Shown one piece after another: positions 1-64,000 of a stretch of DNA of 64,000 bases. The stretch spans positions 1 to 64,000 of the forward strand of contig CADASF010000012.1 of assembly GCA_902790465.1 (NCBI GenBank), written 5' to 3'. Both the position numbers and the translations under genes were made by a program. This DNA is from an uncultured bacterium (GTDB lineage: Bacteria; Vulcanimicrobiota; CADAWZ01). Each line of letters starts with the position of its first letter. The first letter of the stretch is position 1. Below the pieces are notes generated by a model, which was not told the DNA's origin, did no database searches, and worked only from the letters and a program-made list of their open reading frames with translations.

Positions 1-226
1 TTTTGGGTATAAGATGTTCACTTTAACATTTTTCTCTTTTTATATTTCTAAATTCTATTTAGAATAATTTTATATTTAAGTAATAGCTTTCTTTTTAGAA
101 ACTACTACGAGAAAAAGTGATGCAGTTCCAGTATTTTTTCTCCTTGGAGCAAATAAGCTCCTAAATTAAAAATTTAGGAGAAAAAATTAAGGCAAGGAGC
201 TTAATTGACCGCCTTATACCCAAAAA
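1..226. repeat. Foldback intergenic element, possibly cut by the window edge
   Basis: The first 13 bases (TTTTGGGTATAAG) are the exact reverse complement of 213-225, so the stretch is bounded by terminal inverted repeats. It holds no credible gene. Inside are overlapping hairpins: GGAGC (146-150) with GCTCC (157-161), CTCCTAAATT (158-167) with AATTTAGGAG (171-180), and AAGGC near 189 with GCCTT near 211; a second GGAGC lies near 196. The stems compete for the same bases. Similar TATACC(C/T)AAAA ends recur near 39845. It looks like a non-autonomous mobile element or a structured RNA; the true left end may lie outside the window. Confidence 0.55.
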
Positions 227-353
227 GTTTATTTTTCTTGATAAATAGTTGTTTTTCAAAAATTGATTTCCGTAAGAATAAGCAAACAAATTCTATAAAA
301 AATTGATTTTTTAATGGAGACATGAGAGGACAGGCACCGAAAGAGGGAGACAG
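227..353. other. Intergenic leader of the radical SAM gene with a repeat arm
   Basis: This AT-rich stretch carries one copy of AAAAATTGATTTCCGT at 258-273, the arm module of the dispersed foldback family, and a partial copy near 299. Just before the gene lies AGAGGGAGA, a good ribosome binding site. No clear -35/-10 pair was found. Confidence 0.5.
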
Positions 354-1694
354 ATGAACAATAACATACTTGTAATTAATCCATGGATATATGATTTTAA
401 AGGTTTCGATGAATGGAGTAAGCCACTAGGGCTTTTATATATATCTTCTATTTTGGAAAAAGAAGGCTATAACATATCTTTTATAAATTGTCTTGACCGA
501 AATCATCCTGATGTCGATCCAAAATATAATGAAGACCCTAAAAAATATGGCTGTGGTAAATTTCCAGCTGAAGAAATAGAAAAGCCAAATATTTTTAAAG
601 GTATCAAAAGAAAGTATAAAAGATATGGAATATCTGAAGAAACATTTATAAAAGAGCTAAAAAGCAAACCAAAACCAACAGCAGTTATAGCTGGAGCATT
701 AATAACTTTTTGGTATGAAGGATTATTTAGAGTAATAGAAATAATAAAAGAAATATATCCTGATGTCCCAGTAATAATCGGTGGAATATATGTTACATTA
801 TGTTTTGACCATGCCCAATTAAAAAGCAAAGCTGACTATATTATAAAAGGTAATAACCCAAACGATATTATCAACATTCTCGAAAAAATTACTGGTCAAA
901 AAAGAAAATACAACTGGGAAAATTTTTGTGACTACCCTACCCCATCATATCGTCTTTTAAATAATCCATGTGCTGTTCCTGTCATGACCTCTATGGGTTG
1001 TCCTTTCAGATGTGTATATTGTGCTTCATCAATACTTAACAAAAAATTTCAATCAGCAGACCCTAAAAAACTTGCAGATGAATTTTCACAAGAGATAGAA
1101 AACATGAAATTGACAGATATTGCATTTTATGATGATGCACTACTTGTTGATTACAAAAGAAGAACTGGACCATATATTGATAGACTGATAGAAAATGGAT
1201 ATAATTTTAGATATCACACCCCAAATGCCATGCATGCAAAATACATAACAGAAGAAGTAGCAGAATCCTTAAAGAGTCATGGCTTTATAAGTTTAAGAAT
1301 TGGTTTCGAATTTATAGATGATCAAATGCAAAAAAAGACAGGAGGTAAAACAACAACCCAAGACCTAATAAATGCGTCTAAAGCTTTATATAAAGCTGGA
1401 TTTAAAAAAGAAAATATAAAGGCATACATACTTATTGGAATTCCAAATACACAGCCAGAATCTGTGTCTGAAGCAATAAAAGCCTGTTGTGATTTGGGAT
1501 TACAGACACATCTTTCTGAATACAGTCCTATTCCACTTACTCCAATGTGGAAAGAATTTCCAGGTACAGACACTGAAGAAAGTAAAGACCCATTATTTCA
1601 CAACAATACTTATCACATATTTAAGGGCACTGTTATTTCAGAAGACGATTATAATAAATTAAAAACAATGAGTAGAGCGATGAATAAATTATAA
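354..1694 (+). CDS. B12-binding-domain radical SAM protein
   Basis: A 446-residue protein with the layout of the BchE/P-methylase-like class. An N-terminal Rossmann-type cobalamin-binding region (about 1-180, with IIGGIYVTL near 140) is followed by a radical SAM core carrying CxxxCxxC at C216, C220 and C223 (MGCPFRCVYC), which would bind the [4Fe-4S] cluster that cleaves SAM. The cobalamin DxHxxG motif is not evident, so B12 binding is uncertain. The substrate cannot be read from the sequence. The ATG at 354 follows AGAGGGAGA. The gene stands alone between two repeat-rich intergenic regions, a context compatible with acquisition or rearrangement. Confidence 0.8.
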   Translation: MNNNILVINPWIYDFKGFDEWSKPLGLLYISSILEKEGYNISFINCLDRNHPDVDPKYNEDPKKYGCGKFPAEEIEKPNIFKGIKRKYKRYGISEETFIKELKSKPKPTAVIAGALITFWYEGLFRVIEIIKEIYPDVPVIIGGIYVTLCFDHAQLKSKADYIIKGNNPNDIINILEKITGQKRKYNWENFCDYPTPSYRLLNNPCAVPVMTSMGCPFRCVYCASSILNKKFQSADPKKLADEFSQEIENMKLTDIAFYDDALLVDYKRRTGPYIDRLIENGYNFRYHTPNAMHAKYITEEVAESLKSHGFISLRIGFEFIDDQMQKKTGGKTTTQDLINASKALYKAGFKKENIKAYILIGIPNTQPESVSEAIKACCDLGLQTHLSEYSPIPLTPMWKEFPGTDTEESKDPLFHNNTYHIFKGTVISEDDYNKLKTMSRAMNKL

Positions 1695-1749
1695 TTTTTT
1701 ATAAAATTGTTATCTATTTTCGCAACTTTTTGGGTACAAAAAGGAATTA

Positions 1750-1989
1750 ACGGAAATCAATTTTTTTAGTTCATAATAATTTTCAAAAATACTATTTTTT
1801 TATTTTTAGCAATAAGGCATTCACTTCAGACAGTTTTTTTCGATAATTAACATCTCATTCTTTTTATCTACAACGAAAAAAACTGATTCAGTTCATTGCC
1901 TTACAGCTACAAAATAAAAAATATTAACATTGTATCGTATTTTTGAAAATTATTTAACTACAAAATTAATAACAAAAATTGATTTCCGT
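1750..1989. repeat. Nested inverted-repeat (MITE-like) element, 240 bp
   Basis: The ends ACGGAAATCAATTTTT (1750-1765) and AAAAATTGATTTCCGT (1974-1989) are exact inverted copies. Complementarity continues inward with gaps: TTTTCAAAAATAC near 1780-1792 pairs with GTATTTTTGAAAA from 1937. A second, inner pair is formed by TAAGGCA...CAGTTTTTTTCG (about 1813-1842) and CGAAAAAAACTG...TGCCTTA (about 1874-1903). No ORF is present. The right arm matches the left arm of the element at 39636-39975 over about 37 of 38 bases, so this is a real dispersed family. Confidence 0.7.
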
Positions 1990-1990
1990 G

Positions 1991-2026
1991 GCATTGCACC
2001 GCACAAAAGTTGCTCATTTAGAGTTT
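1991..2026. repeat. Dispersed intergenic module, copy 1
   Basis: The stretch GCATTGCACCGCACAAAA followed by GTTGCTCATTTAGAGTTT recurs almost unchanged at 42698-42731 and, more diverged, at 17750-17780. All copies are intergenic and next to other modules of the foldback family. Confidence 0.6.
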
Positions 2027-2068
2027 AAAAGTAATAAATAAAAAATTATAATAAAAGGAGGAAAAGAC

Positions 2069-2737
2069 ATGAATAAAAAGTTTTTTTTATCGACAATAAT
2101 ATTAGTGCTTGTATTTACATGTAATATATTTGCCGAGGAATACAAAGATATTCCGAATCTTGCCAAAGTAAAAAAACAGGTAAGACATTATTATAAAAAA
2201 GGTCAATGGGAAAAAGACCTTGACACACAGTACACAAAAGCTGACAAAATTTTAGATGAATACAAAGGTGATAAAAGCAAAACAGCAATAGTTTTTGACA
2301 TTGATGAAACTGTATTGACAAGTTTCTATTTTTTAGAAAAAATAGATTTTGCCTATGAATCATTTCTTCCACAATGGGCTTCATTTGTATTAAAAGGAGA
2401 TGCTCCTGCTATGCCAAGAGCTTTAACTTTTTACAGAAAAGCTCAAGAAATGGGATTTGCTACATTTTTTGTTACAGGAAGACCAGAAAAATATAAAAGC
2501 ATATCTGAATATAACTTAAATGCACAAGGATTTACAAATTATACAGGAATTTATCATCGCCCAAAAACAAATAAAAAAATACATAGTGCTTCAGAAGCAA
2601 AAACAAAGGCAAGAGAAGACATAGAAAGTAAAGGATATAAAATTTTATTGAATATTGGCGACCAAGAAAGTGATTTAGCTGGTGGTCATGCTGAAAATAC
2701 TATTTTATTACCTAACTTAATATATATAGTGCCATAA
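2069..2737 (+). CDS. Secreted class B / e(P4)-type HAD acid phosphatase
   Basis: A 222-residue HAD-superfamily phosphatase. A signal peptide (about 1-22, ending near NIFAEE) exports it. D77-I-D79-E-T is HAD motif I with nucleophile and general acid aspartates, T136 in FVTGRPE is motif II, and D198/D202 in NIGDQESDL form motif IV for Mg2+. This arrangement fits the class B/C nonspecific acid phosphatase and lipoprotein e(P4) group, which dephosphorylate nucleotides and other phosphomonoesters outside the cytoplasm. No lipobox cysteine is seen at the cleavage site, so it is probably soluble in the periplasm. AAAGGAGG precedes the ATG. Confidence 0.8.
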   Translation: MNKKFFLSTIILVLVFTCNIFAEEYKDIPNLAKVKKQVRHYYKKGQWEKDLDTQYTKADKILDEYKGDKSKTAIVFDIDETVLTSFYFLEKIDFAYESFLPQWASFVLKGDAPAMPRALTFYRKAQEMGFATFFVTGRPEKYKSISEYNLNAQGFTNYTGIYHRPKTNKKIHSASEAKTKAREDIESKGYKILLNIGDQESDLAGGHAENTILLPNLIYIVP

Positions 2738-2830
2738 AAAATTCAAAATATTATTAAAACAGGATTTTTTTTTCAGCAATAGAAATTATAAAGCTGAAAT
2801 GTAATAATAATTAAAGATGGAGGTTTTCCC

Positions 2831-3700
2831 ATGCGTAAAATATTATGCCTATCAACACTTTTTGTGTTGTTAGCTCTAATGGTTCAAGCTGTTCATGCTA
2901 GCGATTGGGATATATATGTAAGAGGAAAATTAATGACAGATACAAAGATATCAGAAAATCGTTTTTATATCCCAGTAAAATCATTTTTAGACGCAATGAA
3001 ATTTAGTTATATCCAAGATGACAGAGGTGTTTTACATGTCTCAAGAGAGCCTGGATATAAACGCTCAATAAATTTTTCAGGTGCTAATGCTGGATTCGAA
3101 TTTAATAACAACACATTCAATGTTCCACTAAAACATTTTGATAATAAAGCTTATGTAGATCTTGAAATACTTGCTTCAAAAATGGGACTTGAATTGACAA
3201 AAACTCCACAAACAGGAATTATTGATGTTGTTGATAAAGTTGCTCAGGTAAAACATCAACAAGCAATAGCAAAAATGGAAGCTTATGAAAAAAGACTAAA
3301 AGCTGAACCAACAGATGACCCAGGTCAAGGCGGTTCTGCAGATTACGATCCAAAAGAGCCTGTAAAACAAGTTGGCGATGTAGAGGGATTTCTTGATGAA
3401 TCACAGTGGGAAGCAAGATGGAAAGCTACTATTAAAAACTATGCAGATAAGCCAGTAAATAATGTAAGAGTAATATTACATGTTCTTGATGGCAATAACG
3501 AAGATTTAGACAAACAAGTAAAAGTAATCGGAACAATGAATCCTGGTGATCAAGCATCAGCTGATTTCTACTGGCAGAGCACAACACATATAAGAGCAAA
3601 TCCAAAGATTGAAATACAGCATGATCCTCTCCCAGAAACACAAAAACAAAAATTGATAGAAACAAGAAAGAACGATAGACCTGCTGAAGAGGCAAAGTAA
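2831..3700 (+). CDS. Secreted protein with amine-oxidase-N-like and FxLYD-like domains
   Basis: A 289-residue exported protein with a signal peptide of about 23 residues (cleavage near VHAS). Residues about 28-130 resemble the copper amine oxidase N-terminal-like (stalk) domain of bacterial envelope proteins (RFYIPVKSFLDAMKF, then YVDLEILASKMGLEL). A charged, helix-prone linker follows. Residues about 190-260 (WKATIKNYADKPVNNVRVIL, then GTMNPGDQASADFYW) look like an FxLYD-type immunoglobulin-like domain. No catalytic residues are seen; a structural or adhesive envelope role is inferred. It sits downstream of the phosphatase and ends at a strong terminator. Confidence 0.6.
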   Translation: MRKILCLSTLFVLLALMVQAVHASDWDIYVRGKLMTDTKISENRFYIPVKSFLDAMKFSYIQDDRGVLHVSREPGYKRSINFSGANAGFEFNNNTFNVPLKHFDNKAYVDLEILASKMGLELTKTPQTGIIDVVDKVAQVKHQQAIAKMEAYEKRLKAEPTDDPGQGGSADYDPKEPVKQVGDVEGFLDESQWEARWKATIKNYADKPVNNVRVILHVLDGNNEDLDKQVKVIGTMNPGDQASADFYWQSTTHIRANPKIEIQHDPLPETQKQKLIETRKNDRPAEEAK

Positions 3701-3710
3701 TTAAAAGTTA

Positions 3711-3750
3711 AAAAGCTATATGGCAAAATTTGTCATATAGCTTTTTTTTA
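3711..3750. terminator. Bidirectional intrinsic terminator
   Basis: AGCTATATGGCAAA and ATTTGTCATATAGCT form a stem of about 14 pairs with one G-T, followed by TTTTTTT on the + strand and preceded by an A-run that serves the - strand. It separates the converging secreted-protein and HIT genes. Confidence 0.85.
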
Positions 3751-3766
3751 TTTTTATAAAATTATT

Positions 3767-4105
3767 CTAAAAAGATTCAGAAAATTTCTTACCACCCAAA
3801 ATATGGAAATGGACATGAAAAACAGTCTGTCCTGCATCTTCTCCACAATTTGCGATAACCCTAAAGCCCTTATCCAAACCAACTTTTTTAGCAATTACAG
3901 GAATTTTTTCAAATATATAAGCAATATCTGCAGAATTTGAACTATCAATATCAGTCAATTTAGCAAAATGCTTTTTTGAAATAACAAGAAGATGAATAGG
4001 AGCCTGTGGGTGCAGATCCTTAAAACATAAAATACGGTCATCTTCATATACCTTATCTGAAGGTATTTGCCCAGAGGCAATTTTACAAAAAATGCAATTT
4101 TCCAT
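3767..4105 (-). CDS. HIT family (HINT/PKCI-like) nucleotide-binding protein
   Basis: 112 residues, the normal size for bacterial HINT proteins, which hydrolyse purine nucleoside phosphoramidates and related adenylated substrates. The N-terminal NCIFCKI and the C-terminal histidine triad HVHFHILGG (His-x-His-x-His) are both present. The start is supported by GGAG six bases upstream. It is transcribed alone, divergent from the GAF-domain gene. Confidence 0.92.
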   Translation of the reverse strand: MENCIFCKIASGQIPSDKVYEDDRILCFKDLHPQAPIHLLVISKKHFAKLTDIDSSNSADIAYIFEKIPVIAKKVGLDKGFRVIANCGEDAGQTVFHVHFHILGGKKFSESF

Positions 4106-4229
4106 TTTTTACTCCATAATAGATAATAATATTATAATAATAACACAAATAAAAAAAAATTCAATGAAGGTTTAAAAAATATAAGAAAGAATTTATATAT
4201 AGTAGAAATAGAAAAAAAGAGGGATATCT

Positions 4230-7200
4230 ATGAGTCAAATATCTTATTCAGGACCAGATTCAGAAATTCAAAGAGAAATCCATGATAAAATAGAAGCATT
4301 GTCAAGAATTGCAGACATAGCTAAACAAGACAATCATATAAATATACTTTTTGAACAATTTCTCGATATTCTAATAGAAATGGTAAATCTCGACAGTGGA
4401 ATAGTCAAAATATTAGATCCGAGAAAAACATTTTTCCTAAAATCAGAAACATTTCATGGGATATCTCAAAAATTTTTAGAAAAAAGCTCAGGTAATCCTA
4501 TTGGCGGATGTCTATGTTCGTTAGCAATGGCTCAAAAAAATATAGCATATACAGCCGACATAGCAAGAGACAGAAATACTCCCTGTGCTCTTTGTAAGTC
4601 TGAAGGATTCAAATTTATTGCCTGTATTCCTATTGTTTGTAGTAATGAAGCAATCGGAGTAATTCAACTTGCTTCTAATAAAATAATAAAACCCAAACCT
4701 GCAGACATTGCGTTAATGGAATGTGCTGGAAAAATTTTCAGCAATGCAATGGAATATTTTGAGCTAACAAAGACTAATAATAACAATAAAAAAGCAAATG
4801 ATATATATCTATCTATACTCAATGAAGCATTATTAAGAGTAAATGCTGAAAATTTACAAATAGTAGATGTCAGTGAATATGCTCTAAAATTATTGGATAT
4901 TCCAAAAGAAAGTTTAATAAATGCACCTATTTCTTCAATTTTTGGAGATGGTATATCCAAACAATTGCCAATTTTAGCAGAAAATAAATCTTCAATAAAT
5001 GCAATCATAGGTTTAAAACAAATTGATTGTATATTAAAAGTATATCCTTCAATCAATGACATAACAGGTGATTATACACAATTTGTCATATCAATAGAAG
5101 TTGCAAAAAAAGAGCTTTCAATTCAAGAAAGATTTGACAACTTTAAGAAAAGTATGTCTGACTTCATGTCAATACTTTCCAATATTGATGTCAAAAACAA
5201 TGTTCAAGATTTTTGTGATTCAGCAATGATACAAATAGATTCAATATTGCCAGTCATGCAGTCAACATATTTGATATACTTTTTTGATCGCTCTGCAAAT
5301 CAACTTCAAATGATAGCACACTCTGGTTTTTCATCCGAATATATAAATGAAAATGCAATAATATCGTCAGAAAATTACGAATATAAAAATGTTCTAAACA
5401 CAAAAAAAATATACTCTGCCTCAGATGAAGAAATCGGTGGCTGGAAAATAATAGTTCCTCTCATATATTCAGGAGAATCAAGAGGAATAATGATTCTGAT
5501 ATCTGACAAACAATTAGAAGAGAGCTTACAAAATACTAGGATTTTATACTCAATGGGAAGCCTTGTTGCCGTAATAATGGAAAAACAAGCACTATATGAT
5601 TCATTAGAAAATACAGCAACAGTTATAAACAATATAAAATCAAAGCCAGATATTATATTGAATTCAATAACAAGTCAATCAAAAAATACTTCTGACAGAA
5701 TAAAGAAATTATTTGAATCAGCTCTGTCTATTTCAAATTGTGAAAAAGTAGTACTTACAATAAAAAAACCAACAGAGACTAAAGAATATTCATTGATAAA
5801 AGGCGGAGAACTTACAGTAGATAATAATGAAGTATTGGCAGGTTCAAGAGAAGCCTATGTATTGGAAAATGGAGAAGCTGTATATAACACTGATGCTGAA
5901 GACAGTGAATCTGAGTTTGTAGGTGATGAAGATTCAGATTACAGATATATTGCAGTAATACCAATAATATTTAACCACATGATAATTGCTTCAATGAGAT
6001 TTGAAGGCAATACAATAAATGAAGAATTTCCAGAAACTCTAATAAACCTCATTGCTAATATCATACTTTCAAATATAACAATTCATCAAAATAAACAAAA
6101 AATAAAAAAACAATCAGAAGAAAAAGAAAATATAGAAAGACATCTTGAAAAGACAAAAGAATCATTGGCAAATGAAGAAAGACAAAACACTGAGCTAAAA
6201 GAAACTAATTTCTCAATGACTCAAGAACTAAATGAAATAAAAGCTAAAAACGAAGTCAGCAAAAACAAAATAAGAGAATTAAAACAGGTAATATCTGAAG
6301 TAACATCTGATAAAGAATTACTTGAAAGAGAAAAAATAAAACTGAACAACAAAATAAAAATAGCTTTAGAAAATGAAGAAAAGCAAAGAACTGCAGTTTC
6401 TGAGAAACAAAGACAACTTATCGAAGCAAGAAAACAATTTCAAGAGGAAAAAGAAAGTTTAACAAGCGATATTGAAGAGCTCAAACAAAAATTAGTTTTG
6501 GAACATGATAACAGCGAATCATTAAAAGCAGAACTAAAAACAGAAAAAGAGTCATCTGCTAACTTCAAAAAAATAGCTGAGGAAGAAAGCAACAGACAAA
6601 AAGAAAAAATCAAAGAATACGAACTTGAACTTGAAGAAACTGTTGCCAATGTTGAAGCTCAGATACAAGAAGAAATAGATAAATATGAAAAAGAAATAAA
6701 AAACCTTACATCTTCTCATGATCAAGAAAGAAAAAAACTTGTAAAAGAGCATGAAAAAGAAAGAAAACAAATACTTTCACGGCATGAAGAAGAAAGAAAT
6801 CAAATGATTTCAGAACATGAACAAGCTATAAACGATCTTGTAACTGAACATGACAATAAAATAAAGCAAAAAGATATAGAAAAAGAAGAAATAATTGGCG
6901 AATATGAAAGTAAAATAAATGAACTAAATCAAGCTCTTTCTGACGAAAGCATAAAGCTAAAGTATATGAAAGAAGTTGAAGAAAAAATGGCTGTTTTAAA
7001 AGAACAATCAGAAAAAGCACTCATGTCAGCCGATCAAAAATCAAAGAAACTTCTCATGATTCTTTCTGTAAAAACAAAAGAGATAATACAATCTACAGAA
7101 TTAGAATCAATCAAAGATATCGTAAATGAAACAGGCAAGCTCATCGATTCTGATTATCAGGACATAGTTGTAGAAAATACAGATAGATTGAGACAAGAGG

Positions 7201-7343
7201 TAATAAATAAAAGAGCCATATTTAAAAATAAAGAAAATTCTATTCGTTTGATATGGAATTCAATAACAGACACAGCAATAAGAAGAATCGAAGAGATAAA
7301 ATCTGTTGCAAAAATAAAAGAAATAATAAAATCAGCAAAGTGA
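4230..7343 (+). CDS. Multi-GAF sensor protein with long coiled coil
   Basis: 1037 residues without a signal peptide or membrane segment, so cytoplasmic. Residues about 20-180 form a GAF domain rich in cysteines (GGCLCSL, then PCALCKSEGFKFIACIPI), which could hold a metal, cluster or redox switch. About 190-295 looks PAS-like; about 305-455 and 475-620 look like two further GAF domains. Residues about 620-960 are a long charged coiled coil (E/K/Q-rich, with repeated HEKERKQ and HEEERNQ heptads). No histidine kinase, GGDEF, EAL, HD or phosphatase motif is visible, so it may signal through a partner or act as a scaffold. A terminator follows directly. Confidence 0.65.
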   Translation: MSQISYSGPDSEIQREIHDKIEALSRIADIAKQDNHINILFEQFLDILIEMVNLDSGIVKILDPRKTFFLKSETFHGISQKFLEKSSGNPIGGCLCSLAMAQKNIAYTADIARDRNTPCALCKSEGFKFIACIPIVCSNEAIGVIQLASNKIIKPKPADIALMECAGKIFSNAMEYFELTKTNNNNKKANDIYLSILNEALLRVNAENLQIVDVSEYALKLLDIPKESLINAPISSIFGDGISKQLPILAENKSSINAIIGLKQIDCILKVYPSINDITGDYTQFVISIEVAKKELSIQERFDNFKKSMSDFMSILSNIDVKNNVQDFCDSAMIQIDSILPVMQSTYLIYFFDRSANQLQMIAHSGFSSEYINENAIISSENYEYKNVLNTKKIYSASDEEIGGWKIIVPLIYSGESRGIMILISDKQLEESLQNTRILYSMGSLVAVIMEKQALYDSLENTATVINNIKSKPDIILNSITSQSKNTSDRIKKLFESALSISNCEKVVLTIKKPTETKEYSLIKGGELTVDNNEVLAGSREAYVLENGEAVYNTDAEDSESEFVGDEDSDYRYIAVIPIIFNHMIIASMRFEGNTINEEFPETLINLIANIILSNITIHQNKQKIKKQSEEKENIERHLEKTKESLANEERQNTELKETNFSMTQELNEIKAKNEVSKNKIRELKQVISEVTSDKELLEREKIKLNNKIKIALENEEKQRTAVSEKQRQLIEARKQFQEEKESLTSDIEELKQKLVLEHDNSESLKAELKTEKESSANFKKIAEEESNRQKEKIKEYELELEETVANVEAQIQEEIDKYEKEIKNLTSSHDQERKKLVKEHEKERKQILSRHEEERNQMISEHEQAINDLVTEHDNKIKQKDIEKEEIIGEYESKINELNQALSDESIKLKYMKEVEEKMAVLKEQSEKALMSADQKSKKLLMILSVKTKEIIQSTELESIKDIVNETGKLIDSDYQDIVVENTDRLRQEVINKRAIFKNKENSIRLIWNSITDTAIRRIEEIKSVAKIKEIIKSAK

Positions 7344-7360
7344 AATAATATTTAAAAAGA

Positions 7361-7395
7361 AAAAAGCAGGGAAATTAAAATTCCCTGCTTTTTTA
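7361..7395 (+). terminator. Intrinsic terminator after the GAF gene
   Basis: AAAAGCAGGGAA and TTCCCTGCTTTT form a 12-pair stem around an AT loop, followed by a T-run. Confidence 0.85.
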
Positions 7396-7423
7396 AAAAC
7401 ATGCCATAAAAGAAAACACAGCC

Positions 7424-8413
7424 ATGATCAAAAAAGCAAGTATCATAATACCAATATATAACAGTGAAAAATATTTGGAAAATTGCATAGAATCTGTTTT
7501 AAATCAAACAGAACAAAATTACGAGTTGATACTAATAAATGACGGTTCAAAAGATTCATCTGAAGAAATCATGACTAAATATAAAAATAAATATCCAGAT
7601 AAAATCAAAATCTTTAGTCAAGAAAATAAAGGAATAGGAAGAACACGAAATAGGGGCATAGAAGAAGCAGAAGGCAAATATATATTCTTTATAGACAATG
7701 ACGATACTATAAAAGAAGATTATTTAGAGACATTTATAAATGAAGCTGAAAAAAATGATTTTGACATGGTATTAGGGGGATTTGAAACAGTAGATGAAAA
7801 CAATAAAATAATTTTACAAACAATACCACAAAATACAGAATGGTCTTTTTTAAGAATAATATCACCTTGGGCAAGAATATATAAAAAAGACTTTTTAATA
7901 AACAACAATCTCAAATTTCTTGACACAAAATTAGGTGAAGATGTTTCATTAAATGTCCCTGCTTTTTTTATCTCTGAAAAAAAGAAACTATCTATAATAA
8001 AATATTGTGGATACAAATGGTTTCAAAGAAATACATCTGAATCAAATTCAAATCAAAAGAACACAAAAAAATGGGCTGAAGCTCAAAAAACCTTAAAACA
8101 TATCTTAAAAATAATAGATATAGAAAAATTGACAAAAGAAGAACAAAAATTATTAGAGTGTTTTTTTATAAAATTTTCAATAAGATTTCTGCTATATACA
8201 GGAAAAAAATCTAAAATAGAAGACTTTATCGAGACATCTAACGAAATCAAATCATTTTTAAATGAATATTTTCCAAACTTTTTAAACAATAAAAATTTTA
8301 CAATGATGTACCCAAAAGGAGAGCCAATACAAGTAAACATTATTATATGCATTTTTAAACTAATTCTAAAATACGGTCTAGAAAAAATATTTGCAAAATT
8401 TTATACAAAATAA
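7424..8413 (+). CDS. Family 2 glycosyltransferase
   Basis: 329 residues of a GT-A fold enzyme that moves a sugar from an NDP-sugar to an acceptor, usually for cell-surface glycans. The N-terminus ASIIIPIYNSEKYLENCIES, the LINDGSKD segment with its nucleotide-binding aspartate, and FIDNDDTI carrying the metal-binding DxD-type motif are diagnostic. Residues about 220-329 are a helical, lysine-rich tail without predicted membrane helices. Donor and acceptor cannot be told. It lies between a terminator and the primase-like gene, alone in its function. Confidence 0.88.
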   Translation: MIKKASIIIPIYNSEKYLENCIESVLNQTEQNYELILINDGSKDSSEEIMTKYKNKYPDKIKIFSQENKGIGRTRNRGIEEAEGKYIFFIDNDDTIKEDYLETFINEAEKNDFDMVLGGFETVDENNKIILQTIPQNTEWSFLRIISPWARIYKKDFLINNNLKFLDTKLGEDVSLNVPAFFISEKKKLSIIKYCGYKWFQRNTSESNSNQKNTKKWAEAQKTLKHILKIIDIEKLTKEEQKLLECFFIKFSIRFLLYTGKKSKIEDFIETSNEIKSFLNEYFPNFLNNKNFTMMYPKGEPIQVNIIICIFKLILKYGLEKIFAKFYTK

Positions 8414-8493
8414 TAAAAGGTAAAAGAAAAGAAACAAAAGAAATTAAATATTGTAATAATAATTCACAAAATCAATAATTCTGGAGAGAAACA

Positions 8494-10524
8494 ATGGACG
8501 GAAAAATTGGTTCAGATATAAGCTCTAAAAATTTTTACTCTATTTTTAAAGGACGTACAGACAGGGTTGCTATATATAACCAACCAACAAGTAAAGTAAT
8601 ATCCATTGAAGTAAAAAAAGGCGATTGGGAAATAACAAGTAGAACAGAAGCCCACTTAAAAGGTCAAACACGACTTGCACTTTATAATCATCTTTCAGAC
8701 AATACTTGTACTTGGGCAAATATAATATTTGATGAATCAACAAAAACTCCAACATCAAGGAACTCCCTTTTATTTGCTCAAGACTGTGCTATGCTTGGAC
8801 TTACCGATGTCAAGAGAGAAAGAACAAAAATAAAAGGTGAAAACTATGCCTGTTGGATGTTCTTTGACAAACCTATATCTGCAAAAAAGATAAGATATCT
8901 AATTGGTCTTATTTTTAAAAGACTTGATATAAAACAAGCTGAAATATTGCCAGCAGAAGACATGCTAACAACAGGTAGTCAAGGAAATTATGCTTGGCTC
9001 CCATATTTTGGTGGAAGTGATAAATGGATAGACCCAAGTGGAGCTCCAAGAGTTGACTTAGGTTCAAAACAAGGATTCACTGTCTTTTTAAACGATAACG
9101 GAGAACCATTAAAAGCTCCTTGGGCAAGAATTCACAAATATACAGAAGAAGAAATAGACAACGCTATTCTATATATTGACGAATATATTCCATCTGATCC
9201 AACTCCAAATGAAGGTATAGAACTAAAAGACTCACACATAAAGAAAATACTGGAAAAATGCGAAGCTGTAAAAAATATAATTACAGAGCTCAAAAAAACA
9301 AACACGCTAAATGACAAAATAGTTGAACTATTGGGTCCAATGTTTGTAACATGGAATAGAACAGATTATTTCCATAAACTCATATCAAAAACAAAAGGAT
9401 ATGACAAAGCATTTATTGACAAAAAATTGGCTTCTTTACCAGTAGGAATGCCTTTTACTCCTTGTTCTGCTTTTAAAAAAGCTGGATATTGTCCAGCTGA
9501 TAAAAAAGAATGCTTTACACCAAAGCCACCAATTGTTGAAAGATATGGAAAATTAGAAGAAGATACAACAGCTGACAAAGAAAAATACAGACAATTTTCT
9601 CCTGCCGTATGGGCATTCCAAGCTATTAGAGAAAGAATATCAGAAGAAAAAGATTCAGAAACAGCTGTTATTGATATAGATACAGTAGATTTCTCAGACC
9701 AACTAACCACATTTGAGCAAGAATTGGCTGAACAAAGAAATCTAATAATAAAAAATAGACGCCCCTGTTCTGGTTTGTCAACAGGATTAACTTGTCTAAA
9801 CAGAGATTTAGATGGACTAAGACCTGATTTTCTGACAATAGTTGCAGGAGTTCAAGGTTGCGGAAAACACACAATTTGTTCACAAGCTATGGAACATTGT
9901 GCAGCTGAAAAGAAAACTGCAATATATATAACTTATGGAGATACAAAATCGACAGCAGCTTCTAAGATGTTGGCAAGATGTAGTGGAATTGACTACAGAA
10001 AAATAATAAGAGGAACATTAAGTGATGAAGAAATGGCAAGAATTGCCGATACTTCCCAAAAATTAAAAGACACTTATGGACCATATATGTACTTCATCGA
10101 AGGAAATGATTCAATGGGAATCAAAAAAATAAGAATGATTCTCGACTCAATGGAAGCACATCTATTGATTATTGATTCCTTAAATATGATTCCATTCATC
10201 TCAAAAAATCAACTTACAGATATACCTTCAAGAATTGAACAGAATGTGAGACAGTTAAAAACCCTTGCAAGATACAAAAAAATTCCAATACTTGCTACTT
10301 TCTCAACAAGAGATAAAGATAGCAACATCTCAGAACTTGTATATATTGAATCTCTTGTCATGCAAGCATGTGACAACTGGATTCAACTCGAAGAAGGTAA
10401 AAAATCAATAGACCAAGCCAAAGAATATTTAATGTATATAAGAAAAAATAGAGCTGGAGATAAAAATTTAGCTTATAGATTGGCATATCAACCATTCCTT
10501 CAAAGATTTGTGGAGATGAAATAA
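8494..10524 (+). CDS. Primase-polymerase-like domain fused to DnaB/KaiC-type ATPase, motifs eroded
   Basis: 676 residues. Residues about 12-230 follow the pattern of archaeo-eukaryotic primase (AEP) domains of the TOTE type: FYSIFKGR near 12, a TWANIIFDE block where the metal-binding DxD would lie, CWMFFDKP, and QGNYAWLPYF. Three cysteines (C324, C333, C340) follow. Residues about 425-670 are a RecA-fold module (LSTGLTCLNRDLDGLRPDFL, then P-loop G452-VQGCGK458-H-T and Walker B LLIIDS at D561), like replicative DnaB or KaiC ATPases. Against the family pattern, DxD reads I78-x-D80, the catalytic His position reads A119, and the residue after the P-loop lysine is His459 rather than Ser/Thr. It may be a regulatory pseudo-enzyme. 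It overlaps the cupin gene start by one base. The AEP assignment rests on remembered family patterns. Confidence 0.55.
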   Translation: MDGKIGSDISSKNFYSIFKGRTDRVAIYNQPTSKVISIEVKKGDWEITSRTEAHLKGQTRLALYNHLSDNTCTWANIIFDESTKTPTSRNSLLFAQDCAMLGLTDVKRERTKIKGENYACWMFFDKPISAKKIRYLIGLIFKRLDIKQAEILPAEDMLTTGSQGNYAWLPYFGGSDKWIDPSGAPRVDLGSKQGFTVFLNDNGEPLKAPWARIHKYTEEEIDNAILYIDEYIPSDPTPNEGIELKDSHIKKILEKCEAVKNIITELKKTNTLNDKIVELLGPMFVTWNRTDYFHKLISKTKGYDKAFIDKKLASLPVGMPFTPCSAFKKAGYCPADKKECFTPKPPIVERYGKLEEDTTADKEKYRQFSPAVWAFQAIRERISEEKDSETAVIDIDTVDFSDQLTTFEQELAEQRNLIIKNRRPCSGLSTGLTCLNRDLDGLRPDFLTIVAGVQGCGKHTICSQAMEHCAAEKKTAIYITYGDTKSTAASKMLARCSGIDYRKIIRGTLSDEEMARIADTSQKLKDTYGPYMYFIEGNDSMGIKKIRMILDSMEAHLLIIDSLNMIPFISKNQLTDIPSRIEQNVRQLKTLARYKKIPILATFSTRDKDSNISELVYIESLVMQACDNWIQLEEGKKSIDQAKEYLMYIRKNRAGDKNLAYRLAYQPFLQRFVEMK

Positions 10525-11132
10525 TGAAAAAAATAGCTTTTGTTTTCATTCTTATTTTGGCTTTTATCATAAGTATAAATGAAAATATAGAAGCCAAGGG
10601 TAAAAAACAACCTAAAATACCTAAAGTTTTGACACAAGACGATATAATTAAGAGAATAAAAAAATCAGGTGGAACTGTTTTTCCAGTAGGTCAAGAAAAT
10701 AAAGGATATGCAAAGTATTTTACTGGAAAAAGTTATTTAGCTCCACTATCAGCAGATGAAGACATACAAATTGCAAATGTAACATTTGAACCAAATTGTA
10801 TAAATCACTGGCATAAACATCATAAATCCTGCCAAATTTTAGTTGGAGTATCTGGAAAAGGTTATTATCAAATAGAGGGGGAACCTATAAGAACTATTGA
10901 ACCTGGTGATACAGTAACAATCCCAGCAGACACTAAACATTGGCACGGAGCTACTGAAAAAAGTTGGTTTCAACATCTTTCTATAATGAAAAAAGGTGCT
11001 AAAACAACTTGGTTAGAACCAGTACAAAGAGAGGGCAAATTAAAAACTACAAAGAAACAATCTTCAAAAGAAGAAACTTCACAAGAAGAAAAAGAGGGGA
11101 AGGATACACAAAATGATAAAGATAATAAATAA
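10524..11132 (+). CDS. Exported cupin-domain protein
   Basis: 202 residues. A signal peptide (about 1-24) precedes a single cupin barrel at about 70-160. The first motif supplies HWHKHH and a distal glutamate-containing segment, and the second supplies HWHGA near residue 138; together these give the usual His-rich metal site. Similar small cupins are linked to carboxymuconolactone decarboxylase-like proteins, but no reaction can be assigned. The C-terminal 35 residues are a highly charged K/E/D/Q tail. The start ATGA overlaps the stop of the primase-like gene, so the two are probably translationally coupled. The tail overlaps the next small gene in another frame. Confidence 0.75.
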   Translation: MKKIAFVFILILAFIISINENIEAKGKKQPKIPKVLTQDDIIKRIKKSGGTVFPVGQENKGYAKYFTGKSYLAPLSADEDIQIANVTFEPNCINHWHKHHKSCQILVGVSGKGYYQIEGEPIRTIEPGDTVTIPADTKHWHGATEKSWFQHLSIMKKGAKTTWLEPVQREGKLKTTKKQSSKEETSQEEKEGKDTQNDKDNK

Positions 11133-11199
11133 ATTGCTTTGTTCATCTGCAGTTGTATTTTTGCTTATGGCACTTGTAGGTTGTGCAGGCGGAGAATAA
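11113..11199 (+). CDS. Tiny lipoprotein, 28 residues
   Basis: An ATG at 11113, preceded by the strong ribosome binding site GAGGGGAAGG, opens a 28-codon frame. It has a positively charged start (MIKIINKLL), a hydrophobic core (AVVFLLMAL) and a clear lipobox LVGC at its end; the mature part would be only CAGGE. It overlaps the last 20 bases of the cupin gene in another frame and is followed by a terminator, as expected for the last gene of a transcript. The form recalls entericidin-like mini-lipoproteins or lipoprotein-derived signal peptides; the actual role is unknown. Confidence 0.6.
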   Translation: MIKIINKLLCSSAVVFLLMALVGCAGGE

Positions 11200-11229
11200 T
11201 AATTAGTTTGAAAGTGAAAAAAAAAATGG

Positions 11230-11270
11230 GGCTGTGAAAAAATGTTGACTTTTTCACAGCCTCTATTTTT
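11230..11270 (+). terminator. Intrinsic terminator after the mini-lipoprotein
   Basis: GGCTGTGAAAAA (11230-11241) pairs perfectly with TTTTTCACAGCC (11250-11261), followed by a T-rich tail. The same GGCTGTGAAAAA arm reappears at 42655. Confidence 0.85.
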
Positions 11271-11403
11271 ATTTCTCAACTGTTAATAAATTAGTAGTTT
11301 AACAAGCCCACCTTAGAATTATAGAGGATAAAAAATAAAAAACATAGAAAATTATTATAAATAACATATTTTTTAAAATAAATACGGCAAGGAGTTTTCT
11401 GCT

Positions 11404-12915
11404 ATGAAGTGGAGATCAAATCCAATTGTATATGAAATAAATACAAGAATATGGTTAAAAGATATTTCCAATAAATACAAAACTAAAATGGATCTTGCTG
11501 ATGTACCTGATGAAGTGATCTCTGACATAAAAAACTTGGGATTTGATGCAATATGGTTAATGGGAGTATGGGAACCTTCTATCACAGGAAGAGAAATAGC
11601 TGCTTCACATCCTGGGCTTATATCCGATTTTAAAAATACTTTAAATGATCTAAAATCAGAAGATATAGTCTCCTCACCTTATGCAATAAAAAACTATAAT
11701 GTTTCAAAAATATTAGGTGGAGATGATTCACTAATAAAATTTAGAGAAAAAATAAACAAAGCAGGATTAAAGTTAGTTGTTGACTTTGTTCCCAATCATA
11801 CTGCAATAGACCATCCTTGGATAAAGGAACACCCTGAATATTATGTAAGAGGTAATTATTCAGATTATATAAGAGATAGTGCCAACTTTTTTAATGCAGG
11901 AACAGAATCTGAACCCAAAATTTTTGCACATGGAAAAGACCCATATTATCCAGGTTGGACTGACACAGCACAATTAAATTATTTTAATGGTGGGCTGAGA
12001 CAGGCAATGATAGAAGTCATAAAAAAAATTGCCAAAATGTCTGATGGCATAAGATGTGATATGGCTATGCTCATAATGAAAGGCATACAATATCAAATTT
12101 GGGGAGATAGATTATTCACGGAAAAAGATTCAAATGAATATGATGAATTTTGGAGTGAAGCTATAAAAGAAATAAAAAGTGAATATCCTGATTTTATGTT
12201 TATTGCAGAAGCATACTGGATGAAAGAAGGACCACTTCAAGATTTAGGTTTTGACTACACTTATGATAAAGCTCTTTATGATTGGCTAAAAAATGGAGAG
12301 GTAAAAGAGATTTATTCATATATCAGCAAAGGATTCGACGAATATCAAAAAAGGTGTATAAGATTTATTGAAAATCATGATGAAGAAAGAGCAGGAAAAG
12401 CATTTGGTACTGAACACCAAAAAAGTGCATTACTTGCAATTCTTTCATTACCAGGTGCAACATTAATCCATGAAGGCGAAATTGAAGGTAAAAAAATCAA
12501 AGTTCCTGTTCAACTCGCAAGAAGACCACAAGAAAATATAAACGAAAACATCAAAAATTACTATCTAAATCTTTTGAACATAACATCACAAGATGAATTC
12601 CATAATGGCAAATACAGACTATATCGCCAAAGAAGTGCTTGGGAGGGAAACTATACCTACACAAACTTTTTGATTTGGTCATGGAGTTCTAAAGATAATT
12701 TTTATTTAATTGTAATAAATTTCTCACCTTTCAGAAGTCAATGTTATGTAACGCTACCAAGTGAAGAAGTTGACAATCAAAATTGTACTTTAGTAGATAT
12801 GCTTGGCTCAAACATATATGAAAGAGATGGTTGTGTATTATGTAGGCAGGGACTTTATCTCGATATGCAACCTTGGACAAGACATCTTTTCAAATTTGAA
12901 AGAGAAGAACAATAA
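11404..12915 (+). CDS. GH13 alpha-amylase family enzyme
   Basis: 503 residues with a (beta/alpha)8 barrel acting on alpha-glucans or related sugars. The four GH13 regions are present: DFVPNH (I), GIRCDMAML with nucleophile D219 (II), FIAEAYW with acid/base E269 (III), and FIENHDEE with D326 (IV). There is no signal peptide, so it probably acts in the cytoplasm on storage glycan or imported dextrins. The C-terminal 90 residues form the usual beta domain. Exact specificity (alpha-amylase, trehalose- or maltosyl-type) is not readable. It is a single-gene unit between two terminators. Confidence 0.87.
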   Translation: MKWRSNPIVYEINTRIWLKDISNKYKTKMDLADVPDEVISDIKNLGFDAIWLMGVWEPSITGREIAASHPGLISDFKNTLNDLKSEDIVSSPYAIKNYNVSKILGGDDSLIKFREKINKAGLKLVVDFVPNHTAIDHPWIKEHPEYYVRGNYSDYIRDSANFFNAGTESEPKIFAHGKDPYYPGWTDTAQLNYFNGGLRQAMIEVIKKIAKMSDGIRCDMAMLIMKGIQYQIWGDRLFTEKDSNEYDEFWSEAIKEIKSEYPDFMFIAEAYWMKEGPLQDLGFDYTYDKALYDWLKNGEVKEIYSYISKGFDEYQKRCIRFIENHDEERAGKAFGTEHQKSALLAILSLPGATLIHEGEIEGKKIKVPVQLARRPQENINENIKNYYLNLLNITSQDEFHNGKYRLYRQRSAWEGNYTYTNFLIWSWSSKDNFYLIVINFSPFRSQCYVTLPSEEVDNQNCTLVDMLGSNIYERDGCVLCRQGLYLDMQPWTRHLFKFEREEQ

Positions 12916-12924
12916 AAACAAAGT

Positions 12925-12962
12925 AAAAAGACTCCAAAAGTTAAATTTGGAGTCTTTTTTTT
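12925..12962. terminator. Bidirectional terminator between amylase and DUF4127 genes
   Basis: AAAAAGACTCCAAA (12925-12938) pairs with TTTGGAGTCTTTTT (12946-12959), with T- and A-runs on either side. It lies between converging genes. Confidence 0.85.
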
Positions 12963-14442
12963 ATTTTGTTTTTATAAATACTTCAAAAAGTCTTGACCAA
13001 GGCAATTCCGCTTTTATAAATTTTGGAGCTTGCTTTTTGAATCCAATTTTTGCAATTTTGTCAGCATATTTTTTCATCTCTTTATTTATACTATGAGAAA
13101 TTTTTTCTTCTTCATTTTCTTTCATACCAAGAGATGATATACCACTTACAAGACATTTTAATTTCATTTTTGTTCTTATAATGCTTTGATAAATAAAATC
13201 GTCGAGTAATCTCTCAAACATAAATCTTACATGTGTTCTATCATTTGATCTATTTATTTTTTTTGCGATATATCTTATCACAGCATGTGAAATTGTTGTA
13301 CCTAAAGTATTTCCAGATGTATTCCAAGCAGCATAAGACATCAAAAGTGAAGGATTTACTTTTTTTATCAAAGTCTTTGTAAAATGTATATCTGCTCCAT
13401 TTGCATATTTGACATCTGCAACTGCTATATTCTTACCTTTTTTGATAAATTCCAATATTTTATTTACAAAAATTTCGTCTTTTTCATTTTTCTCTAAATG
13501 TTGAACTTCTGTTTCTTTCTGTCCATTTGGATGAACTTTACAAAATAAATCTATATCTGCATTTTCTTTTACAATTTTACAGCCTGAAGCATTTATATAT
13601 TCAACAACAACATCTTTTATTGGCTTACTTTCATAAATTGTATTTTTAAAAGATCCTTCTTCAGAAGAATAATGAATTGCAAAAGTTGGATTTAAAGAAA
13701 ACTCATCTTTAATAATAAGTGACTCGGCAAGCATGGCAAGCTCATCTGTCCCATTACAAACAGTAGTCTTTTCATCATCTTTCATCAAAACTTTTATTTT
13801 TTCTGCTTCAAGAGTATTTGGTCCAATACAAACTACATCATCAAGACCAATTAAAAGCCTATCTATTAAATTATTTTTTCTCCACTCACATGCTTTTAAA
13901 TTTATATCAAAATTTCTTTTTCTACATAAAATATATTCACCAAAAAACTCCCCCATTTCACTATCTTTTGATATTTCTTTCAAAACAGAAGAAAATTCAG
14001 ATTCAGATAAAGACGGGATAGGATATAATTTTTTGATGTTCTTTTTTATTTTTTCGGCTTGGAGCAAAATTTTTTCATTAGTAAAAGTTGGAAGAGTTCG
14101 CATTATAGAAGAAAAAATAATAATTTTTGAAGCAGGTTTAGTTTTTAAAAATTCTTCTAATTTTCTTGCATTTTCTTCACATTCTAGAGTTGAATTATTC
14201 ATATTTCGTGAAGCAACAAGACCGCCATAAATCAACATATCGAGAGATAATAAAAGTATATCTTCTTTTTTTGTATTTTCATACAACCAATTTAAAATTT
14301 TAGTTGAATCTCCACGCTTTTTAAATATTCCCAAGAATATCTCTGGAGGTATTTTTATTTTATACCCACCTATCTCAGCAAGTTGAGTAGGAAAAATCAT
14401 TGTACAAGGTCTATTGTCAATAGGAACAAAAATTATATTCAT
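12961..14442 (-). CDS. DUF4127 family protein
   Basis: About 493 residues matching the DUF4127 pattern: N-terminal PIDNRPCTMIFPTQLAEIGG, then LLLSLDMLIYGGLVASR, and later IAVADVKYANGAD and YAAWNTSGNTLGT. The function of the family is unknown; its conserved Asp/Asn/Arg loops suggest an enzyme. No signal peptide or membrane helix. An ATG at 14448 is only two bases from AAAAGG, whereas the ATG at 14442 is eight bases away, so I prefer 14442. It is transcribed alone, divergent from rlmN. Confidence 0.85.
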   Translation of the reverse strand: MNIIFVPIDNRPCTMIFPTQLAEIGGYKIKIPPEIFLGIFKKRGDSTKILNWLYENTKKEDILLLSLDMLIYGGLVASRNMNNSTLECEENARKLEEFLKTKPASKIIIFSSIMRTLPTFTNEKILLQAEKIKKNIKKLYPIPSLSESEFSSVLKEISKDSEMGEFFGEYILCRKRNFDINLKACEWRKNNLIDRLLIGLDDVVCIGPNTLEAEKIKVLMKDDEKTTVCNGTDELAMLAESLIIKDEFSLNPTFAIHYSSEEGSFKNTIYESKPIKDVVVEYINASGCKIVKENADIDLFCKVHPNGQKETEVQHLEKNEKDEIFVNKILEFIKKGKNIAVADVKYANGADIHFTKTLIKKVNPSLLMSYAAWNTSGNTLGTTISHAVIRYIAKKINRSNDRTHVRFMFERLLDDFIYQSIIRTKMKLKCLVSGISSLGMKENEEEKISHSINKEMKKYADKIAKIGFKKQAPKFIKAELPWSRLFEVFIKTK

Positions 14443-14568
14443 ATACATTTCCTTTTATGTCATTAATCAATTTTTATTTCTATTTTATGTATTTAATGCC
14501 TTTTTAGAACCAATATTTTTATTTATTATTTCAATTTTCAAATAATAAAAAAAAATTATATAATATAA

Positions 14569-14597
14569 TTGCATAAAATCAAATAATTTGCTAAAAT
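14569..14597 (+). promoter_or_regulatory. Probable sigma-70 promoter of rlmN
   Basis: TTGCAT at 14569-14574 and TAAAAT at 14592-14597 are separated by 17 bases, about 40 bases before the rlmN start. Confidence 0.5.
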
Positions 14598-14637
14598 ACT
14601 AAAAATTATTTTTTTATAACACTTATTAATTGAGACT

Positions 14638-15708
14638 ATGGAAAAGAAAAATTTAAAAGGACTAACAAAAGAAGAATTATATTCTTTCTTTGAAGAAATT
14701 GGAGAAAAATCTTTCAGAGGTCTCCAAATGACAAAACACATGTACCAAAGGGGAATTTCTGATTTTGATGAAATGACTGATTTTGGTAAAAAGCTGAGAG
14801 ATAAACTAAAAAATATAGCATATATTGAAGACATAAAAACATTGAGACATCTCATATCTTCACAAAAAGACACAGAAAAATTTCTTTTTGGATTGTCAGA
14901 CGGAAACTGTCTTGAAAGTGTTATAATGAGCTATGAAGACCATATTGGACCTTCGAGATTGACAGCTTGCATATCAACACAAGTTGGCTGTCTAATGGGT
15001 TGTTCATTTTGTGCAACAGGAAAAAGTGGTTTTATAAGAAATTTAACTGCAGGTGAAATTGCAGATCAGATAATACAAATGCAAAAAATAATAGCACCTT
15101 CTGAGAGAAGAATTGCAAATGTTGTTATGATGGGCATGGGAGAACCAATGTTAAATTATGACAATGTGATGAAAGCAGTTGATATAATCAACTGTGCAGA
15201 AGGAATAGCAATAGGAATGAGACATATTGCTATATCCACTTGCGGTATAATACCAGGAATTAAAAAACTCGCACAAGAAGGAATCCAAGTTAAATTGGCT
15301 GTTTCACTACATTCGCCATTTGATGAAATAAGAAGTAAAATAATGCCAATCAACAAAAAATATCCTCTTCCCGAATTGATGAAAGCATTAAAAGAATATC
15401 AAGAAATAACTGGAAGAAGAATAACTTTTGAATATGCAATGATTGATGGGGTTAATGATGATTTAAAATCTGCAGAAGAATTGGCTAGGATACTGGAAGG
15501 ATTTACTGCACTTATAAATCTAATACCATTAAACAATGTAACAGAATATGGTAAAAAAAGAAGTACAGACGAAAAAATAGAAAAATTTAAATCTTTCATG
15601 GAAAATAAAGGAATAAGAACTACAATAAGAAAAGAACGCGGAACAGATATAAATGCCGCCTGTGGTCAATTAAGGAAAAAAGTTTTAGAAGAAGAAAAAA
15701 ATGAATGA
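14638..15708 (+). CDS. rlmN: 23S rRNA (adenine2503-C2)/tRNA (A37) methyltransferase
   Basis: 356 residues of a radical SAM methyltransferase that modifies A2503 of 23S rRNA and A37 of some tRNAs. The cluster motif CxxxCxxC appears in QVGCLMGCSFCATG, with MMGMGEPMLNYDNV and AISTCGIIPGI further on; the C-terminal DINAACGQLR carries the resolving cysteine of the two-cysteine mechanism. Cfr shares these motifs, but length and housekeeping context favour RlmN. The stop overlaps the start of the ABC permease gene by eight bases, so the two are co-transcribed. Confidence 0.94.
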   Translation: MEKKNLKGLTKEELYSFFEEIGEKSFRGLQMTKHMYQRGISDFDEMTDFGKKLRDKLKNIAYIEDIKTLRHLISSQKDTEKFLFGLSDGNCLESVIMSYEDHIGPSRLTACISTQVGCLMGCSFCATGKSGFIRNLTAGEIADQIIQMQKIIAPSERRIANVVMMGMGEPMLNYDNVMKAVDIINCAEGIAIGMRHIAISTCGIIPGIKKLAQEGIQVKLAVSLHSPFDEIRSKIMPINKKYPLPELMKALKEYQEITGRRITFEYAMIDGVNDDLKSAEELARILEGFTALINLIPLNNVTEYGKKRSTDEKIEKFKSFMENKGIRTTIRKERGTDINAACGQLRKKVLEEEKNE

Positions 15709-16555
15709 AAATAAATCTAATTTAATTGATATATGGAAAAAATTTAAAAAGAATAAAATGGCTGTAATATCGCTATTTTTAATATTGGTATTCATCATAT
15801 CTGCATTTTTAGCTCCAATCTTAGCTCCTTATGATCCAGCTCTACAAAATATGTCTTATGACGGTATTCCGCAACCACCTTCACTTAAACATCTTTTTGG
15901 AACAGATAACTATGGGAGAGATCTTTTTTCGAGGGCAATATTTGGAACTCGAATATCACTTCTCGTAGGATTTGGAGCTGTTGGTATATATATGTTAATA
16001 GGAATTGTACTTGGAGCAATTTCTGGATATTTCGGTGGAATTGTAGATTCTATAATTATGAGAATGTCTGACATAATGTTGAGTATTCCTGTTTTTTTCT
16101 TTATCCTTGCACTTCAAGTTATATTCACTCCGTCAGTTTGGAATGTAATTTTAGTTATAGGATTCACAAACTGGGCTGGACCAACAAGATTAATGAGGGC
16201 TCAAGCACTTTCTCTAAAAGAATCGCTATTTGTAGAAGCAGCACAGTCTTTCGGTGCAAAAGGGAAGCACATAATATTTAGACATATAATACCAAACGCT
16301 ATGTCACCAATGATTGTTACAGCAACTTTGGGAGTTGCTTCTGCTATATTAATGGAATCAACACTCAGTTTTTTGGGTTTAGGGGTACAAGAACCAGCTG
16401 CAAGTTGGGGAAATATGTTGATGAGGGCTCAAGAATATATGACAACAGCTCCTTGGATGGCAATATTTCCTGGAATACTTATAATGCTTGTAGTAATATC
16501 GTTTAATTTTTTGGGCGATGGACTTAGAGATGCCTTTGATCCTAAAACAAACTAA
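15701..16555 (+). CDS. Peptide/nickel-type ABC transporter permease, DppC/OppC-like
   Basis: 284 residues. The N-terminal FKKNKMAVISLFLILVF and FGTDNYGRDLFSRAIFGTR segments and the EAA loop (EAAQSFGAKGKHIIFRHIIP) are typical of the OppC/DppC permease subunit; five or six membrane helices are apparent. These transporters import oligopeptides, dipeptides or nickel with a DppB partner, two ATPases and a binding protein. None of those lies in the window, so this permease is an orphan here, coupled to rlmN and followed by upp. Confidence 0.9.
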   Translation: MNENKSNLIDIWKKFKKNKMAVISLFLILVFIISAFLAPILAPYDPALQNMSYDGIPQPPSLKHLFGTDNYGRDLFSRAIFGTRISLLVGFGAVGIYMLIGIVLGAISGYFGGIVDSIIMRMSDIMLSIPVFFFILALQVIFTPSVWNVILVIGFTNWAGPTRLMRAQALSLKESLFVEAAQSFGAKGKHIIFRHIIPNAMSPMIVTATLGVASAILMESTLSFLGLGVQEPAASWGNMLMRAQEYMTTAPWMAIFPGILIMLVVISFNFLGDGLRDAFDPKTN

Positions 16556-16571
16556 AAGAGGAAAAGAACAA

Positions 16572-17207
16572 ATGAGTATAAACATAATACATAATCCAAT
16601 AACATCAACGGCACTTTTAAAACTTAGAGATAAAAAATCTCACTCAAAATTATTTAGAGAAGGCTTATTACTATTATCTGAAATAATAGCTTATGAAGCT
16701 GGCAAAAAATTAAAAACAAAAAAAGTAAAAGTAAAATCAGTACTTGAAGATACTGTTCAAGAATCAATAGCAGATGATATAGCTTTGATACCCATTCTAA
16801 GAGCAGGTCTTGGAATGACGACTGGCTTTTTAAAAGTCTATGAAAATGCAATAATAGCTCCATTGGGAATGTCAAGAGACCAGGAAACATTATTGCCATC
16901 AATGTATTACAGCAATATCCCTGAAAATATAAACAAATGTCACTGCTTCATACTTGATCCAATGCTCGCAACAGGTGGCAGTGCCTGTTTTGCAATAAAT
17001 TATTTGATTGAACAAAAGAAGGTAACAGCTGAAAAAATTTCTCTCTGTTCGATAACATCAAGTCCAGAAGGATTAAAAAAGATAGAATCTGAATATCCAC
17101 AAGTTGACATATATACAATATCAAAAGACAGAGAATTAAATAAATCTGGATATATATTACCAGGATTAGGTGATGCTGGGGACAGAATTTTTAACACAAT
17201 AATGTAA
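16572..17207 (+). CDS. upp: Uracil phosphoribosyltransferase
   Basis: Converts uracil and PRPP to UMP in pyrimidine salvage. PILRAGLGMT, the PRPP loop LDPMLATGGSA, and the C-terminal GYILPGLGDAGDRIFNT are hallmark UPRT segments. An in-frame ATG at 16518 lies inside the permease gene; the ATG at 16572, after AAAGAGGAAAAG, gives 211 residues, very close to the usual ~208, so I choose it. It lies 16 bases after the permease and probably shares its transcript. Confidence 0.95.
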   Translation: MSINIIHNPITSTALLKLRDKKSHSKLFREGLLLLSEIIAYEAGKKLKTKKVKVKSVLEDTVQESIADDIALIPILRAGLGMTTGFLKVYENAIIAPLGMSRDQETLLPSMYYSNIPENINKCHCFILDPMLATGGSACFAINYLIEQKKVTAEKISLCSITSSPEGLKKIESEYPQVDIYTISKDRELNKSGYILPGLGDAGDRIFNTIM

Positions 17208-17232
17208 AAAAAATAAAAACTTAAACAAAGGC

Positions 17233-17610
17233 ATGAAAGAATTTAACTTAAAATTTGAATACATTGGTTATACAACATCAAATCTTGAACGCACACTCGA
17301 TTTTTATGTAAATCATCTTGGATTTACAAAGCAAGAAATAAAAAAATCAGAAAAATTTAAAAATCGAAGTGTAATTATAGAGAAAGACGGCTATAAAATA
17401 GAACTTTTGAATCCAGATTATAGGATTGCTCCATTAAATTCTGGAATAAAAATGCTATGTTTTTCGTGTAAAAATATAGAAGAGGCATATGATAAAATTT
17501 TAAAATTGGGCTATAAGATTCTTTTTGATTTAAATATAGAAGAAAGTTCAAAGTTTTTTATCTACAGAGACCCAAATGGTGTTTTTATAAAATTAGAAGA
17601 AAAAATGTGA
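17233..17610 (+). CDS. VOC/glyoxalase superfamily protein
   Basis: 125 residues with the paired beta-alpha-beta-beta-beta modules of the vicinal-oxygen-chelate fold: FEYIGYTTSNLERTLDFYVN at the start and FIYRDPNGVFIKLEE at the end. The first metal ligand, usually His in the first strand, is not evident (EYIGYT), while E122 could serve as the last. It might be a glyoxalase I-like or a resistance-type binding protein; substrate unknown. It follows upp by 25 bases. Confidence 0.75.
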   Translation: MKEFNLKFEYIGYTTSNLERTLDFYVNHLGFTKQEIKKSEKFKNRSVIIEKDGYKIELLNPDYRIAPLNSGIKMLCFSCKNIEEAYDKILKLGYKILFDLNIEESSKFFIYRDPNGVFIKLEEKM

Positions 17611-17915
17611 AAATCTCAATTATTAATTCGGTAATTAGGACATGTTGGTAAACTCTATTTTTGCATATTTAACTTATTAGTTTTAGTTTTCAGCCTACGC
17701 CAATTTTGAAAATTATTATGAACTACAAAAATTGATTTACTAAAAAAGACACTGTACAAAAGTTGCTCATTCAAATTATTTAACAGCCGACTTAATAAAA
17801 AGGATTTTTGTTAATAACAAGAGAATAAAACAAAGTTTTATTTATTTTTGCAAATAACGGCTAAAAATATTTTTATGCCGTAACAATACAAACAATATGA
17901 GAGGTATAATATAAA
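17611..17915. other. Intergenic region with repeat modules and a hairpin
   Basis: 305 bases without a gene. 17643-17705 is a copy of the module also at 25158-25227. 17707-17740 repeats the TTTTGAAAATTATTATGAAC/ACAAAAATTGATT arm of the foldback family (compare the reverse complement of 1757-1790). 17750-17780 is a diverged copy of the module at 1991-2026. TAACGGC near 17857 and GCCGTAA near 17877 form a hairpin just before the small zinc protein gene. Confidence 0.6.
17643..17705. repeat. Dispersed intergenic repeat, copy A
   Basis: TGTTGGTAAACTCTATTTTT, then GCATAT, a variable middle, and GCCTACGCCAATT match the element at 25158-25227, which has the same order with a shorter middle. Confidence 0.6.
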
Positions 17916-18101
17916 ATGGCTAAGAATGTAAGTAGCGGAAAAAGTTCTACAAAAAAACCTGGCGATCCAAAATGCCGTGGTTGTCATGGACTTCTTGAAA
18001 ATAGCGAAGCAATAAGAATTGGCGGAGCTAAGTGGCACTATGAATGTGCAGTAAAAGCTGGAAAGAAAATCCCTGCTGAATATCAAAAAGTAGAAGAATA
18101 A
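17916..18101 (+). CDS. Small zinc-finger-like protein upstream of EF-G2
   Basis: 61 residues with a flexible S/K/G-rich start and one compact metal motif: C20-x2-C23 (KCRGCHGLL) and H44-x2-C47 (WHYECAV), the spacing of half a PARP/LIM-like treble-clef finger. A role in nucleic-acid or protein binding is inferred. It ends 36 bases before the EF-G2 gene and is probably co-transcribed. AGAGG precedes the ATG at moderate distance. I know no named family. Confidence 0.6.
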   Translation: MAKNVSSGKSSTKKPGDPKCRGCHGLLENSEAIRIGGAKWHYECAVKAGKKIPAEYQKVEE

Positions 18102-18137
18102 TAAAATCCAAGCGATTTTATTTTTAAGGAGGAACAG

Positions 18138-20216
18138 GTGAAGAAATATACTACCGATAAAATCAGAAATATCGCTTTTTATGGTCATGGCGGAAGTGGA
18201 AAAACATCTATGGCAGAAGCAATGCTTTTCAATACTGGCGTTCTCGACAGAATGGGAAAAGTAGAAGATGGAAATACCGCAATGGACTTTGATGATGAAG
18301 AAAAGAAACGCGGTATGTCGATATATACATCTTTAGCACCATGTCAATGGAAAGAATATAAAATCAACTGCCTTGATGTACCTGGATTTTTGGATTTCGT
18401 CGGAGAAATCAAGAGTTCTATTTCAGTAATAGAAGGTGCAATTCTTTTTGCTTCAGCAAATTCAGGTCTTGAAGTTGGTCTTGAGAGAGTTTGGGACGAA
18501 ATTGAAACAAGAAAATTGCCATCAATCCTTGTTGTCAATAAAATGGACAAGGAAAATGCAGATTACTATAAAGTAATACAGAGCATAAGAGAGAAACTTT
18601 CACCTTCATTCCATCCTATCCATCTTCCAATAGGTTCAAGTGAAACATATTCTGGATATGTTGACATTGTTACAATGACTGCATACAAATATGAAAATGG
18701 AAAAGCTGTAAAGATAGACATTCCTGCAGACATGAGCGACAAAATAGAAGAGTACAGATCAGCTCTTGTAGAATCAGCTGCAGAAGGTGACGATGAACTC
18801 CTCGAAAAATATCTTGAAACAATGGAATTGACAGATGAAGAAGTTGTAAGAGGATTAAAAGAAGCTGTAAAGGCAGGAAAAGTCATTCCAGTCATAAGTG
18901 CTTCAGCAACAAAAAATATAGCTGTTGATGCATTGATGAATGCAGTCATAGATTTGATTCCATCTCCAGCTGAAGTCCCAGTTCCAATGGGTATAAATCC
19001 AGCTTCAGGTGATGCTGTCGAAGTAAATATAGATTCTCCATTCTCAGCATTTGTATTTAAGACAACAGCTGATCCATATGTAGGAAAACTGACATTCCTT
19101 CGCATATATTCAGGCTCATTTGCAGGCAACCGTGCTGTCTATAATCCAAATAAGGACAAAGAAGAAAAAGTTGCTGGTCTCTTGACAATAAGAGGCAAAA
19201 ACCAAGAAAATACAGATGAAGTCGCTGCTGGCGATATTGTAACAGTAGCAAAATTGGTATATACAGTAACTGGTGATACACTCTGTACAAAAGAATCTCC
19301 TGTAATGTATCCAGCAATAGAATTTCCACCAACAGCTATATCAATGGCAATCTTCCCAAAGAGTAAAGGTGATGAAGATAAACTTGGAACAGGTCTTGCA
19401 AAGATAAGTGATGAAGATCCTACATTCAAGGTAATGCGTGATACAGAAACAAAAGAAACTGTAGTAAGTGGTATGGGAGAACTTCATCTTGACATTGCAA
19501 AATGCAAAATGAAAAAGAAATTCGGAATTGATGTTGAACTCAGCTATCCAAGAATTTCTTATAAAGAGACAATAAAGAAAAAAGCACATGTTGACAGCAA
19601 ACACAAAAAACAATCAGGTGGAAAAGGTCAATATGGTCACTGTGTACTCGATATAGAACCACTCGAAAGAGGTAAATACTTCGAGTTCATCGACAAAATT
19701 GTCGGTGGTGCTATACCAAGAAACTTCATTCCTTCAATTGAAAAAGGAATCAGAAAAACTATGGAAGAGGGAGCTATCGCAGGTTATCCTATTGTTGATA
19801 TATCTATTTCAGTAGTAGATGGTTCTTATCACCCTGTTGACTCTTCAGATATGGCATTCCAAATTGCTGGAAGCAAAGGTTTAAAAGAAGGTATGAAAAC
19901 AGCAAATCCTTGCTTACTCGAACCAATCAACAATGTTGAAGTAACAGTTCCTGATCAGTATATGGGTGATGTCATTGGTGACATAAATGCAAAAAGAGGA
20001 AGAATTATGGGTATGGAACCAATAGGCAAAAAAGGTCTCCAGCTCGTAAAAGCTCAAGTTCCTCTTGCAGAAATGCAGAAATATGCTATTGACTTGCGTT
20101 CAATGACACAAGGCAGAGGTGTTTATGTAATGAACTTCGATCACTATGAGGAAGTTCCAGCACAGATAGCCGAAGGAATCATTGCAGAATACGAAAAGAA
20201 CAAAAAAGAAGAATAA
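18138..20216 (+). CDS. EF-G2-type translation elongation factor GTPase
   Basis: 692 residues with the full five-domain EF-G layout. G1 is GHGGSGKTS (near 15-23), G2 RGMSIYTSL, G3 D80-VPGF84, G4 VNKMDK. Canonical EF-G has DTPGH in G3, whose His activates water for GTP hydrolysis; here it is Phe. GHGGSGKT and the altered G3 place it in the EF-G-like (EF-G2) subgroup rather than the main translocase, which must be encoded elsewhere. Domain IV (KQSGGKGQYGHCVLDIEPL) is intact. The GTG start at 18138 follows a perfect AAGGAGG. Precise role (ribosome recycling, stress) is not known. Confidence 0.85.
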   Translation: MKKYTTDKIRNIAFYGHGGSGKTSMAEAMLFNTGVLDRMGKVEDGNTAMDFDDEEKKRGMSIYTSLAPCQWKEYKINCLDVPGFLDFVGEIKSSISVIEGAILFASANSGLEVGLERVWDEIETRKLPSILVVNKMDKENADYYKVIQSIREKLSPSFHPIHLPIGSSETYSGYVDIVTMTAYKYENGKAVKIDIPADMSDKIEEYRSALVESAAEGDDELLEKYLETMELTDEEVVRGLKEAVKAGKVIPVISASATKNIAVDALMNAVIDLIPSPAEVPVPMGINPASGDAVEVNIDSPFSAFVFKTTADPYVGKLTFLRIYSGSFAGNRAVYNPNKDKEEKVAGLLTIRGKNQENTDEVAAGDIVTVAKLVYTVTGDTLCTKESPVMYPAIEFPPTAISMAIFPKSKGDEDKLGTGLAKISDEDPTFKVMRDTETKETVVSGMGELHLDIAKCKMKKKFGIDVELSYPRISYKETIKKKAHVDSKHKKQSGGKGQYGHCVLDIEPLERGKYFEFIDKIVGGAIPRNFIPSIEKGIRKTMEEGAIAGYPIVDISISVVDGSYHPVDSSDMAFQIAGSKGLKEGMKTANPCLLEPINNVEVTVPDQYMGDVIGDINAKRGRIMGMEPIGKKGLQLVKAQVPLAEMQKYAIDLRSMTQGRGVYVMNFDHYEEVPAQIAEGIIAEYEKNKKEE

Positions 20217-20241
20217 TTTTTTATCAAATAATTAAAATATT

Positions 20242-20275
20242 GGGGATGATTAATTTATTTTTCATCCCCTATTTT
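20242..20275 (+). terminator. Terminator-like hairpin after EF-G2
   Basis: GGGGATGA (20242-20249) pairs with TCATCCCC (20262-20269), followed by TATTTT. The T-run is short, so some read-through into the next gene is possible. Confidence 0.6.
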
Positions 20276-20289
20276 AGAAAGGAAAAAAA

Positions 20290-21546
20290 ATGAAAAGATT
20301 CTCAGCAATTTTAGCAGCAACAATTTTTGCATTTACGCTATCTGGATGTGGAGATGGTGGAACAGCTGGAGCTCCAGAACACGCATCACCTGGTGTTTTA
20401 ATTTCTGGTGGTGGTAGCTCTCCAACCCCAACTCCAACTCCTACACCTACTCCAGAGCCAACAGTAGATCCAACTGTTGATACAAATGTCAAAAAAATAT
20501 ATTACTCAACAAATGGTAGTATAACAGATGTATGTATAAATGGAGATAACATATATTTTCCTGTCATAGCAGGTCAAAATAGCAAAATAGTTAATTGTGA
20601 TCTATCAAAAAACACACAAAAAGATTTAATTAAAGGAATAACAAAGCCTTTCTCAGTTGCATATAATAATAACTGTTTGTATTATGCAACAAGAGAGGGA
20701 AATAGTGGTCATATTTGGAAATATGATTTAAATAAAGGTGGGTCTCCTAAAAGTTTCCAACCTGGCACAAGTACAACAAAACTTCTCGATCCAACATATA
20801 TGAGAAATTTAGCTGGTAGTATAGTGGGATTGGATTTTTCTAGCCAATCAAGATCTGCATATGTGTTATATGATACAGAAAATAAATATATAACAACACC
20901 TTCAAGCACTGTAATTTCTCAAGCTAATTTTTTCAATATGTATCCATTTACAGATGGCAAAACTCGTTTTCTCGTAACAGGAAGTCTTTCCGCTTTAGGA
21001 GGAATAGCTGTATATAGACCAACAGATACAGGTTTCCAAGAAGTAAAAAGTGTATCAAGCGAATATCCAATAGCCTCTGGAGAAACTACAGGACGATTTG
21101 TAACCGCAATATCTGATACTATAGATCTGAATACTCTTGAATCTAAAGTAATATATTCCAGTTTTGAAGATACCATGAATATATATGTTTATAACCCAAG
21201 TGGAACAGATACAAAATTTGTTTCCAATGGTGCCGTTCCACCTGTATATGATATGGTATATTCCCTACGTTCTAACAAGTATTACTTTACAGCTTGTTCA
21301 ACAAACGGTTCACAAGGTGTATATAAAATGAGTGCAACTGGTAAAAATATTCAAAGGATAGCTTCTTCATCAACTGAAAATACAATGTTAGGTCCAGCAA
21401 GAATTATTTTAAGTGGAAGAAATGTCGGAGATGGCTATGAAGAAATAATTTGGACTTGTGGTGGTGGCTCTTTCGATACTGCTAAAGGCGAATTCACAAA
21501 TTCTGCAAATGGTGCTGTATATTCTAAAATAGAACCAATAAATTAA
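20290..21546 (+). CDS. Lipoprotein with Pro-Thr linker, likely beta-propeller
   Basis: 418 residues. The signal peptide ends in lipobox LSGC, so Cys20 should be lipidated. A Gly/Ser stretch and a PT repeat (five or so PT pairs, about 47-58) form a flexible linker. The rest is beta-rich, with repeated segments of the form ITDVCINGDNIYFPV, PFSVAYNNNCLYYAT and DMVYSLRSNKYYFTAC, suggesting a propeller that binds a ligand at the surface. No enzyme motif is seen. Terminators lie on both sides, so it is a single-gene unit. Confidence 0.65.
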   Translation: MKRFSAILAATIFAFTLSGCGDGGTAGAPEHASPGVLISGGGSSPTPTPTPTPTPEPTVDPTVDTNVKKIYYSTNGSITDVCINGDNIYFPVIAGQNSKIVNCDLSKNTQKDLIKGITKPFSVAYNNNCLYYATREGNSGHIWKYDLNKGGSPKSFQPGTSTTKLLDPTYMRNLAGSIVGLDFSSQSRSAYVLYDTENKYITTPSSTVISQANFFNMYPFTDGKTRFLVTGSLSALGGIAVYRPTDTGFQEVKSVSSEYPIASGETTGRFVTAISDTIDLNTLESKVIYSSFEDTMNIYVYNPSGTDTKFVSNGAVPPVYDMVYSLRSNKYYFTACSTNGSQGVYKMSATGKNIQRIASSSTENTMLGPARIILSGRNVGDGYEEIIWTCGGGSFDTAKGEFTNSANGAVYSKIEPIN

Positions 21547-21570
21547 ATTAAAAATTAAAATATCTGATAA

Positions 21571-21608
21571 AATAACACCTCTATAAAAATAGGGGTGTTA
21601 TTTTTTTT
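21571..21608 (+). terminator. Intrinsic terminator
   Basis: AATAACACCTCTA and TAGGGGTGTTATT pair around an A-rich loop, followed by a run of eight T. Confidence 0.88.
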
Positions 21609-21675
21609 ATAAAAAATGATAAATCATAGCCTAAAAAGAATATATAAAAAAAATATATAAATAGAGGTAAAAAAA

Positions 21676-22293
21676 ATTTATAAATATTTCTTCTCAATAC
21701 TTCTAATAATAACAATATTTTTTTCAATATCTTTTGCTTCTGAAACAAAAAAAGATGAAAAAGCAGAGCGTATTTTAAAAAAACTTGAAGATAAAAACAA
21801 AGATATTAAAAATTTTTCTGTAAAATTCAATGCAATTATATATTGTTTTTCAATGCAATTACCATTAAATGGAAAATTTGTATTTGAATATCCAGATAAA
21901 ATGAATATGACACTATATAATGTTCCAATATTTTTAAGTAATTATAAAGGAATATTCAAAGGACTGGCTCCAGCAGGAACAGCTTATGGAGGAGGAAAGA
22001 GAAAATATATAAGAACAGAAAAAACAAAGGGAAAAACACTTCATCTCATACAGGTAAATCCACCTCCCAAACAAAATATAAAAGAAATATTTATGTGGAT
22101 AAATGATGAAAATGGCAATCCAGACTATCTATCAATAAAATACAGAGACGGAACAAATGTAGAAAGTGAAAATTCATTTAAAAATGAATTTAAATACTCA
22201 CTTCCAGATTCTCAAAAAGCATTATTGAAATCAAAAATATTCAACGCAAAGGCAAGTGTAAAATATAAAGAATATAAAATTAATAAAAAATAG
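21676..22293 (+). CDS. LolA-like lipoprotein carrier with apparent ATT start
   Basis: The frame opens after a TAA at 21658. The first ATG (21853) would remove a perfect signal peptide: codons from 21676 read YKYFFSILLIITIFFSISFAS. The only site with a ribosome binding site is ATT at 21676, eight bases after AGAGG; there is no ATG, GTG or TTG in frame before 21853. From ATT the product is 205 residues, the normal LolA length. NFSVKFNAIIYCFSMQLPLNG, KFVFEYPDKMNM and the later beta strands resemble LolA, which shuttles lipoproteins across the periplasm. The LolA call is tentative, and an assembly error at the start is possible. Confidence 0.6.
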   Translation: MYKYFFSILLIITIFFSISFASETKKDEKAERILKKLEDKNKDIKNFSVKFNAIIYCFSMQLPLNGKFVFEYPDKMNMTLYNVPIFLSNYKGIFKGLAPAGTAYGGGKRKYIRTEKTKGKTLHLIQVNPPPKQNIKEIFMWINDENGNPDYLSIKYRDGTNVESENSFKNEFKYSLPDSQKALLKSKIFNAKASVKYKEYKINKK

Positions 22294-22351
22294 GGATTTT
22301 ATAAAAAAATTTAGAATATATAAATAAAATCGAAAGGGGAAATCGAAAAAC

Positions 22352-24313
22352 ATGAAATTTAAATTTTCAATATTATTATTTCTTTGCTTTTTCATGATTG
22401 CTTCTGTGCCTTCATTTGCACAGGTAAATACAACAGAAATTAAGCAAGAAAATTCAAAAGAAAATAATAAATCAGAAGAGCCAAAAGGTCCACCTGTTGA
22501 AGTTCTAAAAGATGAGATAGGTCTTATAGTCACAGAAAACGGGACAATGGTTCAAACAGAGGATGAATCAATAAAAATTTTAACTGAAAAAGCTGCAAAA
22601 GAATATTCAAAAGTTGTGAGATTCTATACGGCAACTGAACAAAAATTTCGCATTGAGTTCGCAAGAGTAATAAAAAAAGATAAAAGAATAATTGACATAA
22701 CAAAAGATCCTGAGTCAATAGCTTCTAAAGATTTTCCACCTCTAAAAGATTCACCATTATACAAAAATTTAAGAGGAGTTATTCTTGATTTTGGAACTCT
22801 TGAAGTTGGAGATACAATAGAATACAGAGTATTAATAACAGATTTAGAGCCATATCCAAATAAAGCATTTTGGGTGACATCTATGTCTCGTGATATAAGT
22901 ACTCTCAAAAATTCAAAAGTAATTTTCACTTGTCCAGAAAATACTTCTTTTAATTATGTAACTTATAGACAAAAAGATTCAAAAATGCCTTTATCTAAAA
23001 AGACATCAAAAGGTATAGACAACTATTCAATTACATTTAAAAATGTTCCAGCATTTAAAGAAGAAATAGCTATGCCTCCTATTGCTTCTATTTCTCCAAA
23101 GGTTATGATTTCAAGTTTTAAAAATTGGTCAGAATTATCAAATATGATAAATGAACTCCTAAAAGATAAATTGACCTTAAGTGAAAAGATGATCAAAGAT
23201 TTAAAATTTTTGGAATCAGAATCAACAAAAAAAGGACTCGAAGATAAAATCTATAACTTAGTAAAAACTTCAAAGACAGTTGTAAATGTTGGATATGGTC
23301 TTGGTAGCTATAGATTCAACAAAGTAGCTGATATATATCAACAGAAAAAAATATCATCTATTGATTCTGCTTTATTGCTTTATTCACTTTATAAACAAGC
23401 AGGAATTGATGCACACATAGCATTAGCAGCTTCAAATACAATTGGAAATATATCAAAAGAATTACCTTCAGTTCAACAATTTGACACAGTTTTAGTTGTT
23501 ATTCCACAACAAGATGGAAAATATAAATGGCTCGATCCAAGTTATAGATCGACATTTGCAGGAGAACTTCCACAAGAACTTAATGATTCAGATGCAATGA
23601 TTGTTAACAATGTTGGAACACTTACAAAAACTCCTAAATCTGTTGCATACAAAAACAGAGAAGAAATAAAAGGAGAAGTCAAATTACTTGCAGATGGAAA
23701 TGCAGATGCTGTTATAAACTGCGACTTTTTCGGAACAAATGCCATATCTTGGACTGGTCTTTACAATCAATTAAATGATATACAAAGACAAAATCTATAT
23801 AAAGTAATTGCCCAAAGAACTGCTCCAAATGCAAATGTACTAAATAGTGGATTAAGTGTACCAAAAACAGCAGAAGAACCATTTTCTGTATTTGTAAGAT
23901 ATATCTCATTTACCATGGCAAAAAAAGTAGGAGACAATAGATTTGAATGTGCACTGCCAATATTAAAAGGTGGAGATATGAGAAAAATAATACAGAGTAA
24001 TCTCTTGGATAGAGAATCACCTGTATTTGTTGGTACCCCTTGTCAAGAAGATAGAAGTTTCAGAATAAATCTTCCTGAAGGTGTAAAAGTTGTTGAGATG
24101 CCAAAACAAATTAATATTGATAACAATGTTGGTTCATTTCAAATAATATGTGATAAAACAGATAAAACAATATATTATCACAGTCGTCTTGTATTAAAAA
24201 AATCTATGGTTGAAAAAGAAGAATTTAAAGAACTAGAAGATATTTTAAAAGTAGCAAGTAATTCTGGAACAGATAAAATAATATTAACAGGAATAACAGC
24301 AGGTAAAAGATAA
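22352..24313 (+). CDS. Secreted DUF3857 / transglutaminase-like protein
   Basis: 653 residues with a signal peptide (cleavage near FAQ). Residues about 60-230 fit DUF3857 (TENGTMVQTEDESIKIL, LRGVILDFGTLEVGDTIEYR). The central region, about 290-400, occupies the transglutaminase-like place (SIDSALLLYSLYKQAGIDAH, then VQQFDTVLVVIPQ and YKWLDPSYR). The catalytic Cys of the usual DCxD segment is replaced (SIDSALLL), although H and D positions are plausible, so it may be non-catalytic. The family is common in the periplasm of diderms with unknown substrate. The stop overlaps the ispE start (TAATG). Confidence 0.75.
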   Translation: MKFKFSILLFLCFFMIASVPSFAQVNTTEIKQENSKENNKSEEPKGPPVEVLKDEIGLIVTENGTMVQTEDESIKILTEKAAKEYSKVVRFYTATEQKFRIEFARVIKKDKRIIDITKDPESIASKDFPPLKDSPLYKNLRGVILDFGTLEVGDTIEYRVLITDLEPYPNKAFWVTSMSRDISTLKNSKVIFTCPENTSFNYVTYRQKDSKMPLSKKTSKGIDNYSITFKNVPAFKEEIAMPPIASISPKVMISSFKNWSELSNMINELLKDKLTLSEKMIKDLKFLESESTKKGLEDKIYNLVKTSKTVVNVGYGLGSYRFNKVADIYQQKKISSIDSALLLYSLYKQAGIDAHIALAASNTIGNISKELPSVQQFDTVLVVIPQQDGKYKWLDPSYRSTFAGELPQELNDSDAMIVNNVGTLTKTPKSVAYKNREEIKGEVKLLADGNADAVINCDFFGTNAISWTGLYNQLNDIQRQNLYKVIAQRTAPNANVLNSGLSVPKTAEEPFSVFVRYISFTMAKKVGDNRFECALPILKGGDMRKIIQSNLLDRESPVFVGTPCQEDRSFRINLPEGVKVVEMPKQINIDNNVGSFQIICDKTDKTIYYHSRLVLKKSMVEKEEFKELEDILKVASNSGTDKIILTGITAGKR

Positions 24314-25146
24314 TGACAACAATTTGCAAAAATGCTTTTGCAAAGGTTAATACTTCACTTATTCTTGGAGAAAAAAGGCATGACGGTTTTCATAATATAA
24401 AAACCGTCATGCTTAAAATATCACTAAATGATAAACTTGAATTCCGTCTAACAGAAAAAAAATCGACTTTAAAAATAAAAGGCGAACTGTCAGACGGAAT
24501 TTCTGTTTTAGAAGATAACCTTGTTCTAAAAGCATTAAAAAACATAAAGAATATAGCGGATATAAATGACAACTATGAAATAACACTTACAAAAAATATT
24601 CCGTCACAAGCTGGATTAGGTGGAGGCTCATCTGATGCAGGTGCAGTTATATCATTTATAAAAGAAAAATATAATTTATCTATTGAACAAGCACAAAAAG
24701 CCGCAGAAGAAACAGGAAGTGATGTTCCTTTCTTTTTATATGGTAATAGGTCTCTTTCAGAAGGGAGAGGAGAAATAATAACACCTCTCCCCCATATTGC
24801 AAAACTATATTTAATAATAATATTACCAAATTTTGGAATATCAACACCTGAAGCTTACGGACTTTGGGACGAATATTATTCAAAAAATAAAATAAACGAA
24901 AATTTCAATATAAATACAGAAATTTTTCAAAATGATTTTGAAAAAGCCTTAAAAGATAAATATCCTCAAATAGAAGAAATAAAAAATATATTAAAAAAGG
25001 AAAAAGCCACTAATGCTCTATTGTCAGGAAGTGGCTCTGCAGTATGTGGCTTTTTTAATTCAAAAGAAATAAGAGATATTGCTTTTAATAATATAAAAAA
25101 TTATATAGTTCCAAAATATCAAATCTTCAAATCTGAAACATTATAG
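24313..25146 (+). CDS. ispE: 4-diphosphocytidyl-2-C-methyl-D-erythritol kinase
   Basis: 277 residues of a GHMP kinase for the MEP pathway to isoprenoids; phosphorylates CDP-methylerythritol. AFAKVNTSLILGEKRHDGFH is the substrate segment, IPSQAGLGGGSSDAGAV the GHMP ATP loop, and LLSGSGSAVCGFF the C-terminal motif. It shares one base with the stop of the preceding gene, so translation is coupled, though no functional link is evident. It is the last + strand gene before the long - strand block. Confidence 0.95.
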   Translation: MTTICKNAFAKVNTSLILGEKRHDGFHNIKTVMLKISLNDKLEFRLTEKKSTLKIKGELSDGISVLEDNLVLKALKNIKNIADINDNYEITLTKNIPSQAGLGGGSSDAGAVISFIKEKYNLSIEQAQKAAEETGSDVPFFLYGNRSLSEGRGEIITPLPHIAKLYLIIILPNFGISTPEAYGLWDEYYSKNKINENFNINTEIFQNDFEKALKDKYPQIEEIKNILKKEKATNALLSGSGSAVCGFFNSKEIRDIAFNNIKNYIVPKYQIFKSETL

Positions 25147-25157
25147 TAAACTAGGGA

Positions 25158-25227
25158 GTGTTGGTGAACTCTATTTTTGCATATCCTGTTAGTTTTCTGC
25201 CTACGCTAATTGGTAGTTTACCAACAC
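25158..25227. repeat. Dispersed intergenic repeat with inverted ends, copy B
   Basis: GTGTTGGTGAACT (25158-25170) is the reverse complement, with one mismatch, of AGTTTACCAACAC (25215-25227). The interior matches 17643-17705 (CTCTATTTTTGCATAT, then AGTTTTCTGCCTACGC). It sits where + and - transcription units converge and may also serve as terminator. Confidence 0.65.
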
Positions 25228-25230
25228 ACG

Positions 25231-26715
25231 CTAATCTTTACAAAACATATCATATAACATATCGGCCAAATATTCAGCATTTTGTGATGAGCCGATATTT
25301 TTTATTAAAATATTGCTTGTTCCATCTTTCATATACACAAGAATTCCAAATCCATATTTCTTACCACGTATAGATTTAATAATATTTGGTAAAATATTTT
25401 CTGGATTTTGTAGTATTCTAAAAACTTCTAAATCACATTCATAAGCCCTAAAATCAACAATATTTCCAATATCATTTGAATAACTCAATTTTTTCTTACC
25501 AAAAAAATCTATATCCCAAAAAATAAGCTCATTTTTATCCATAGACACTGCATAATTTAAAAATCTATACTTATAATAGAAAAATCCTACAATAAAATAA
25601 ATAATTAAAATGCAAATATACAATATCACAAAAATAGTAGAAATATAATCAAAATAGATGTTATGCATTGCAAACAATAAATAATATATTGAAGTAGCAA
25701 ACATGAAAAAACTAAAATGTATACTCAAAAAGAGCATAAGCAAATTTTTAACAGCTTCATCAGAAGAAGAATATTTAGTTATTGTTATAACATCTTCCTT
25801 ATCACTAAAAGAAAAATATTTAGAAAAATTCACTATTGATTTAAATGGGTGTTTATAATTGTCATCTATCAAATGTTTAACTGAATCATCTTGTTGTTTT
25901 TCATCACTTGAGTCGTTTGATTTATTATCTTCCTCTTTTTCAAATTTTGTATATAGATTCTTTTTGTTAAAATCATATTCGCCTTCTATAGGTGTATCAT
26001 CAATATTCAAAGTCCTTTCAAACTCTTGTTCAAAAAATCTTGCAATATATTCAGATGGAAGGTCTGATAATAATTTATAATCCCTATCTTCTCCTTCACC
26101 ATCAGAAGATACAATCATCCTCAAATCAAAATACTTATTATAATAAAAATTCTTTATATTCTCTGCTTTGAAAGTTTCTTTCATATTCATGAATCCAAAA
26201 GTTTCTATTTCCAAAGAATCAGAAGTTAATTTTAATTTTATTTCTGAATTTAAATTATATAAAGTATTATCTATAAAGACTATTATTTTAGAAACTAATG
26301 CAATAATAAAAGCAATAAAATAAACAACAAGTAAATATGACAAAAAGACCAAAAAAGAAAATCCTTGATTTATGAATTCAAAAGAAAATAGATTAGAAAT
26401 ATGTGATAAAAGCTCTTGAAAAGTTCCACTAGAAAAAGCATATAAAAAGCAACAAAAACATATAATCCATAGAATAAAAGAAAATCTTATAAAAAAACTA
26501 AAAAGACTTTCAAAAAACATATTGAATCTATTTAAATCAAATCCTGAACGAATAGGATGATCATACCAATTAGAGGCTTTTAATGAAATATTTAGTTCAT
26601 TAAATCCACTTTCTGGTACACCTTCAATTTTTTCAACCCAATTTATATTTATACCACGAGGTACAGATAATTCCTTAAATCGTAAATTAGGCAAAATTCT
26701 CTCATTAGTGGACAT
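25231..26715 (-). CDS. Array member J: doubled TM/PH-like membrane protein, no zinc ribbon
   Basis: 494 residues. Two copies of the array's module follow one another: a pair of long membrane helices (about 70-95 and 120-150) plus a beta-rich PH-like domain, then FFEQEFERTLNIDDTPIEGEYDF (the shared acidic tail motif, near 230-252), then a charged linker (EEDNKSNDSSDEKQQDDS), a second helix pair (about 320-385) and a second PH-like domain. It lacks the N-terminal zinc ribbon of several relatives. It has its own promoter just upstream, unlike the tightly spaced genes before it. Function unknown. Confidence 0.7.
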   Translation of the reverse strand: MSTNERILPNLRFKELSVPRGININWVEKIEGVPESGFNELNISLKASNWYDHPIRSGFDLNRFNMFFESLFSFFIRFSFILWIICFCCFLYAFSSGTFQELLSHISNLFSFEFINQGFSFLVFLSYLLVVYFIAFIIALVSKIIVFIDNTLYNLNSEIKLKLTSDSLEIETFGFMNMKETFKAENIKNFYYNKYFDLRMIVSSDGEGEDRDYKLLSDLPSEYIARFFEQEFERTLNIDDTPIEGEYDFNKKNLYTKFEKEEDNKSNDSSDEKQQDDSVKHLIDDNYKHPFKSIVNFSKYFSFSDKEDVITITKYSSSDEAVKNLLMLFLSIHFSFFMFATSIYYLLFAMHNIYFDYISTIFVILYICILIIYFIVGFFYYKYRFLNYAVSMDKNELIFWDIDFFGKKKLSYSNDIGNIVDFRAYECDLEVFRILQNPENILPNIIKSIRGKKYGFGILVYMKDGTSNILIKNIGSSQNAEYLADMLYDMFCKD

Positions 26716-26784
26716 TTTTAATCCTTTTCTACTTAATCGTTGTAATAATCAATTCACAAAATATAAAATTTAGAGATATTTAAT

Positions 26785-26813
26785 ATTTTATGAAAAAATA
26801 TAAAAAATGTCAA
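26785..26813 (-). promoter_or_regulatory. Sigma-70 promoter of array member J
   Basis: On the - strand TTGACA (26813-26808), a 17-base spacer and TAAAAT (26790-26785) lie about 70 bases before the gene. Confidence 0.65.
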
Positions 26814-26816
26814 TAA

Positions 26817-27896
26817 TTAAAATCCAAAACTTGTTTTCTTCTTATGAATAACTTTATCATATTTAGTATCCATTGGCTCATCATTTATTATTCTATTTAT
26901 AGCATAAGCAATATATTCCGCTTCTTCAAAAGATATTCTATTTATTAATACCTCAGACTCCTTAGAAGAAAAATCAGAAAATATTCTAACCTCAAACCAA
27001 CCAATATCATTTCCGTTGTCAATACGATATTTTATATCCATTTCAGTTGCTTTTACCTTAGAAGATTCTCGTAGATTTATAGTTTTAGGTTGTACAGTAC
27101 CTCCCCATGGTAAAATCTTATAAAATTGTGCCTGATTTTTAGTCAATGAAAGAGAAAAACCCAATCCAAAAAATAATGCTATTATAGATGCCAATATTCC
27201 TGCACCCAATATGATTATACAAAAACTAGAAGCAAAGGAAACAGCTCGCTCATCAATTAAAGAAACAAACATTATAAATAGCGTAATTGCCAAACAATAT
27301 AAACTATATCCCCAATATGGATTTTTTTTGATAATCAATGAACTTTCATTTTCAATAACAGAATTAAAATTGATGAAATTTACTTTAAATCTTCCATTTT
27401 TAGATACATTAGGTATTTGCAACATATCTTTAATCTCTTGAACAACAAAGCGAGCTTGATATATAGATTTAAAATTTAAACCAAACAAATCAAAAATTTC
27501 TCTTGTTTCTCCTAAAGATTTTAAAGAAATAGGATGATTTAATACAAGTACAACAATATAATACAAATATTCAGCATTATTATTACTGATAATTGTTCTT
27601 TCAACATGTATATCTTTAATCTGCTCTTTAGTAATTATTATTGAATCAAAATTACCATTTATCTGTTTGATTTCTATTTCATCTTTTAAAACAAAAACAT
27701 CTATACCGCTTTTCTCAGCAAACCCATATTTAAAAAAATCTCTTCCACCTTTCGAAGAACGAAATTGAATTTGATTATCATTTTTTGCAAATTGAAAATC
27801 ATTTGGAAATTTTATTTCGCTTTGAGAAATCTTATCAAAATATGGCATTTCACGAATAATTATATCAGAATGAGATTGCTTTAGTTTTAATGACAT
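26817..27896 (-). CDS. Array member I: PH-like / TM / PH-like protein
   Basis: 359 residues. A beta-rich PH-like domain (about 40-165; IIITKEQIKDIHVERT) is followed by a RFVVQEIKDMLQIPN element equivalent to the shared tail motif, two membrane helices (about 195-250) and a second PH-like domain ending in RISFEEAEYIAYAINRIIND. That end matches the SLTFEEAEYISFRINRLLE end of member B, which shows kinship. No zinc ribbon. GGAGG precedes the start, 23 bases after member H. No known function. Confidence 0.7.
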   Translation of the reverse strand: MSLKLKQSHSDIIIREMPYFDKISQSEIKFPNDFQFAKNDNQIQFRSSKGGRDFFKYGFAEKSGIDVFVLKDEIEIKQINGNFDSIIITKEQIKDIHVERTIISNNNAEYLYYIVVLVLNHPISLKSLGETREIFDLFGLNFKSIYQARFVVQEIKDMLQIPNVSKNGRFKVNFINFNSVIENESSLIIKKNPYWGYSLYCLAITLFIMFVSLIDERAVSFASSFCIIILGAGILASIIALFFGLGFSLSLTKNQAQFYKILPWGGTVQPKTINLRESSKVKATEMDIKYRIDNGNDIGWFEVRIFSDFSSKESEVLINRISFEEAEYIAYAINRIINDEPMDTKYDKVIHKKKTSFGF

Positions 27897-27919
27897 TTTT
27901 TTATTCCTCCAAATCTAAT

Positions 27920-28828
27920 CTATCTAACGCCTCTTAATTTTGCATTGACAATCTTTTTTACTTTTGAATCATAATCAAATTCCTCTTCAACAAGCTCATC
28001 TTCAATACACAAAACTCTCTCAAATTCTCGTTCCATAAATCTTGCATGTGCAGGGTTTTTAAATGTTAGACCTGTATTTATAAAACGCTTTATTTTTCTA
28101 TCTAACGAAGCAAATTTTTCATCTTTAAAAATAGGATTTTCAACTTCAAAAAAAACTTTATATAACGGCACTTGTGATGAAGCATCAAATACTTGAGTAT
28201 CTGCTAAGCTAACATAGCTTACTCCACCTCTCCCTGAAACATACATTTGACTTGAAAACATTTCAAAAAGCTCAAAAATAACATGATAATTTGTTACTTT
28301 CATTTTTCTTGAAAACCAAAATTGCTTAATATTTCCTCTTGGAATAAAATACTGTATCATTGGAGAGATTACATATACACCATTAGGATTGACTTCAAAA
28401 GTAAAATTATTCATAAATTTATCATATATAGAATTTAAAAAACCACCTATAATAAAATATATAAAAAACATAGTAAAAAAATTGCCATGAGAACCAGTCA
28501 TAAAAAAAAGGATCAAAGCTAAAATATAAAATAATAGATGTTTATGATAAAAATCTCCATTGTCAATTTTTCTGGTTATGATAAAACCATCAACTGTTTT
28601 AATAAACCCTCTCGGCTCTTCTATGGGAAGATCGTTTATTACAGGAGTATTATAATGTGAAACATCAACTTTTGGAATATATCTCTGAACATGAAGTTCT
28701 TCTGATTCACTAATTTTATTTATATTTTCGGCATTTAAATAACCATTTTCTGAAGAAATTTCTTCTCCACAATAAGGACATATAGAAAAATATTTATCAT
28801 CTTCATGACCACAAACTTTACATATCAT
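27920..28828 (-). CDS. Array member H: zinc ribbon, two TM, PH-like domain
   Basis: 302 residues. The zinc ribbon has C3-x2-C6 and C17-x2-C20 (MICKVCGHEDD, ICPYCGEE). A low-complexity linker leads to the family signature PRGFIKTVDGFIITR...DNGDFY, two membrane helices (about 98-140), a PH-like domain beginning FTFEVNPNGVYVISP, and the tail ARFMEREFERVLCIEDELVEEEFDYD. With the ribbon at the N-terminus and no signal peptide, ribbon and PH-like domain should both be cytoplasmic. Function unknown. Confidence 0.72.
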   Translation of the reverse strand: MICKVCGHEDDKYFSICPYCGEEISSENGYLNAENINKISESEELHVQRYIPKVDVSHYNTPVINDLPIEEPRGFIKTVDGFIITRKIDNGDFYHKHLLFYILALILFFMTGSHGNFFTMFFIYFIIGGFLNSIYDKFMNNFTFEVNPNGVYVISPMIQYFIPRGNIKQFWFSRKMKVTNYHVIFELFEMFSSQMYVSGRGGVSYVSLADTQVFDASSQVPLYKVFFEVENPIFKDEKFASLDRKIKRFINTGLTFKNPAHARFMEREFERVLCIEDELVEEEFDYDSKVKKIVNAKLRGVR

Positions 28829-28840
28829 GGGATAAAAACC

Positions 28841-29566
28841 TCACTTAATTTCTACCAAATCCCAACTACTATCAAACTTCCAGATATTTCTCACTTTTTT
28901 AACAATAAACTCAGCAGTATCTTCCTTGAAAGAATATTTATCAAATAAATTAAATACTTGTTTTTCTTTTTTATTTTGAATATTTACAGGTTTACAACAA
29001 GTTAAATAAATTTGATAAGAACCATTAAATTCTTTTGAGCCTATAGAAGCAATATTCTCTCTTTCAATAAAAAATGATTTTTTTTGAACTTCTATATTAA
29101 GACCCTTTTCATTAATATTGAAATGAATTTTATTTTTAGATTTATACTGAGCCAAATAAAATCCAAGTATTAAACAAAATAAATAAAATGAAATTGAAGC
29201 GACAGGTTCTAAAACCTTAAATATATCAGATAGAGAAGCATTTAATAAATAAAAACAAATCCACGGAGAAATAGAAACAACAAGAAGAATATATCCAATA
29301 AAATTAGCTACATTAAAATTGGCTTTATGAAAAAATTCAATTCCACAATCACAATCAATTGATATTTTATTTTCTTTATTAAAATATGTGATATTAAAAT
29401 TTTTTGGATAAATATACTGCTTTTCTATATTTTTATCAAATTTTTCTTTCCAATCATTATCAATTCCATTAAACTCACTGTAACCTGCTGTACCGCAATG
29501 CTTTAACAAATCTTTTTTATTACTATTTGTTAATTTTTTCTTGACTAAATATTTATTATTCATCAC
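28841..29566 (-). CDS. Array member G: short TM / PH-like protein
   Basis: 241 residues. It lacks the zinc ribbon but keeps the rest: an N-terminal region (FNITYFNKENKISIDCDCG), two membrane helices (about 78-130), a PH-like domain (FNINEKGLNIEVQKKSFFIE corresponds to FTFEVNPNGVYVISP of member H) and a C-terminal helix without the acidic EYDF tail. It is the most reduced intact member. Twelve bases separate it from member H, so they share a transcript. Confidence 0.68.
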   Translation of the reverse strand: MMNNKYLVKKKLTNSNKKDLLKHCGTAGYSEFNGIDNDWKEKFDKNIEKQYIYPKNFNITYFNKENKISIDCDCGIEFFHKANFNVANFIGYILLVVSISPWICFYLLNASLSDIFKVLEPVASISFYLFCLILGFYLAQYKSKNKIHFNINEKGLNIEVQKKSFFIERENIASIGSKEFNGSYQIYLTCCKPVNIQNKKEKQVFNLFDKYSFKEDTAEFIVKKVRNIWKFDSSWDLVEIK

Positions 29567-29593
29567 AAACGACCAATCCTAAATCTTTATCAT

Positions 29594-29620
29594 AGCGTGT
29601 TTGCAAACTATAAACACGCC
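29594..29620 (-). other. Hairpin between array members F and G
   Basis: GCGTGTTT and AAACACGC form a stem (29595-29602 with 29609-29616 approximately). It is not followed by a T-run, so it is more likely an RNA-processing or stability structure than a terminator. Confidence 0.4.
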
Positions 29621-30472
29621 CTATCTTAACAATCTTTCAAACTCTTCAACTAAAAATTTTGCTTCTAATGAACTGTTAAAAGACAAACCTGTATTTATAT
29701 GATGTAAATATTTCTTATCATCTGAAGCAAATTTATCATTAACAAAAATAGGTTCTGCAACGGTAAAAAATATATTATATCCTTGTCTTTGTAATACTAA
29801 TCTTTCTACAGCTTCAGGATCAACATAAGTACGAGTAGTGCGTGTTACTGGGTCATATCTCCTACGACGTCCAGTATCTCTAAATAATTTAGTTCTATCC
29901 AAATGTCTAGTTATAAACTCAAATTTAAAAGTTCTAAGATTTTCTTTGTTAATAAAATATTCTTTCATTACTGATTTGACATAAAGACCATTTTGATCCA
30001 TGGTAAAAGTAACTGAATTTACAATAATATTATAAATCCAAGATAAAAATAAATAAAGCAACATAAATACGACACTTGAACAAATAAATGATAAAATAAT
30101 GCCATGTACAGTATCTCCCTCTACAGCAAAATATTTATCTTTAAATATAAATAAAACAATAAAAACCAAAACTGAAATGATTGTAACAAATAAATTAAAT
30201 AACAAATAAGTTTGATAAAATTCCCCATCTTTTACAATTTGTTTCATACTAAAACCATTTGCAGTCTTAAAATATCCCTTTGGGATTTTCTGAGGTGAAG
30301 TCGGCAAAGGTGGATTCATATTAGGATTATTATAAATATCAGGATTATTTGCCGTAGGATTTATACTGACATATTCACTCTCTGAATTAGAAGCTATATC
30401 TCGAGGTTTATCACAATAAGGACAAACTGTAAAATCTTTTAAACTATTATATCCACAATTACTACATCTCAT
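29621..30472 (-). CDS. Array member F: zinc ribbon, two TM, PH-like domain
   Basis: 283 residues. Zinc ribbon C3/C6/C17/C20 (MRCSNCGYN, VCPYCDKP), linker with N/P repeats, signature PKGYFKTANGFSMKQ...KDGEFY, two membrane helices (about 95-155), PH-like domain starting VTFTMDQNGLYVKSVMKEYF, and ARG/Tyr-rich loop. It ends at FLVEEFERLLR without the acidic tail seen in members D, E and H, as if truncated at the C-terminus. A foldback element lies immediately upstream. Confidence 0.72.
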   Translation of the reverse strand: MRCSNCGYNSLKDFTVCPYCDKPRDIASNSESEYVSINPTANNPDIYNNPNMNPPLPTSPQKIPKGYFKTANGFSMKQIVKDGEFYQTYLLFNLFVTIISVLVFIVLFIFKDKYFAVEGDTVHGIILSFICSSVVFMLLYLFLSWIYNIIVNSVTFTMDQNGLYVKSVMKEYFINKENLRTFKFEFITRHLDRTKLFRDTGRRRRYDPVTRTTRTYVDPEAVERLVLQRQGYNIFFTVAEPIFVNDKFASDDKKYLHHINTGLSFNSSLEAKFLVEEFERLLR

Positions 30473-30788
30473 ATTTTTACCTCTAATCTAATTTAACTCG
30501 TTTTGCTATTTTTAAAAAAAATAAGTAAATAAAAAATTGCTATAAACTATCCAATATATGCCTGTATACTGCCACTTTGTCATTGCGAGGCTTTAGCCGT
30601 GGCAATCTAAGCCTGTAAATTATTATTTACTTAAACTCGCAATGACATTACTTCTAAATAGAGGCTATTCTGGTGTATTTTAAAATATTAATCAACTAGC
30701 ACAAGGCGTTATTTTAGTTGTTAAATACCTAAAAAATAACTAACACAACAAATTAATTTCTATCAAATGGAGTATTTATACCTTTTAT
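30473..30788. other. Intergenic region holding a nested foldback element inside the array
   Basis: 316 bases without a gene, interrupting an otherwise tightly packed gene array. Outer arms ATTTAACTCGTTTTGCTA (30490-30507) and AACTAGCACAAGGCGTTA (30694-30711) are imperfect inverted copies and match the inner arms of the element at 39636-39975. Inner arms TGTCATTGCGAG (30578-30589) and CTCGCAATGACA (30636-30647) are a perfect 12-base inverted repeat. Confidence 0.6.
30578..30647. repeat. GTCATTGCGAG palindromic repeat
   Basis: A perfect 12-base inverted repeat encloses GGCTTTAGCC, GTGGCAATCT and AAGCCT, so a second hairpin (AGGCTTTAG with CTAAGCCT) can form inside. CATTGCGAG...GGCAATCT palindromes are known in the intergenic DNA of many unrelated bacteria. 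Only one copy is seen here. Confidence 0.7.
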
Positions 30789-31769
30789 TTATTTTCCTGT
30801 TTTAACATTATAATCATATTCTACAGGTATGGGGTTATCAGGAAGTCCTAAAATTTTTCTTAACTCTTGATCAAGAAATCGAGCTTCCGAATGGCTTTCA
30901 AAAGAAAGTCCTGTATTTATAATGCGTAAGCCTTTTTTGTATTCAGAAGCAAATGTATCATATTTAAAAATAGGCTCTTCAACTTCTATAAAAACATTAT
31001 ATCCCTTCTTAGGTCCTTGTGCATTATTATTATTTCTATTATTTATCTTACGAGCTGTATCATGAAATAAAATATTATTATCATATTCACGAAAAAGATT
31101 ACTATAGCGACTTCTCCTTCCGCTGGGACCTGAAAAAATAAAATCTCGTTTAACATTTACATTCTTTGTGAAAAAAGAAGAGAATTTATTTGACTTTTTA
31201 GTTATACCTTGAAACCAAGAAGCTTTTATATTTGACTTTGAGATAAAATACTGTTTCATTGGGGATTTTACATAAATTCCATCTGAATTTACTTCAAAAG
31301 TAAAATTATTCATAATTGTGCTATAAGCAGAATTTATCAAAAAAGCAAATGGTGGTATAACAAGAACACTAAATAATAAATGAGTACACGATAAATCAGC
31401 AGAAGCAAAATTTCCATTATTTAAAAACACCGCAGAAGAAATAAAAAATATAAGAATAATAAGAGCCCCTACAATATTAAATAACATATAGTTATAATAA
31501 AAATCTCCATCATCCATTGAATGTGAAATTTGAAATCCTTCTGCGGTTCTTGTAAATTCCCTCGGTTGACTTGTTGGCAAATCTACAACATTTGGAAGTA
31601 AATTAGGATTATATTGAGGAACAGGCTGACCTAATTGGTTATTTGAGATTTCATTATTAAAATTACTATTATTTTGTTGATATTGATTTTGATGTTTTAC
31701 TTCTTCGCCACAATAAGGACATATTAAAAATTGTGTATCATCTTCATAGCCACAAATAGTACATTTCAT
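30789..31769 (-). CDS. Array member E: zinc ribbon, two TM, PH-like domain
   Basis: 326 residues. Zinc ribbon C3/C6/C17/C20 (MKCTICGYEDD, ICPYCGEE), Asn/Gln-rich linker, PREFTRTAEGFQISH...DDGDFY, two membrane helices (about 98-155), PH-like domain (FTFEVNSDGIYVKSPMKQYF), a basic loop (KKSNKFSSFF...RRSRYS), PIFKYDTFASEYKKGLRIIN and tail ARFLDQELRKILGLPDNP with EYDYN. It is closest to member D, probably a recent duplicate. The spacing to D is 18 bases. Confidence 0.74.
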   Translation of the reverse strand: MKCTICGYEDDTQFLICPYCGEEVKHQNQYQQNNSNFNNEISNNQLGQPVPQYNPNLLPNVVDLPTSQPREFTRTAEGFQISHSMDDGDFYYNYMLFNIVGALIILIFFISSAVFLNNGNFASADLSCTHLLFSVLVIPPFAFLINSAYSTIMNNFTFEVNSDGIYVKSPMKQYFISKSNIKASWFQGITKKSNKFSSFFTKNVNVKRDFIFSGPSGRRSRYSNLFREYDNNILFHDTARKINNRNNNNAQGPKKGYNVFIEVEEPIFKYDTFASEYKKGLRIINTGLSFESHSEARFLDQELRKILGLPDNPIPVEYDYNVKTGK

Positions 31770-31787
31770 ATTTTTATTTTCCTACAA

Positions 31788-32768
31788 TTAATTTCTATCA
31801 AATGGAGTTCTTGTATCTTGTTTTGGTTTTCCTGTTTTAAAATTATAATCATATTCTCCCTGTACAGGAGTATCAGGAAGTCCTAAAACCCTTCTAAATT
31901 CTTGATCAACAAATCGAGCTTCCGATGCACTTTGAAAAGAAAGTCCTGTATTTATTAGGCGTAAACATTTTTTATCTTCAGAAGCAAATATGTCATTTTT
32001 AAAAATAGGTTCATGTACTTCAATAAAAACATTATTAGCTCTTCTAACCTCTTTCTCATTGTGAAACATATCGCTATTATCTCTTTCGTGTCTATCAAAT
32101 AAAATATCATCAAATAGACCACTTCGTCTATATCTTCTCCGAAAGAAACTCATAAAAAACGATCCATAATTAAATTTATCAACAACTTTACTTATATTTT
32201 CAAACCAAGATATTTTTATATTATTTCTTGGAATAAAACATTGTTTCATAAGGGATCTTACAGAAATCCCTTCTGGTGATACTTCAAAAGTAAAATTATT
32301 CATTAATGTACTATATATATGATTTATCAATGAGGAAAAAGACATAAAAAGGAAAAAACCTAAAAATAAGATAAAAAAAGAACCATCAGAACTTCTCCCA
32401 TTAGTTGCACATATAATAAAAAATATAATAATAGAAAGAATACCTAAAATATTGAAAAATATATATCTATGATAAAATTCACCATCATCAACAGCATGGT
32501 TTATTTTAAATCCTGTCATAGTTCTGACAAACCCTTTTGGTTGTGTTGTTTGCAAAACATTATGAGTTACAGCACTATTTTTGGGTTGATTGATATTTGG
32601 AGTAGTTGGTATAGCCCCAAAATCTCCATTATAATTAATAGGACTATTTACGGAAGAATTTATTGAATTATTTATAGAATTATTATTTTGTTGGGTAACT
32701 CTTTCACCACAATAAGGACATACTGAAAATTGTTTATCATCTTCATAGCCACAAATGTTACAACGCAT
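31788..32768 (-). CDS. Array member D: zinc ribbon, two TM, PH-like domain
   Basis: 326 residues, the same length as member E. Zinc ribbon C3/C6/C17/C20 (MRCNICGYEDD, VCPYCGER), Asn-rich linker, PKGFVRTMTGFKINH...DDGEFY, two membrane helices (about 100-155), PH-like domain (FTFEVSPEGISVRSLMKQCF), Arg-rich loop, PIFKNDIFASEDKKCLRLIN and tail ARFVDQEFRRVLGLPDTP with GEYDYN. GAGGGGGG precedes the ATG. Confidence 0.74.
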   Translation of the reverse strand: MRCNICGYEDDKQFSVCPYCGERVTQQNNNSINNSINSSVNSPINYNGDFGAIPTTPNINQPKNSAVTHNVLQTTQPKGFVRTMTGFKINHAVDDGEFYHRYIFFNILGILSIIIFFIICATNGRSSDGSFFILFLGFFLFMSFSSLINHIYSTLMNNFTFEVSPEGISVRSLMKQCFIPRNNIKISWFENISKVVDKFNYGSFFMSFFRRRYRRSGLFDDILFDRHERDNSDMFHNEKEVRRANNVFIEVHEPIFKNDIFASEDKKCLRLINTGLSFQSASEARFVDQEFRRVLGLPDTPVQGEYDYNFKTGKPKQDTRTPFDRN

Positions 32769-32782
32769 ATTTTCCCCCCTCT

Positions 32783-33024
32783 TTAAATTCCCAAAACATT
32801 TTTAAATTTATATTTCAAAAATTTACCAGTAGTTGCATAATCAAATGAAACACCTTTGACATACTCCCCATAAATGAATTTAGGGGCATTACGGTGCGTT
32901 TCTGTAAAAATTGTACCTTTTAACTTTTTTTCACTAATAACAATATTATTTTTCAATTTAATATAAAAACCATTAAAACAAATATCATAAGTATAAGTCC
33001 GTCCTCTTGCTATTGGGGCAACAT
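32783..33024 (-). pseudogene. Array member C: short frameshifted PH-like paralogue
   Basis: After AGAGG an ATG (33024-33022) reads M-L-P-Q then TAG at 33012-33010, but the +1 frame is open to TAA at 32783-32785. Adding one C to the CCCC run (33015-33018) would restore 80 codons starting MLPPIARGRTYTYD. The product (YDICFNGFYIKLKNNIVISE, ending TGKFLKYKFKNVLGI) aligns with the PH-like core and tail of members D, E and H, without ribbon or membrane helices. Either a decaying copy or a sequencing slip in a homopolymer. Confidence 0.6.
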
Positions 33025-33036
33025 ATTTTTTAGCCT

Positions 33037-34314
33037 CTATTTAACATTTCTTTCCAAAAGTCTATTTATTCTAAAGGATATGTATTCAGCTTCCTCAAAA
33101 GTCAAACTGTGCATTAAAACAACATAATCAAATCTATTATTTACATTTGGATATAATTTTACACAATAGATACGAATAAATGAAGGATCGCCACTTGTTG
33201 AAAAACCAAATGAAGAAATGCCTCTATCTTTATTTTGATAATAATACACTGTTTTTCCATCTCGTTCTTGTTCTTCAGCAATTGCTTGGGAATTGAAATC
33301 AAGGTTTATTTGTTTTTCTTTGTTTGGTTCTTTACCAATTATATTTGAGTCAGAAATTTTTAATGTTTTACCATCAACCAAAAAACTCGAAATCTTCTTG
33401 AACAATAAAAAGTTAAATTCTCTCTTTAAGAAAAATTCTTGATCATCATCTTTAAGTATATATAAATTTTTTGTAAACTCAGGCTTTGGAAGTTCTTGAC
33501 CATTGAGATTATTTTTTATTGTCGTATATTGTTTTTTTGAAAATTCAAATTCATCTTCAACTGGTCTATCTGGAATACCAAGAATTTTTTCAAACTCTTG
33601 TTCAAGAAAGCGAACTTCTTTTGGATTTGTCATTTGAATTCCTAAATCTATTTTATTTGTTGACTTCTTTTTCTCTTTTCCGATAAGAACATCTTTTACT
33701 GTTTTAATAAATAATTTATATCTATATATCAATGAGTCAGATGTGCTGTTAGAAGAAGAAGTATAAACTTTTTTTACAAAGTAAAACTGGTATATATCAT
33801 CTTTAGAAAGATGAACTAAATTTTCTTCTTTAAGATTATAGACCTTAACTTCATTTGGAGTTACCGAAATAGTTAAATGTTCTCTACTAAGAGCAGATTT
33901 CATAATAGTATAAAAAATCACTGCAAAAATAGAAAAGATAAAAGCAAATATACCTATAGAGACCAGAGAAACGATACAAGATAAATCTCCTCCAAAAACT
34001 AACAACAATCCTAACAAAATAAAACAAAAAATCAATATAACAAAAAATATCGGTCCTATTTTGAACAAATCAAATTTTTTATCTGTACCAAAATTTGGTT
34101 CTATACCTATATACTCAAAAACAGCACCATTATCATTATATGAAAAAGAATGACCATCAGGAAATAAAACATCATTTAAAGTCAAATCTTCCAAAATTCT
34201 CTCTGCATTTTGTTTATCAGTTTGAGAATTACTGTTATTTTTCATTGCTTCTGCACCACAAGAAGGACAAAATTTAGAATCCCCAATATTTGTTCCACAA
34301 TTATTACAATACAA
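33037..34314 (-). CDS. Array member B: zinc ribbon, two TM, two PH-like domains; TTG start
   Basis: 425 residues from the TTG at 34314. An ATG at 34347 overlaps member A, but the TTG lies six bases after GGAGGA and makes the protein begin MYCNNCGTNIGDSKFCPSCG, the same M-x-C-x-x-C-G opening as members D, E, F and H, so TTG is preferred. Two membrane helices (about 95-150) and a PH-like domain follow, then RFLEQEFEKILGIPDRPVEDEFEF and a second PH-like domain without membrane helices, ending LTFEEAEYISFRINRLLE as in member I. Confidence 0.72.
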   Translation of the reverse strand: MYCNNCGTNIGDSKFCPSCGAEAMKNNSNSQTDKQNAERILEDLTLNDVLFPDGHSFSYNDNGAVFEYIGIEPNFGTDKKFDLFKIGPIFFVILIFCFILLGLLLVFGGDLSCIVSLVSIGIFAFIFSIFAVIFYTIMKSALSREHLTISVTPNEVKVYNLKEENLVHLSKDDIYQFYFVKKVYTSSSNSTSDSLIYRYKLFIKTVKDVLIGKEKKKSTNKIDLGIQMTNPKEVRFLEQEFEKILGIPDRPVEDEFEFSKKQYTTIKNNLNGQELPKPEFTKNLYILKDDDQEFFLKREFNFLLFKKISSFLVDGKTLKISDSNIIGKEPNKEKQINLDFNSQAIAEEQERDGKTVYYYQNKDRGISSFGFSTSGDPSFIRIYCVKLYPNVNNRFDYVVLMHSLTFEEAEYISFRINRLLERNVK

Positions 34315-34331
34315 CTTCTTTCCTCCAAATG

Positions 34332-35549
34332 TTAAATAATTTTCCAAATACTTTCAAACTTCTGTTTTATTTTTATTGCTGTATCTTCACTCCTAAAAGA
34401 TAATCCAGTAAAAATTTTTTGTAAAACCCTATCTTTTTCAATAAAAATTTTATTTTTTCCAACCAAATATATATCATATGTGTTATAAGAAGGAGAATAT
34501 TTTCCACCCTCATGTCTTATTTTCAGAATTTCAACATTTGAAATTTCATTCTGAGATATTTTAATTGATTCTTTTTGTTTACCATTAAGAGGTTTGAAAT
34601 CAACAGCAATTCCTTCACTATTTATAGAAATTTTTCTCAATTTATTACTCGGATTCATAATATCTGAAGAAAAGAACAAACCTGTAGATAAAAATACAAG
34701 AAATAAAACAGGAAAAACAACTAAAAAATTTTCATTATTAAATATTTTTATGCCCAATATTTCTTGTAAAAATATAATAATAAAAAAAATGACAAAAAAT
34801 ATAAAACTAATAATAAAAAAAATACTACCTATGGGATTACTTCCAAAATTTCCACTTGGTATTTCACCTTCAAAGAAAAAGCCCTCAGATGTTTCCCTAT
34901 AAATATATTCTTTAGGCAAATGTAAATTATCTGCAAAAGAGTCATCAATATTATTTTGATTTTTAATTTTAATAGTATTTTCTTCTGAAGTTAAAATATT
35001 ATTTATCTCATCTAATAAAAGAGTAGCCTTTTGTTTTTCTATAACAATACCTGTCGTTATAAATCCAAATTTTTTAATACCATTTATTTCAACATATAAA
35101 TCTTGTTTCAAAGAAATAATTAATTGCATTAAATCATTTCTAAAAGAACATTTATCAATTACATTTTGAGGTATATTTATTTTTTTATCAAAATATTTAA
35201 AATTTATATCTATCCCATTTGGAGTTACTATAAAAGTACCTTTTCTTAGATTTTTATTATAATTATAAAAAACAATAAACAAAAATATTTGTGTTGCTAT
35301 ACTGATAAAAATAAGCAACATGCCTAAATTATCACTATGTAATTGTTCTGCTCCATAAGTATAACCAAAACAACAAAAAATAAGCCCACCAATCAATATT
35401 AAAATATATATTAGGAAATTGAATAAAATTCTTATAAAATTAAAATTATATGCAATATCTCCGCCAACAATATATTCAATTCTTAGTTCATTATTATTTT
35501 TTGTAAAAGAATAATTTCTCAATTCTTGTAAATAATCAATTTTTCCCAT
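34332..35549 (-). CDS. Array member A: doubled TM/PH-like protein, first gene of the array
   Basis: 405 residues. Two membrane helices (about 35-85), PH-like domain (FIVTPNGIDINFKYFDKKIN), then the family signature TSEGFFFEGEIPSGNF, a second helix pair (about 220-275) and a second PH-like domain (ISINSEGIAVDFKPLNGKQ) ending with IFTGLSFRSEDTAIKIKQKF, which matches INTGLSF in the shorter members. No zinc ribbon. A 174-base AT-rich gap precedes it; no clear promoter was found. Confidence 0.7.
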   Translation of the reverse strand: MGKIDYLQELRNYSFTKNNNELRIEYIVGGDIAYNFNFIRILFNFLIYILILIGGLIFCCFGYTYGAEQLHSDNLGMLLIFISIATQIFLFIVFYNYNKNLRKGTFIVTPNGIDINFKYFDKKINIPQNVIDKCSFRNDLMQLIISLKQDLYVEINGIKKFGFITTGIVIEKQKATLLLDEINNILTSEENTIKIKNQNNIDDSFADNLHLPKEYIYRETSEGFFFEGEIPSGNFGSNPIGSIFFIISFIFFVIFFIIIFLQEILGIKIFNNENFLVVFPVLFLVFLSTGLFFSSDIMNPSNKLRKISINSEGIAVDFKPLNGKQKESIKISQNEISNVEILKIRHEGGKYSPSYNTYDIYLVGKNKIFIEKDRVLQKIFTGLSFRSEDTAIKIKQKFESIWKII

Positions 35550-35660
35550 AAAACCTCATTAATATTTAGTTGTTAAATAATTTAACAGATTATTTAATTT
35601 TCAAGTTAATAAATAATATTATAAAATTCTACAAAAAGAATAAAGAATCTTTTATAAAAA

Positions 35661-35709
35661 CAAAAAAAACTTCCATTTTAGTTGCTTATTTGTAACTAAA
35701 ATGGAAGTT
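35661..35709 (-). terminator. Terminator of the trpS-TSCPD unit
   Basis: AACTTCCATTTTAGTT (35668-35683) pairs perfectly with AACTAAAATGGAAGTT (35694-35709); on the - strand an eight-base T-run follows. Confidence 0.88.
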
Positions 35710-35723
35710 AGATAAATTTCACT

Positions 35724-35972
35724 TTATGCCTGTTTTTCTTTGTATTGTTTCAATGCTCTTGCAAGCTGATCAGGACAAGATGTTGGACGACCACCACAAG
35801 AAATTCCCTCTAATGTTGCAATAATATCATCAATTTTCTTACCTTTTACAAGTCTTGAAATTCCTTGAAGATTTCCATTACAACCACCAGTAAAAGCGAC
35901 TTCTTTTAAAGTATCTCCATCAACTTCAAAATTTATAGCTGTTGAACAGGTTCCCTTTGTTTTGTAAAGCAT
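35724..35972 (-). CDS. TSCPD-domain protein
   Basis: 82 residues of the small TSCPD family (TIGR03905 type). The C-terminal half holds the namesake T-S-C-P-D (GGRPTSCPDQLARALKQY) and an earlier FTGGCNGNLQGISRLVKGK with a conserved cysteine. The domain also occurs at the end of class II ribonucleotide reductases; free copies are of unknown function, perhaps metal or cluster binding. It follows trpS by 25 bases and shares its terminator. GGAGG precedes the ATG. Confidence 0.88.
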   Translation of the reverse strand: MLYKTKGTCSTAINFEVDGDTLKEVAFTGGCNGNLQGISRLVKGKKIDDIIATLEGISCGGRPTSCPDQLARALKQYKEKQA

Positions 35973-35997
35973 TTATTTATCCTCCATCCAATATTTA

Positions 35998-36996
35998 TTA
36001 ACGAGGTATAAAACCAACTTTTTTATAAACTTTTGCAAGTGTTTTTTCTGCAATATATGAAGCCTTTTTAGCTCCTTCTTTATATACATTTTCCAAATAT
36101 GACTTATCGGCTAAAAGTTCCAATGCTTTTTCCCTTATTGGGCGAAGTGATTCAATTACAGCCTCACCTACAGCAGGTTTAAAAACACCATATCCCTTGC
36201 CGTCAAATTCTTTCTCAATTTCTTCAAAAGTCTTGCCTGTTACAGAAGAATATATATTCATAAGATTTGAAACCCCAGGTTTCTTTTCTTTGTCAAAATA
36301 GACACAATGTCCAACTTCACTATCTGTAACAGCTCTTTTAAATTTACGAGCTATATCTTCAGGCTTATCCATTAAAAATACGCAACCACCAGGAGCAGAT
36401 TTTGACATTTTACTCTCAGGAGAAGCGAGACAATAAATTCTTGCACCAATTTTAGAAATAAGAGGCTCAGGCATTTTAAATACATTGCCATATATGCCAT
36501 TAAATCTATTTGCAATATCTCTTGTTATCTCTACATGCTGTTTTTGATCTTCTCCCACAGGAACATAATCAGCTTGATATAGAAGAATATCTGCAGCCAT
36601 AAGTGCTGGATATGTGAAAAGTCCTGCATTTACATTGTCGCTGTGTTTTGCAGATTTATCTTTAAATTGTGTCATTCTCGACAATTCACCAAACATGACA
36701 TAACAATTCAATATCCAAGCAAGCTGTGCATGTGCAGGGACATGTGATTGAATAAAAAGAGTATTTTTTTCAGGATCTAGCCCACAAGCGATGTAAAGTG
36801 CAAGCTGTGTCAATGTTCTTTTTCTTAGTTCAGCTGGGTCCTGTCTGACAGTAATTGTGTGTAAATCAGCCATAAAATAATAACATTCATAGTCATTTAC
36901 ACGATCAGCCCAATTTTTTATTGCTCCCAAATAATTTCCCAAATGAAGTTCTCCACTTGGCTGAATTCCAGAGAGCATTCTTTTCTTTTCTTCCAT
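35998..36996 (-). CDS. trpS: Tryptophanyl-tRNA synthetase
   Basis: 332 residues of a class I synthetase that charges tRNA-Trp. PSGELHLGNYLGA is the HIGH-type motif, DLHTITVRQDP the conserved early segment, and KMSKSAPGG the KMSKS loop. Length is typical. It is the first gene of a two-gene unit with a clear promoter and a leader of about 160 bases. Confidence 0.96.
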   Translation of the reverse strand: MEEKKRMLSGIQPSGELHLGNYLGAIKNWADRVNDYECYYFMADLHTITVRQDPAELRKRTLTQLALYIACGLDPEKNTLFIQSHVPAHAQLAWILNCYVMFGELSRMTQFKDKSAKHSDNVNAGLFTYPALMAADILLYQADYVPVGEDQKQHVEITRDIANRFNGIYGNVFKMPEPLISKIGARIYCLASPESKMSKSAPGGCVFLMDKPEDIARKFKRAVTDSEVGHCVYFDKEKKPGVSNLMNIYSSVTGKTFEEIEKEFDGKGYGVFKPAVGEAVIESLRPIREKALELLADKSYLENVYKEGAKKASYIAEKTLAKVYKKVGFIPR

Positions 36997-37165
36997 TTTT
37001 AATAAATTTCCTCAATACTTTTTTTTACTCGTTGTGATAGTCTAATTTTTGCCTAAAAACATATTGATTTGCAAATTTTACTATATTTTACAGCAATTTT
37101 CCAAAAACTCATACAACTTTAATATTTTTGGCAATCGCTATAAATAAAACAAGTCATTTAAAAAA

Positions 37166-37194
37166 ATTATAATACAAAATAATCTTTTTTTCAA
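37166..37194 (-). promoter_or_regulatory. Sigma-70 promoter of trpS
   Basis: On the - strand TTGAAA (37194-37189), 17 bases, then a perfect TATAAT (37171-37166). Confidence 0.75.
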
Positions 37195-37208
37195 TAGATA
37201 ACATAAAT

Positions 37209-37242
37209 AAAAAAGTGGCATAAAAATTTACACCACTTTTTT
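37209..37242 (-). terminator. Terminator of the prfB operon
   Basis: AAAAAAGTGG and CCACTTTTTT form a ten-pair stem with T-run in both directions; it ends the prfB / Cys-rich / YcxB-like unit. Confidence 0.75.
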
Positions 37243-37248
37243 ATATTT

Positions 37249-37851
37249 TTATTCTTTTTCTTTTTTATCTTCAGAAGATATCGGCAAGACAGATTTTTCA
37301 CCAGGATTAAATCCTGCCTTTAAACAAGAAAGACCATCTAAAAAATTTTCTTTCTGCTCATCTGATAAAAAAAATCTTAACGGAACAACATGTGCTCCCC
37401 TACCCTCTATACCTTTTATATATAAATAATTGTCATCTGTTCTAAAATCTTCCAATTCAGAAGGTTTTATATCTAAATCACCATATACACTTCTAATTTC
37501 AAGACAATTTTTCTTCAAAATATATTGTTTTGTTCCCTCTATCTGAAGCTCTTTTGGTGTTTTATTCATAATTGATTTATCATTAAAACTACCCATTATT
37601 TTATGAAATAATAAAGGAAAAATATTCAAAAGAGCTACGGCAATAACGAACAATACTATATATATATAAAGAGAAGGATTCTTTGATAAATCATCAAAAT
37701 TTGCCAAAAAAAGAATTGCAAAAAATATAAGTATAAAAAATCCCATATTTTTTATATTTTTTAAAACAGAAGATGTGTCAAGACTTACAATATACCTATA
37801 TAATGCAGCCATATCTTCATTTTTTAATTCAACAACAACTTTATTTTCCAT
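37249..37851 (-). CDS. YcxB-like membrane protein
   Basis: 200 residues. Two membrane helices (about 37-55 and 61-83) are followed by a beta-rich domain whose end, VVPLRFFLSDEQKENFLDGL, is the typical finish of YcxB-like proteins, which fold like bacterial PH domains. It is therefore distantly comparable to the array proteins at 25-35 kb but lacks zinc ribbon and signature. The start follows the Cys-rich gene by seven bases, with only a weak ribbon of purines, so translation is probably coupled. Confidence 0.7.
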   Translation of the reverse strand: MENKVVVELKNEDMAALYRYIVSLDTSSVLKNIKNMGFFILIFFAILFLANFDDLSKNPSLYIYIVLFVIAVALLNIFPLLFHKIMGSFNDKSIMNKTPKELQIEGTKQYILKKNCLEIRSVYGDLDIKPSELEDFRTDDNYLYIKGIEGRGAHVVPLRFFLSDEQKENFLDGLSCLKAGFNPGEKSVLPISSEDKKEKE

Positions 37852-37858
37852 TGTGAAA

Positions 37859-38476
37859 TTATTCTGGTAAATCTTTCTTTATTATATAATATACCATCTT
37901 ACCACCACTTGGTGCTTTTCCCAATCTTGCAAATTTAGCGTCACAAATCTGTTCGGCTACCATCATATTTCCATTTTGTTGGCTGTATTTGATTATGACT
38001 TTTGGAAGATTTTCTGGTTTAATCCAATATGGATAGAATTCTGTTGCACCTGTTGCTACTATTTCAATACTATTTCCTTTTTCTGTTGTGATAATATAAT
38101 TTGGACCATCCATTTCAACTTCGCCAACAATTATATAAGCTCTCTTGCCAGCAGGATAAGCTTCTTTATCACATACTCTTTTCATTACACAATAGCAATT
38201 TGCACAACATCTGCATTTACCTTGGCAAGTACATTGATATTCACATTTGCACTTCTTGCAACATTTACATTCTCCCAAGCACATGCATTTATCAGCACAA
38301 TTACATCTGTAACAGCAATTACATTTTCCACCACATTTACAGCTTCTTACACATTTGCATTTATTACAACAACCACAAACAGACTTAAAAACTGTCGAGT
38401 CTGCAAAAACAGGTGCTACAACAGAAAAAGCAAAGAAAGCAACTAATAACGACAAAATTTTTAAATTAATTTTCAT
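37859..38476 (-). CDS. Secreted cysteine-repeat (metallothionein-like) protein
   Basis: 205 residues. A signal peptide (cleavage near FADS, residue 25) precedes a block from C34 to C102 with 27 cysteines. It is built of three 18-residue repeats (46-63, 64-81, 82-99) of the form C-x-C-x-G-x-C-x-C-C-x-x-C-x-C-x-x-x, plus a partial fourth (34-45). Residues about 112-205 form a beta-rich domain (RAYIIVGEVEMDGPNYIITT). Basic residues alternate with the cysteines. Exported cysteine clusters could bind metal, hold an iron-sulphur cluster or form disulphide knots. AAGGAGG precedes the ATG; the gene starts 25 bases after prfB. No known family recognised. Confidence 0.7.
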   Translation of the reverse strand: MKINLKILSLLVAFFAFSVVAPVFADSTVFKSVCGCCNKCKCVRSCKCGGKCNCCYRCNCADKCMCLGECKCCKKCKCEYQCTCQGKCRCCANCYCVMKRVCDKEAYPAGKRAYIIVGEVEMDGPNYIITTEKGNSIEIVATGATEFYPYWIKPENLPKVIIKYSQQNGNMMVAEQICDAKFARLGKAPSGGKMVYYIIKKDLPE

Positions 38477-38501
38477 CTTTTCCTCCTTACTTTATTTAAA
38501 A

Positions 38502-39588
38502 TTATCTTTTTACAAGAAACGCTTTTATAAAACCATCAATTTCGCCATTCATCACGGCTTGAATATTACCTGTTTCAAAACCTGTCAAATGGTCTTTAAC
38601 AAGAGAATAAGGGTGAAAAACATAAGATCTCAACTGACTTCCCCAACCGATATCTTTATGTTCTCCTCTTAACTCATTTAACTTCTTTTCCTTTTCTACT
38701 CTTTCCTTTTCAAAAAGTCTTGATTTTAAAATTTTCATAGCTGTCAATTTATTTGAATGTTGAGAACGTTCATTTTGACATTGAACAATGATACCACTTG
38801 GAATGTGTATCAATCTTACAGCCGAGTCGGTCTTGTTTACATGCTGTCCACCAGCTCCTGAACTTCTATATGTTTCAATCCTCAAATCTTTTGGATCGAT
38901 TTCAATATCAATTTCATCATCATATTGGGGAATAATTTCAATCTGTGCAAAAGAAGTGTGACGACGATGGGCAGAATCAAAAGGAGAAAGCCTTACAAGC
39001 CTGTGTATTCCATTTTCTCCTTTCAAATATCCATAAGCACTATTTCCATTGACCATGACTGTACATGATTTAATGCCAGCCTCTTCACCATAGGAAATAT
39101 CGACAGTTTCTGTTTTAAAAGAGGATTTTTGACACCATCTCAAATACATTCTCAAAAGCATTTCAGCCCAATCTTGGGCATCTGTTCCACCTGCTCCAGA
39201 ATGTACAGATAATATAGCTCCTCCCTTGTCATAAGGACCAGATAAAAGAGACTCTGTTTCTGTCTTTTCAAGAAAAGATAAAATTTTCTCATATTCGGAA
39301 TTTAATTCTTTTAAAGCAGATTCATCACCTTCTTCTGCCATTTCTGAATATACCAAAATATCTTCAAGCCCTCTATCTAGTTCTTGACATGTATTTATAA
39401 CAGTCCTACATTCAGACTGTCTTGCAAAAAGAGGTTGAGCCCTTGCCTGATCATTCCAAATATTGGGATCATTTATCTGTTCTTCTATTTCTTTCAATTC
39501 ATTGAGAATTTTTGGGAGGTCAAAGATACTCCTTTATTTTTGTTATTCTACTTTTCAAATCATCTAAATCAATACTTTGATCCGCCAT
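38502..39588 (-). CDS. prfB: Peptide chain release factor 2, with programmed +1 frameshift
   Basis: RF2 ends translation at UGA and UAA. The first frame starts at ATG 39588 after GGGGG and runs 22 codons to TGA at 39522-39520; the rest (39521-38502) is in the +1 frame. The site reads AAGGAG TAT CTT TGA C, the classic arrangement: an internal Shine-Dalgarno (AGGAG) three bases before CTT and a UGA followed by C. Skipping one base joins KEYL to DLPKIL and gives about 361 residues, normal for RF2. RSSGAGGQHVNKTDSAVRL carries the GGQ motif. The frameshift senses RF2 level, so it autoregulates. First gene of an operon with the Cys-repeat and YcxB-like genes. Confidence 0.95.
39519..39534 (-). promoter_or_regulatory. 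RF2 programmed frameshift site
   Basis: AGGAG-TAT-CTT-TGA-C on the - strand: internal Shine-Dalgarno, slippery CTT and in-frame UGA, as in E. coli prfB. Confidence 0.93.
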
Positions 39589-40001
39589 CAATACCCCCTT
39601 CAGTCAAAAAATGATCGAGTCCCTTGTGAATAAGCACGGAAATCAATTTTTGTTATTAATTTTGCAGTTAAAAAAATTGATTTTCGCATAACTTAACTCG
39701 TTGTGCTAATTATTTTTTTGATATTTAACAGGTAAGAGAGTTTTTACGGTGTAAGTCAGCGAACGATATGTTTTTTTTCCATAGTAGTTTATTGCAATTA
39801 TAACTATAATATGCGGAAAAAAAAGAACTAGTGAGCGACTTATACCTAAAAACTAAGAATAATAATTATGGCACTTTATAAGAAAAATTACTATTTTTAA
39901 CTAGCACAACGAGTTAACTTACTAAATTTCAAGAATGACACATTTTATAATATCACTAAAAAAATTGATTTCCGTATAACTTACTAAATCCCCAAAATTT
40001 G
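39589..40001. other. Intergenic region with a large foldback element between prfB and secA
   Basis: 413 bases without a gene. The element 39636-39975 fills most of it. It must also hold the prfB promoter and the secA terminator, neither of which I could identify. Confidence 0.6.
39636..39975. repeat. Nested inverted-repeat (MITE-like) element, 340 bp
   Basis: Three nested inverted pairs. Outer: ACGGAAATCAATTTTT (39636-39651) and AAAAATTGATTTCCGT (39960-39975), exact. Middle: AACTTAACTCGTTGTGCTAA (from 39690) and TAGCACAACGAGTTAACTT (from 39902). Inner: GGTGTAAGTC (from 39748) followed by TTTTTTTTCC, with GGAAAAAAAA and GACTTATACC (ending near 39848). The left arm continues with GTTATTAATTTTGCAGTT, which also follows the same arm in reverse at 1974-1950. 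No ORF. Confidence 0.7.
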
Positions 40002-42632
40002 TTATTTTGCTCCACAACAATTTTTATATTTCTTTCCACTTCCACAAGGACAGAGATCATTTCTCCCTACTTTAGCCCCATTTCTACGATATGGTTTTGC
40101 AGGTGCTTCATCTCCCTCTCTATTTGTGTGCATATTTCTTCTCTGTTGTCTCTGCTGTGGAACTTCATCACTTGAACGGAATTTGATTCTAAATAAAAAT
40201 TTAACTGTATCTTCTTGGATTCTAAACTGAAGTTCTTGGAAAGCCTGATATGCTTCATTTACATACTCAATACGAGGATCTTTTTGACCATAAGCCCTCA
40301 AGTGGATACCATCTCTCAAAATATCCATTGAATATAAGTGATCGATCCACTTTTCATCGAGAATTCTAAGTAAAGCAAATCTCTCAAGCTCTCTCATCAA
40401 TCCTTCGCCAATATCTGATTCTTTTTTCTCATATATGGCAATAGCTTTTTGAGCAACAAATTCAGTCAACTTATCAACAGCAGTAATTTTTTTGAGCTCT
40501 TCCAAATTCAAAGGACTTTCACCTTCAAAAGGAAATTTATCTGCAAAATCTGGTATAATTCCATCATAATCCCAAGTTTTACTATGTGTTTCTGAAGAAG
40601 CATGAGAATCAACAATAGAAGAAGCCAAATTTTCTATCATAGAAATAACTGACTCTTTCAATTTTTCACCCTTCAAAATTTGGTCTCTATCGCCATAAAT
40701 TTCGGTACGCTGTTCATTCATAACATTGTCATAATCAAGAACAGACTTACGCATATCGAAATATCTCATTTCAACTTTTTTCTGAGCATTTTCAATTGCC
40801 TTTGTTACAAATGGATGTTCAATCACATCATCTTCACTAAAATCAAGTTTGAAATTGTCCATAAACTTGGAAATATTTTCTGCACCAAATAATCTCATCA
40901 ATTCATCTTCAAAAGATACAAAGAATTTTGTTGCACCAGGGTCTCCCTGTCTTCCACTTCTACCTCTTAATTGGTTATCAATACGTCTCGATTCATGTCT
41001 CTCTGTACCTATAATATAAAGACCACCAAGTTTTTTTACTTCATCTTGTGCATCATCAGATTCAGGTGGATTACCTCCCAAAAGAATATCAACACCTCTA
41101 CCAGCCATATTTGTTGCAATGGTAACTGCACCTTTTCTACCAGCTTGTGCAATGATGGATGCTTCTTTTTCATGATATTTTGCATTGAGAACCTGATGTG
41201 GAATTCCCTCTGTTTTTAACATCTTGCTGAGAAGTTCTGACTTTTCAATAGACCTTGTACCAACAAGAACAGGTTGTCCTTTTTCATGTAGTTCTTTTAT
41301 CAGATTGATAACTGCTTTGAATTTACCTTTTTCTGTTTTATAAACAGCATCAGGATAATCTTTTCTTATATTTTCTTTGTTTGTAGGAATTACTACAACA
41401 TCTAAATTGTAGATTTCTCTAAATTCTCTTTCTTCTGTCTTTGCAGTACCTGTCATACCACAGAGTTTTTTATAAAGTCTAAAATAATTTTGGAATGTAA
41501 TTGAAGCAAGTGTCTGATCTTCTGAGCGAACTTTCATTCCCTCTTTAGCTTCAATAGCTTGGTGAAGACCATCTGAATATCTTCTTCCAAACATGAGACG
41601 ACCAGTATTTTCATCAACAATGATTACTTCTCCGTCTTTGACAACATAGTCAACATCTTTTTTGTAGAGTTCTTTTGCTCTCAAAGCCTGATTTACATGG
41701 TGGGAAAGCTCCATATTTTCATTGTCATAGAGATTTTCAATATGGAGTGCTTCTTCTATTTTTATGACACCTTCATCCGTAAGTGGAGCAGTTTTTGCTT
41801 TCTCATCAACAGTATAATCTACATCTTTTACAAGATTTTTCACAAGTCTAAAGAATTTCACATAAAGATCAGTGCTTTCAGCTCCACGTCCAGAGATAAT
41901 TAGAGGAGTTCTCGCTTCATCAATCAAAATGGAGTCAACTTCATCAACTATCGCATAAAAACGCCCTCTTTGAACCCTTTCTCCTAACTCCATAACCATG
42001 TTATCTCTTAGGTAGTCAAAACCAAATTCGTTATTTGTTCCATAAGTTATGTCTGCATCATAGGCTTCTTTTCTCGAAATAGGTCTCATATGTTCAACAG
42101 TTGCATCTTTATCTACATATTCTGGATCATAAATAAAAGCCTCTTCATGTTGAATACTTGCAACAGATAATCCCAAATAATGATAGATAGCTCCCATCCA
42201 AGAACTATCTCTTTTTGCCAAGTAATCATTGACTGTAACAACATGAGCTCCTTTTCCACAAAGAGCATTTAAAGCAACAGGCAAAGTAGCAACAAGAGTT
42301 TTACCTTCACCAGTCTTCATCTCAGAAATTCTGCCTTGATTCAAAACCATTCCACCTATAAGCTGTACATCAAAATGTCTCAATCCAATAGTTCTGACAG
42401 ATGCCTCTCTAACAAGTGCAAAAACTTCATTTAAGAATGGATCAGTGTTGTCATTTCCCTTTTTTTCAATTTCTTCTTTTATTTCTTTTATTCTATCTTT
42501 TATGTCTTTTTCAGACATATTTTTAACTTTTGATTCAAGAGCATTTATAGCATCAACTCTTTTTCTATATTTTTTTAATTCCCTCTCATTTCCATCGACG
42601 AGTTCATTAAACCATTTTACAAAGCCATTCAT
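40002..42632 (-). CDS. secA: Protein translocase ATPase SecA
   Basis: 876 residues. SecA drives preproteins through SecYEG with [17 protein letters not shown] is the Walker A region, [20 protein letters not shown] the DEAD/Walker B stretch, and [16 protein letters not shown] with [11 protein letters not shown] the second nucleotide-binding fold. The C-terminus [17 protein letters not shown] is the zinc-binding SecB/ribosome-contact motif. Length and motif order are standard. GGAGGGA precedes the ATG. It is a single-gene unit. Confidence 0.97.
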
Positions 42633-42654
42633 TTAAATATATCCCTCCAAAGGT

Positions 42655-42740
42655 GGCTGTGAAAAAATAAAATAGTTTGTTTTATCTGCTTTCTTGTATT
42701 GCACCGCACAAAAATTACTCATTTAGAGTTTTTTCACAGA
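42655..42740. repeat. Hairpin-bounded repeat module upstream of secA
   Basis: GGCTGTGAAAAAA (42655-42667) and TTTTTTCACAGA (42729-42740) are inverted; between them lies a copy of the module at 1991-2026 (GCACCGCACAAAAATTACTC, then ATTTAGAGTT). The outer arm equals the terminator arm at 11230. It sits in the secA leader. Confidence 0.6.
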
Positions 42741-42768
42741 CCCTTTTAAACACTAAATCAATATTAAT

Positions 42769-42809
42769 AAAAAGCTGTCCTCGAAACTATCTCCGACGAC
42801 AGCTTTTTT
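42769..42809 (-). terminator. Terminator of the secreted propeller gene
   Basis: AAAAAGCTGTC (42769-42779) pairs with GACAGCTTTTT (42798-42808), with T-runs on both strands. Confidence 0.85.
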
Positions 42810-42846
42810 AACTTCAATAAATATTAAATAAAATCCTTCATGAAAC

Positions 42847-44376
42847 CTATCTAAGTCCACCAGGTCTTACAGCAAGTCCAAACGGCTTACTTGTTGTAGA
42901 TCTGCTTGTAGTTTGAATAACTGAATTTGATTCAGCATTTATGATGCTGATGTCGTTTTCTGTATTATTAGATACAAAAACTCTTGTTCCATCTGCACTA
43001 ACACCTACACCAAGTGGACCTTTTCCTGTTGGAACAGTTGCTATAGTAGAACAAGTTCTTCCATCTAAAACAGAAAGATAATGTGATCCAAAATTAGTGA
43101 CATAAATTCTATCACCTGTAGGACTTGTAGCAACTTTTGTTGGTTGTGTTCCAACTCTTACATTTCCCATAAGTGCCAATCTTGTTGCATCTAAAACAGA
43201 CATAGTACCACTATTTCTATTTGCTACAAATAGATATTTTCCATTTGGAGATAAACACATACCTGCAGGAAAAGCACCTACTGGACATGCCCCTAAAACC
43301 GTTCCAGTTTTACTTACAGCAAGAACTTCTCCAGCTGAATTAGTTGCCATAGCTATATATACATAATCTGTACCAACAGCTATAGCTCTTGGCTGTGCTT
43401 CAGAACCAATTCTGCCTGAGTTGGCAACAGGATAAAAACCTATTGCTGAATTTGTTCTTGGATTTATAGCTAAAATACCAGGACGACTACCTGAAACAGA
43501 AGCATAAACATTACCATCTGGAGCTCTTGTTATATCTGTTACAATACCACCTGAAGGAATTGTACCTATAACCCTATTGGAGTTTGCATCTATAACATGT
43601 ATGTATTGAGTATCTGTTGAAATAAAAACCTTACTTCCTGTATTGTCAAAACAAACCCAATAAGGCTTTGTTGACATCTCAACAAATTTTGTATTTTTGG
43701 GAGAATAAGGATCCATAACAGCAACAGTATTTGGTTTCTCTGACAATGGAGTAAAATAATCTCCTCTTGTCTGTGGATTCATAAAATCATTATGTTTTGT
43801 AGGAGTAGGCATTCCTGTCAAGGTATTTACATCTGCACCCGCTGCAATAGCTGCTTTAAACTGCATTGATGTCATATTTGAACCAACTGCAGGAAATTTT
43901 GAAGATCCTGCTGAAGCAGGTGAACCAGGAGCTGTTATGGCAGAAAAAGCTACATAAAGTGCATCTGGAATATATTCATTTCCTGCTTGTTGTTGCAAAG
44001 AAGGGTCTTGTTCGGTGATACGAGCATTTTTCTTTCTTGTCAAAATAAATACTAAATTGAGAGGAACTTCTGTGAGTGTTACTCTTTTTGTTTCAAGGTA
44101 ATATCCATCTTTATATGCACCTATATTATATACACCTGGTGGAATATTATCATGCATAGTAAAAACACCTTTTATATTGGTTACTGCACTATAATTAGTC
44201 CCTTCTATTGTAACAATAGCTCCAGCAATGGCATTACTTGAAAAATCGTAAGATTTTCCAGCTGAAGCTACTGATTCTATCACTTTTCCAGTTATAACAC
44301 TGGCAAAAGCATAAGAAAACAAAGAAATAAAACAAAAAACAAAGATTAAAAAAGTTTTAAATATCTTTATCTTCAT
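42847..44376 (-). CDS. Secreted YVTN-type beta-propeller protein with carboxypeptidase-regulatory-like domain
   Basis: 509 residues. A signal peptide (cleavage near AFAS) is followed by a carboxypeptidase regulatory-like beta-sandwich (about 27-115; GAIVTIEGTNYSAVTNIKGVF, YNIGAYKDGYYLET). After a linker, about 205-509 forms a seven-bladed propeller of YVTN-type repeats (SPNGKYLFVANRNSGTMSVL, SPTGDRIYVTNFGSHYLSVL, SADGTRVFVSNNTENDISII). Such propellers bind ligands or cell-surface partners; no enzymatic motif is seen. It is transcribed alone, upstream of its own terminator. Confidence 0.82.
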   Translation of the reverse strand: MKIKIFKTFLIFVFCFISLFSYAFASVITGKVIESVASAGKSYDFSSNAIAGAIVTIEGTNYSAVTNIKGVFTMHDNIPPGVYNIGAYKDGYYLETKRVTLTEVPLNLVFILTRKKNARITEQDPSLQQQAGNEYIPDALYVAFSAITAPGSPASAGSSKFPAVGSNMTSMQFKAAIAAGADVNTLTGMPTPTKHNDFMNPQTRGDYFTPLSEKPNTVAVMDPYSPKNTKFVEMSTKPYWVCFDNTGSKVFISTDTQYIHVIDANSNRVIGTIPSGGIVTDITRAPDGNVYASVSGSRPGILAINPRTNSAIGFYPVANSGRIGSEAQPRAIAVGTDYVYIAMATNSAGEVLAVSKTGTVLGACPVGAFPAGMCLSPNGKYLFVANRNSGTMSVLDATRLALMGNVRVGTQPTKVATSPTGDRIYVTNFGSHYLSVLDGRTCSTIATVPTGKGPLGVGVSADGTRVFVSNNTENDISIINAESNSVIQTTSRSTTSKPFGLAVRPGGLR

Positions 44377-44402
44377 ATATCTTCACTCCTTGACAATATT
44401 TT

Positions 44403-44807
44403 TTATATAATACTTAAATTTAAATATTTTTTGGCAAGTACAACAGCTGCAAAATCATCATAAGGCACAGGGGGAATTTGAAGTCCAATAGGAATGATTT
44501 TAAAAATACCTTTTGGAGGATATTCCTTAAAATACAATTTCCTTGCAATTTCTGTGGAATGAGTTTCATCAACAATATCAATAGGAATATTTGGTATTGA
44601 CTCAATAATCCTTTTCTTTATCGTTTTTGAATTAGTACCTGAACCTATCAAAATTTTATCAGCAGAATATTTTTCTGTCAATTCCAATAAATTATCAATA
44701 ACACTAATTGTAGTAACTACTTTTCTTTTTAAAACAGTTCCAGAGGAATCAACAACAGCAATTCCACATTTTTCCCGTCCTGGATCAACAGAAACAATTA
44801 CTGACAA
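44403..44807 (-). CDS. YqgF/RuvX-like RNase H-fold protein
   Basis: 134 residues with the RNase H-like fold of pre-16S rRNA processing nuclease YqgF (RuvX). The first strand IVSVDPGREKCGIAVVD carries the catalytic-type Asp; DETHSTEIARK supplies the middle acidic residues, and PPVPYDDFAAVVLAKKYL the last. The DETHST segment fits YqgF's DE-[RT]-x-[ST]. The TTG start at 44807 follows AAGGAGGGG, with no nearby ATG. It is the last gene of the lpt unit, 62 bases after lptF. Confidence 0.72.
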   Translation of the reverse strand: MSVIVSVDPGREKCGIAVVDSSGTVLKRKVVTTISVIDNLLELTEKYSADKILIGSGTNSKTIKKRIIESIPNIPIDIVDETHSTEIARKLYFKEYPPKGIFKIIPIGLQIPPVPYDDFAAVVLAKKYLNLSII

Positions 44808-44869
44808 TTAAACCCCTCCTTCCTTTAATAAAATAGAAGAAAAAAAGCAAAAAATATTTCATAAAATTT

Positions 44870-46000
44870 TCATGATCGCCTTGCATTTATAAATAAAATT
44901 ACACCTATTATTCCAAATACAATATTTGGAATCCAAGAGCCAACAAGACCAGAAACAGTTCCACTTATTCCTAAAGCTCTTCCCAAAGTCATCAATATAT
45001 AATAAAAGAGAATAAACACCAAAGAAAGTCCCAATCCTAGCGAAGTGCTAGCTCTTTGAGGTCTAAGTCCTAAAGGAATACCAAAAAGACCAAATATAAA
45101 ACAAGAAAAAGGAAGAGCAACTCTCTGATGAAAAATAACATCCAGTTTTCTATAAAGTTTAGTATATTCAGCAACAATATCTGGATCAGAAGCATTCATA
45201 GCGACTTCCTTCATCATAGCAATTCTCTGTTTTAATGCTGTATTTGAAAGTTCACTGTGTTTTCTCTCTCTTTTTGAAAGCTGTGTTGGATTATCTGCAA
45301 CAGGTAAAACTCCCATTGTTGATTTAGATTCATATTTTATTCCCTGTTCTGCATCAAAATCATAAGTTCTAGGTGAATATAGATACCAAAGATTATTCTG
45401 CCAAATAGCCTTAGAGGCATAAACTTCTCTTGTTCTATGAGATTTGTTAAAATAAAATATACAAACTCCTCTCAAAACTCCCTGTTCTTCATCAAGGCTT
45501 TTTGCAAAAATTCTTCTCTCAGTACCGTCTTTTTCTACAGTTGAGAATACAAGATTTTGCTTTTCTTCAAGGCTATCTTTCATAAGCTGTTGCATGACAA
45601 TATTTGTAGCCGTATAATTAGCATCAGGAACAATATACATCGACATAAAATATGAAACAATAGAAACACAAAATGTAAAAATAAGTCCTGGAATTCCTAT
45701 TCTAAAAAAGCTAATACCACCAGCTTTCATAGCTATTATTTCACTTTCTCCTGACAATCTTCCAAATGCCATTAAAGTACATAATAAAATTGCCATTGGA
45801 AAAGTATATATAAAAACTTGTGGAAGACTTGCCAATATATATCTAAGCAATAAGGTTACTCCACCTTTTGTTCCCAATGAAACCATATTTGAAATAAGCT
45901 CATTTGAACTTGCAGACATAAAAAGAATACTAAATGCAGCAACTCCATATATAAAAGGGAAAAAGAGTTCTGACAAAACATACTTATCTAAAATCTTCAT
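44870..46000 (-). CDS. LptF/LptG-family lipopolysaccharide export permease
   Basis: 376 residues of the YjgP/YjgQ family: three membrane helices at the N-terminus (LSELFFPFIYGVAAFSILF, then TFPMAILLCTLMAFGRLSGE), a periplasmic beta-jellyroll (about 120-290) and three helices at the C-terminus (LPFSCFIFGLFGIPLGLRP). With LptB it draws lipopolysaccharide from the inner membrane. Only one permease gene is present here; the partner must be elsewhere or the protein pairs with itself. It lies 21 bases after lptB. Confidence 0.9.
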   Translation of the reverse strand: MKILDKYVLSELFFPFIYGVAAFSILFMSASSNELISNMVSLGTKGGVTLLLRYILASLPQVFIYTFPMAILLCTLMAFGRLSGESEIIAMKAGGISFFRIGIPGLIFTFCVSIVSYFMSMYIVPDANYTATNIVMQQLMKDSLEEKQNLVFSTVEKDGTERRIFAKSLDEEQGVLRGVCIFYFNKSHRTREVYASKAIWQNNLWYLYSPRTYDFDAEQGIKYESKSTMGVLPVADNPTQLSKRERKHSELSNTALKQRIAMMKEVAMNASDPDIVAEYTKLYRKLDVIFHQRVALPFSCFIFGLFGIPLGLRPQRASTSLGLGLSLVFILFYYILMTLGRALGISGTVSGLVGSWIPNIVFGIIGVILFINARRS

Positions 46001-46021
46001 AAAAAACTAACTCCTCTTACA

Positions 46022-46759
46022 TCAGCGTGCAAATGGATTGTCATGAAATCCTGAACCTAAATAATATTTAATGGCAATAGGATTATTTGCAACCTCTTGA
46101 GAAGTACCTGAAATCAAAATTTTTCCTTCTCTCATGATGTAAGCTCTATCTGTAATTGCAAGAGTTTCTCTTACACTGTGATCTGTTATCAAAATACCTA
46201 TATTTTTTTGGCGTTTTAATTTCTTCACTATTTCCTGTATTTCAGCAACTGCAATAGGGTCTATGCCAGTAAAAGGCTCATCAAGCAAAATAAAATGTGG
46301 TTCTGTTGAAATGGCTCTTGCTATTTCAACACGCCTTCTTTCACCACCTGACAAAGTATAAGCAGGCTGTTTGCAGACCTTAGTCAAACTAAAATCTTCA
46401 AGAAGAGCGGGAAGTCTTTCCTTTTGCTCTTTCTCTTTTACTCCTCTCATCTGCCATATCAACTTTATATTTTCTTCAACAGTCAATTTTCTAAATACAG
46501 AATTTTCCTGTGCCAAATAACCAATTCCAATTCTCGCTCTTAAATGCATTGGTTTACGAGTAATGTCTTTTCCATCTAAAAGAATCTTTCCTTTTTCAGG
46601 TCTTATGAGTCCTACAGCCATGTAAAAAGAAGTTGTTTTTCCTGCCCCATTAGGTCCTAAAAGTCCAACTATTTCTCCTTTTGTTACATCAAGACTGACA
46701 CCATCAACAGCTCTTCTACCTTTATAAGTTTTAACAATGTCGCAAATTTCAAACTTCAA
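46022..46759 (-). CDS. lptB: Lipopolysaccharide export ABC ATPase LptB
   Basis: 245 residues. Walker A GPNGAGKTT, signature LSGGERRR, Walker B FILLDEPFTGID and the switch His in LITDHSVRETL are all present; LAQENSVFRKLTVEENI is typical of LptB. It powers LPS transport with LptFG. A frame start at TTG 46771 would translate through the ribosome binding site; the TTG at 46759, five bases after GGAGG, is the better start and gives the normal length. lptC lies directly upstream. Confidence 0.93.
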   Translation of the reverse strand: MKFEICDIVKTYKGRRAVDGVSLDVTKGEIVGLLGPNGAGKTTSFYMAVGLIRPEKGKILLDGKDITRKPMHLRARIGIGYLAQENSVFRKLTVEENIKLIWQMRGVKEKEQKERLPALLEDFSLTKVCKQPAYTLSGGERRRVEIARAISTEPHFILLDEPFTGIDPIAVAEIQEIVKKLKRQKNIGILITDHSVRETLAITDRAYIMREGKILISGTSQEVANNPIAIKYYLGSGFHDNPFAR

Positions 46760-46806
46760 AATGGCCTCCAAGAATAATAAAAGAACTAAACATTAATAAA
46801 CCTGTC

Positions 46807-47412
46807 TCATTTTTTTGAAAAAGATTTTTTCAGATCAGATGGAGAAGAATAAATGCCTGAAACATTTCCTATTAATTCAACATCTTTTGTTTCAGGATCA
46901 CCTATCATTTTATCTCCTGTCAAAATATAATCTCCTCTAAAAAGTTTCACTCCATTATTACCATAAACCTTTTTATTTTTTCCATCCCAATTCAATTTTT
47001 GGGCAATCATTATATCACCTGAACGAACCATCAAACCCTTTGATTGTTTATTAAAAAAAACATTTTCATTTTTCATGTCAATATCTGCTTCAGGAGATTC
47101 AAAAATTATATATATATTTCCAGCTTTATCGTAAAATCTACATAAAACCTCTTTGGCATGACTTTTTTCTTCATTGTCTTCCAAAGAAATTTCTTTTGCT
47201 TCTATTTCCCAATATTTTATACCATCTTTTTTAGAAGTTATAATAGTATCAGTAACTTGTGGCTGCATTACTGCTGGCAAATCAGGAATATCTTTTTTCT
47301 TGTCTTTTGCAGAATCAGAATCCAAAAATCCCTTATATGTAAAAATAAGAACAATTACTCCAATAACAGCAATAGCAGGAAGAACTGATAATAGCTTTTG
47401 AAAAAAAGTCAT
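46807..47412 (-). CDS. lptC: LptC-like lipopolysaccharide export protein
   Basis: 201 residues: an N-terminal membrane anchor (about 7-27, LLSVLPAIAVIGVIVLIF) and a periplasmic beta-jellyroll with the LptC pattern (YWEIEAKEISLEDNEEKSHA, then DIDMKNENVFFNKQSKGLMV and NNGVKLFRGDYILTGDKM). LptC receives LPS from LptBFG and hands it to LptA. No lptA gene is adjacent. It is the first gene of the unit, with a good promoter. Confidence 0.86.
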   Translation of the reverse strand: MTFFQKLLSVLPAIAVIGVIVLIFTYKGFLDSDSAKDKKKDIPDLPAVMQPQVTDTIITSKKDGIKYWEIEAKEISLEDNEEKSHAKEVLCRFYDKAGNIYIIFESPEADIDMKNENVFFNKQSKGLMVRSGDIMIAQKLNWDGKNKKVYGNNGVKLFRGDYILTGDKMIGDPETKDVELIGNVSGIYSSPSDLKKSFSKK

Positions 47413-47445
47413 AAAATATCCTCATAAAATTTGATTAATTATATT

Positions 47446-47474
47446 ATTATATAACAAAATAAAATATAAATCAA
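47446..47474 (-). promoter_or_regulatory. Sigma-70 promoter of the lptC-lptB-lptF-yqgF unit
   Basis: On the - strand TTGATT (47474-47469), 17 bases, TATAAT (47451-47446), about 34 bases before lptC. Confidence 0.7.
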
Positions 47475-47486
47475 TTACAAAAGCAA

Positions 47487-47522
47487 AAAAAAAGCTGTCT
47501 GAACAAAAATTGTACAGACAGC
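47487..47522 (-). terminator. Terminator after the 5'-nucleotidase gene
   Basis: GCTGTCTG (47493-47500) pairs with CAGACAGC (47515-47522); on the - strand a T-run follows. Confidence 0.82.
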
Positions 47523-47540
47523 CAAAAAATCAAATCTTAA

Positions 47541-49085
47541 TTAATGTCTCTTTCTCTCACCTGGAGAATTTCCATTGAGAACTTTAATTCTGATTTCTTC
47601 AGGAACAACGATGTGTTTTTTCTGTTTGATATATGCTTCTACTTCATCTCTGAGAACTTTTGCAGTATTGATATTCTTTGCATTTTGAAGTTCTTTACAA
47701 TCTTTTGAAGCACCAAAGAGGAAATCTATTGTTGCAATTTTATATGTCTTATTAGGATCGAGGTCTTTGCCATTGATCTTGATATTTGTTACTCTGTGGT
47801 CAAAAGGTTTCTTTGAATCATAGTCACACTTGATTCCAGCAACCTGTGTGAAAGATGGACGATCAACATAATATTCAATAATCTTTGCCAAATCAGAACC
47901 TTTTACTTCACATGTCATGAGTGCATTGTCAAAAGGAAGAATTGTGAAAACACTGCCTCTTGTGATTGTACCCTTTGGAAGGCTTGCACGGATACCATGT
48001 GTATTTATGAAAGCAACATCTGCACCTGTTACAGCCTTCATGATATCTGTTACGACATCACCAGCTGAAGTTGTACCAGAACCTTTTACCTGATACTCTA
48101 AATGAGTAATATCAGCAGAAAGATCTCCAAGAACTTCGTTCATTGATTTGTCAACTTTTTCTTTATATGGTGCTAATTGTTTTGCTAACTTTTCATCAGC
48201 AGCAATATTGTGGATCAATTTACCTTCGAAAGAAATTGTCTTTCCTGTGTCAGCATCTATTTTAAGTCTTTCAAAACCTATGAATTTTCCCCATTCACCA
48301 GCTTGGCATACTGGAATTCCATTGACCATGTAAGGATTGTAAACTGGTGTATGAGAATGTCCACCAATTATGAAAGTGATTCCCTTTACTTCTTTGGCTA
48401 TGTCTAAATCTTCTTTGTAACCATTGTGAGAAACAACACCGATTACTTTGATTCCCTGTTTATTAAGTTCTTCTCTGTATTTGTTTATTGTCTCTACTGA
48501 ATCAAGAAACTCAAGACCCTCTACATTTTTGTGGAATGACATTCTTGGAGTTGATGGAGTTGCAACACCGATTATACCAATCTTCATTCCAGCTCTTTCA
48601 ACAACGATATATGGCTTGACACCAGCTGGAACTTGACCTGTAGCTGTTTCAATAACATTGGCACAAACTGTTGGGAATTTTCTTCTCTGAACTTGGCGAA
48701 GAAGTGCTTTCTGTCCCCAGTCAAATTCATGGTTTCCAAAAGTTGTGCAATCATATCCAATATAATTCATATAATCTGTCATAGGATCGCCTTGGAAAAT
48801 ATTTGAAACAGGTGTTCCTTGTGAAATATCACCAGCATCAATGAGGAGAATCTTGTCTTTGCCATATTCTTCTCTTAACTGGTTAATTCTTGCAGCAAGG
48901 TTTGCTACTCCACCATAATATGCACCCATTTGTTTAAAATAATATGGATACACCTGACCATGCATGTCATTTGTATGGAGAATTATGAGCTCTTTTTTAT
49001 CAAGAGCATAGCTGGAACCTGTAAGGAATGCGATAAACATTACCGCAAGCATAAATGCCATACAGGTGTTTCTAAAAATTCTCAT
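47541..49085 (-). CDS. Secreted 5'-nucleotidase / UshA-family phosphoesterase
   Basis: 514 residues from ATG 49085 (an upstream TTG at 49091 is possible but lies closer to AAAGGG). A signal peptide (cleavage near SYALD) precedes the metallophosphatase domain: ILHTNDMHGQVYPY, LLIDAGDISQGTP, TTFGNHEFDWG, VVSHNGYKEDLD and GGHSHTPV give all two-metal ligands. The C-terminal domain (about 320-505) binds the nucleotide (FINTHGIRASLPKGTIT, VFTILPFDNALMTCEV). It releases nucleosides and phosphate in the periplasm. It is the last gene after yqeB and ahcY. Confidence 0.92.
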   Translation of the reverse strand: MRIFRNTCMAFMLAVMFIAFLTGSSYALDKKELIILHTNDMHGQVYPYYFKQMGAYYGGVANLAARINQLREEYGKDKILLIDAGDISQGTPVSNIFQGDPMTDYMNYIGYDCTTFGNHEFDWGQKALLRQVQRRKFPTVCANVIETATGQVPAGVKPYIVVERAGMKIGIIGVATPSTPRMSFHKNVEGLEFLDSVETINKYREELNKQGIKVIGVVSHNGYKEDLDIAKEVKGITFIIGGHSHTPVYNPYMVNGIPVCQAGEWGKFIGFERLKIDADTGKTISFEGKLIHNIAADEKLAKQLAPYKEKVDKSMNEVLGDLSADITHLEYQVKGSGTTSAGDVVTDIMKAVTGADVAFINTHGIRASLPKGTITRGSVFTILPFDNALMTCEVKGSDLAKIIEYYVDRPSFTQVAGIKCDYDSKKPFDHRVTNIKINGKDLDPNKTYKIATIDFLFGASKDCKELQNAKNINTAKVLRDEVEAYIKQKKHIVVPEEIRIKVLNGNSPGERKRH

Positions 49086-49113
49086 AAACAAAAACCCTTT
49101 CTATAAAATAAAA

Positions 49114-49932
49114 TTAATCCTTTTTGAAATAGACACAAAAATGTGACAAAATTGCTTCTAAAACGCCTCCTCCAATAGCTCTCGCTTTATCGGAGACAAG
49201 AAAACAATTTACATTTTCTCGAGGATCTATATCTCCTATTTTTTCATTTTTTTTGACAAAAACTCCTTCAGAAATAAGACCTCTAATTTTTCCTTTAAAA
49301 GGAGCTCTAACTTCTAAATCTCCTATATGGGCTATTAAATCGCCTTCTTCAAGTAAATCTCCAATCTTACAATCATGAATTATTGTACCTTCTGCAGGCG
49401 ATCTAAAAACTCTTTCAGCCCCTTTTCCTGCAATAATTCCTGGAATACCTGTATCTTTTTCAGGCTTTCCATTTTCTATTTTACGCCCTAAATCAATACC
49501 TCTGTTTGTCTCTATGACAAAATCACAATCAACACCAGCGTCAAATCCAGGTCCTATTCCAATCTTTAAAGAAGCAGGAGGAAACTTATCATTTCTAAGG
49601 TCTTTTAACATTCTTGCATCTACAATTACATCTGCCCCTATAAAATCAAATGGCTTTTCTTTTGTGTCCAAAACAACTGGAATATAATTTTTTGAACAAT
49701 CTTTAGAAAAAGGATAATCTTCAAAAATTCCCTTTATTCCTTCTATAACAACTTCTTTCTCAAAAACGGCACTTGAAAAACTTACAGTCCTTCTGACAGT
49801 TTTCGGTTTTTCCAGTTCTGTCATAATAGGTCTAAAACCACTTTCAAAAAGTCGGCATGCAATTCCAGAAGCAAGGTCTCCCCCACCTCTTATGACAACT
49901 ACCATATCTCTTATATTCAAAAATGTACTCAT
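49114..49932 (-). CDS. yqeB: EF2563/YqeB-type selenium-dependent molybdenum hydroxylase system protein
   Basis: 272 residues. MVVVIRGGGDLASGIACRLF is the opening of this family, RPIMTELEKPKTVRRTVSFS and GPGFDAGVDCDFVIETNRG follow, and the C-terminal half resembles a lipoyl/biotinyl-type barrel (EGTIIHDCKIGDLLEEGDLI). The family accompanies selenium-dependent molybdenum hydroxylases; its biochemical act is not established. None of the hydroxylase or selenium genes lies in this window. The ATG shares one base with the ahcY stop, so translation is coupled. Confidence 0.88.
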   Translation of the reverse strand: MSTFLNIRDMVVVIRGGGDLASGIACRLFESGFRPIMTELEKPKTVRRTVSFSSAVFEKEVVIEGIKGIFEDYPFSKDCSKNYIPVVLDTKEKPFDFIGADVIVDARMLKDLRNDKFPPASLKIGIGPGFDAGVDCDFVIETNRGIDLGRKIENGKPEKDTGIPGIIAGKGAERVFRSPAEGTIIHDCKIGDLLEEGDLIAHIGDLEVRAPFKGKIRGLISEGVFVKKNEKIGDIDPRENVNCFLVSDKARAIGGGVLEAILSHFCVYFKKD

Positions 49933-51188
49933 TAGGTACCTGCTGAATAGTCGGTAGCATATACAACTTGTTCAGGAGTCAACTTATCTATTGCCTTACC
50001 CATTGTTCCAAGTTTTAAAAGAGCTATCTCTTGGTCTTGTTCTTCTGAGATGTCATATACTTTCTTTTCCATATATGCACCTTCATTTTTCATTCTGAGC
50101 ATAGACATAAACTGATTTGCAAAACTCATGTCCATAACCTCTGAAGGATGACCTTCAGCTCCTGCCAAATTGACTAAACGACCTCTGCACAACAAGTAAA
50201 TCTTCTTACCGTCAGCTTTTGTATATTCGTCATTATTCAATCTTATCTCTCTGTGAGATGTTGCAACTTGTTCCAATTCAGGAATATTTATTTCGACATC
50301 ATAATGACCTGTATTACATACAACAGCTCCGTCTTTCATTGCTTCAAAGTGGCGTTTTACGATTACATCTTTCATTCCTGTTGCAGTTATAAATATATCG
50401 CCAACTTTTGCAGCTTCGTCCATAGGCATTACATCAAAACCATCCATGACAGCTTTTAAAGCAGCAGTTGGTTTTACTTCAGTAACAATAACTCTTGATC
50501 CCATACCTCTTGCCCTCATGGCCAAACCTTTTCCACAATGACCATATCCAGCTACTACAAATACCTTTCCTGCTAAGAGGATATTTGAACTTCTAATTAT
50601 ACCATCAAGAGAAGATTGACCTGTGCCATATATGTTATCAAAATCCCATTTTGTTTCAGCATCATTTACAGCGATTACAGGATAGAGAAGTTTTCCGTCA
50701 TTTCCCATTGCACGAAGTCTGTGAACACCTGTTGTTGTCTCTTCTGTTCCACCAATTATTGTCTTTGCCAATTCTGGGAAACGATTATGAATTGTAAAAA
50801 TCAAATCTGCTCCGTCATCTAATGTCAATGTTGGCTTGAAATCCAATGTTCTTTCTATACACCAGTAAAATTCTTCTACAGAAAGACCATGCCAAGCATA
50901 AATAGATGCTCCGTCAGCTGCCAATGCTGCTGCTACATCATCTTTTGTTGAAAGTGGATTACAACCACTCCATGAAACCTCAGCTCCTGCAGCCATAAAT
51001 GTTCTGACCAAAACAGCTGTTTCTTTTGTAACATGGATACAGCCAGCAATTCTCATTCCCTTTAAAGGCTTTGATTCACTATATTTTTTACGAAGTGCCA
51101 TCATTACAGGCATGTGAGCTTCTGCCCAATCTATTTTCTTTCTTCCAGCTTCAGCAAGAGAAATATCTTTGACTTTAAACTTTTCCAA
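49932..51188 (-). CDS. ahcY: S-adenosylhomocysteine hydrolase
   Basis: 418 residues. Splits S-adenosylhomocysteine to adenosine and homocysteine, keeping SAM-dependent methylation running. WAEAHMPVMMALRKKYSES, AGCIHVTKETAVL and the NAD fold VVAGYGHCGKGLAMRARGMG are diagnostic; the C-terminal KLGTMGKAIDKLTPEQ and Tyr near the end (TDYS) complete the site. It lacks the insert of eukaryotic enzymes, as in the shorter prokaryotic form. Start is TTG at 51188 after AAGGAGG; no ATG is nearby. The downstream 5'-nucleotidase may also bear on adenosine metabolism. Confidence 0.95.
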   Translation of the reverse strand: MEKFKVKDISLAEAGRKKIDWAEAHMPVMMALRKKYSESKPLKGMRIAGCIHVTKETAVLVRTFMAAGAEVSWSGCNPLSTKDDVAAALAADGASIYAWHGLSVEEFYWCIERTLDFKPTLTLDDGADLIFTIHNRFPELAKTIIGGTEETTTGVHRLRAMGNDGKLLYPVIAVNDAETKWDFDNIYGTGQSSLDGIIRSSNILLAGKVFVVAGYGHCGKGLAMRARGMGSRVIVTEVKPTAALKAVMDGFDVMPMDEAAKVGDIFITATGMKDVIVKRHFEAMKDGAVVCNTGHYDVEINIPELEQVATSHREIRLNNDEYTKADGKKIYLLCRGRLVNLAGAEGHPSEVMDMSFANQFMSMLRMKNEGAYMEKKVYDISEEQDQEIALLKLGTMGKAIDKLTPEQVVYATDYSAGT

Positions 51189-51284
51189 AATATGCCTCCT
51201 TCTGTACCATCTAAAGGTACAAGTTCTTTAAAATAAAATAAAAGGGAGGGTTTTAACCTCCCGACAAGTTCAGGAACTAAAGAA
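51189..51284 (-). promoter_or_regulatory. nfu terminator and ahcY leader
   Basis: On the - strand, GGGAGG-TTAAAA-CCTCCC with a T-rich tail (about 51262-51240) ends nfu. A second hairpin, TGTACC-TTTAGAT-GGTACA (about 51222-51204), lies right before the ahcY ribosome binding site AAGGAGG. I see no match to the SAH riboswitch consensus, but a translational control hairpin is possible. Confidence 0.5.
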
Positions 51285-51509
51285 CTATACAATATTTATA
51301 ACTTCTTTTACTTCTGGAATCTCATCCATTATTGCTCGTTCAATTAACATCTTTAATGTCAATTCACTCATTGGACATGCCCCACAAGCTCCTTGAAGTC
51401 TAACTTTTACAATTCCATCGTCTGTAAGTTCAATAAATTCTATATCTCCGCCATCTGCCTGTAATGCAGGACGGATACTATCAATAACAGCAGTTACTTT
51501 ATCTTTCAT
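51285..51509 (-). CDS. NifU C-terminal-domain (Nfu-type) Fe-S carrier
   Basis: 74 residues: only the Nfu domain, with RPALQADGGDIEFIELTDDG and LQGACGACPMSELTLK. The CxxC (GACGACPMS) binds a transferable [4Fe-4S] cluster between subunits. Stand-alone Nfu proteins of this size are common. It follows the DUF6941 gene by ten bases, so they share a transcript that ends at the terminator before ahcY. Confidence 0.93.
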   Translation of the reverse strand: MKDKVTAVIDSIRPALQADGGDIEFIELTDDGIVKVRLQGACGACPMSELTLKMLIERAIMDEIPEVKEVINIV

Positions 51510-51519
51510 TTAAAAAGTC

Positions 51520-51906
51520 CTAACTTTCCTTCAATCTCAAATACAACGGAAATTCTTCAACAAGTTCTCCATCTAAAAAAACTTGAAAATAATAAGGCCC
51601 TCCGTCTTGAAAAACGATCTGATTCACATCTGTTTTTAAATTAACACTTTCAGTAGGGTTATTCAAAGTAAAAAACATTTCAGGAGATTGGGATATAATC
51701 ATACTTTTAGAAGAATTCATTATTTTAATCTGTTGTATGTGAAATCCCTCACCTTTAACCCAAGTTGACATTATAGAAAACTGAGGATATGTAACAGGAA
51801 ACTTAGGCACAAAAAGATCAGAAAAAATACCATAACAAATCATCTTTCCTTCTAAAGCTGGTACCACAGCGTCACAAAACAAAAAATTTCTCAGTTTAGG
51901 CTCCAT
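51520..51906 (-). CDS. DUF6941-like protein
   Basis: 128 residues, beta-rich, without signal peptide. LRNFLFCDAVVPALEGKMICYGIFSDLF and the later PYYFQVFLDGELVEEFPLYL match the pattern of DUF6941, a family of small proteins with unknown function in many bacteria. No catalytic motif. It lies upstream of nfu, but the family is not known to deal with iron-sulphur clusters, so the pairing may be chance. Confidence 0.7.
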   Translation of the reverse strand: MEPKLRNFLFCDAVVPALEGKMICYGIFSDLFVPKFPVTYPQFSIMSTWVKGEGFHIQQIKIMNSSKSMIISQSPEMFFTLNNPTESVNLKTDVNQIVFQDGGPYYFQVFLDGELVEEFPLYLRLKES

Positions 51907-51990
51907 ATTTTAAAACAGCCTTTCTCAGGTATTATTGAATAAATATTCGCTTTATAAGTCTTTCTGTCCTTTTGTTTTATCATTTCTTGA

Positions 51991-52026
51991 AAAACTGGGG
52001 AAGAGAATTAAAATCACTCCCCCAGT
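51991..52026 (-). terminator. Terminator of the rpoBC operon
   Basis: ACTGGGGAAGAGAATT and the following AAAATCACTCCCCCAGT form a long stem with minor mismatches; a T-run follows on the - strand. Confidence 0.82.
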
Positions 52027-52035
52027 CAATAAATG

Positions 52036-55000
52036 TTAAATATCGTCATCAAGTCCCATATCTGAATCAAGGTCTTCTGAATCGAGAGATGAATAATCAT
52101 CATTATCTGGAACACCATAAGAACTCATCATAAGGTCTTCCACACTCTCTTCACTCATTCCATAGTCAACAAAACTTGTCTTGTCTTCAATGTCATCTTC
52201 TGCATTGAAATCCAAATCATCAGAAGGATCAATATCACTATCAGAATCATTAAAATCATTATTGTCATTATTGCGATTCTGATAACCTCCTCCCATAAGT
52301 GCTTCTGTCAAATCCATACTCTCATCATACTGTTCTTCTTTCTTAGCACAATTATGAGCAGGCTCGATAGCACCGTCAAATTCAACTTTGCGGTATCTCT
52401 GCATACCAGTACCAGCAGGAATGAGCTTACCAATGATGACATTTTCTTTCAATCCAATCAATGGGTCTATCTTTCCATTAATAGCAGCTTCTGTCAAAAC
52501 TCTTGTAGTTTCTTGGAATGATGCAGCTGACAAGAATGAATCTGTTGCCAAAGATGCCTTTGTAACACCGAGAATTACAGGTCTTGCTGTTGCAATATGA
52601 TCTTTGCAGTCTTCACCATATTGTTCGATTATCTTGGCATTTGCATTTTCAAATTCATTTACATCTACAAGGCTACCTGGCATCATACTAGTATCGCCAG
52701 AATCCTCAATTTTGACTTTTCTCAACATCTGTCTAACGATAACTTCAACGTGTTTATCATTGATATCAACACCTTGTGATCTATAGACAATTTGAATTTC
52801 ATCAACAATGTATTTCTGTATTTCAACAACACCTTGAATTCTCAAAACATCATGTGGATTTTTTGAACCTTCAGTTAGTTGAGTACCAGCTTTAACTCTG
52901 ATGACATCACTTTCAGTACCATCTTCCCTCATTACATGAGGCAATTTTCTAAGTCTTGCTGTAGTAGGAACTAAATAATAACACTCTGTACCATCATCCC
53001 CTCTTACAACGAGCTTTCTCATTATGCTATTTTTGTCATCTTCAATGGTAAATACACCATCAATTTCAGAAATAACTGCACAATGTTTTGGTTTTCTTGC
53101 TTCAAAAAGTTCTTCAACACGTGGAAGACCTTGTGTGATATCTTCAGAAGCAACACCACCAGTATGGAATGTTCTAAGTGTAAGCTGTGTACCAGGTTCA
53201 CCGATTGACTGAGCAGCAATAGTTCCAACAGCTTCACCGATTTCAACGGTCTTTCCTGTTGCCAAGTTTCTACCGTAACATTTACGACAGACACCATGTC
53301 TTGTTTTACATGTTAAAACAGAACGAACTCTTGCACCGACAACTCCAGCTTTATCAATCAAAGCTGCTTCTTCTTCAGTTACTTCTTTGCCTTCTGGAAC
53401 TATAACTTCACCTGTTTCAGGATGTATAATATCTTCTGCCATGAATCTACCAAGACAACGCTCACCAAGAGAAACGATTGAGTTATAGCCATCATTAATA
53501 TCTGTTATATATACAGATTCTGTACCATGGCAATCATCCTCATTTACAATAATATCCTGAGCAACATCTACAAGTCTTCTTGTCAAATAACCGGAGTCAG
53601 CAGTTCTAAGTGCAGTATCAGCAAGACCTTTTCTTGCACCGTGTGTTGAAATAAAGTATTCCAAAACAGAAAGACCTTCTTTGAAGTTTGCACGAATTGG
53701 AAGAGGAATAATTCTTCCTGAAGGGTCAGACATAAGACCTCTCATACCTGCAATCTGTTTGACCTGTGCTGGGTTACCTCTTGCACCAGATGTAGCCATC
53801 ATGTAAATAGGATTTAGACGGTCTAAATATCTCATCATGGCTTCTTCAACTTCACCAGTTGTATTTGTCCATATAGATACGATCTTTCTATATTTTTCCT
53901 CGTCTGTGATGAAACCTCTATCAAATTGGCGTTCTGCTACAGCAACAGCTTTATCAGCTTTTGCCAAAATATCCTTTTTCTCTGGAGGAATTTGGACATC
54001 TTCGATACCGATAGAAGTTCCAGAAATCGTTGCATACTTAAATCCGAGTGCTTTTATATTGTCAAGAAGTATAGCTGTCTTAGAATTGCCATGAGTGCGA
54101 TGACACTTGTGAACAAGTTTTCCAAGCAATTTTTTCATGACTGTTTCATTTATAAAAGGAATTCCATAATCACGAGGAATTGCTCTATTGAAAATAAGTC
54201 TTCCAACTGTTGTATCATATAGAATCTCTTTATTTTTATCCGATTCTTTTCCAGTTATGATATTTTGTGGCATAATAACTTTTATCATTGCATGCAAGTC
54301 TATTTGACCTGAATTATATGCCAAAATAGCTTCTTTTTCAGAAGAGAAATATCTACCTTCACCTTTTGCATCAACCTTGTCAATAGTTAGGTAATAAGAT
54401 CCCAAAACCATATCCTGAGTTGGTGTACATGCTGGAACTCCAAATGCAGGAAGAAGAATGTTATTTGCAGACAACATCAAAAGTCTTGCTTCAGCCTGAG
54501 CTCCTGCGGATAGTGGAAGGTGAACAGCCATCTGGTCGCCATCAAAGTCAGCATTGTATGGAGTACATACTAATGGGTGAAGTTGAATAGCTTTTCCTTC
54601 GACCAAAACAGGTTCAAATGCCTGAATACCAAGTCTGTGAAGAGTTGGAGCTCTGTTCAACAAGACAGGATGGTCTTTAATGACTTCAACAAGTACATCC
54701 CATACTTCTGGTTTTACTCTCTCAACCATCTTCTTAGAACTCTTGATATTGTGAACAAGACCTTTGTCAACAAGTTTTTTCATGACAAATGGCTTGAACA
54801 ATTCAAGAGCCATCTCTTTTGGAAGACCGCATTGGTGCATTTTTAAATAAGGACCAACAACGATAACACTTCTTCCAGAGTAATCAACTCTTTTACCGAG
54901 AAGATTCTGTCTAAATCTTCCCTGTTTACCCTTTAACATATCTGACAATGATTTTAAAGGTCTGTTGTTTGGACCTGTTACAGGTCTTCCTCTTCTTCCA

Positions 55001-55893
55001 TTGTCGATTAAAGCATCAACAGCTTCTTGGAGCATTCTCTTTTCATTTTTTACAATGATGTCAGGAGCTCCCAAATTCATCAATCTTTTTAGACGATTAT
55101 TTCTATTTATAACTCTTCTATATAAATCATTTAAATCTGATGTTGCAAATCTTCCACCGTCGAGCTGAACCATTGGACGAATCTCTGGAGGAATAACTGG
55201 CAATACATCAAGTATCATCCAAGTTGGCTTATTTCCAGATTTTCTAAATGCTTCGACAACATCAAGTCTCTTTATTGCCTTACTCTTTTTCTGTCCCTGA
55301 AGATTTCTTACATCTTCTCTCAATTTTTTGTAAAGCTCTTCTAAATCTACTTTTGCAAGAAGGTCTTTTATAGCTTCAGCTCCCATTTTGGCAACAAATT
55401 TATCGCCATAAGCCTCTTTTGCTTCTCTATATTCAGTTTCTGCAAGAAGTTGCTTAAAAGCAAGAGGAGTATCACCTGGGTCTATGACAACATAAGAAGC
55501 AAAATAGATTATTTTTTCAAGAGTTCTTGGAGACATGTCCAAAAGAAGACCTGTTCTCGTAGGAACTCCCTTAAAATACCAGATGTGAGAAACTGGACTT
55601 GCCAATTCAATATGTCCCATACGTTCTCTTCTTACTTTAGAACGAGTAACCTCTACTCCGCACTTATCACAGACAACGCCTTTAAATCTAATTCTTTTAT
55701 ATTTTCCACAATGACATTCCCAGTCTTTTGTAGGACCAAATATTTTTTCACAAAAAAGCCCATCTCTTTCAGGCTTTAACGTTCTGTAATTTATTGTCTC
55801 AGGTTTCTTTACTTCACCATAAGACCAAAGTCTTATTTGTTCGGGAGATGCAAGCCCTATTTTCATAGCATCAAAATTGTTTACATCAATCAT
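52036..55893 (-). CDS. rpoC: RNA polymerase subunit beta'
   Basis: 1285 residues. The N-terminal zinc site is in [20 protein letters not shown]; the active-site loop [17 protein letters not shown] binds Mg2+; the second zinc site is [15 protein letters not shown], with [18 protein letters not shown] (bridge/trigger region) nearby. The C-terminus, about 1205-1285, is a strikingly acidic Asp/Ser tail ([20 protein letters not shown], ending [10 protein letters not shown]), beyond the usual omega contact. It follows rpoB by 84 bases, with a terminator-like hairpin between them. Confidence 0.97.
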
Positions 55894-55925
55894 GTTTTTT
55901 CGTCTTTTCCTCCCTGAATTTTCGG

Positions 55926-55961
55926 AAAAACCGCCTAAGTAATAGCCACAAAGGCGGTTTT
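55926..55961 (-). terminator. Terminator-like hairpin between rpoB and rpoC
   Basis: On the - strand AAAACCGCC and GGCGGTTTT form a nine-pair stem followed by TTTCC. It may act as a partial terminator or a processing site that adjusts rpoC expression. Confidence 0.55.
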
Positions 55962-55977
55962 ATATAAACATGTAATA

Positions 55978-58900
55978 TTACTCGCCTGCTGGGCCGCCAA
56001 TAGCTCTTGCAGAAGAAACTTTCATATCGTCATCTGTTCCTTTTAATTCAACTTCACTTAAATTTCCATCTTCATCGGCTGAAAGAATTTTTACATCTAA
56101 GCACAAACTCTGTAATTCTTTTATCAAAACCTTAAAAGATTCAGGAATTCCAGGTTCAAGAACATTTTCGCCCTTAACAATAGCTTCATAAGTCTTTACA
56201 CGACCAACAACATCATCGGATTTTACTGTCAAAAGTTCTTGGAGTGTATATGCAGCACCATAAGCCTCAAGAGCCCAAACTTCCATCTCTCCAAAACGCT
56301 GACCACCAAACTGTGCTTTACCACCAAGAGGTTGTTGTGTAATCAAAGAATAAGGTCCAGTTGATCTTGCGTGAATCTTATCATCAACAAGGTGAGCAAG
56401 TTTCATTATGTAAATTTGACCAACTGTAATTCTATTATCTATAGGTTCTCCAGTTCTTCCATCAAATAAATATGACTTTGCATCTTCATGGGAATCGAGG
56501 AATAAATCTGTATATTCAGCCAATTCATCGAGTTGTTCCTCTGTAACTTCCATGTGATCGAGTTTACATCTACGTCTAATTCTCTCTTTTGTAGAAACTT
56601 CCTCAATAAGAGACATCAATTTTTCTTCTGTTATGATTACTTTTTTCTTTTTGGCATCTTTTATGAGTTTTTCTCTTGACTTAGGATTTTGAATTAACTT
56701 TTTAAGTTCTTCCTCATCAAGTTTTAGATATAAACTTGCGAGATAATTATCAAGTCTCTCAAGAGGATCATGACTCATGGCTATATATTCTGCTGATTCA
56801 GGTGAAAGATAAATTCCTTTTCTCCTCAAATTATCTCTCAAATTAGCAACTTTTAACCAACCTAAAATCTCAGCATCAGTTGCTCCTTCGAAAACAGGAC
56901 ATGCAACTCTGAACCCAAGTCTATGTGCAGCATATCCCAAATGTGTCTCGAGAATTTGTCCGATATTCATACGAGAAGGAATACCAAGAGGATTCAATAC
57001 AATTTGTACAGGACGACCACTTGGAAGGAAAGGCATATCTTCAATTGGAAGAATCTTTGCAATAATACCTTTATTTCCATGACGACCAGCCATTTTATCA
57101 CCTTGGAGAATTTTTCTCTTTTGAGCCACATAAACTCTTACCAATTTTATGACACCTGGGGCAAGTTCATCATTATTATCACGAGAAAATACTTTTACAT
57201 CAATTACTTTACCTTTTTCACCATGTGGAACTTTTAAAGATGTATCTCTGACATCTCTTGCCTTTTCTCCAAAAATTGCTCTGAGCAATCTTTCTTCTGC
57301 CGTCAATTCTGTCTCACCTTTAGGTGTAACTTTACCTACAAGAATATCTTCAGGTCTAACATCTGCACCTATTCTTACGATACCTTCATCATTGAGGTCT
57401 TGTAGTACATCATCACCGACATTAGGAATATCTCTTGTGATTTCTTCTGCACCCAATTTTGTCTCTCTTGCTTCACATTCATATTCTTCAATGTGAATAG
57501 ATGTAAATACATCTTGTTGTACAAGTTCTTCACTTATCAAAATAGCGTCTTCATAGTTGTAACCTTCCCAAGGCATGAACGCACAGAGAAGATTTCTACC
57601 AAGTGCTAATTCTCCATTTTCACTTGAAGCACCATCTGCAATTAACTTGTTTTTCTCTACATACTGTCCTTTGCGGACAATAGGTCTCTGATTTAGACAT
57701 GTACCAGCATTTGATCTCTTAAATTTCATGAGATTGTATTTTCTCTTCCTACCATTGTCCTCTTGTAAGACAATATAGTCTGAAGAAACACTTACAACAG
57801 TTCCAGCTTCCTTAGAGTTAATCAAAGCACCTGAATCTTTAGCTGCTCTAAACTCCATACCAGTACCACAAATAGGAGCTTGTGGTTTAACAAGAGGAAC
57901 TCCTTGACGTTGCATGTTTGCTCCCATAAGAGCTCTGTTAGCATCGTCATGTTCAAGGAATGGAATCAATGCTGTAGCAACACTAACGACCTGTTTTGGA
58001 GATACATCGAAATAGTCAACACTATTTTTATCAATTACAATATTTGCACTTCTGTGTCTTGCAACAACTTTATCAGGAATAATTCTTCCAGAAGCATCAA
58101 TAGGAGTATTTGCCTGTGCAACAATGTGTTTATCTTCTTCATCAGCACTCAAATAATCAATATTATTTGTTACAATTCCATTTTCAACTCTTCTGTATGG
58201 TGTCTGAATAAATCCAAACTCATCAACCTTAGCAAAACAAGCAAGGGCACCGATAAGACCAATGTTTGGACCTTCAGGAGTTTCAATAGGACAGATTCTT
58301 CCATAGTGTGAATAGTGAACATCTCTGACTTCAAATCCAGCTCTCTCTCTGCTGAGACCACCAGGACCTAATGCAGAAATTCTTCTTTTATGTGTCAACT
58401 CTGAAAGTGAATTTGTCTGATCCATGAATTGTGACAACTGGCTTGAACCAAAAAACTCTTTAATTGCAGCAACAACAGGTCTTATATTGATAAGTGCCTG
58501 TGGAGTAACTGTTTCAACATCTTGAACAGTCATTCTCTCTTTTACAACTCTCTCAAGACGGAGCATGCCTACTCTTAGTTGGTTTTGCAACAGTTCACCA
58601 ACAGCTCTAACTCTACGATTTCCAAGATGGTCAATATCATCAGATTTTATATCAACAGTATCTCTATTTACTTCATCATCAGATATAAGCTGTTTTTCAC
58701 CACTTACAAGTGCAATCATGTATTTTATTGCAAGAATTATATCTTCTTTTGTTATTACTTCATTATAATACATGTTTCTGCTACCACACTCTGGACAAGT
58801 TGTAACACCAGAATTTGCAATAGCTCCACAATCTTTACAATGTATCTTTATTCCAAGTTTTTTGTTGAATTTATATCTTCCAACCTTGCCGAGATTATAT

Positions 58901-59772
58901 CTCTTTGGTTCAAAGAAAAGACCTTTCAAAAGATTTTCACTACTTTCAAGGTTTGGAGGATCTCCTGGGCGGAGTTTTCTATATATTTCAAGAAGTGCTT
59001 CTTGAGGAGTTTTGATACTATCCTTTTCAAGTGTATCTTTAATTGATTTGTTGTAATCAAATAGACGAAGAATTTCCTCATCCGTTGACCACTTTGGTTC
59101 CCAATTAGGATCATTGTCATCTTTCAAAAAACCAAGAGCCCTAACCAATACAGTAACAGGAATCTTTCTATTTCTATCAATTCTAACACCTATTATATCT
59201 GAAACATCATTTTCAAATTCAAGCCATGCCCCTCTATTTGGAATAATCATACCTAAATAGAGTATTTTACCTGAAGGGTCTGGAACGGCCTGAAAATAAA
59301 GACCTGGTGAACGAACAAGTTGACTGACTATAACACGTTCTGCTCCATTTATAACAAATGTTCCCTTATCTGTCATACATGGAAAATCACCCATGAAAAT
59401 TTCCTGTTCTTTAACTTCTTTTATTGCTTTTTTTCCTTCTTCTCCAATTCCATCTCCACTGTCCTCATGGAATGTTACAAGAGAAACTTTAACTTTAAGG
59501 GGTTTAGCAAATGTCAAATCTTTATCCTGGCATTCTTCTATAGAATGAACGGGTTCTCCAAGAGAATGAGATTTAAATTCAAGCTGTAAAGTACCTGTAA
59601 AATCTGTAATCTTAGAAATATCAGCAAAAGCATCCCTTATGCCTTCATCAAGAAAATTTTCATAAGAAGATCTTTGAAGTTCTATCAAATTTGGAAGATC
59701 TATAATCTGTTCGATACGCTGAAAGCTTAATCTCTCGGGCTTGTGTCCATGAAGAGCTTTTCTTGTTGCCAT
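55978..59772 (-). CDS. rpoB: RNA polymerase subunit beta, with zinc-ribbon insertion
   Basis: 1264 residues. Standard beta motifs are present: [20 protein letters not shown] (rifampicin region), [32 protein letters not shown], and the C-terminal [20 protein letters not shown]. Between FNKKLGIKI and the [15 protein letters not shown] helix sits an insertion with C312-x2-C315 and C326-x2-C329 (CKDCGA, CPECGS), a zinc ribbon not expected in the usual bacterial subunit. The Ser in DQTNSLSE differs from the more common NPLSE, which could influence rifamycin binding; this is only a prediction. AGGGAGG precedes the ATG. Confidence 0.97.
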
Positions 59773-60047
59773 TAAAAACAGCCTCCCTCTGAAAAATACA
59801 AAAAAGCCAGATTCAACTAAAAGGAACCAAGCTTTTGATTATAATAACATTGTTTAAAAAAAATCCAAAAATAATTATATTTTCACATCCTTTGACAAAA
59901 GTCTTAGCGAAGCCAAAAATCCGTTTTTTATTGATTAATTTAAACAAAAAAATGTAAAAAAATCATGCTAAAATAATTTTTACAAGTCTTAATATAATAA
60001 CAAAAAAAATGTATATTGTCAATATAAACAATATCTAAAACAAAAAA
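59773..60047 (-). promoter_or_regulatory. rpoB promoter and ~215-nt leader
   Basis: On the - strand TTGACA (60022-60017), 17 bases and TATTAT (59999-59994) make a strong sigma-70 promoter. The transcript would carry a leader of about 215 bases. Near its end GGTTC- and AAAAGC-type arms (59836-59823 with 59814-59801) form a 13-pair stem with one mismatch, followed by TTTTTTGTATTTTT: a possible attenuator 27 bases before the start. No rplJ or rplL gene is upstream. Confidence 0.65.
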
Positions 60048-60251
60048 TTATTTCATGCAAATATTTGAAGAAACTGGAAAAGATAGTGAAACTTTATATT
60101 TATCTTCACAACATTCAGAACAAAGCCACTTGATTTCTCCAGTTGAAGTTATAATATACTTAACATTATTTGTTTGTTTCTTGCATTTATCACAAATAAA
60201 AGCATCTAAAGAAGAAAAACAATAATGTTCACATGCCAATTTACTATTCAT
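60048..60251 (-). CDS. Small double-CxxC zinc-ribbon protein
   Basis: 67 residues. FICDKCKKQ and KWLCSECCEDK provide two CxxC pairs about 24 residues apart, a zinc ribbon; C8, C12 and C66 are extra. Similar stand-alone ribbons bind nucleic acid or protein; no family recognised. AGAAGGGA precedes the ATG, which supports a real gene. It lies between the rpoB promoter and the tRNA operon. Confidence 0.6.
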   Translation of the reverse strand: MNSKLACEHYCFSSLDAFICDKCKKQTNNVKYIITSTGEIKWLCSECCEDKYKVSLSFPVSSNICMK

Positions 60252-60416
60252 GATTCCCTTCTATATATTTTTTATAAAATGTGTTGTTTATTTTTAAACT
60301 TTTAAAAACAAACTTTATCTTATCTGATATTAAGTATTTATTATAATAATATAAATCAAAAAAAACAAGATTTATTACAAAAAAATAAAAAAAAATATTT
60401 TTTTTTCAAAAACCTA

Positions 60417-60445
60417 TTGACAAAATCAATTTATCCATGTATAAT
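60417..60445 (+). promoter_or_regulatory. Consensus sigma-70 promoter of the tRNA operon
   Basis: A perfect TTGACA (60417-60422), 17-base spacer and perfect TATAAT (60440-60445), about 57 bases before the first tRNA. The only fully consensus promoter seen in the window. Confidence 0.88.
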
Positions 60446-60501
60446 ATGACCTGTTGAAGCGAGACACCTAAAAAAACAAAATAAGTGACAATTTGTTAAT
60501 A

Positions 60502-60574
60502 GGGCGAATAGCTCAGTGGTTAGAGCACCTGCTTCACATGTAGGGGGTCACAGGTTCAAATCCTGTTTCGCCCA
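60502..60574 (+). tRNA. tRNA-Val (CAC)
   Basis: Acceptor GGGCGAA/TTCGCCC, D-stem GCTC/GAGC, anticodon stem CCTGC/GTAGG with loop TTCACAT (anticodon 60535-60537), T-stem ACAGG/CCTGT with the standard loop TTCAAAT. CCA is not encoded. Confidence 0.95.
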
Positions 60575-60592
60575 TATAAAAAAGTTTTAAAC

Positions 60593-60669
60593 GAGGGCGT
60601 AGCGTAGCGGTTTAACGCGCCGGCCTGTCACGCCGGAGAGCGCGGGTTCAAATCCCGTCGTCCTCGCCA
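60593..60669 (+). tRNA. tRNA-Asp (GTC)
   Basis: Acceptor GAGGGCG/CGTCCTC with one G-T, anticodon loop CTGTCAC, T-stem GCGGG/CCCGT with loop TTCAAAT. Discriminator G, and the CCA end is encoded, unlike its two neighbours. Its GC content stands out against the AT-rich surroundings, as is usual for tRNA. Confidence 0.95.
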
Positions 60670-60677
60670 TTTTATTC

Positions 60678-60750
60678 GCCGAGGTAGCTCAGTTGGTAGA
60701 GCACATGACTGAAAATCATGGAGTCGACAGTCCGATCCTGTCCCTCGGCA
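60678..60750 (+). tRNA. tRNA-Phe (GAA), unusual T-loop
   Basis: Acceptor GCCGAGG/CCTCGGC, D-stem GCTC/GAGC, anticodon stem CATGA/TCATG with loop CTGAAAA, T-stem GACAG/CTGTC. The T-loop reads TCCGATC, so position 55, almost always U (pseudouridine), is C. CCA is not encoded; a T-run follows immediately. Confidence 0.92.
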
Positions 60751-60757
60751 TTTTTTA

Positions 60758-60830
60758 TTTGTCCAATAAATTAAAATGAACTCATGGCTAAATTTAGCCA
60801 TGAGTTTATTTTGTTTATTGGACAAATTTT
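60758..60830. terminator. Bidirectional terminator between tRNA operon and GT-C/TPR gene
   Basis: AACTCATGGCTAAA (60779-60792) pairs perfectly with TTTAGCCATGAGTT (60793-60806); an outer pair, TTTGTCCAATAAA and TTTATTGGACAAA, extends it and includes the stop codon of the - strand gene. Confidence 0.85.
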
Positions 60831-62857
60831 ATCATATTTATTACTTTTTCGTCATTTGGATTTATTTCTAAAGCCTTTTGAAGGATAGCATTAGCCTTAT
60901 CATGATTACTCATTTTTATATAAATTAATCCAAGATTTGAATAAGCATTATAAATATATTTATCTCTTTCAATTATAGATAAATATATTTTTTCTGCTTC
61001 TTCTAATTTATCATACTGTAATAATTCTGCACATTTAATCATATCTTTGCTGATATTAGTCATTTCCTCAAAAGCCTTATCCTTATATTTATGTTCCATA
61101 TACAAAGTGTTTAAAAGCATAAGAACATAAGCTGAATATTTATTTGTAGGATAATTTCTTAAAAATTCAATACATGACTTTTCTTTTTGTTCATATTTCA
61201 AACTTTTACTTGAAAAATATTGCAATAAATTATCTATGTCTTTATCATTGCAAATTTTCAAAGCCTCAAAAAATTTTTGCTCTTCAACTTTACAATATGC
61301 AAGCATGATTTTTTTATCCAAAAATGTTTTTGTGTAATCTTCATTAAGATAGTTATATTTTTTATACAGTTCTTCTGCATTCTTTAAAGACTCTTCAGCT
61401 TTATCATATTCCCCCATATTGAAATATGAAGTAAACATATATACATCTGTTTTATAATAGTTAGGTTTTATCTTTTTAAAATCAAAACAAATATCAAGTG
61501 CTTTCTTATATTCAAATAGACCAAGCAAACTTTGAATTTTTATCTCATAGCCATCATATACTTTAGGTTTTTTCTTTATAATTTCATCTGCAATAACCAT
61601 AGCCTCTTGAAATTTACCTTCTCTAATTAAAAAACAAGAAGCAAATCCACTTGCAGTTCCTGATGGATTCATGCTATAAGCATAAGGCCAAAAAGATTTA
61701 CTATTATTCCAAACAGGTATATATAATATTGAAGATATAAAATAAAAGACAAAAAAAACTGAAGGTATAAAAAATCTAAGTAACTTACTATTTTGCAATT
61801 TATTAAAAATAAATACACACAAATACGAAAGAGCAACACAAGATGAAACAGAAGGCAACATCAAATATCGATCTGTAATTGGTGTTTCAATAGTATAAAC
61901 AATACTTGAATAAGGCAAAATTGAAATAATGTACCATGTACACCAAAAATAAAGACAACTATAATTTTTTATTAAATTATATTTTTTGATTAAAATGAAT
62001 ATGATAATCAAAAGACATAATGGAATTAAATACCAAATAGAAGGTAAAGAATAAATTGGCATTTGAAAAATAGGAAAGAAAGAATTAATCAAATATCTTC
62101 CAAAAATTTGCAATTTTTCTAAAAAAGAATATGATAATTTATTAAAACGAACTGTCTCCATCGTCATATATGACAAATAAATATAGATAACAGATACTAA
62201 ACAATTTGGAATGAAATATTTAATTGAATTAACAAATTTTTCTTTTCTAAAAAAATACACCCAAACAATAGGAAAAATAACAACAACAACTGTTGCAGGT
62301 TGACTTAAAACCGATAACAAATAAAAAATAGAAGAATAGACAAAATTAAATTTCTTATTTTCATCAAAAGCAGATATAAAAAATATCATTGATAAAAAAG
62401 CGAAAAAAGATGCTATATTATATCCAAGAGTAGCAATCCAAATTACATATTCTATATGAGCAGGATGAATCAGATATAAAACTGTTGCCAAAAAAGCAAT
62501 CAAATCATTTTGTATTATTTTTTTTAACAAAACCAATAAAGCAACAGAAGATAACAAATAAAACAATATATTTACAAAATGAAGAGCAAAAGCACTTTGA
62601 CCAAAAAATTTTATAACAACCCAATAGACAATAAATGTAAATGGGATATATACAGCTTCTACTACAAATTTTGGTTTGAAAAAATCAAAAAAATTTAAAG
62701 CCACTTTTCCATTTAAATATTGATTTTTTAAAACCAAAAAAGAAGTATCGTCAAGACCAATAAAACCAAAAGAAAATACAGGAAAATATAACAATATTCC
62801 TAAAATAATCAAAATCAAAATATCATATTTTTTTATAAATTCACAAATTTTACTCAT
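60815..62857 (-). CDS. GT-C-fold membrane glycosyltransferase-like protein with TPR tail
   Basis: About 680 residues from ATG 62857 (after GAGG; the upstream ATG at 62869 has no such site). Residues about 10-390 contain ten or more membrane helices; the first outside loop has GLDDTSF, the Asp-Asp position of GT-C enzymes that use lipid-linked sugars (O-mannosyltransferase/TMTC type). Residues about 405-680 are tetratricopeptide repeats (GLIYIKMSNHDKANAILQKA, LEINPND). Protein O-glycosylation is a reasonable guess, with no direct evidence. Near-paralogue of the next gene. Confidence 0.72.
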   Translation of the reverse strand: MSKICEFIKKYDILILIILGILLYFPVFSFGFIGLDDTSFLVLKNQYLNGKVALNFFDFFKPKFVVEAVYIPFTFIVYWVVIKFFGQSAFALHFVNILFYLLSSVALLVLLKKIIQNDLIAFLATVLYLIHPAHIEYVIWIATLGYNIASFFAFLSMIFFISAFDENKKFNFVYSSIFYLLSVLSQPATVVVVIFPIVWVYFFRKEKFVNSIKYFIPNCLVSVIYIYLSYMTMETVRFNKLSYSFLEKLQIFGRYLINSFFPIFQMPIYSLPSIWYLIPLCLLIIIFILIKKYNLIKNYSCLYFWCTWYIISILPYSSIVYTIETPITDRYLMLPSVSSCVALSYLCVFIFNKLQNSKLLRFFIPSVFFVFYFISSILYIPVWNNSKSFWPYAYSMNPSGTASGFASCFLIREGKFQEAMVIADEIIKKKPKVYDGYEIKIQSLLGLFEYKKALDICFDFKKIKPNYYKTDVYMFTSYFNMGEYDKAEESLKNAEELYKKYNYLNEDYTKTFLDKKIMLAYCKVEEQKFFEALKICNDKDIDNLLQYFSSKSLKYEQKEKSCIEFLRNYPTNKYSAYVLMLLNTLYMEHKYKDKAFEEMTNISKDMIKCAELLQYDKLEEAEKIYLSIIERDKYIYNAYSNLGLIYIKMSNHDKANAILQKALEINPNDEKVINMIKFVQ

Positions 62858-62873
62858 AAAAATCCTCATTATT

Positions 62874-64000
62874 TTATAAAGAAAAATAAATTTGCTTTAT
62901 CTGTTCATCATTAGGATTAATTTCCAATATCTTACCAAAAATCTTCTTTGCTTCATTTGGTCTGTTTGTCTGTAAATACAAATTTCCCAAATTATAATAT
63001 GCTTCATACAAATACTTATTCTTAGATATAACACTTAGGTAAATCTTTTCTGCAGAATTATTGTCCCCTTGTTTTAAAAAATTTTCTGCATTATCCATTT
63101 CATCTAAAAGAGATTTCATAATTTTAGAAGCATTTTCTTTATAAGTTTCTTGCATATATAAACAACTCAACAAAAATATAAGGGATTGTGAATATCTATC
63201 TGAATATTTTTTTAAATAATTTAAACTGATATCTTCTCTAGTCTTGTAATCTTTTTTTTCTAAAATTTTAGAAAATTCACCATTACCTTGTAATAATGTA
63301 AAATTATTTGAAATTATCCTCAAAGATTCAATAAATCCATCTGGCTCTGCCAATACATAATCTAATTTTATCTTTTTTGTAGCTAAAAGAAGTAAATCAT
63401 TATTTTTATATAAATTAGCTTTCTTACATTTTTCTTCTGCTAATTTAAAATAATCACAAGCCTTATCATAATTTTTTAAAGTCATGTAAATATCAAAAAA
63501 ATACACATATGTCTTAAAATTATCTGGATATTTTTTTTCTACATCTGAACAAACATCAATAGCTTCTTCCATTTTACCTGTATTCATCAATGCTAAAATT
63601 TTAAAATCATAAACATCTATAAATTTATACTTATCTATATAATCTGAATTCTTATCAATAATTTTATTTATAATAACTAATGCCTCATCATAATTCCCAT
63701 TTGAAATTAATATCTTAGAATAAAATATTTTAGAATACACGGCAGATATGTCATAATTATCTATATTCATTTTATAAACATAAGTCCACAATGTCTTATC
63801 ATTCTGCCAAACAGGTAAATAAAAAACAAAAGAAATTAAATATAATCCACCAAAAAATATAAAAGACAAATATTTTATTAAAGACTTTTCTTTAAATTTT
63901 TCTGAAATATAAAAAGAAAAATATGATATTAAAACACAAGAAAAAACAGAAAATAGCAATAAATATCTTTCTACTGTTGGATTATCTATAGAAAAAAATA
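62874..64000 (-). CDS. GT-C/TPR protein paralogue, 5' part beyond the window
   Basis: The frame is open to the window edge: codons before the in-frame TTG at 63959 read FSIDNPTVERYLLL, which matches YTIETPITDRYLML of the downstream paralogue, so the N-terminal membrane part lies outside. Visible are two last membrane helices and a TPR region (about 80-360; NLGNLYLQTNRPNEAKKIFG, LEINPNDEQI). The two genes are tandem duplicates separated by 16 bases. Confidence 0.75.
   Translation of the reverse strand, partial: FFSIDNPTVERYLLLFSVFSCVLISYFSFYISEKFKEKSLIKYLSFIFFGGLYLISFVFYLPVWQNDKTLWTYVYKMNIDNYDISAVYSKIFYSKILISNGNYDEALVIINKIIDKNSDYIDKYKFIDVYDFKILALMNTGKMEEAIDVCSDVEKKYPDNFKTYVYFFDIYMTLKNYDKACDYFKLAEEKCKKANLYKNNDLLLLATKKIKLDYVLAEPDGFIESLRIISNNFTLLQGNGEFSKILEKKDYKTREDISLNYLKKYSDRYSQSLIFLLSCLYMQETYKENASKIMKSLLDEMDNAENFLKQGDNNSAEKIYLSVISKNKYLYEAYYNLGNLYLQTNRPNEAKKIFGKILEINPNDEQIKQIYFSL

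Follow-up and report, generated by a model that had tools for sequence, protein, structure and literature searches.

We found that positions 25231-35549 of the window (the whole stretch analysed, 64,000 nucleotides of contig CADASF010000012.1 from a gut-type bacterium) carry, on the minus strand, nine open genes and one remnant that form, as is well supported, one divergent family by descent. Its predicted PH-like fold with a transmembrane (TM) hairpin inside, its one- and two-module forms, its spread through the genus and its fast protein change are likewise directly seen or well supported. The functional reading that we infer from this architecture is tentative: the proteins may be adaptors, tethered to the membrane, that bind other membrane proteins or peptides as partners at its inner leaflet, in a setting of membrane care. 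The general plan would comprise a cytosolic zinc ribbon in some members, then a flexible linker, a split PH-like domain and a C-terminal helix, in many cases followed by an acidic tail. With the membrane side and topology that we infer, the hairpin would split the PH-like domain and thereby pin its beta-sandwich to the inner leaflet of the cytoplasmic membrane. Hairpin and PH surface could then take hold of membrane proteins as partners, or of membrane-active peptides; differences between paralogues would follow from differences between partners, and ribbons and PH edges might allow members to assemble, possibly with one another. The likeliest setting would be upkeep of the cytoplasmic membrane, similar to what YdbS/YdbT-type proteins do.

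The array is flanked, according to Pfam, by IspE on one side and by TSCPD, TrpS, PrfB and SecA on the other, and its reading frames agree with the nine intact genes and one broken gene, all on one strand, of the preliminary description. Member A (34332-35549; all members are on the minus strand) is an open reading frame with profile matches at 43-194 and 243-404, giving two TM-hairpin/PH-like modules and no ribbon. Member B (33037-34314) has a ribbon, a TM hairpin, a PH-like domain, the tail motif and a second PH-like module lacking TM helices; the ORF tool began it at a TTG at 34347, and an alternative TTG at 34314, behind a GGAGG, gives the opening M-Y-C-N-N-C-G. The remnant C (32783-33040) consists of 86 codons from the 3' end of a PH-like module and matches L068_1_1182, a family member of a congeneric genome (BLASTP, E 6.9e-7). 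Member D (31788-32768) contains a ribbon, a linker, PH strand 1, the TM hairpin, the rest of the PH domain, the C-terminal helix and an acidic tail. Member E (30789-31769) is laid out as D, its end being cut by a TAA relative to D, and its 3' end is 84% identical to D over 250 nt, bases beyond the stop included. Members F (29621-30472; no tail motif) and H (27920-28828; with a tail) combine a ribbon with a TM hairpin and a PH-like domain, and G (28841-29566) has hairpin and PH-like domain without a ribbon. Also without ribbons, member I (26817-27896) runs PH-like domain, TM hairpin, PH-like domain, and J (25231-26715) has two TM-hairpin/PH-like modules with an acidic tail after the first. The gaps are -16 nt for A-B (17 nt with the B start at 34314), -4 for B-C, 14 for C-D, 18 for D-E, 316 for E-F, 54 for F-G, 12 for G-H, 23 for H-I and 101 for I-J, so that only four or five of the nine lie within the 12-23 bases said to hold for most. 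Promoter and terminator scans stayed at chance level.

Common ancestry was seen most directly among D, E, F and H, which matched one another at E <= 1.4e-30. A profile of 11 canonical members, including these four, recovered B at E 4.5e-12, A at 3.1e-7, J at 1.2e-6 and G at 1.1e-4; no reversed decoy scored better than 0.88. Judged by sequence, member I has the weakest membership in the array: its single-pass profile values were weak (E 1.3 for the whole protein, 0.021 for the best stretch), its tail matched that of D (BLASTP, E 2.2e-4), and it also joined through an iterated profile search that itself contained I. Neither Pfam nor NCBIfam gave a match above cut-off for the array family, which is absent from the reference libraries that we searched; the general build of its proteins is already known. 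We did not accept as an extra member the two-TM gene at 37249-37851, which scored E 0.69 in the single-pass profile search against 0.88 for its own reversed sequence, gave 16-20% in profile comparison against less than 0.5% for three controls, and entered the family only in the iterated search. It stayed in alignment A2 (24 sequences), used for the model of D; the other alignment for structure models, A3, had 11 sequences. The tree was built from 34 of the 36 proteins of the iterated search, leaving out this gene and the contig-cut L021_4767.

The motifs attributed to the family fared unevenly. B, D, E, F and H do begin with a CxxC-CxxC ribbon, in line with the earlier claim, and the pattern was found in 10 of the 12 rows of alignment A1. 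The motif behind the zinc-ribbon call is thus present, but every match to a Pfam ribbon model fell under its cut-off (the best of nine being B to Zn_ribbon_3, 19.2 bits against 27). The signature P-[KR]-x-[FY]...FY, ascribed to most members, is by eye complete only in D, E, F and H, four of the nine. Profile matches bore out the doubled modules of A, B, I and J; the TM hairpin is missing from the second module of B and from the first of I. The tail, sought with a pattern composed from known examples, occurs in five of the nine array members and also in two proteins from another genus.

To describe the fold, we relied on AlphaFold2 models of D (mean pLDDT 75, pTM 0.62) and of J, the latter of low confidence (mean pLDDT 62, pTM 0.48). 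The D model has two short strands ahead of the hairpin, six behind it and then a helix, and nearly all rows listed in its structure comparison are PH, PTB, FERM or FACT PH-type domains, the top row being 2gcj_C (Z 11.2, rmsd 3.0, 110 residues). Domains of the PH/PTB/FERM/FACT type also led for both modules of J (Z about 6-9; aligned spans 36-250 and 302-494). The PH-like fold proposed earlier is therefore supported by the models of D and of both J modules, although Foldseek, taken alone, was weak, with no match at E <= 0.001. The models support the seven-stranded beta-sandwich with a closing C-terminal helix that defines the PH-like superfamily. In all 50 of the 50 rows listed for D, the alignment begins at model residue 76-87, ahead of TM1 (104-122), and the strand before the hairpin would therefore be part of the PH fold. 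The TM hairpin thus seems, in the model, to be inserted within the PH fold behind its first strand, an arrangement that is new here. In the passage concerned, Xu et al. 2010 (PMC2817789) suggested that strand 1 is missing from membrane-bound bacterial PH families; our D model, together with the bPH_2 comparison below, suggests that this strand is present ahead of the hairpin, which would correct that view. Solved structures searched by sequence with a 24-row profile returned six matches (best E 0.14), which we judged to be chance.

The closest known layout is that of bPH_2 (PF03703, formerly DUF304) proteins of the YdbS/YdbT type. They share with the array a TM hairpin joined to a PH-like domain, presumably on the cytosolic side, as well as repeated units and the recurrence of such units in neighbouring genes. 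Some bPH_2 proteins of the phylum have an N-terminal CxxC-CxxC ribbon (L086, L089, L092), as the array does, and in our reading of an alignment that took in nine of 14 loci their first strand, too, seems to come before the hairpin. Since ribbon, TM and bPH_2 occur together in proteins of the same phylum, the make-up of the array is of a known kind; the earlier statement that no described system resembles it holds insofar as no library model fits. The array differs in being larger and fast-evolving. bPH_2 had no match anywhere in the genome at E <= 1, and profile comparison with bPH_2 and YcxB gave nothing, a weak test with shallow sets and with L090 and L100 in likely wrong frames. As far as the cited passages go, YdbT has six TM helices and three PH units (PMC8657885), and YdbS/YdbT-type proteins belong to the sigma-W regulon (PMC3498285) and act in export of a leaderless bacteriocin (PMC8657885). 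We counted these membrane-care roles for the proposed setting, and likewise the repeated unit of the two-module array genes, given the build of YdbT.

The best sequence hint came from the STM3941 family (NCBIfam NF041635), whose matches to G (E 5e-5), A (0.0013) and B (0.0079) span the hairpin and some of the PH domain. The best array score was 23.2 bits (23.7 in the genome search) against a cut-off of 40, which was exceeded in none of 38 genomes. STM3941-type matches in genomes G002 and G004 were rejected as family members (family profile E 0.01 to 0.07 where listed), as was one on contig C53 of the array genome (E 2.1). YcxB-like (PF14317) and bPH_6/bPH_10 proteins also have two TM helices with a PH-like domain; bPH_10 (E 0.045) and bPH_6 (E 0.017) gave stray family matches below cut-offs, and none of the four genomes of the bacterial family matched YcxB at E <= 0.001. 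Literature searches pairing YcxB with pleckstrin, and by description of such proteins, found nothing.

At least 35 family members are present in three of the four genomes of the bacterial family, elsewhere as single genes or small arrays at different places, and the sister genome has different copy sets and places from the array genome. Of 18 genomes searched with alignment A1, nine had a match at E <= 0.1; except in genomes G000, G001 and G003, these matches were confined to the ribbon end of the profile. Plasmid and phage collections searched by tblastn with D (E <= 0.01) held no relatives, and a scan of viral contigs with one peptide pattern from alignment A1 found nothing. Matches in PHROGs were rejected as homologues, being confined to the ribbon or to ribbon and TM: phrog_12855 to F (5e-5), and phrog_2546 (7.6e-5) and phrog_16989 (1.8e-4) to B. 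Little function has been assigned to PH-like proteins anchored in bacterial membranes, and this family offers many natural variants in one genus, several of them in likely operons; their excess protein change is measurable, and their layout can be set beside that of EROS.

The likeness to EROS comes from chain 8kei_D of the NOX2-p22phox-EROS complex, which aligned to D over 142 of 164 residues (Z 9.7, rmsd 6.7), more residues than in any other row listed, and was the top row for the second module of J (149 of 164 residues, Z 8.8, rmsd 4.7). We took this chain to be EROS, its 164 residues aligning to PH domain plus hairpin and p22phox being a four-helix protein; from residue counts, the alignment seems to include the hairpin. 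EROS is described as crossing the membrane with two TM helices, both termini being cytoplasmic, and as significantly similar in sequence to Ycf4, a photosystem I assembly factor (PMC5379978, in the part concerned). The array proteins could then be assembly chaperones like EROS and Ycf4, each paralogue holding one subunit of a membrane complex through its TM helices and cytosolic domain. We consider this unlikely, as the alignment has modest scores and a high rmsd, Ycf4 and DUF4564 are absent among the 25 of 70 Pfam families listed for 24 members, no redox complex was recognised beside the array, and a conserved assembly factor would hardly be expected in many fast-changing copies. Moreover, since bPH_2 proteins have the same layout, a likeness to EROS need not imply its function. 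No sequence similarity of the array to EROS/CYBC1 or Ycf4 was detected, and we know of no ribbons or arrays in EROS. A literature search for EROS cryo-EM with a PH domain found nothing, and Ycf4, C17orf62 and DUF4564 do not occur in PMC5091641. It is more doubtful still that the family is a bacterial branch of an EROS split-PH chaperone fold, expanded into fast-evolving arrays in which each member, with or without a zinc ribbon, has its own membrane client. Such a branch would connect the bPH proteins of bacteria with EROS and Ycf4, and would place the supposedly missing bacterial PH strand in front of the membrane hairpin.

Measured against a congeneric genome, dN/dS was 0.04-0.11 for seven genes near the array and 0.20-0.60 for five cross-genome family pairs, at similar dS (0.5-0.9); two of these pairs involve array genes, D (0.32) and H (0.60). 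Together with the differing copy sets and places, this agrees with the quick diversification suggested earlier. The excess fits partner-driven diversification, but with dN/dS below 1 it may also reflect relaxed constraint. Paralogues specific to the lineage, weakly constrained and serving the envelope in some general way, whose copies accumulate, drift and decay without conflict or partner specificity, are a possible explanation, if not one we would choose: there are signs of decay (the remnant C, the truncated tail of E), architectures vary, copies lie scattered beside mostly ordinary genes and dN/dS stays under 1 in the family pairs, but the ribbon cysteines, the PH core and the acidic tail, the last even in another genus, are conserved. 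The proteins might instead serve in immunity or self-recognition, directed against toxins that act on membranes and come from competitors or kin; immunity arrays are typically tandem, fast-evolving and copy-variable, with a remnant among the paralogues, as here. Member I gave a match to the putative type VI effector family T6SS_Burk_ExIF (E 0.0036; 17 bits, with the cut-off at 90), and one family member matched the membrane toxin family Cpta_toxin under cut-off (E 0.0043). This role is nevertheless improbable, the least favoured of those weighed: Pfam recognised no toxin gene or secretion cassette among the 10 genes around the array or the 19 near other copies, PADLOC gave one ribbon-level hint (to PtuB, E 0.0097), and plasmid, phage and viral collections held no relatives. 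Near the other copies this is a weak negative, because no family could be given to seven of those 19 genes; the others encode metabolic, envelope or repeat proteins and one transposase, and neighbours at either location gave no hint of function. As for where the proteins themselves change, the most divergent regions include the linker and the TM hairpin and the least divergent the ribbon and the PH core, while the PH insert is strongly variable in six of seven pairs, the exception being D and its sister gene.

The window comprises bases 1-64000 of contig C12 of a draft genome of 3.05 Mb, and the array in it is flanked by IspE (24313-25146, + strand) on one side and by TSCPD-TrpS-PrfB-SecA (35724 onward, - strand) on the other. 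Between IspE and TSCPD we found nine ORFs and one remnant, all on the - strand, in agreement with the nine intact genes and one broken gene of the preliminary description. By sequence, all nine ORFs are related to each other or to common relatives, member I being the weakest case for family membership, and the remnant C is the end of a PH-like module.

We predicted structures for D and J from 24 and 11 sequences, respectively. The D model (mean pLDDT 75, pTM 0.62; PH part mostly above 90) comprises two short strands (residues 80-92), a TM hairpin (104-156), four strands (158-197), a low-confidence insert, further strands (239-251 and 271-278) and a helix (281-295). The J model (pLDDT 62, pTM 0.48) contains two hairpin/PH units like that of D. 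VIA-align placed FACT, PTB, FERM and PH domains on D with Z up to 11.2, although Foldseek alone gave no match at E ≤ 0.001, and the PH-like fold proposed earlier is supported by the predicted structures. All 50 listed VIA-align rows for D, whose ranges give the first and last aligned residue only, begin at model residue 76-87, ahead of the hairpin. Because of this we read the PH domain of D, as modelled, as split into a first strand, the membrane hairpin and the remainder.

The array had been said to match no described system. With respect to domain libraries this stands, since none of the nine members matched a Pfam or NCBIfam model above cut-off; the best NCBIfam hint below it was STM3941_fam to G (5e-5), with another from T6SS_Burk_ExIF to I (0.0036), and PADLOC gave a single hint, at ribbon level. 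No relatives of D were found in plasmid or phage records, and none of the family in viral contigs searched with the family alignment. A literature text search for descriptions of such proteins returned no paper; the one paper that mentions a bacterial PH domain together with zinc ribbons and membrane proteins appears to concern the SHOCT domain. With respect to architecture, however, the claim does not hold, as a TM hairpin with a PH domain, in some cases with a ribbon, is already known in the phylum from bPH_2 proteins. These occur in 14 of the 58 phylum genomes sampled and in none of four from this bacterial family (both at E ≤ 0.001). With TM helices called by hydropathy threshold, three of nine aligned bPH_2 proteins have an N-terminal CxxC-CxxC ribbon and at least one TM helix, one has TM without ribbon and five have no TM; within one phylum, loci L086, L089 and L092 thus carry TM helices whereas L091, L093, L094, L097 and L098 do not. 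In the TM-less proteins an EEVLWSGKP-type strand leads directly into the PH part, and the three ribbon proteins have a similar (I/V)WxG stretch ahead of the hairpin, although the alignment program set it in other columns than the strand of the TM-less proteins. These sequences suggest that the bPH_2 hairpin is an insertion after PH strand 1, as we read it in the array family. Xu et al. 2010 (PMC2817789) regarded strand 1 as absent from families of this kind and suggested that they form oligomeric transporters or pores in the membrane.

An iterated profile over the fetched loci collected 36 proteins at E < 1e-3, that is, 35 members plus the gene at 37249. Of the 35, this genome carries 16, the congeneric genome 14 (of which one is cut by a contig end and another is half of a gene with a broken frame) and a third genus the remaining 5. 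The counts cover only loci from related searches and are lower bounds, because contigs are broken, often near family genes. Such genes repeatedly lie near contig ends (C3, C43 and C79 here; C77 and C129 in the congeneric genome), as if the assembly broke at them or at neighbouring repeats. In G002, another genome of the bacterial family (98% complete), no protein passed E < 1e-3 in the iterated profile, the best hints being one protein at E 0.01 there and, in the search with the family alignment, one ribbon-only match at 1.6e-4. The congeneric genome preserves the block from 46807 to 37249 (74-96% protein identity), but this block is not followed by TSCPD, TrpS and the array; its draft sequence yielded neither TrpS nor IspE. 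In the nearest array of that genome, D has a relative at 62% identity and H one at 44%, and two secreted-looking genes, one lipoprotein-like, lie beside it. Different genes follow IspE in G002 and in G003, a further genome of the family. Among the genes near other copies are glycosyltransferases, an aldolase, a flavodoxin, a nucleotidyltransferase and a single transposase of IS200 type. That transposase and a protein that looks OrfB-like by eye lie beside two family genes on a short contig (L029, 2-1023). At L022 (2056-2812) a congeneric family gene changes frame partway: its ribbon part, with a long linker of NQYNQN-type repeats, and the PH part that follows are in different frames; linker repeats may drive such frame breaks.

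Quick diversification, suspected from the outset, is supported by NG86 comparisons between this genome and the congeneric one. For seven genes in the neighbourhood of the array dN/dS was 0.04-0.11 (dS 0.62-0.91), whereas five cross-genome family pairs, picked as close pairs and including two array genes (D 0.32, H 0.60), gave 0.20, 0.32, 0.49, 0.49 and 0.60 (dS 0.53-0.90); these are point estimates, and dS near 0.9 approaches saturation. D against E gave 0.55. In a tree of 34 members, with several long branches of unsure place, the nine array genes form no single group (8 changes against a shuffled mean of 8.2), so the array gives no impression of having arisen lately by expansion of a single gene. 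A group with 98/96 support does unite D and E with one gene of the sister genome. At their 3' ends, 250 bases of D and E are 84% identical as DNA, against 69% across all aligned codons, a difference that points to gene conversion or partial duplication.

A likeness beyond bacteria came from 8kei chain D, which we take to be EROS. Of its 164 residues, 142 aligned with D (Z 9.7, rmsd 6.7) and 149 with the second unit of J (Z 8.8, rmsd 4.7). Soluble PH rows with low rmsd to D align about 110 residues, and since the EROS counts exceed these, its alignments probably cover both hairpin and PH. VIA-align Z values below 8, or below about 13 for helical bundles or long helices, can reflect a common arrangement; the Z values here are moderate, and common descent with EROS does not follow.

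One family with a predicted PH-like fold, an inserted hairpin, variable modules and fast change is well supported. The short hairpins and the topology described for EROS (PMC5379978) would place ribbon and PH on the cytosolic side; hairpin and PH may bind partners, and members may assemble among themselves. We rank first the reading of these proteins as membrane-care adaptors of YdbS/YdbT type (PMC8657885, PMC3498285). A weakly constrained paralogue family comes second, and chaperones resembling EROS come third. Immunity proteins rank fourth; against them, no toxin gene was recognised near other copies, where 7 of 19 examined genes had no Pfam family at E ≤ 0.001.

Beside prfB/secA, the two-TM protein at 37249-37851 has counterparts in the congeneric genome (83% identity) and G002 (47%); it may be distantly related to the array as a PH-like protein. 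The secreted-looking protein at 37859-38476, dense in CxC/CxxC motifs, has no Pfam family at E ≤ 0.01 and a congeneric counterpart 96% identical. In the E-F gap (30579-30646) lies an inverted repeat, GTCATTGCGAG...CTCGCAATGAC, which, when perfect arms separated by 20-50 bases are required, occurs only once in this genome and is absent from those of three relatives; as RNA it folds better than 200 of 200 shuffles (z -4.2).

Follow-up and report, generated by a model that had tools for sequence, protein, structure and literature searches.

Metallothioneins, among them animal, fungal and mollusc proteins with CxC-x3-CxC spacing and the bacterial SmtA and PmtA, combine very high cysteine and lysine contents and CxC spacing with few hydrophobic residues. 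Ordinary metallothioneins frequently show CxC-x3-CxC spacing, and their lysine and arginine residues offset the thiolate charge. Bufferins and MNIO-made metallophores are exported and cysteine-rich, some of them with hexapeptide repeats, and chlamydial OmcA and OmcB are exported, cysteine-rich envelope proteins. A literature search on exported bacterial metallothioneins returned mostly reviews, PmtA and the Csps. The bacterial metallothionein PmtA is reported at the cell surface (PMC11237414), and Csp1-type copper storage proteins may be located in the periplasm, the gonococcal Csp binding 15 Cu(I) per monomer (PMC12510493).

The window analyzed here, a 64,000-nucleotide stretch of DNA from an uncultured bacterium, encodes a protein with a block of cysteine hexads (Table 1). 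Its block resembles metallothioneins in being rich in cysteine, in CxC and CC arrangement, and in lysine, and in having few aromatic and hydrophobic residues. In contrast to them, the protein has a signal peptide, strict hexads and an additional domain, is thus a two-domain protein of 205 residues, finds no match among curated metallothionein profiles and would not be located in the cytosol. It most likely functions like a metallothionein. With Csp1-type proteins, which store Cu(I) in the periplasm, it shares predicted export and many cysteines; however, Csps are cysteine-lined four-helix bundles, for which the hexads and the cysteine density found here seem unsuited, and no sequence match to the Csp family was detected. 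An earlier note on this DNA had called an exported metallothionein with regular repeats and an extra domain unusual. Unusual an exported metal-thiol protein is, but there are precedents in PmtA (PMC11237414) and the Csp1-type proteins (PMC12510493).

Reading frame and cysteine hexads

The open reading frame starts with ATG, preceded by a ribosome-binding site containing GGAGG. The N-terminus (MKINLKILSLLVAFFAFSVVAPVFA, cleavage before DS) was recognized as a putative signal peptide by eye; in the same manner, N-terminal signal peptides were read in four of four homologues, in agreement with the earlier note, which had placed one ahead of the cysteines. A spurious open reading frame was ruled out by conservation and by silent changes in cysteine codons (see below). 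We conclude that the frame is a real gene under selection, restricted to one narrow lineage.

Table 1. Positions of the operon genes and of the parts of the cysteine-hexad protein in the window.
Feature	Position	Strand	Remarks
CDS, cysteine-hexad protein	37859..38476	minus	205 aa; ORF listing and conservation
Ribosome-binding site, AAGGAGGAA	38480..38489	minus	read in the sequence
Putative signal peptide, residues 1-25	38402..38476	minus	signal peptidase I type, APVFA/DS; by eye
Cysteine block, residues 34-102	38171..38377	minus	eleven CxCxxx hexads and RVC; 27 Cys
C-terminal domain, residues 103-205	37862..38170	minus	kept in four genomes; without known family
prfB	38502..39588	minus	first operon gene; +1 frameshift site at about 39520-39533
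Two-TM protein	37249..37851	minus	third operon gene; without Pfam family
Terminator-like hairpin	37207..37244	minus	downstream of the operon

The block reads CGCCNK CKCVRS CKCGGK CNCCYR CNCADK CMCLGE CKCCKK CKCEYQ CTCQGK CRCCAN CYCVMK RVC, i.e., eleven C-x-C-x-x-x units without a gap, each third of them being C-x-C-C-x-x, and RVC at the end. The count of 27 cysteines in 69 residues given in the earlier note is correct (39%); in addition, the block holds eleven CxC motifs, 3 aromatic residues, 15 Lys+Arg versus 3 Asp+Glu, and few hydrophobic residues. The same note had described a repeat of 18 residues. This signal is real, since the block has 20 Cys-Cys pairs at lag 18, a number that not one of 20,000 shuffles attained, but lag 6 is equally strong (21 pairs; shuffles had a mean of 9.4 and a maximum of 17). 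The repeat unit is therefore the hexad, and the 18-residue repeat is a super-period of three hexads. At the DNA level, copies are just 58% identical at lag 54 and TRF detected no tandem array in the repeat DNA; thus, we see in it an old repeat rather than the outcome of recent slippage.

Protein databases were searched for similar sequences. No match to Pfam or NCBIfam, metallothionein profiles included, was found for the window protein at E-values up to 10, the relatives' proteins matched nothing in Pfam, and searches of PHROGs, PDB, plasmids, phages and viral contigs gave no significant match to the window protein. A profile of the C-terminal domain, which comprises 103 residues with one cysteine, retrieved chance matches only from PDB (antibody and ubiquitin chains, E-values of at least 0.39). 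AF2 was applied with three sequences, leaving out the most distant homologue (G004), and yielded models which are not usable, the C-terminal domain reaching a pLDDT of 42 and the mature protein one of 33; a four-helix bundle is absent from them at these values of 33-42. A beta-rich C-terminal domain, as proposed in the earlier note, is plausible from its sequence, the corresponding AF2 model being of low confidence (pLDDT 42).

Relatives, repeat conservation and gene order

A survey of 149 genomes from the phylum found the protein in four, namely the window's own (G000), G001 of the same genus (96% identity), G003 of the same family (62%) and G004 of the same order (38%). The relatives apparently originate from gut samples; one (L006) is a horse feces MAG, and the prefix of another, RUG13696 (L005), presumably refers to rumen. 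Between G000 and G001, dN is 0.026 and dS 0.64 (dN/dS about 0.04); ten cysteine codons differ, every change being silent, and no cysteine is replaced. Between G000 and G003, all 27 cysteines are retained without any indel, while 13 of the 42 spacer residues in the block have changed. In the same-genus and the other-genus relative alike, all 27 cysteines are in frame. Spacer identity (29/42, 69%) exceeds the identity of the C-terminal domain in the same pair (57/103, 55%).

G004 has a longer, rearranged cysteine domain with 38 Cys and 24 Lys; its signal peptide and C-terminal domain are retained, the latter being recognizable alone (35% identity over 108 residues). The final hexads of this cysteine domain, CTCCEN CKCGAK CSC, agree with the window pattern, and 33 of its 37 gaps between neighboring cysteines are even; all 20,000 shuffles gave a lower share. 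Mostly even gaps are expected for residues on one face of a strand, and together with gapless hexads and the super-period of 18 residues they would suit a beta-solenoid in which three hexads form one coil and ladders of cysteines hold metal or disulfides. However, the block offers few hydrophobic residues for a solenoid core, the cysteine spacing is rearranged in G004, no usable AF2 model supports such a fold, and CxC-x3-CxC spacing also occurs in ordinary metallothioneins. We consider a cysteine-lined solenoid quite improbable. Very improbable, too, is its further elaboration, in which turns of 18 residues would stack metal-thiolate centers outside the cytoplasm and form a new metal-storage fold of one gut lineage.

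The genomes of the phylum were also screened for successive CxC hexads at the DNA level. Beyond the homologues, translated matches look low-complexity or out-of-frame, and one match led to a CKGKDG-repeat protein in G026, a member of another family of the phylum. There (contig C278; L062:103-2373), the protein, exported by a twin-arginine-type signal, adjoins an MNIO (DUF692, PF05114) gene and a gene for 278 aa; the locus looks like a bufferin-type metallophore operon. The window protein could itself be a precursor from which post-translational modification makes a copper-binding peptide of this kind, as exported cysteine-rich repeats typify such precursors and G026 provides a real example within the phylum. 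However, its repeat is a different one, it carries the additional domain of 103 residues, and an MNIO gene is present neither beside prfB nor anywhere in G000-G004. Because PF05114 is absent from these genomes, this explanation is largely excluded, and we give it next to no weight.

The gene starts 25 nt past the stop of prfB and ends 7 nt short of the gene for a two-TM protein. The same tight order of the three genes is found in the window, L005 and L006, thus in three species. Its place directly after prfB, a puzzle to the earlier note, is therefore a family-level gene order within a close-packed operon and no chance event of a single genome. In G002, of the same family, about 95 nt separate prfB from the two-TM gene, and this interval contains no cysteine gene; as both neighbors are kept, this suggests that the gene was lost in G002. 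In G004, prfB lies on a separate contig, and about 11 kb separate the cysteine gene from the two-TM gene. Conservation of the two-TM neighbor itself extends through the order, at 31-83% identity. In the neighborhood, Pfam matches were obtained for trpS, prfB, secA, LptF/G and a beta-propeller protein; none of these is a metal gene, and four of the nine scanned neighbors are without any match. A secreted effector or antimicrobial protein, for which the cysteine block would be a stable scaffold, might likewise be secreted, small and restricted to a lineage. It would hardly be expected, however, in a conserved operon with the housekeeping gene prfB and the two-TM gene, nor to evolve as slowly as a dN/dS of about 0.04 indicates, and we regard this explanation as highly improbable.

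Two observations concern prfB and the stretch next to it. The usual RF2 +1 frameshift site of prfB (AGGAG, CTT TGA C) is missed by a mechanical ORF call, which starts too late, at 39497. Between prfB and secA (39660-39990), 'aaaaaaattgatttycgyataactta' is repeated, together with an inverted 'aactcgttgtgc'.

Thiol state and the proposed metal buffer

Since Omp85 and LptF/G were found, an outer membrane is present, and the protein may reside in the periplasm, at the cell surface or beyond the cell. Export would bring the cysteines to where disulfides normally form. In G000-G004, no match was found for DsbA (PF01323), DsbB (PF02600), VKOR (PF07884) or Thioredoxin_4 (PF13462), families which did match in control genomes; three of the five genomes are 97-98% complete. 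DsbA accompanied by DsbB or VKOR, as expected in the host of a disulfide-rich protein, was thus recognized in none of them. Exported thiols are known to be kept in the reduced state by DsbD/CcdA. Among the five genomes, a DsbD-type reductase was detected in G003 and G004 only, and DsbD/CcdA is not recognizable in G000-G002. The lack of a recognizable disulfide pathway and the excess of lysine and arginine, taken together, favor reduced, metal-loaded thiols over an enzymatically formed disulfide fold. On the other hand, G000-G004 may have a disulfide pathway unlike those known.

The protein resembles OmcA and OmcB in being cysteine-rich and, presumably, an exported envelope protein, but differs from them in that no Dsb-type pathway was found in its hosts and that it has no Pfam match. 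A disulfide-linked structural or surface protein, whose hexads would be joined by intra- or intermolecular disulfides and lend stiffness or cross-links to an envelope layer, much like the cysteine-rich outer membrane proteins of chlamydiae, would fit the export, the strict conservation of spacing and spacer residues, and an extra domain which could bind the envelope. Against this, not only was no recognizable pathway found in any of the five genomes, but the cysteine domain of G004 is rearranged and without a fixed pattern, and 27 is an odd number, leaving at least one cysteine unpaired within the block. We therefore regard a disulfide-linked protein as unlikely.

Our main reading, to which we assign a probability of roughly 0.55, is a Sec-exported, metallothionein-like thiol protein which buffers or stores metal in the envelope and whose C-terminal domain is new. 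The signal peptide would take the protein across the inner membrane. The eleven hexads, rich in lysine and arginine, would stay reduced in the gut habitat and form metal-thiolate clusters around soft metal ions, namely Cu(I), Zn(II) or Cd(II). In this way, metal would be buffered or stored in the envelope. A probable role of the C-terminal domain is to anchor the protein or to dock it to a partner, for which the co-transcribed two-TM protein is a candidate. The combination of export, metallothionein-like block and extra domain, already pointed out in the earlier note, is backed by the sequence, by conservation and by the lack of a recognized disulfide-forming pathway. In favor of metal buffering, every cysteine is kept between genera despite the spacer changes, and cysteine content, CxC spacing and Lys/Arg residues beside cysteines are all metallothionein-like. 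Moreover, G004 keeps a cysteine-rich domain though its repeat is rearranged, which is more in keeping with a metal sponge than with a fixed disulfide fold. Arguing against it, neither a metal gene among the family-matched neighbors nor a metallothionein profile match was found, G002 of the same family does without the protein, the spacer identity of 69% between genera exceeds what a loose metal sponge would require as well as the identity of the C-terminal domain, and G000-G002 are those without recognizable DsbD/CcdA.

A host without a recognizable disulfide pathway is a useful case of many exported and possibly reduced thiols. Metallothioneins are generally taken as cytosolic; here, a metallothionein-like protein is, as read from its signal peptide, exported, conserved within a lineage and joined to a second domain of its own. 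If the main reading is true, such a protein would constitute, for bacteria possessing an outer membrane, a further route of metal buffering in the envelope beside Csp1-type proteins and bufferins.
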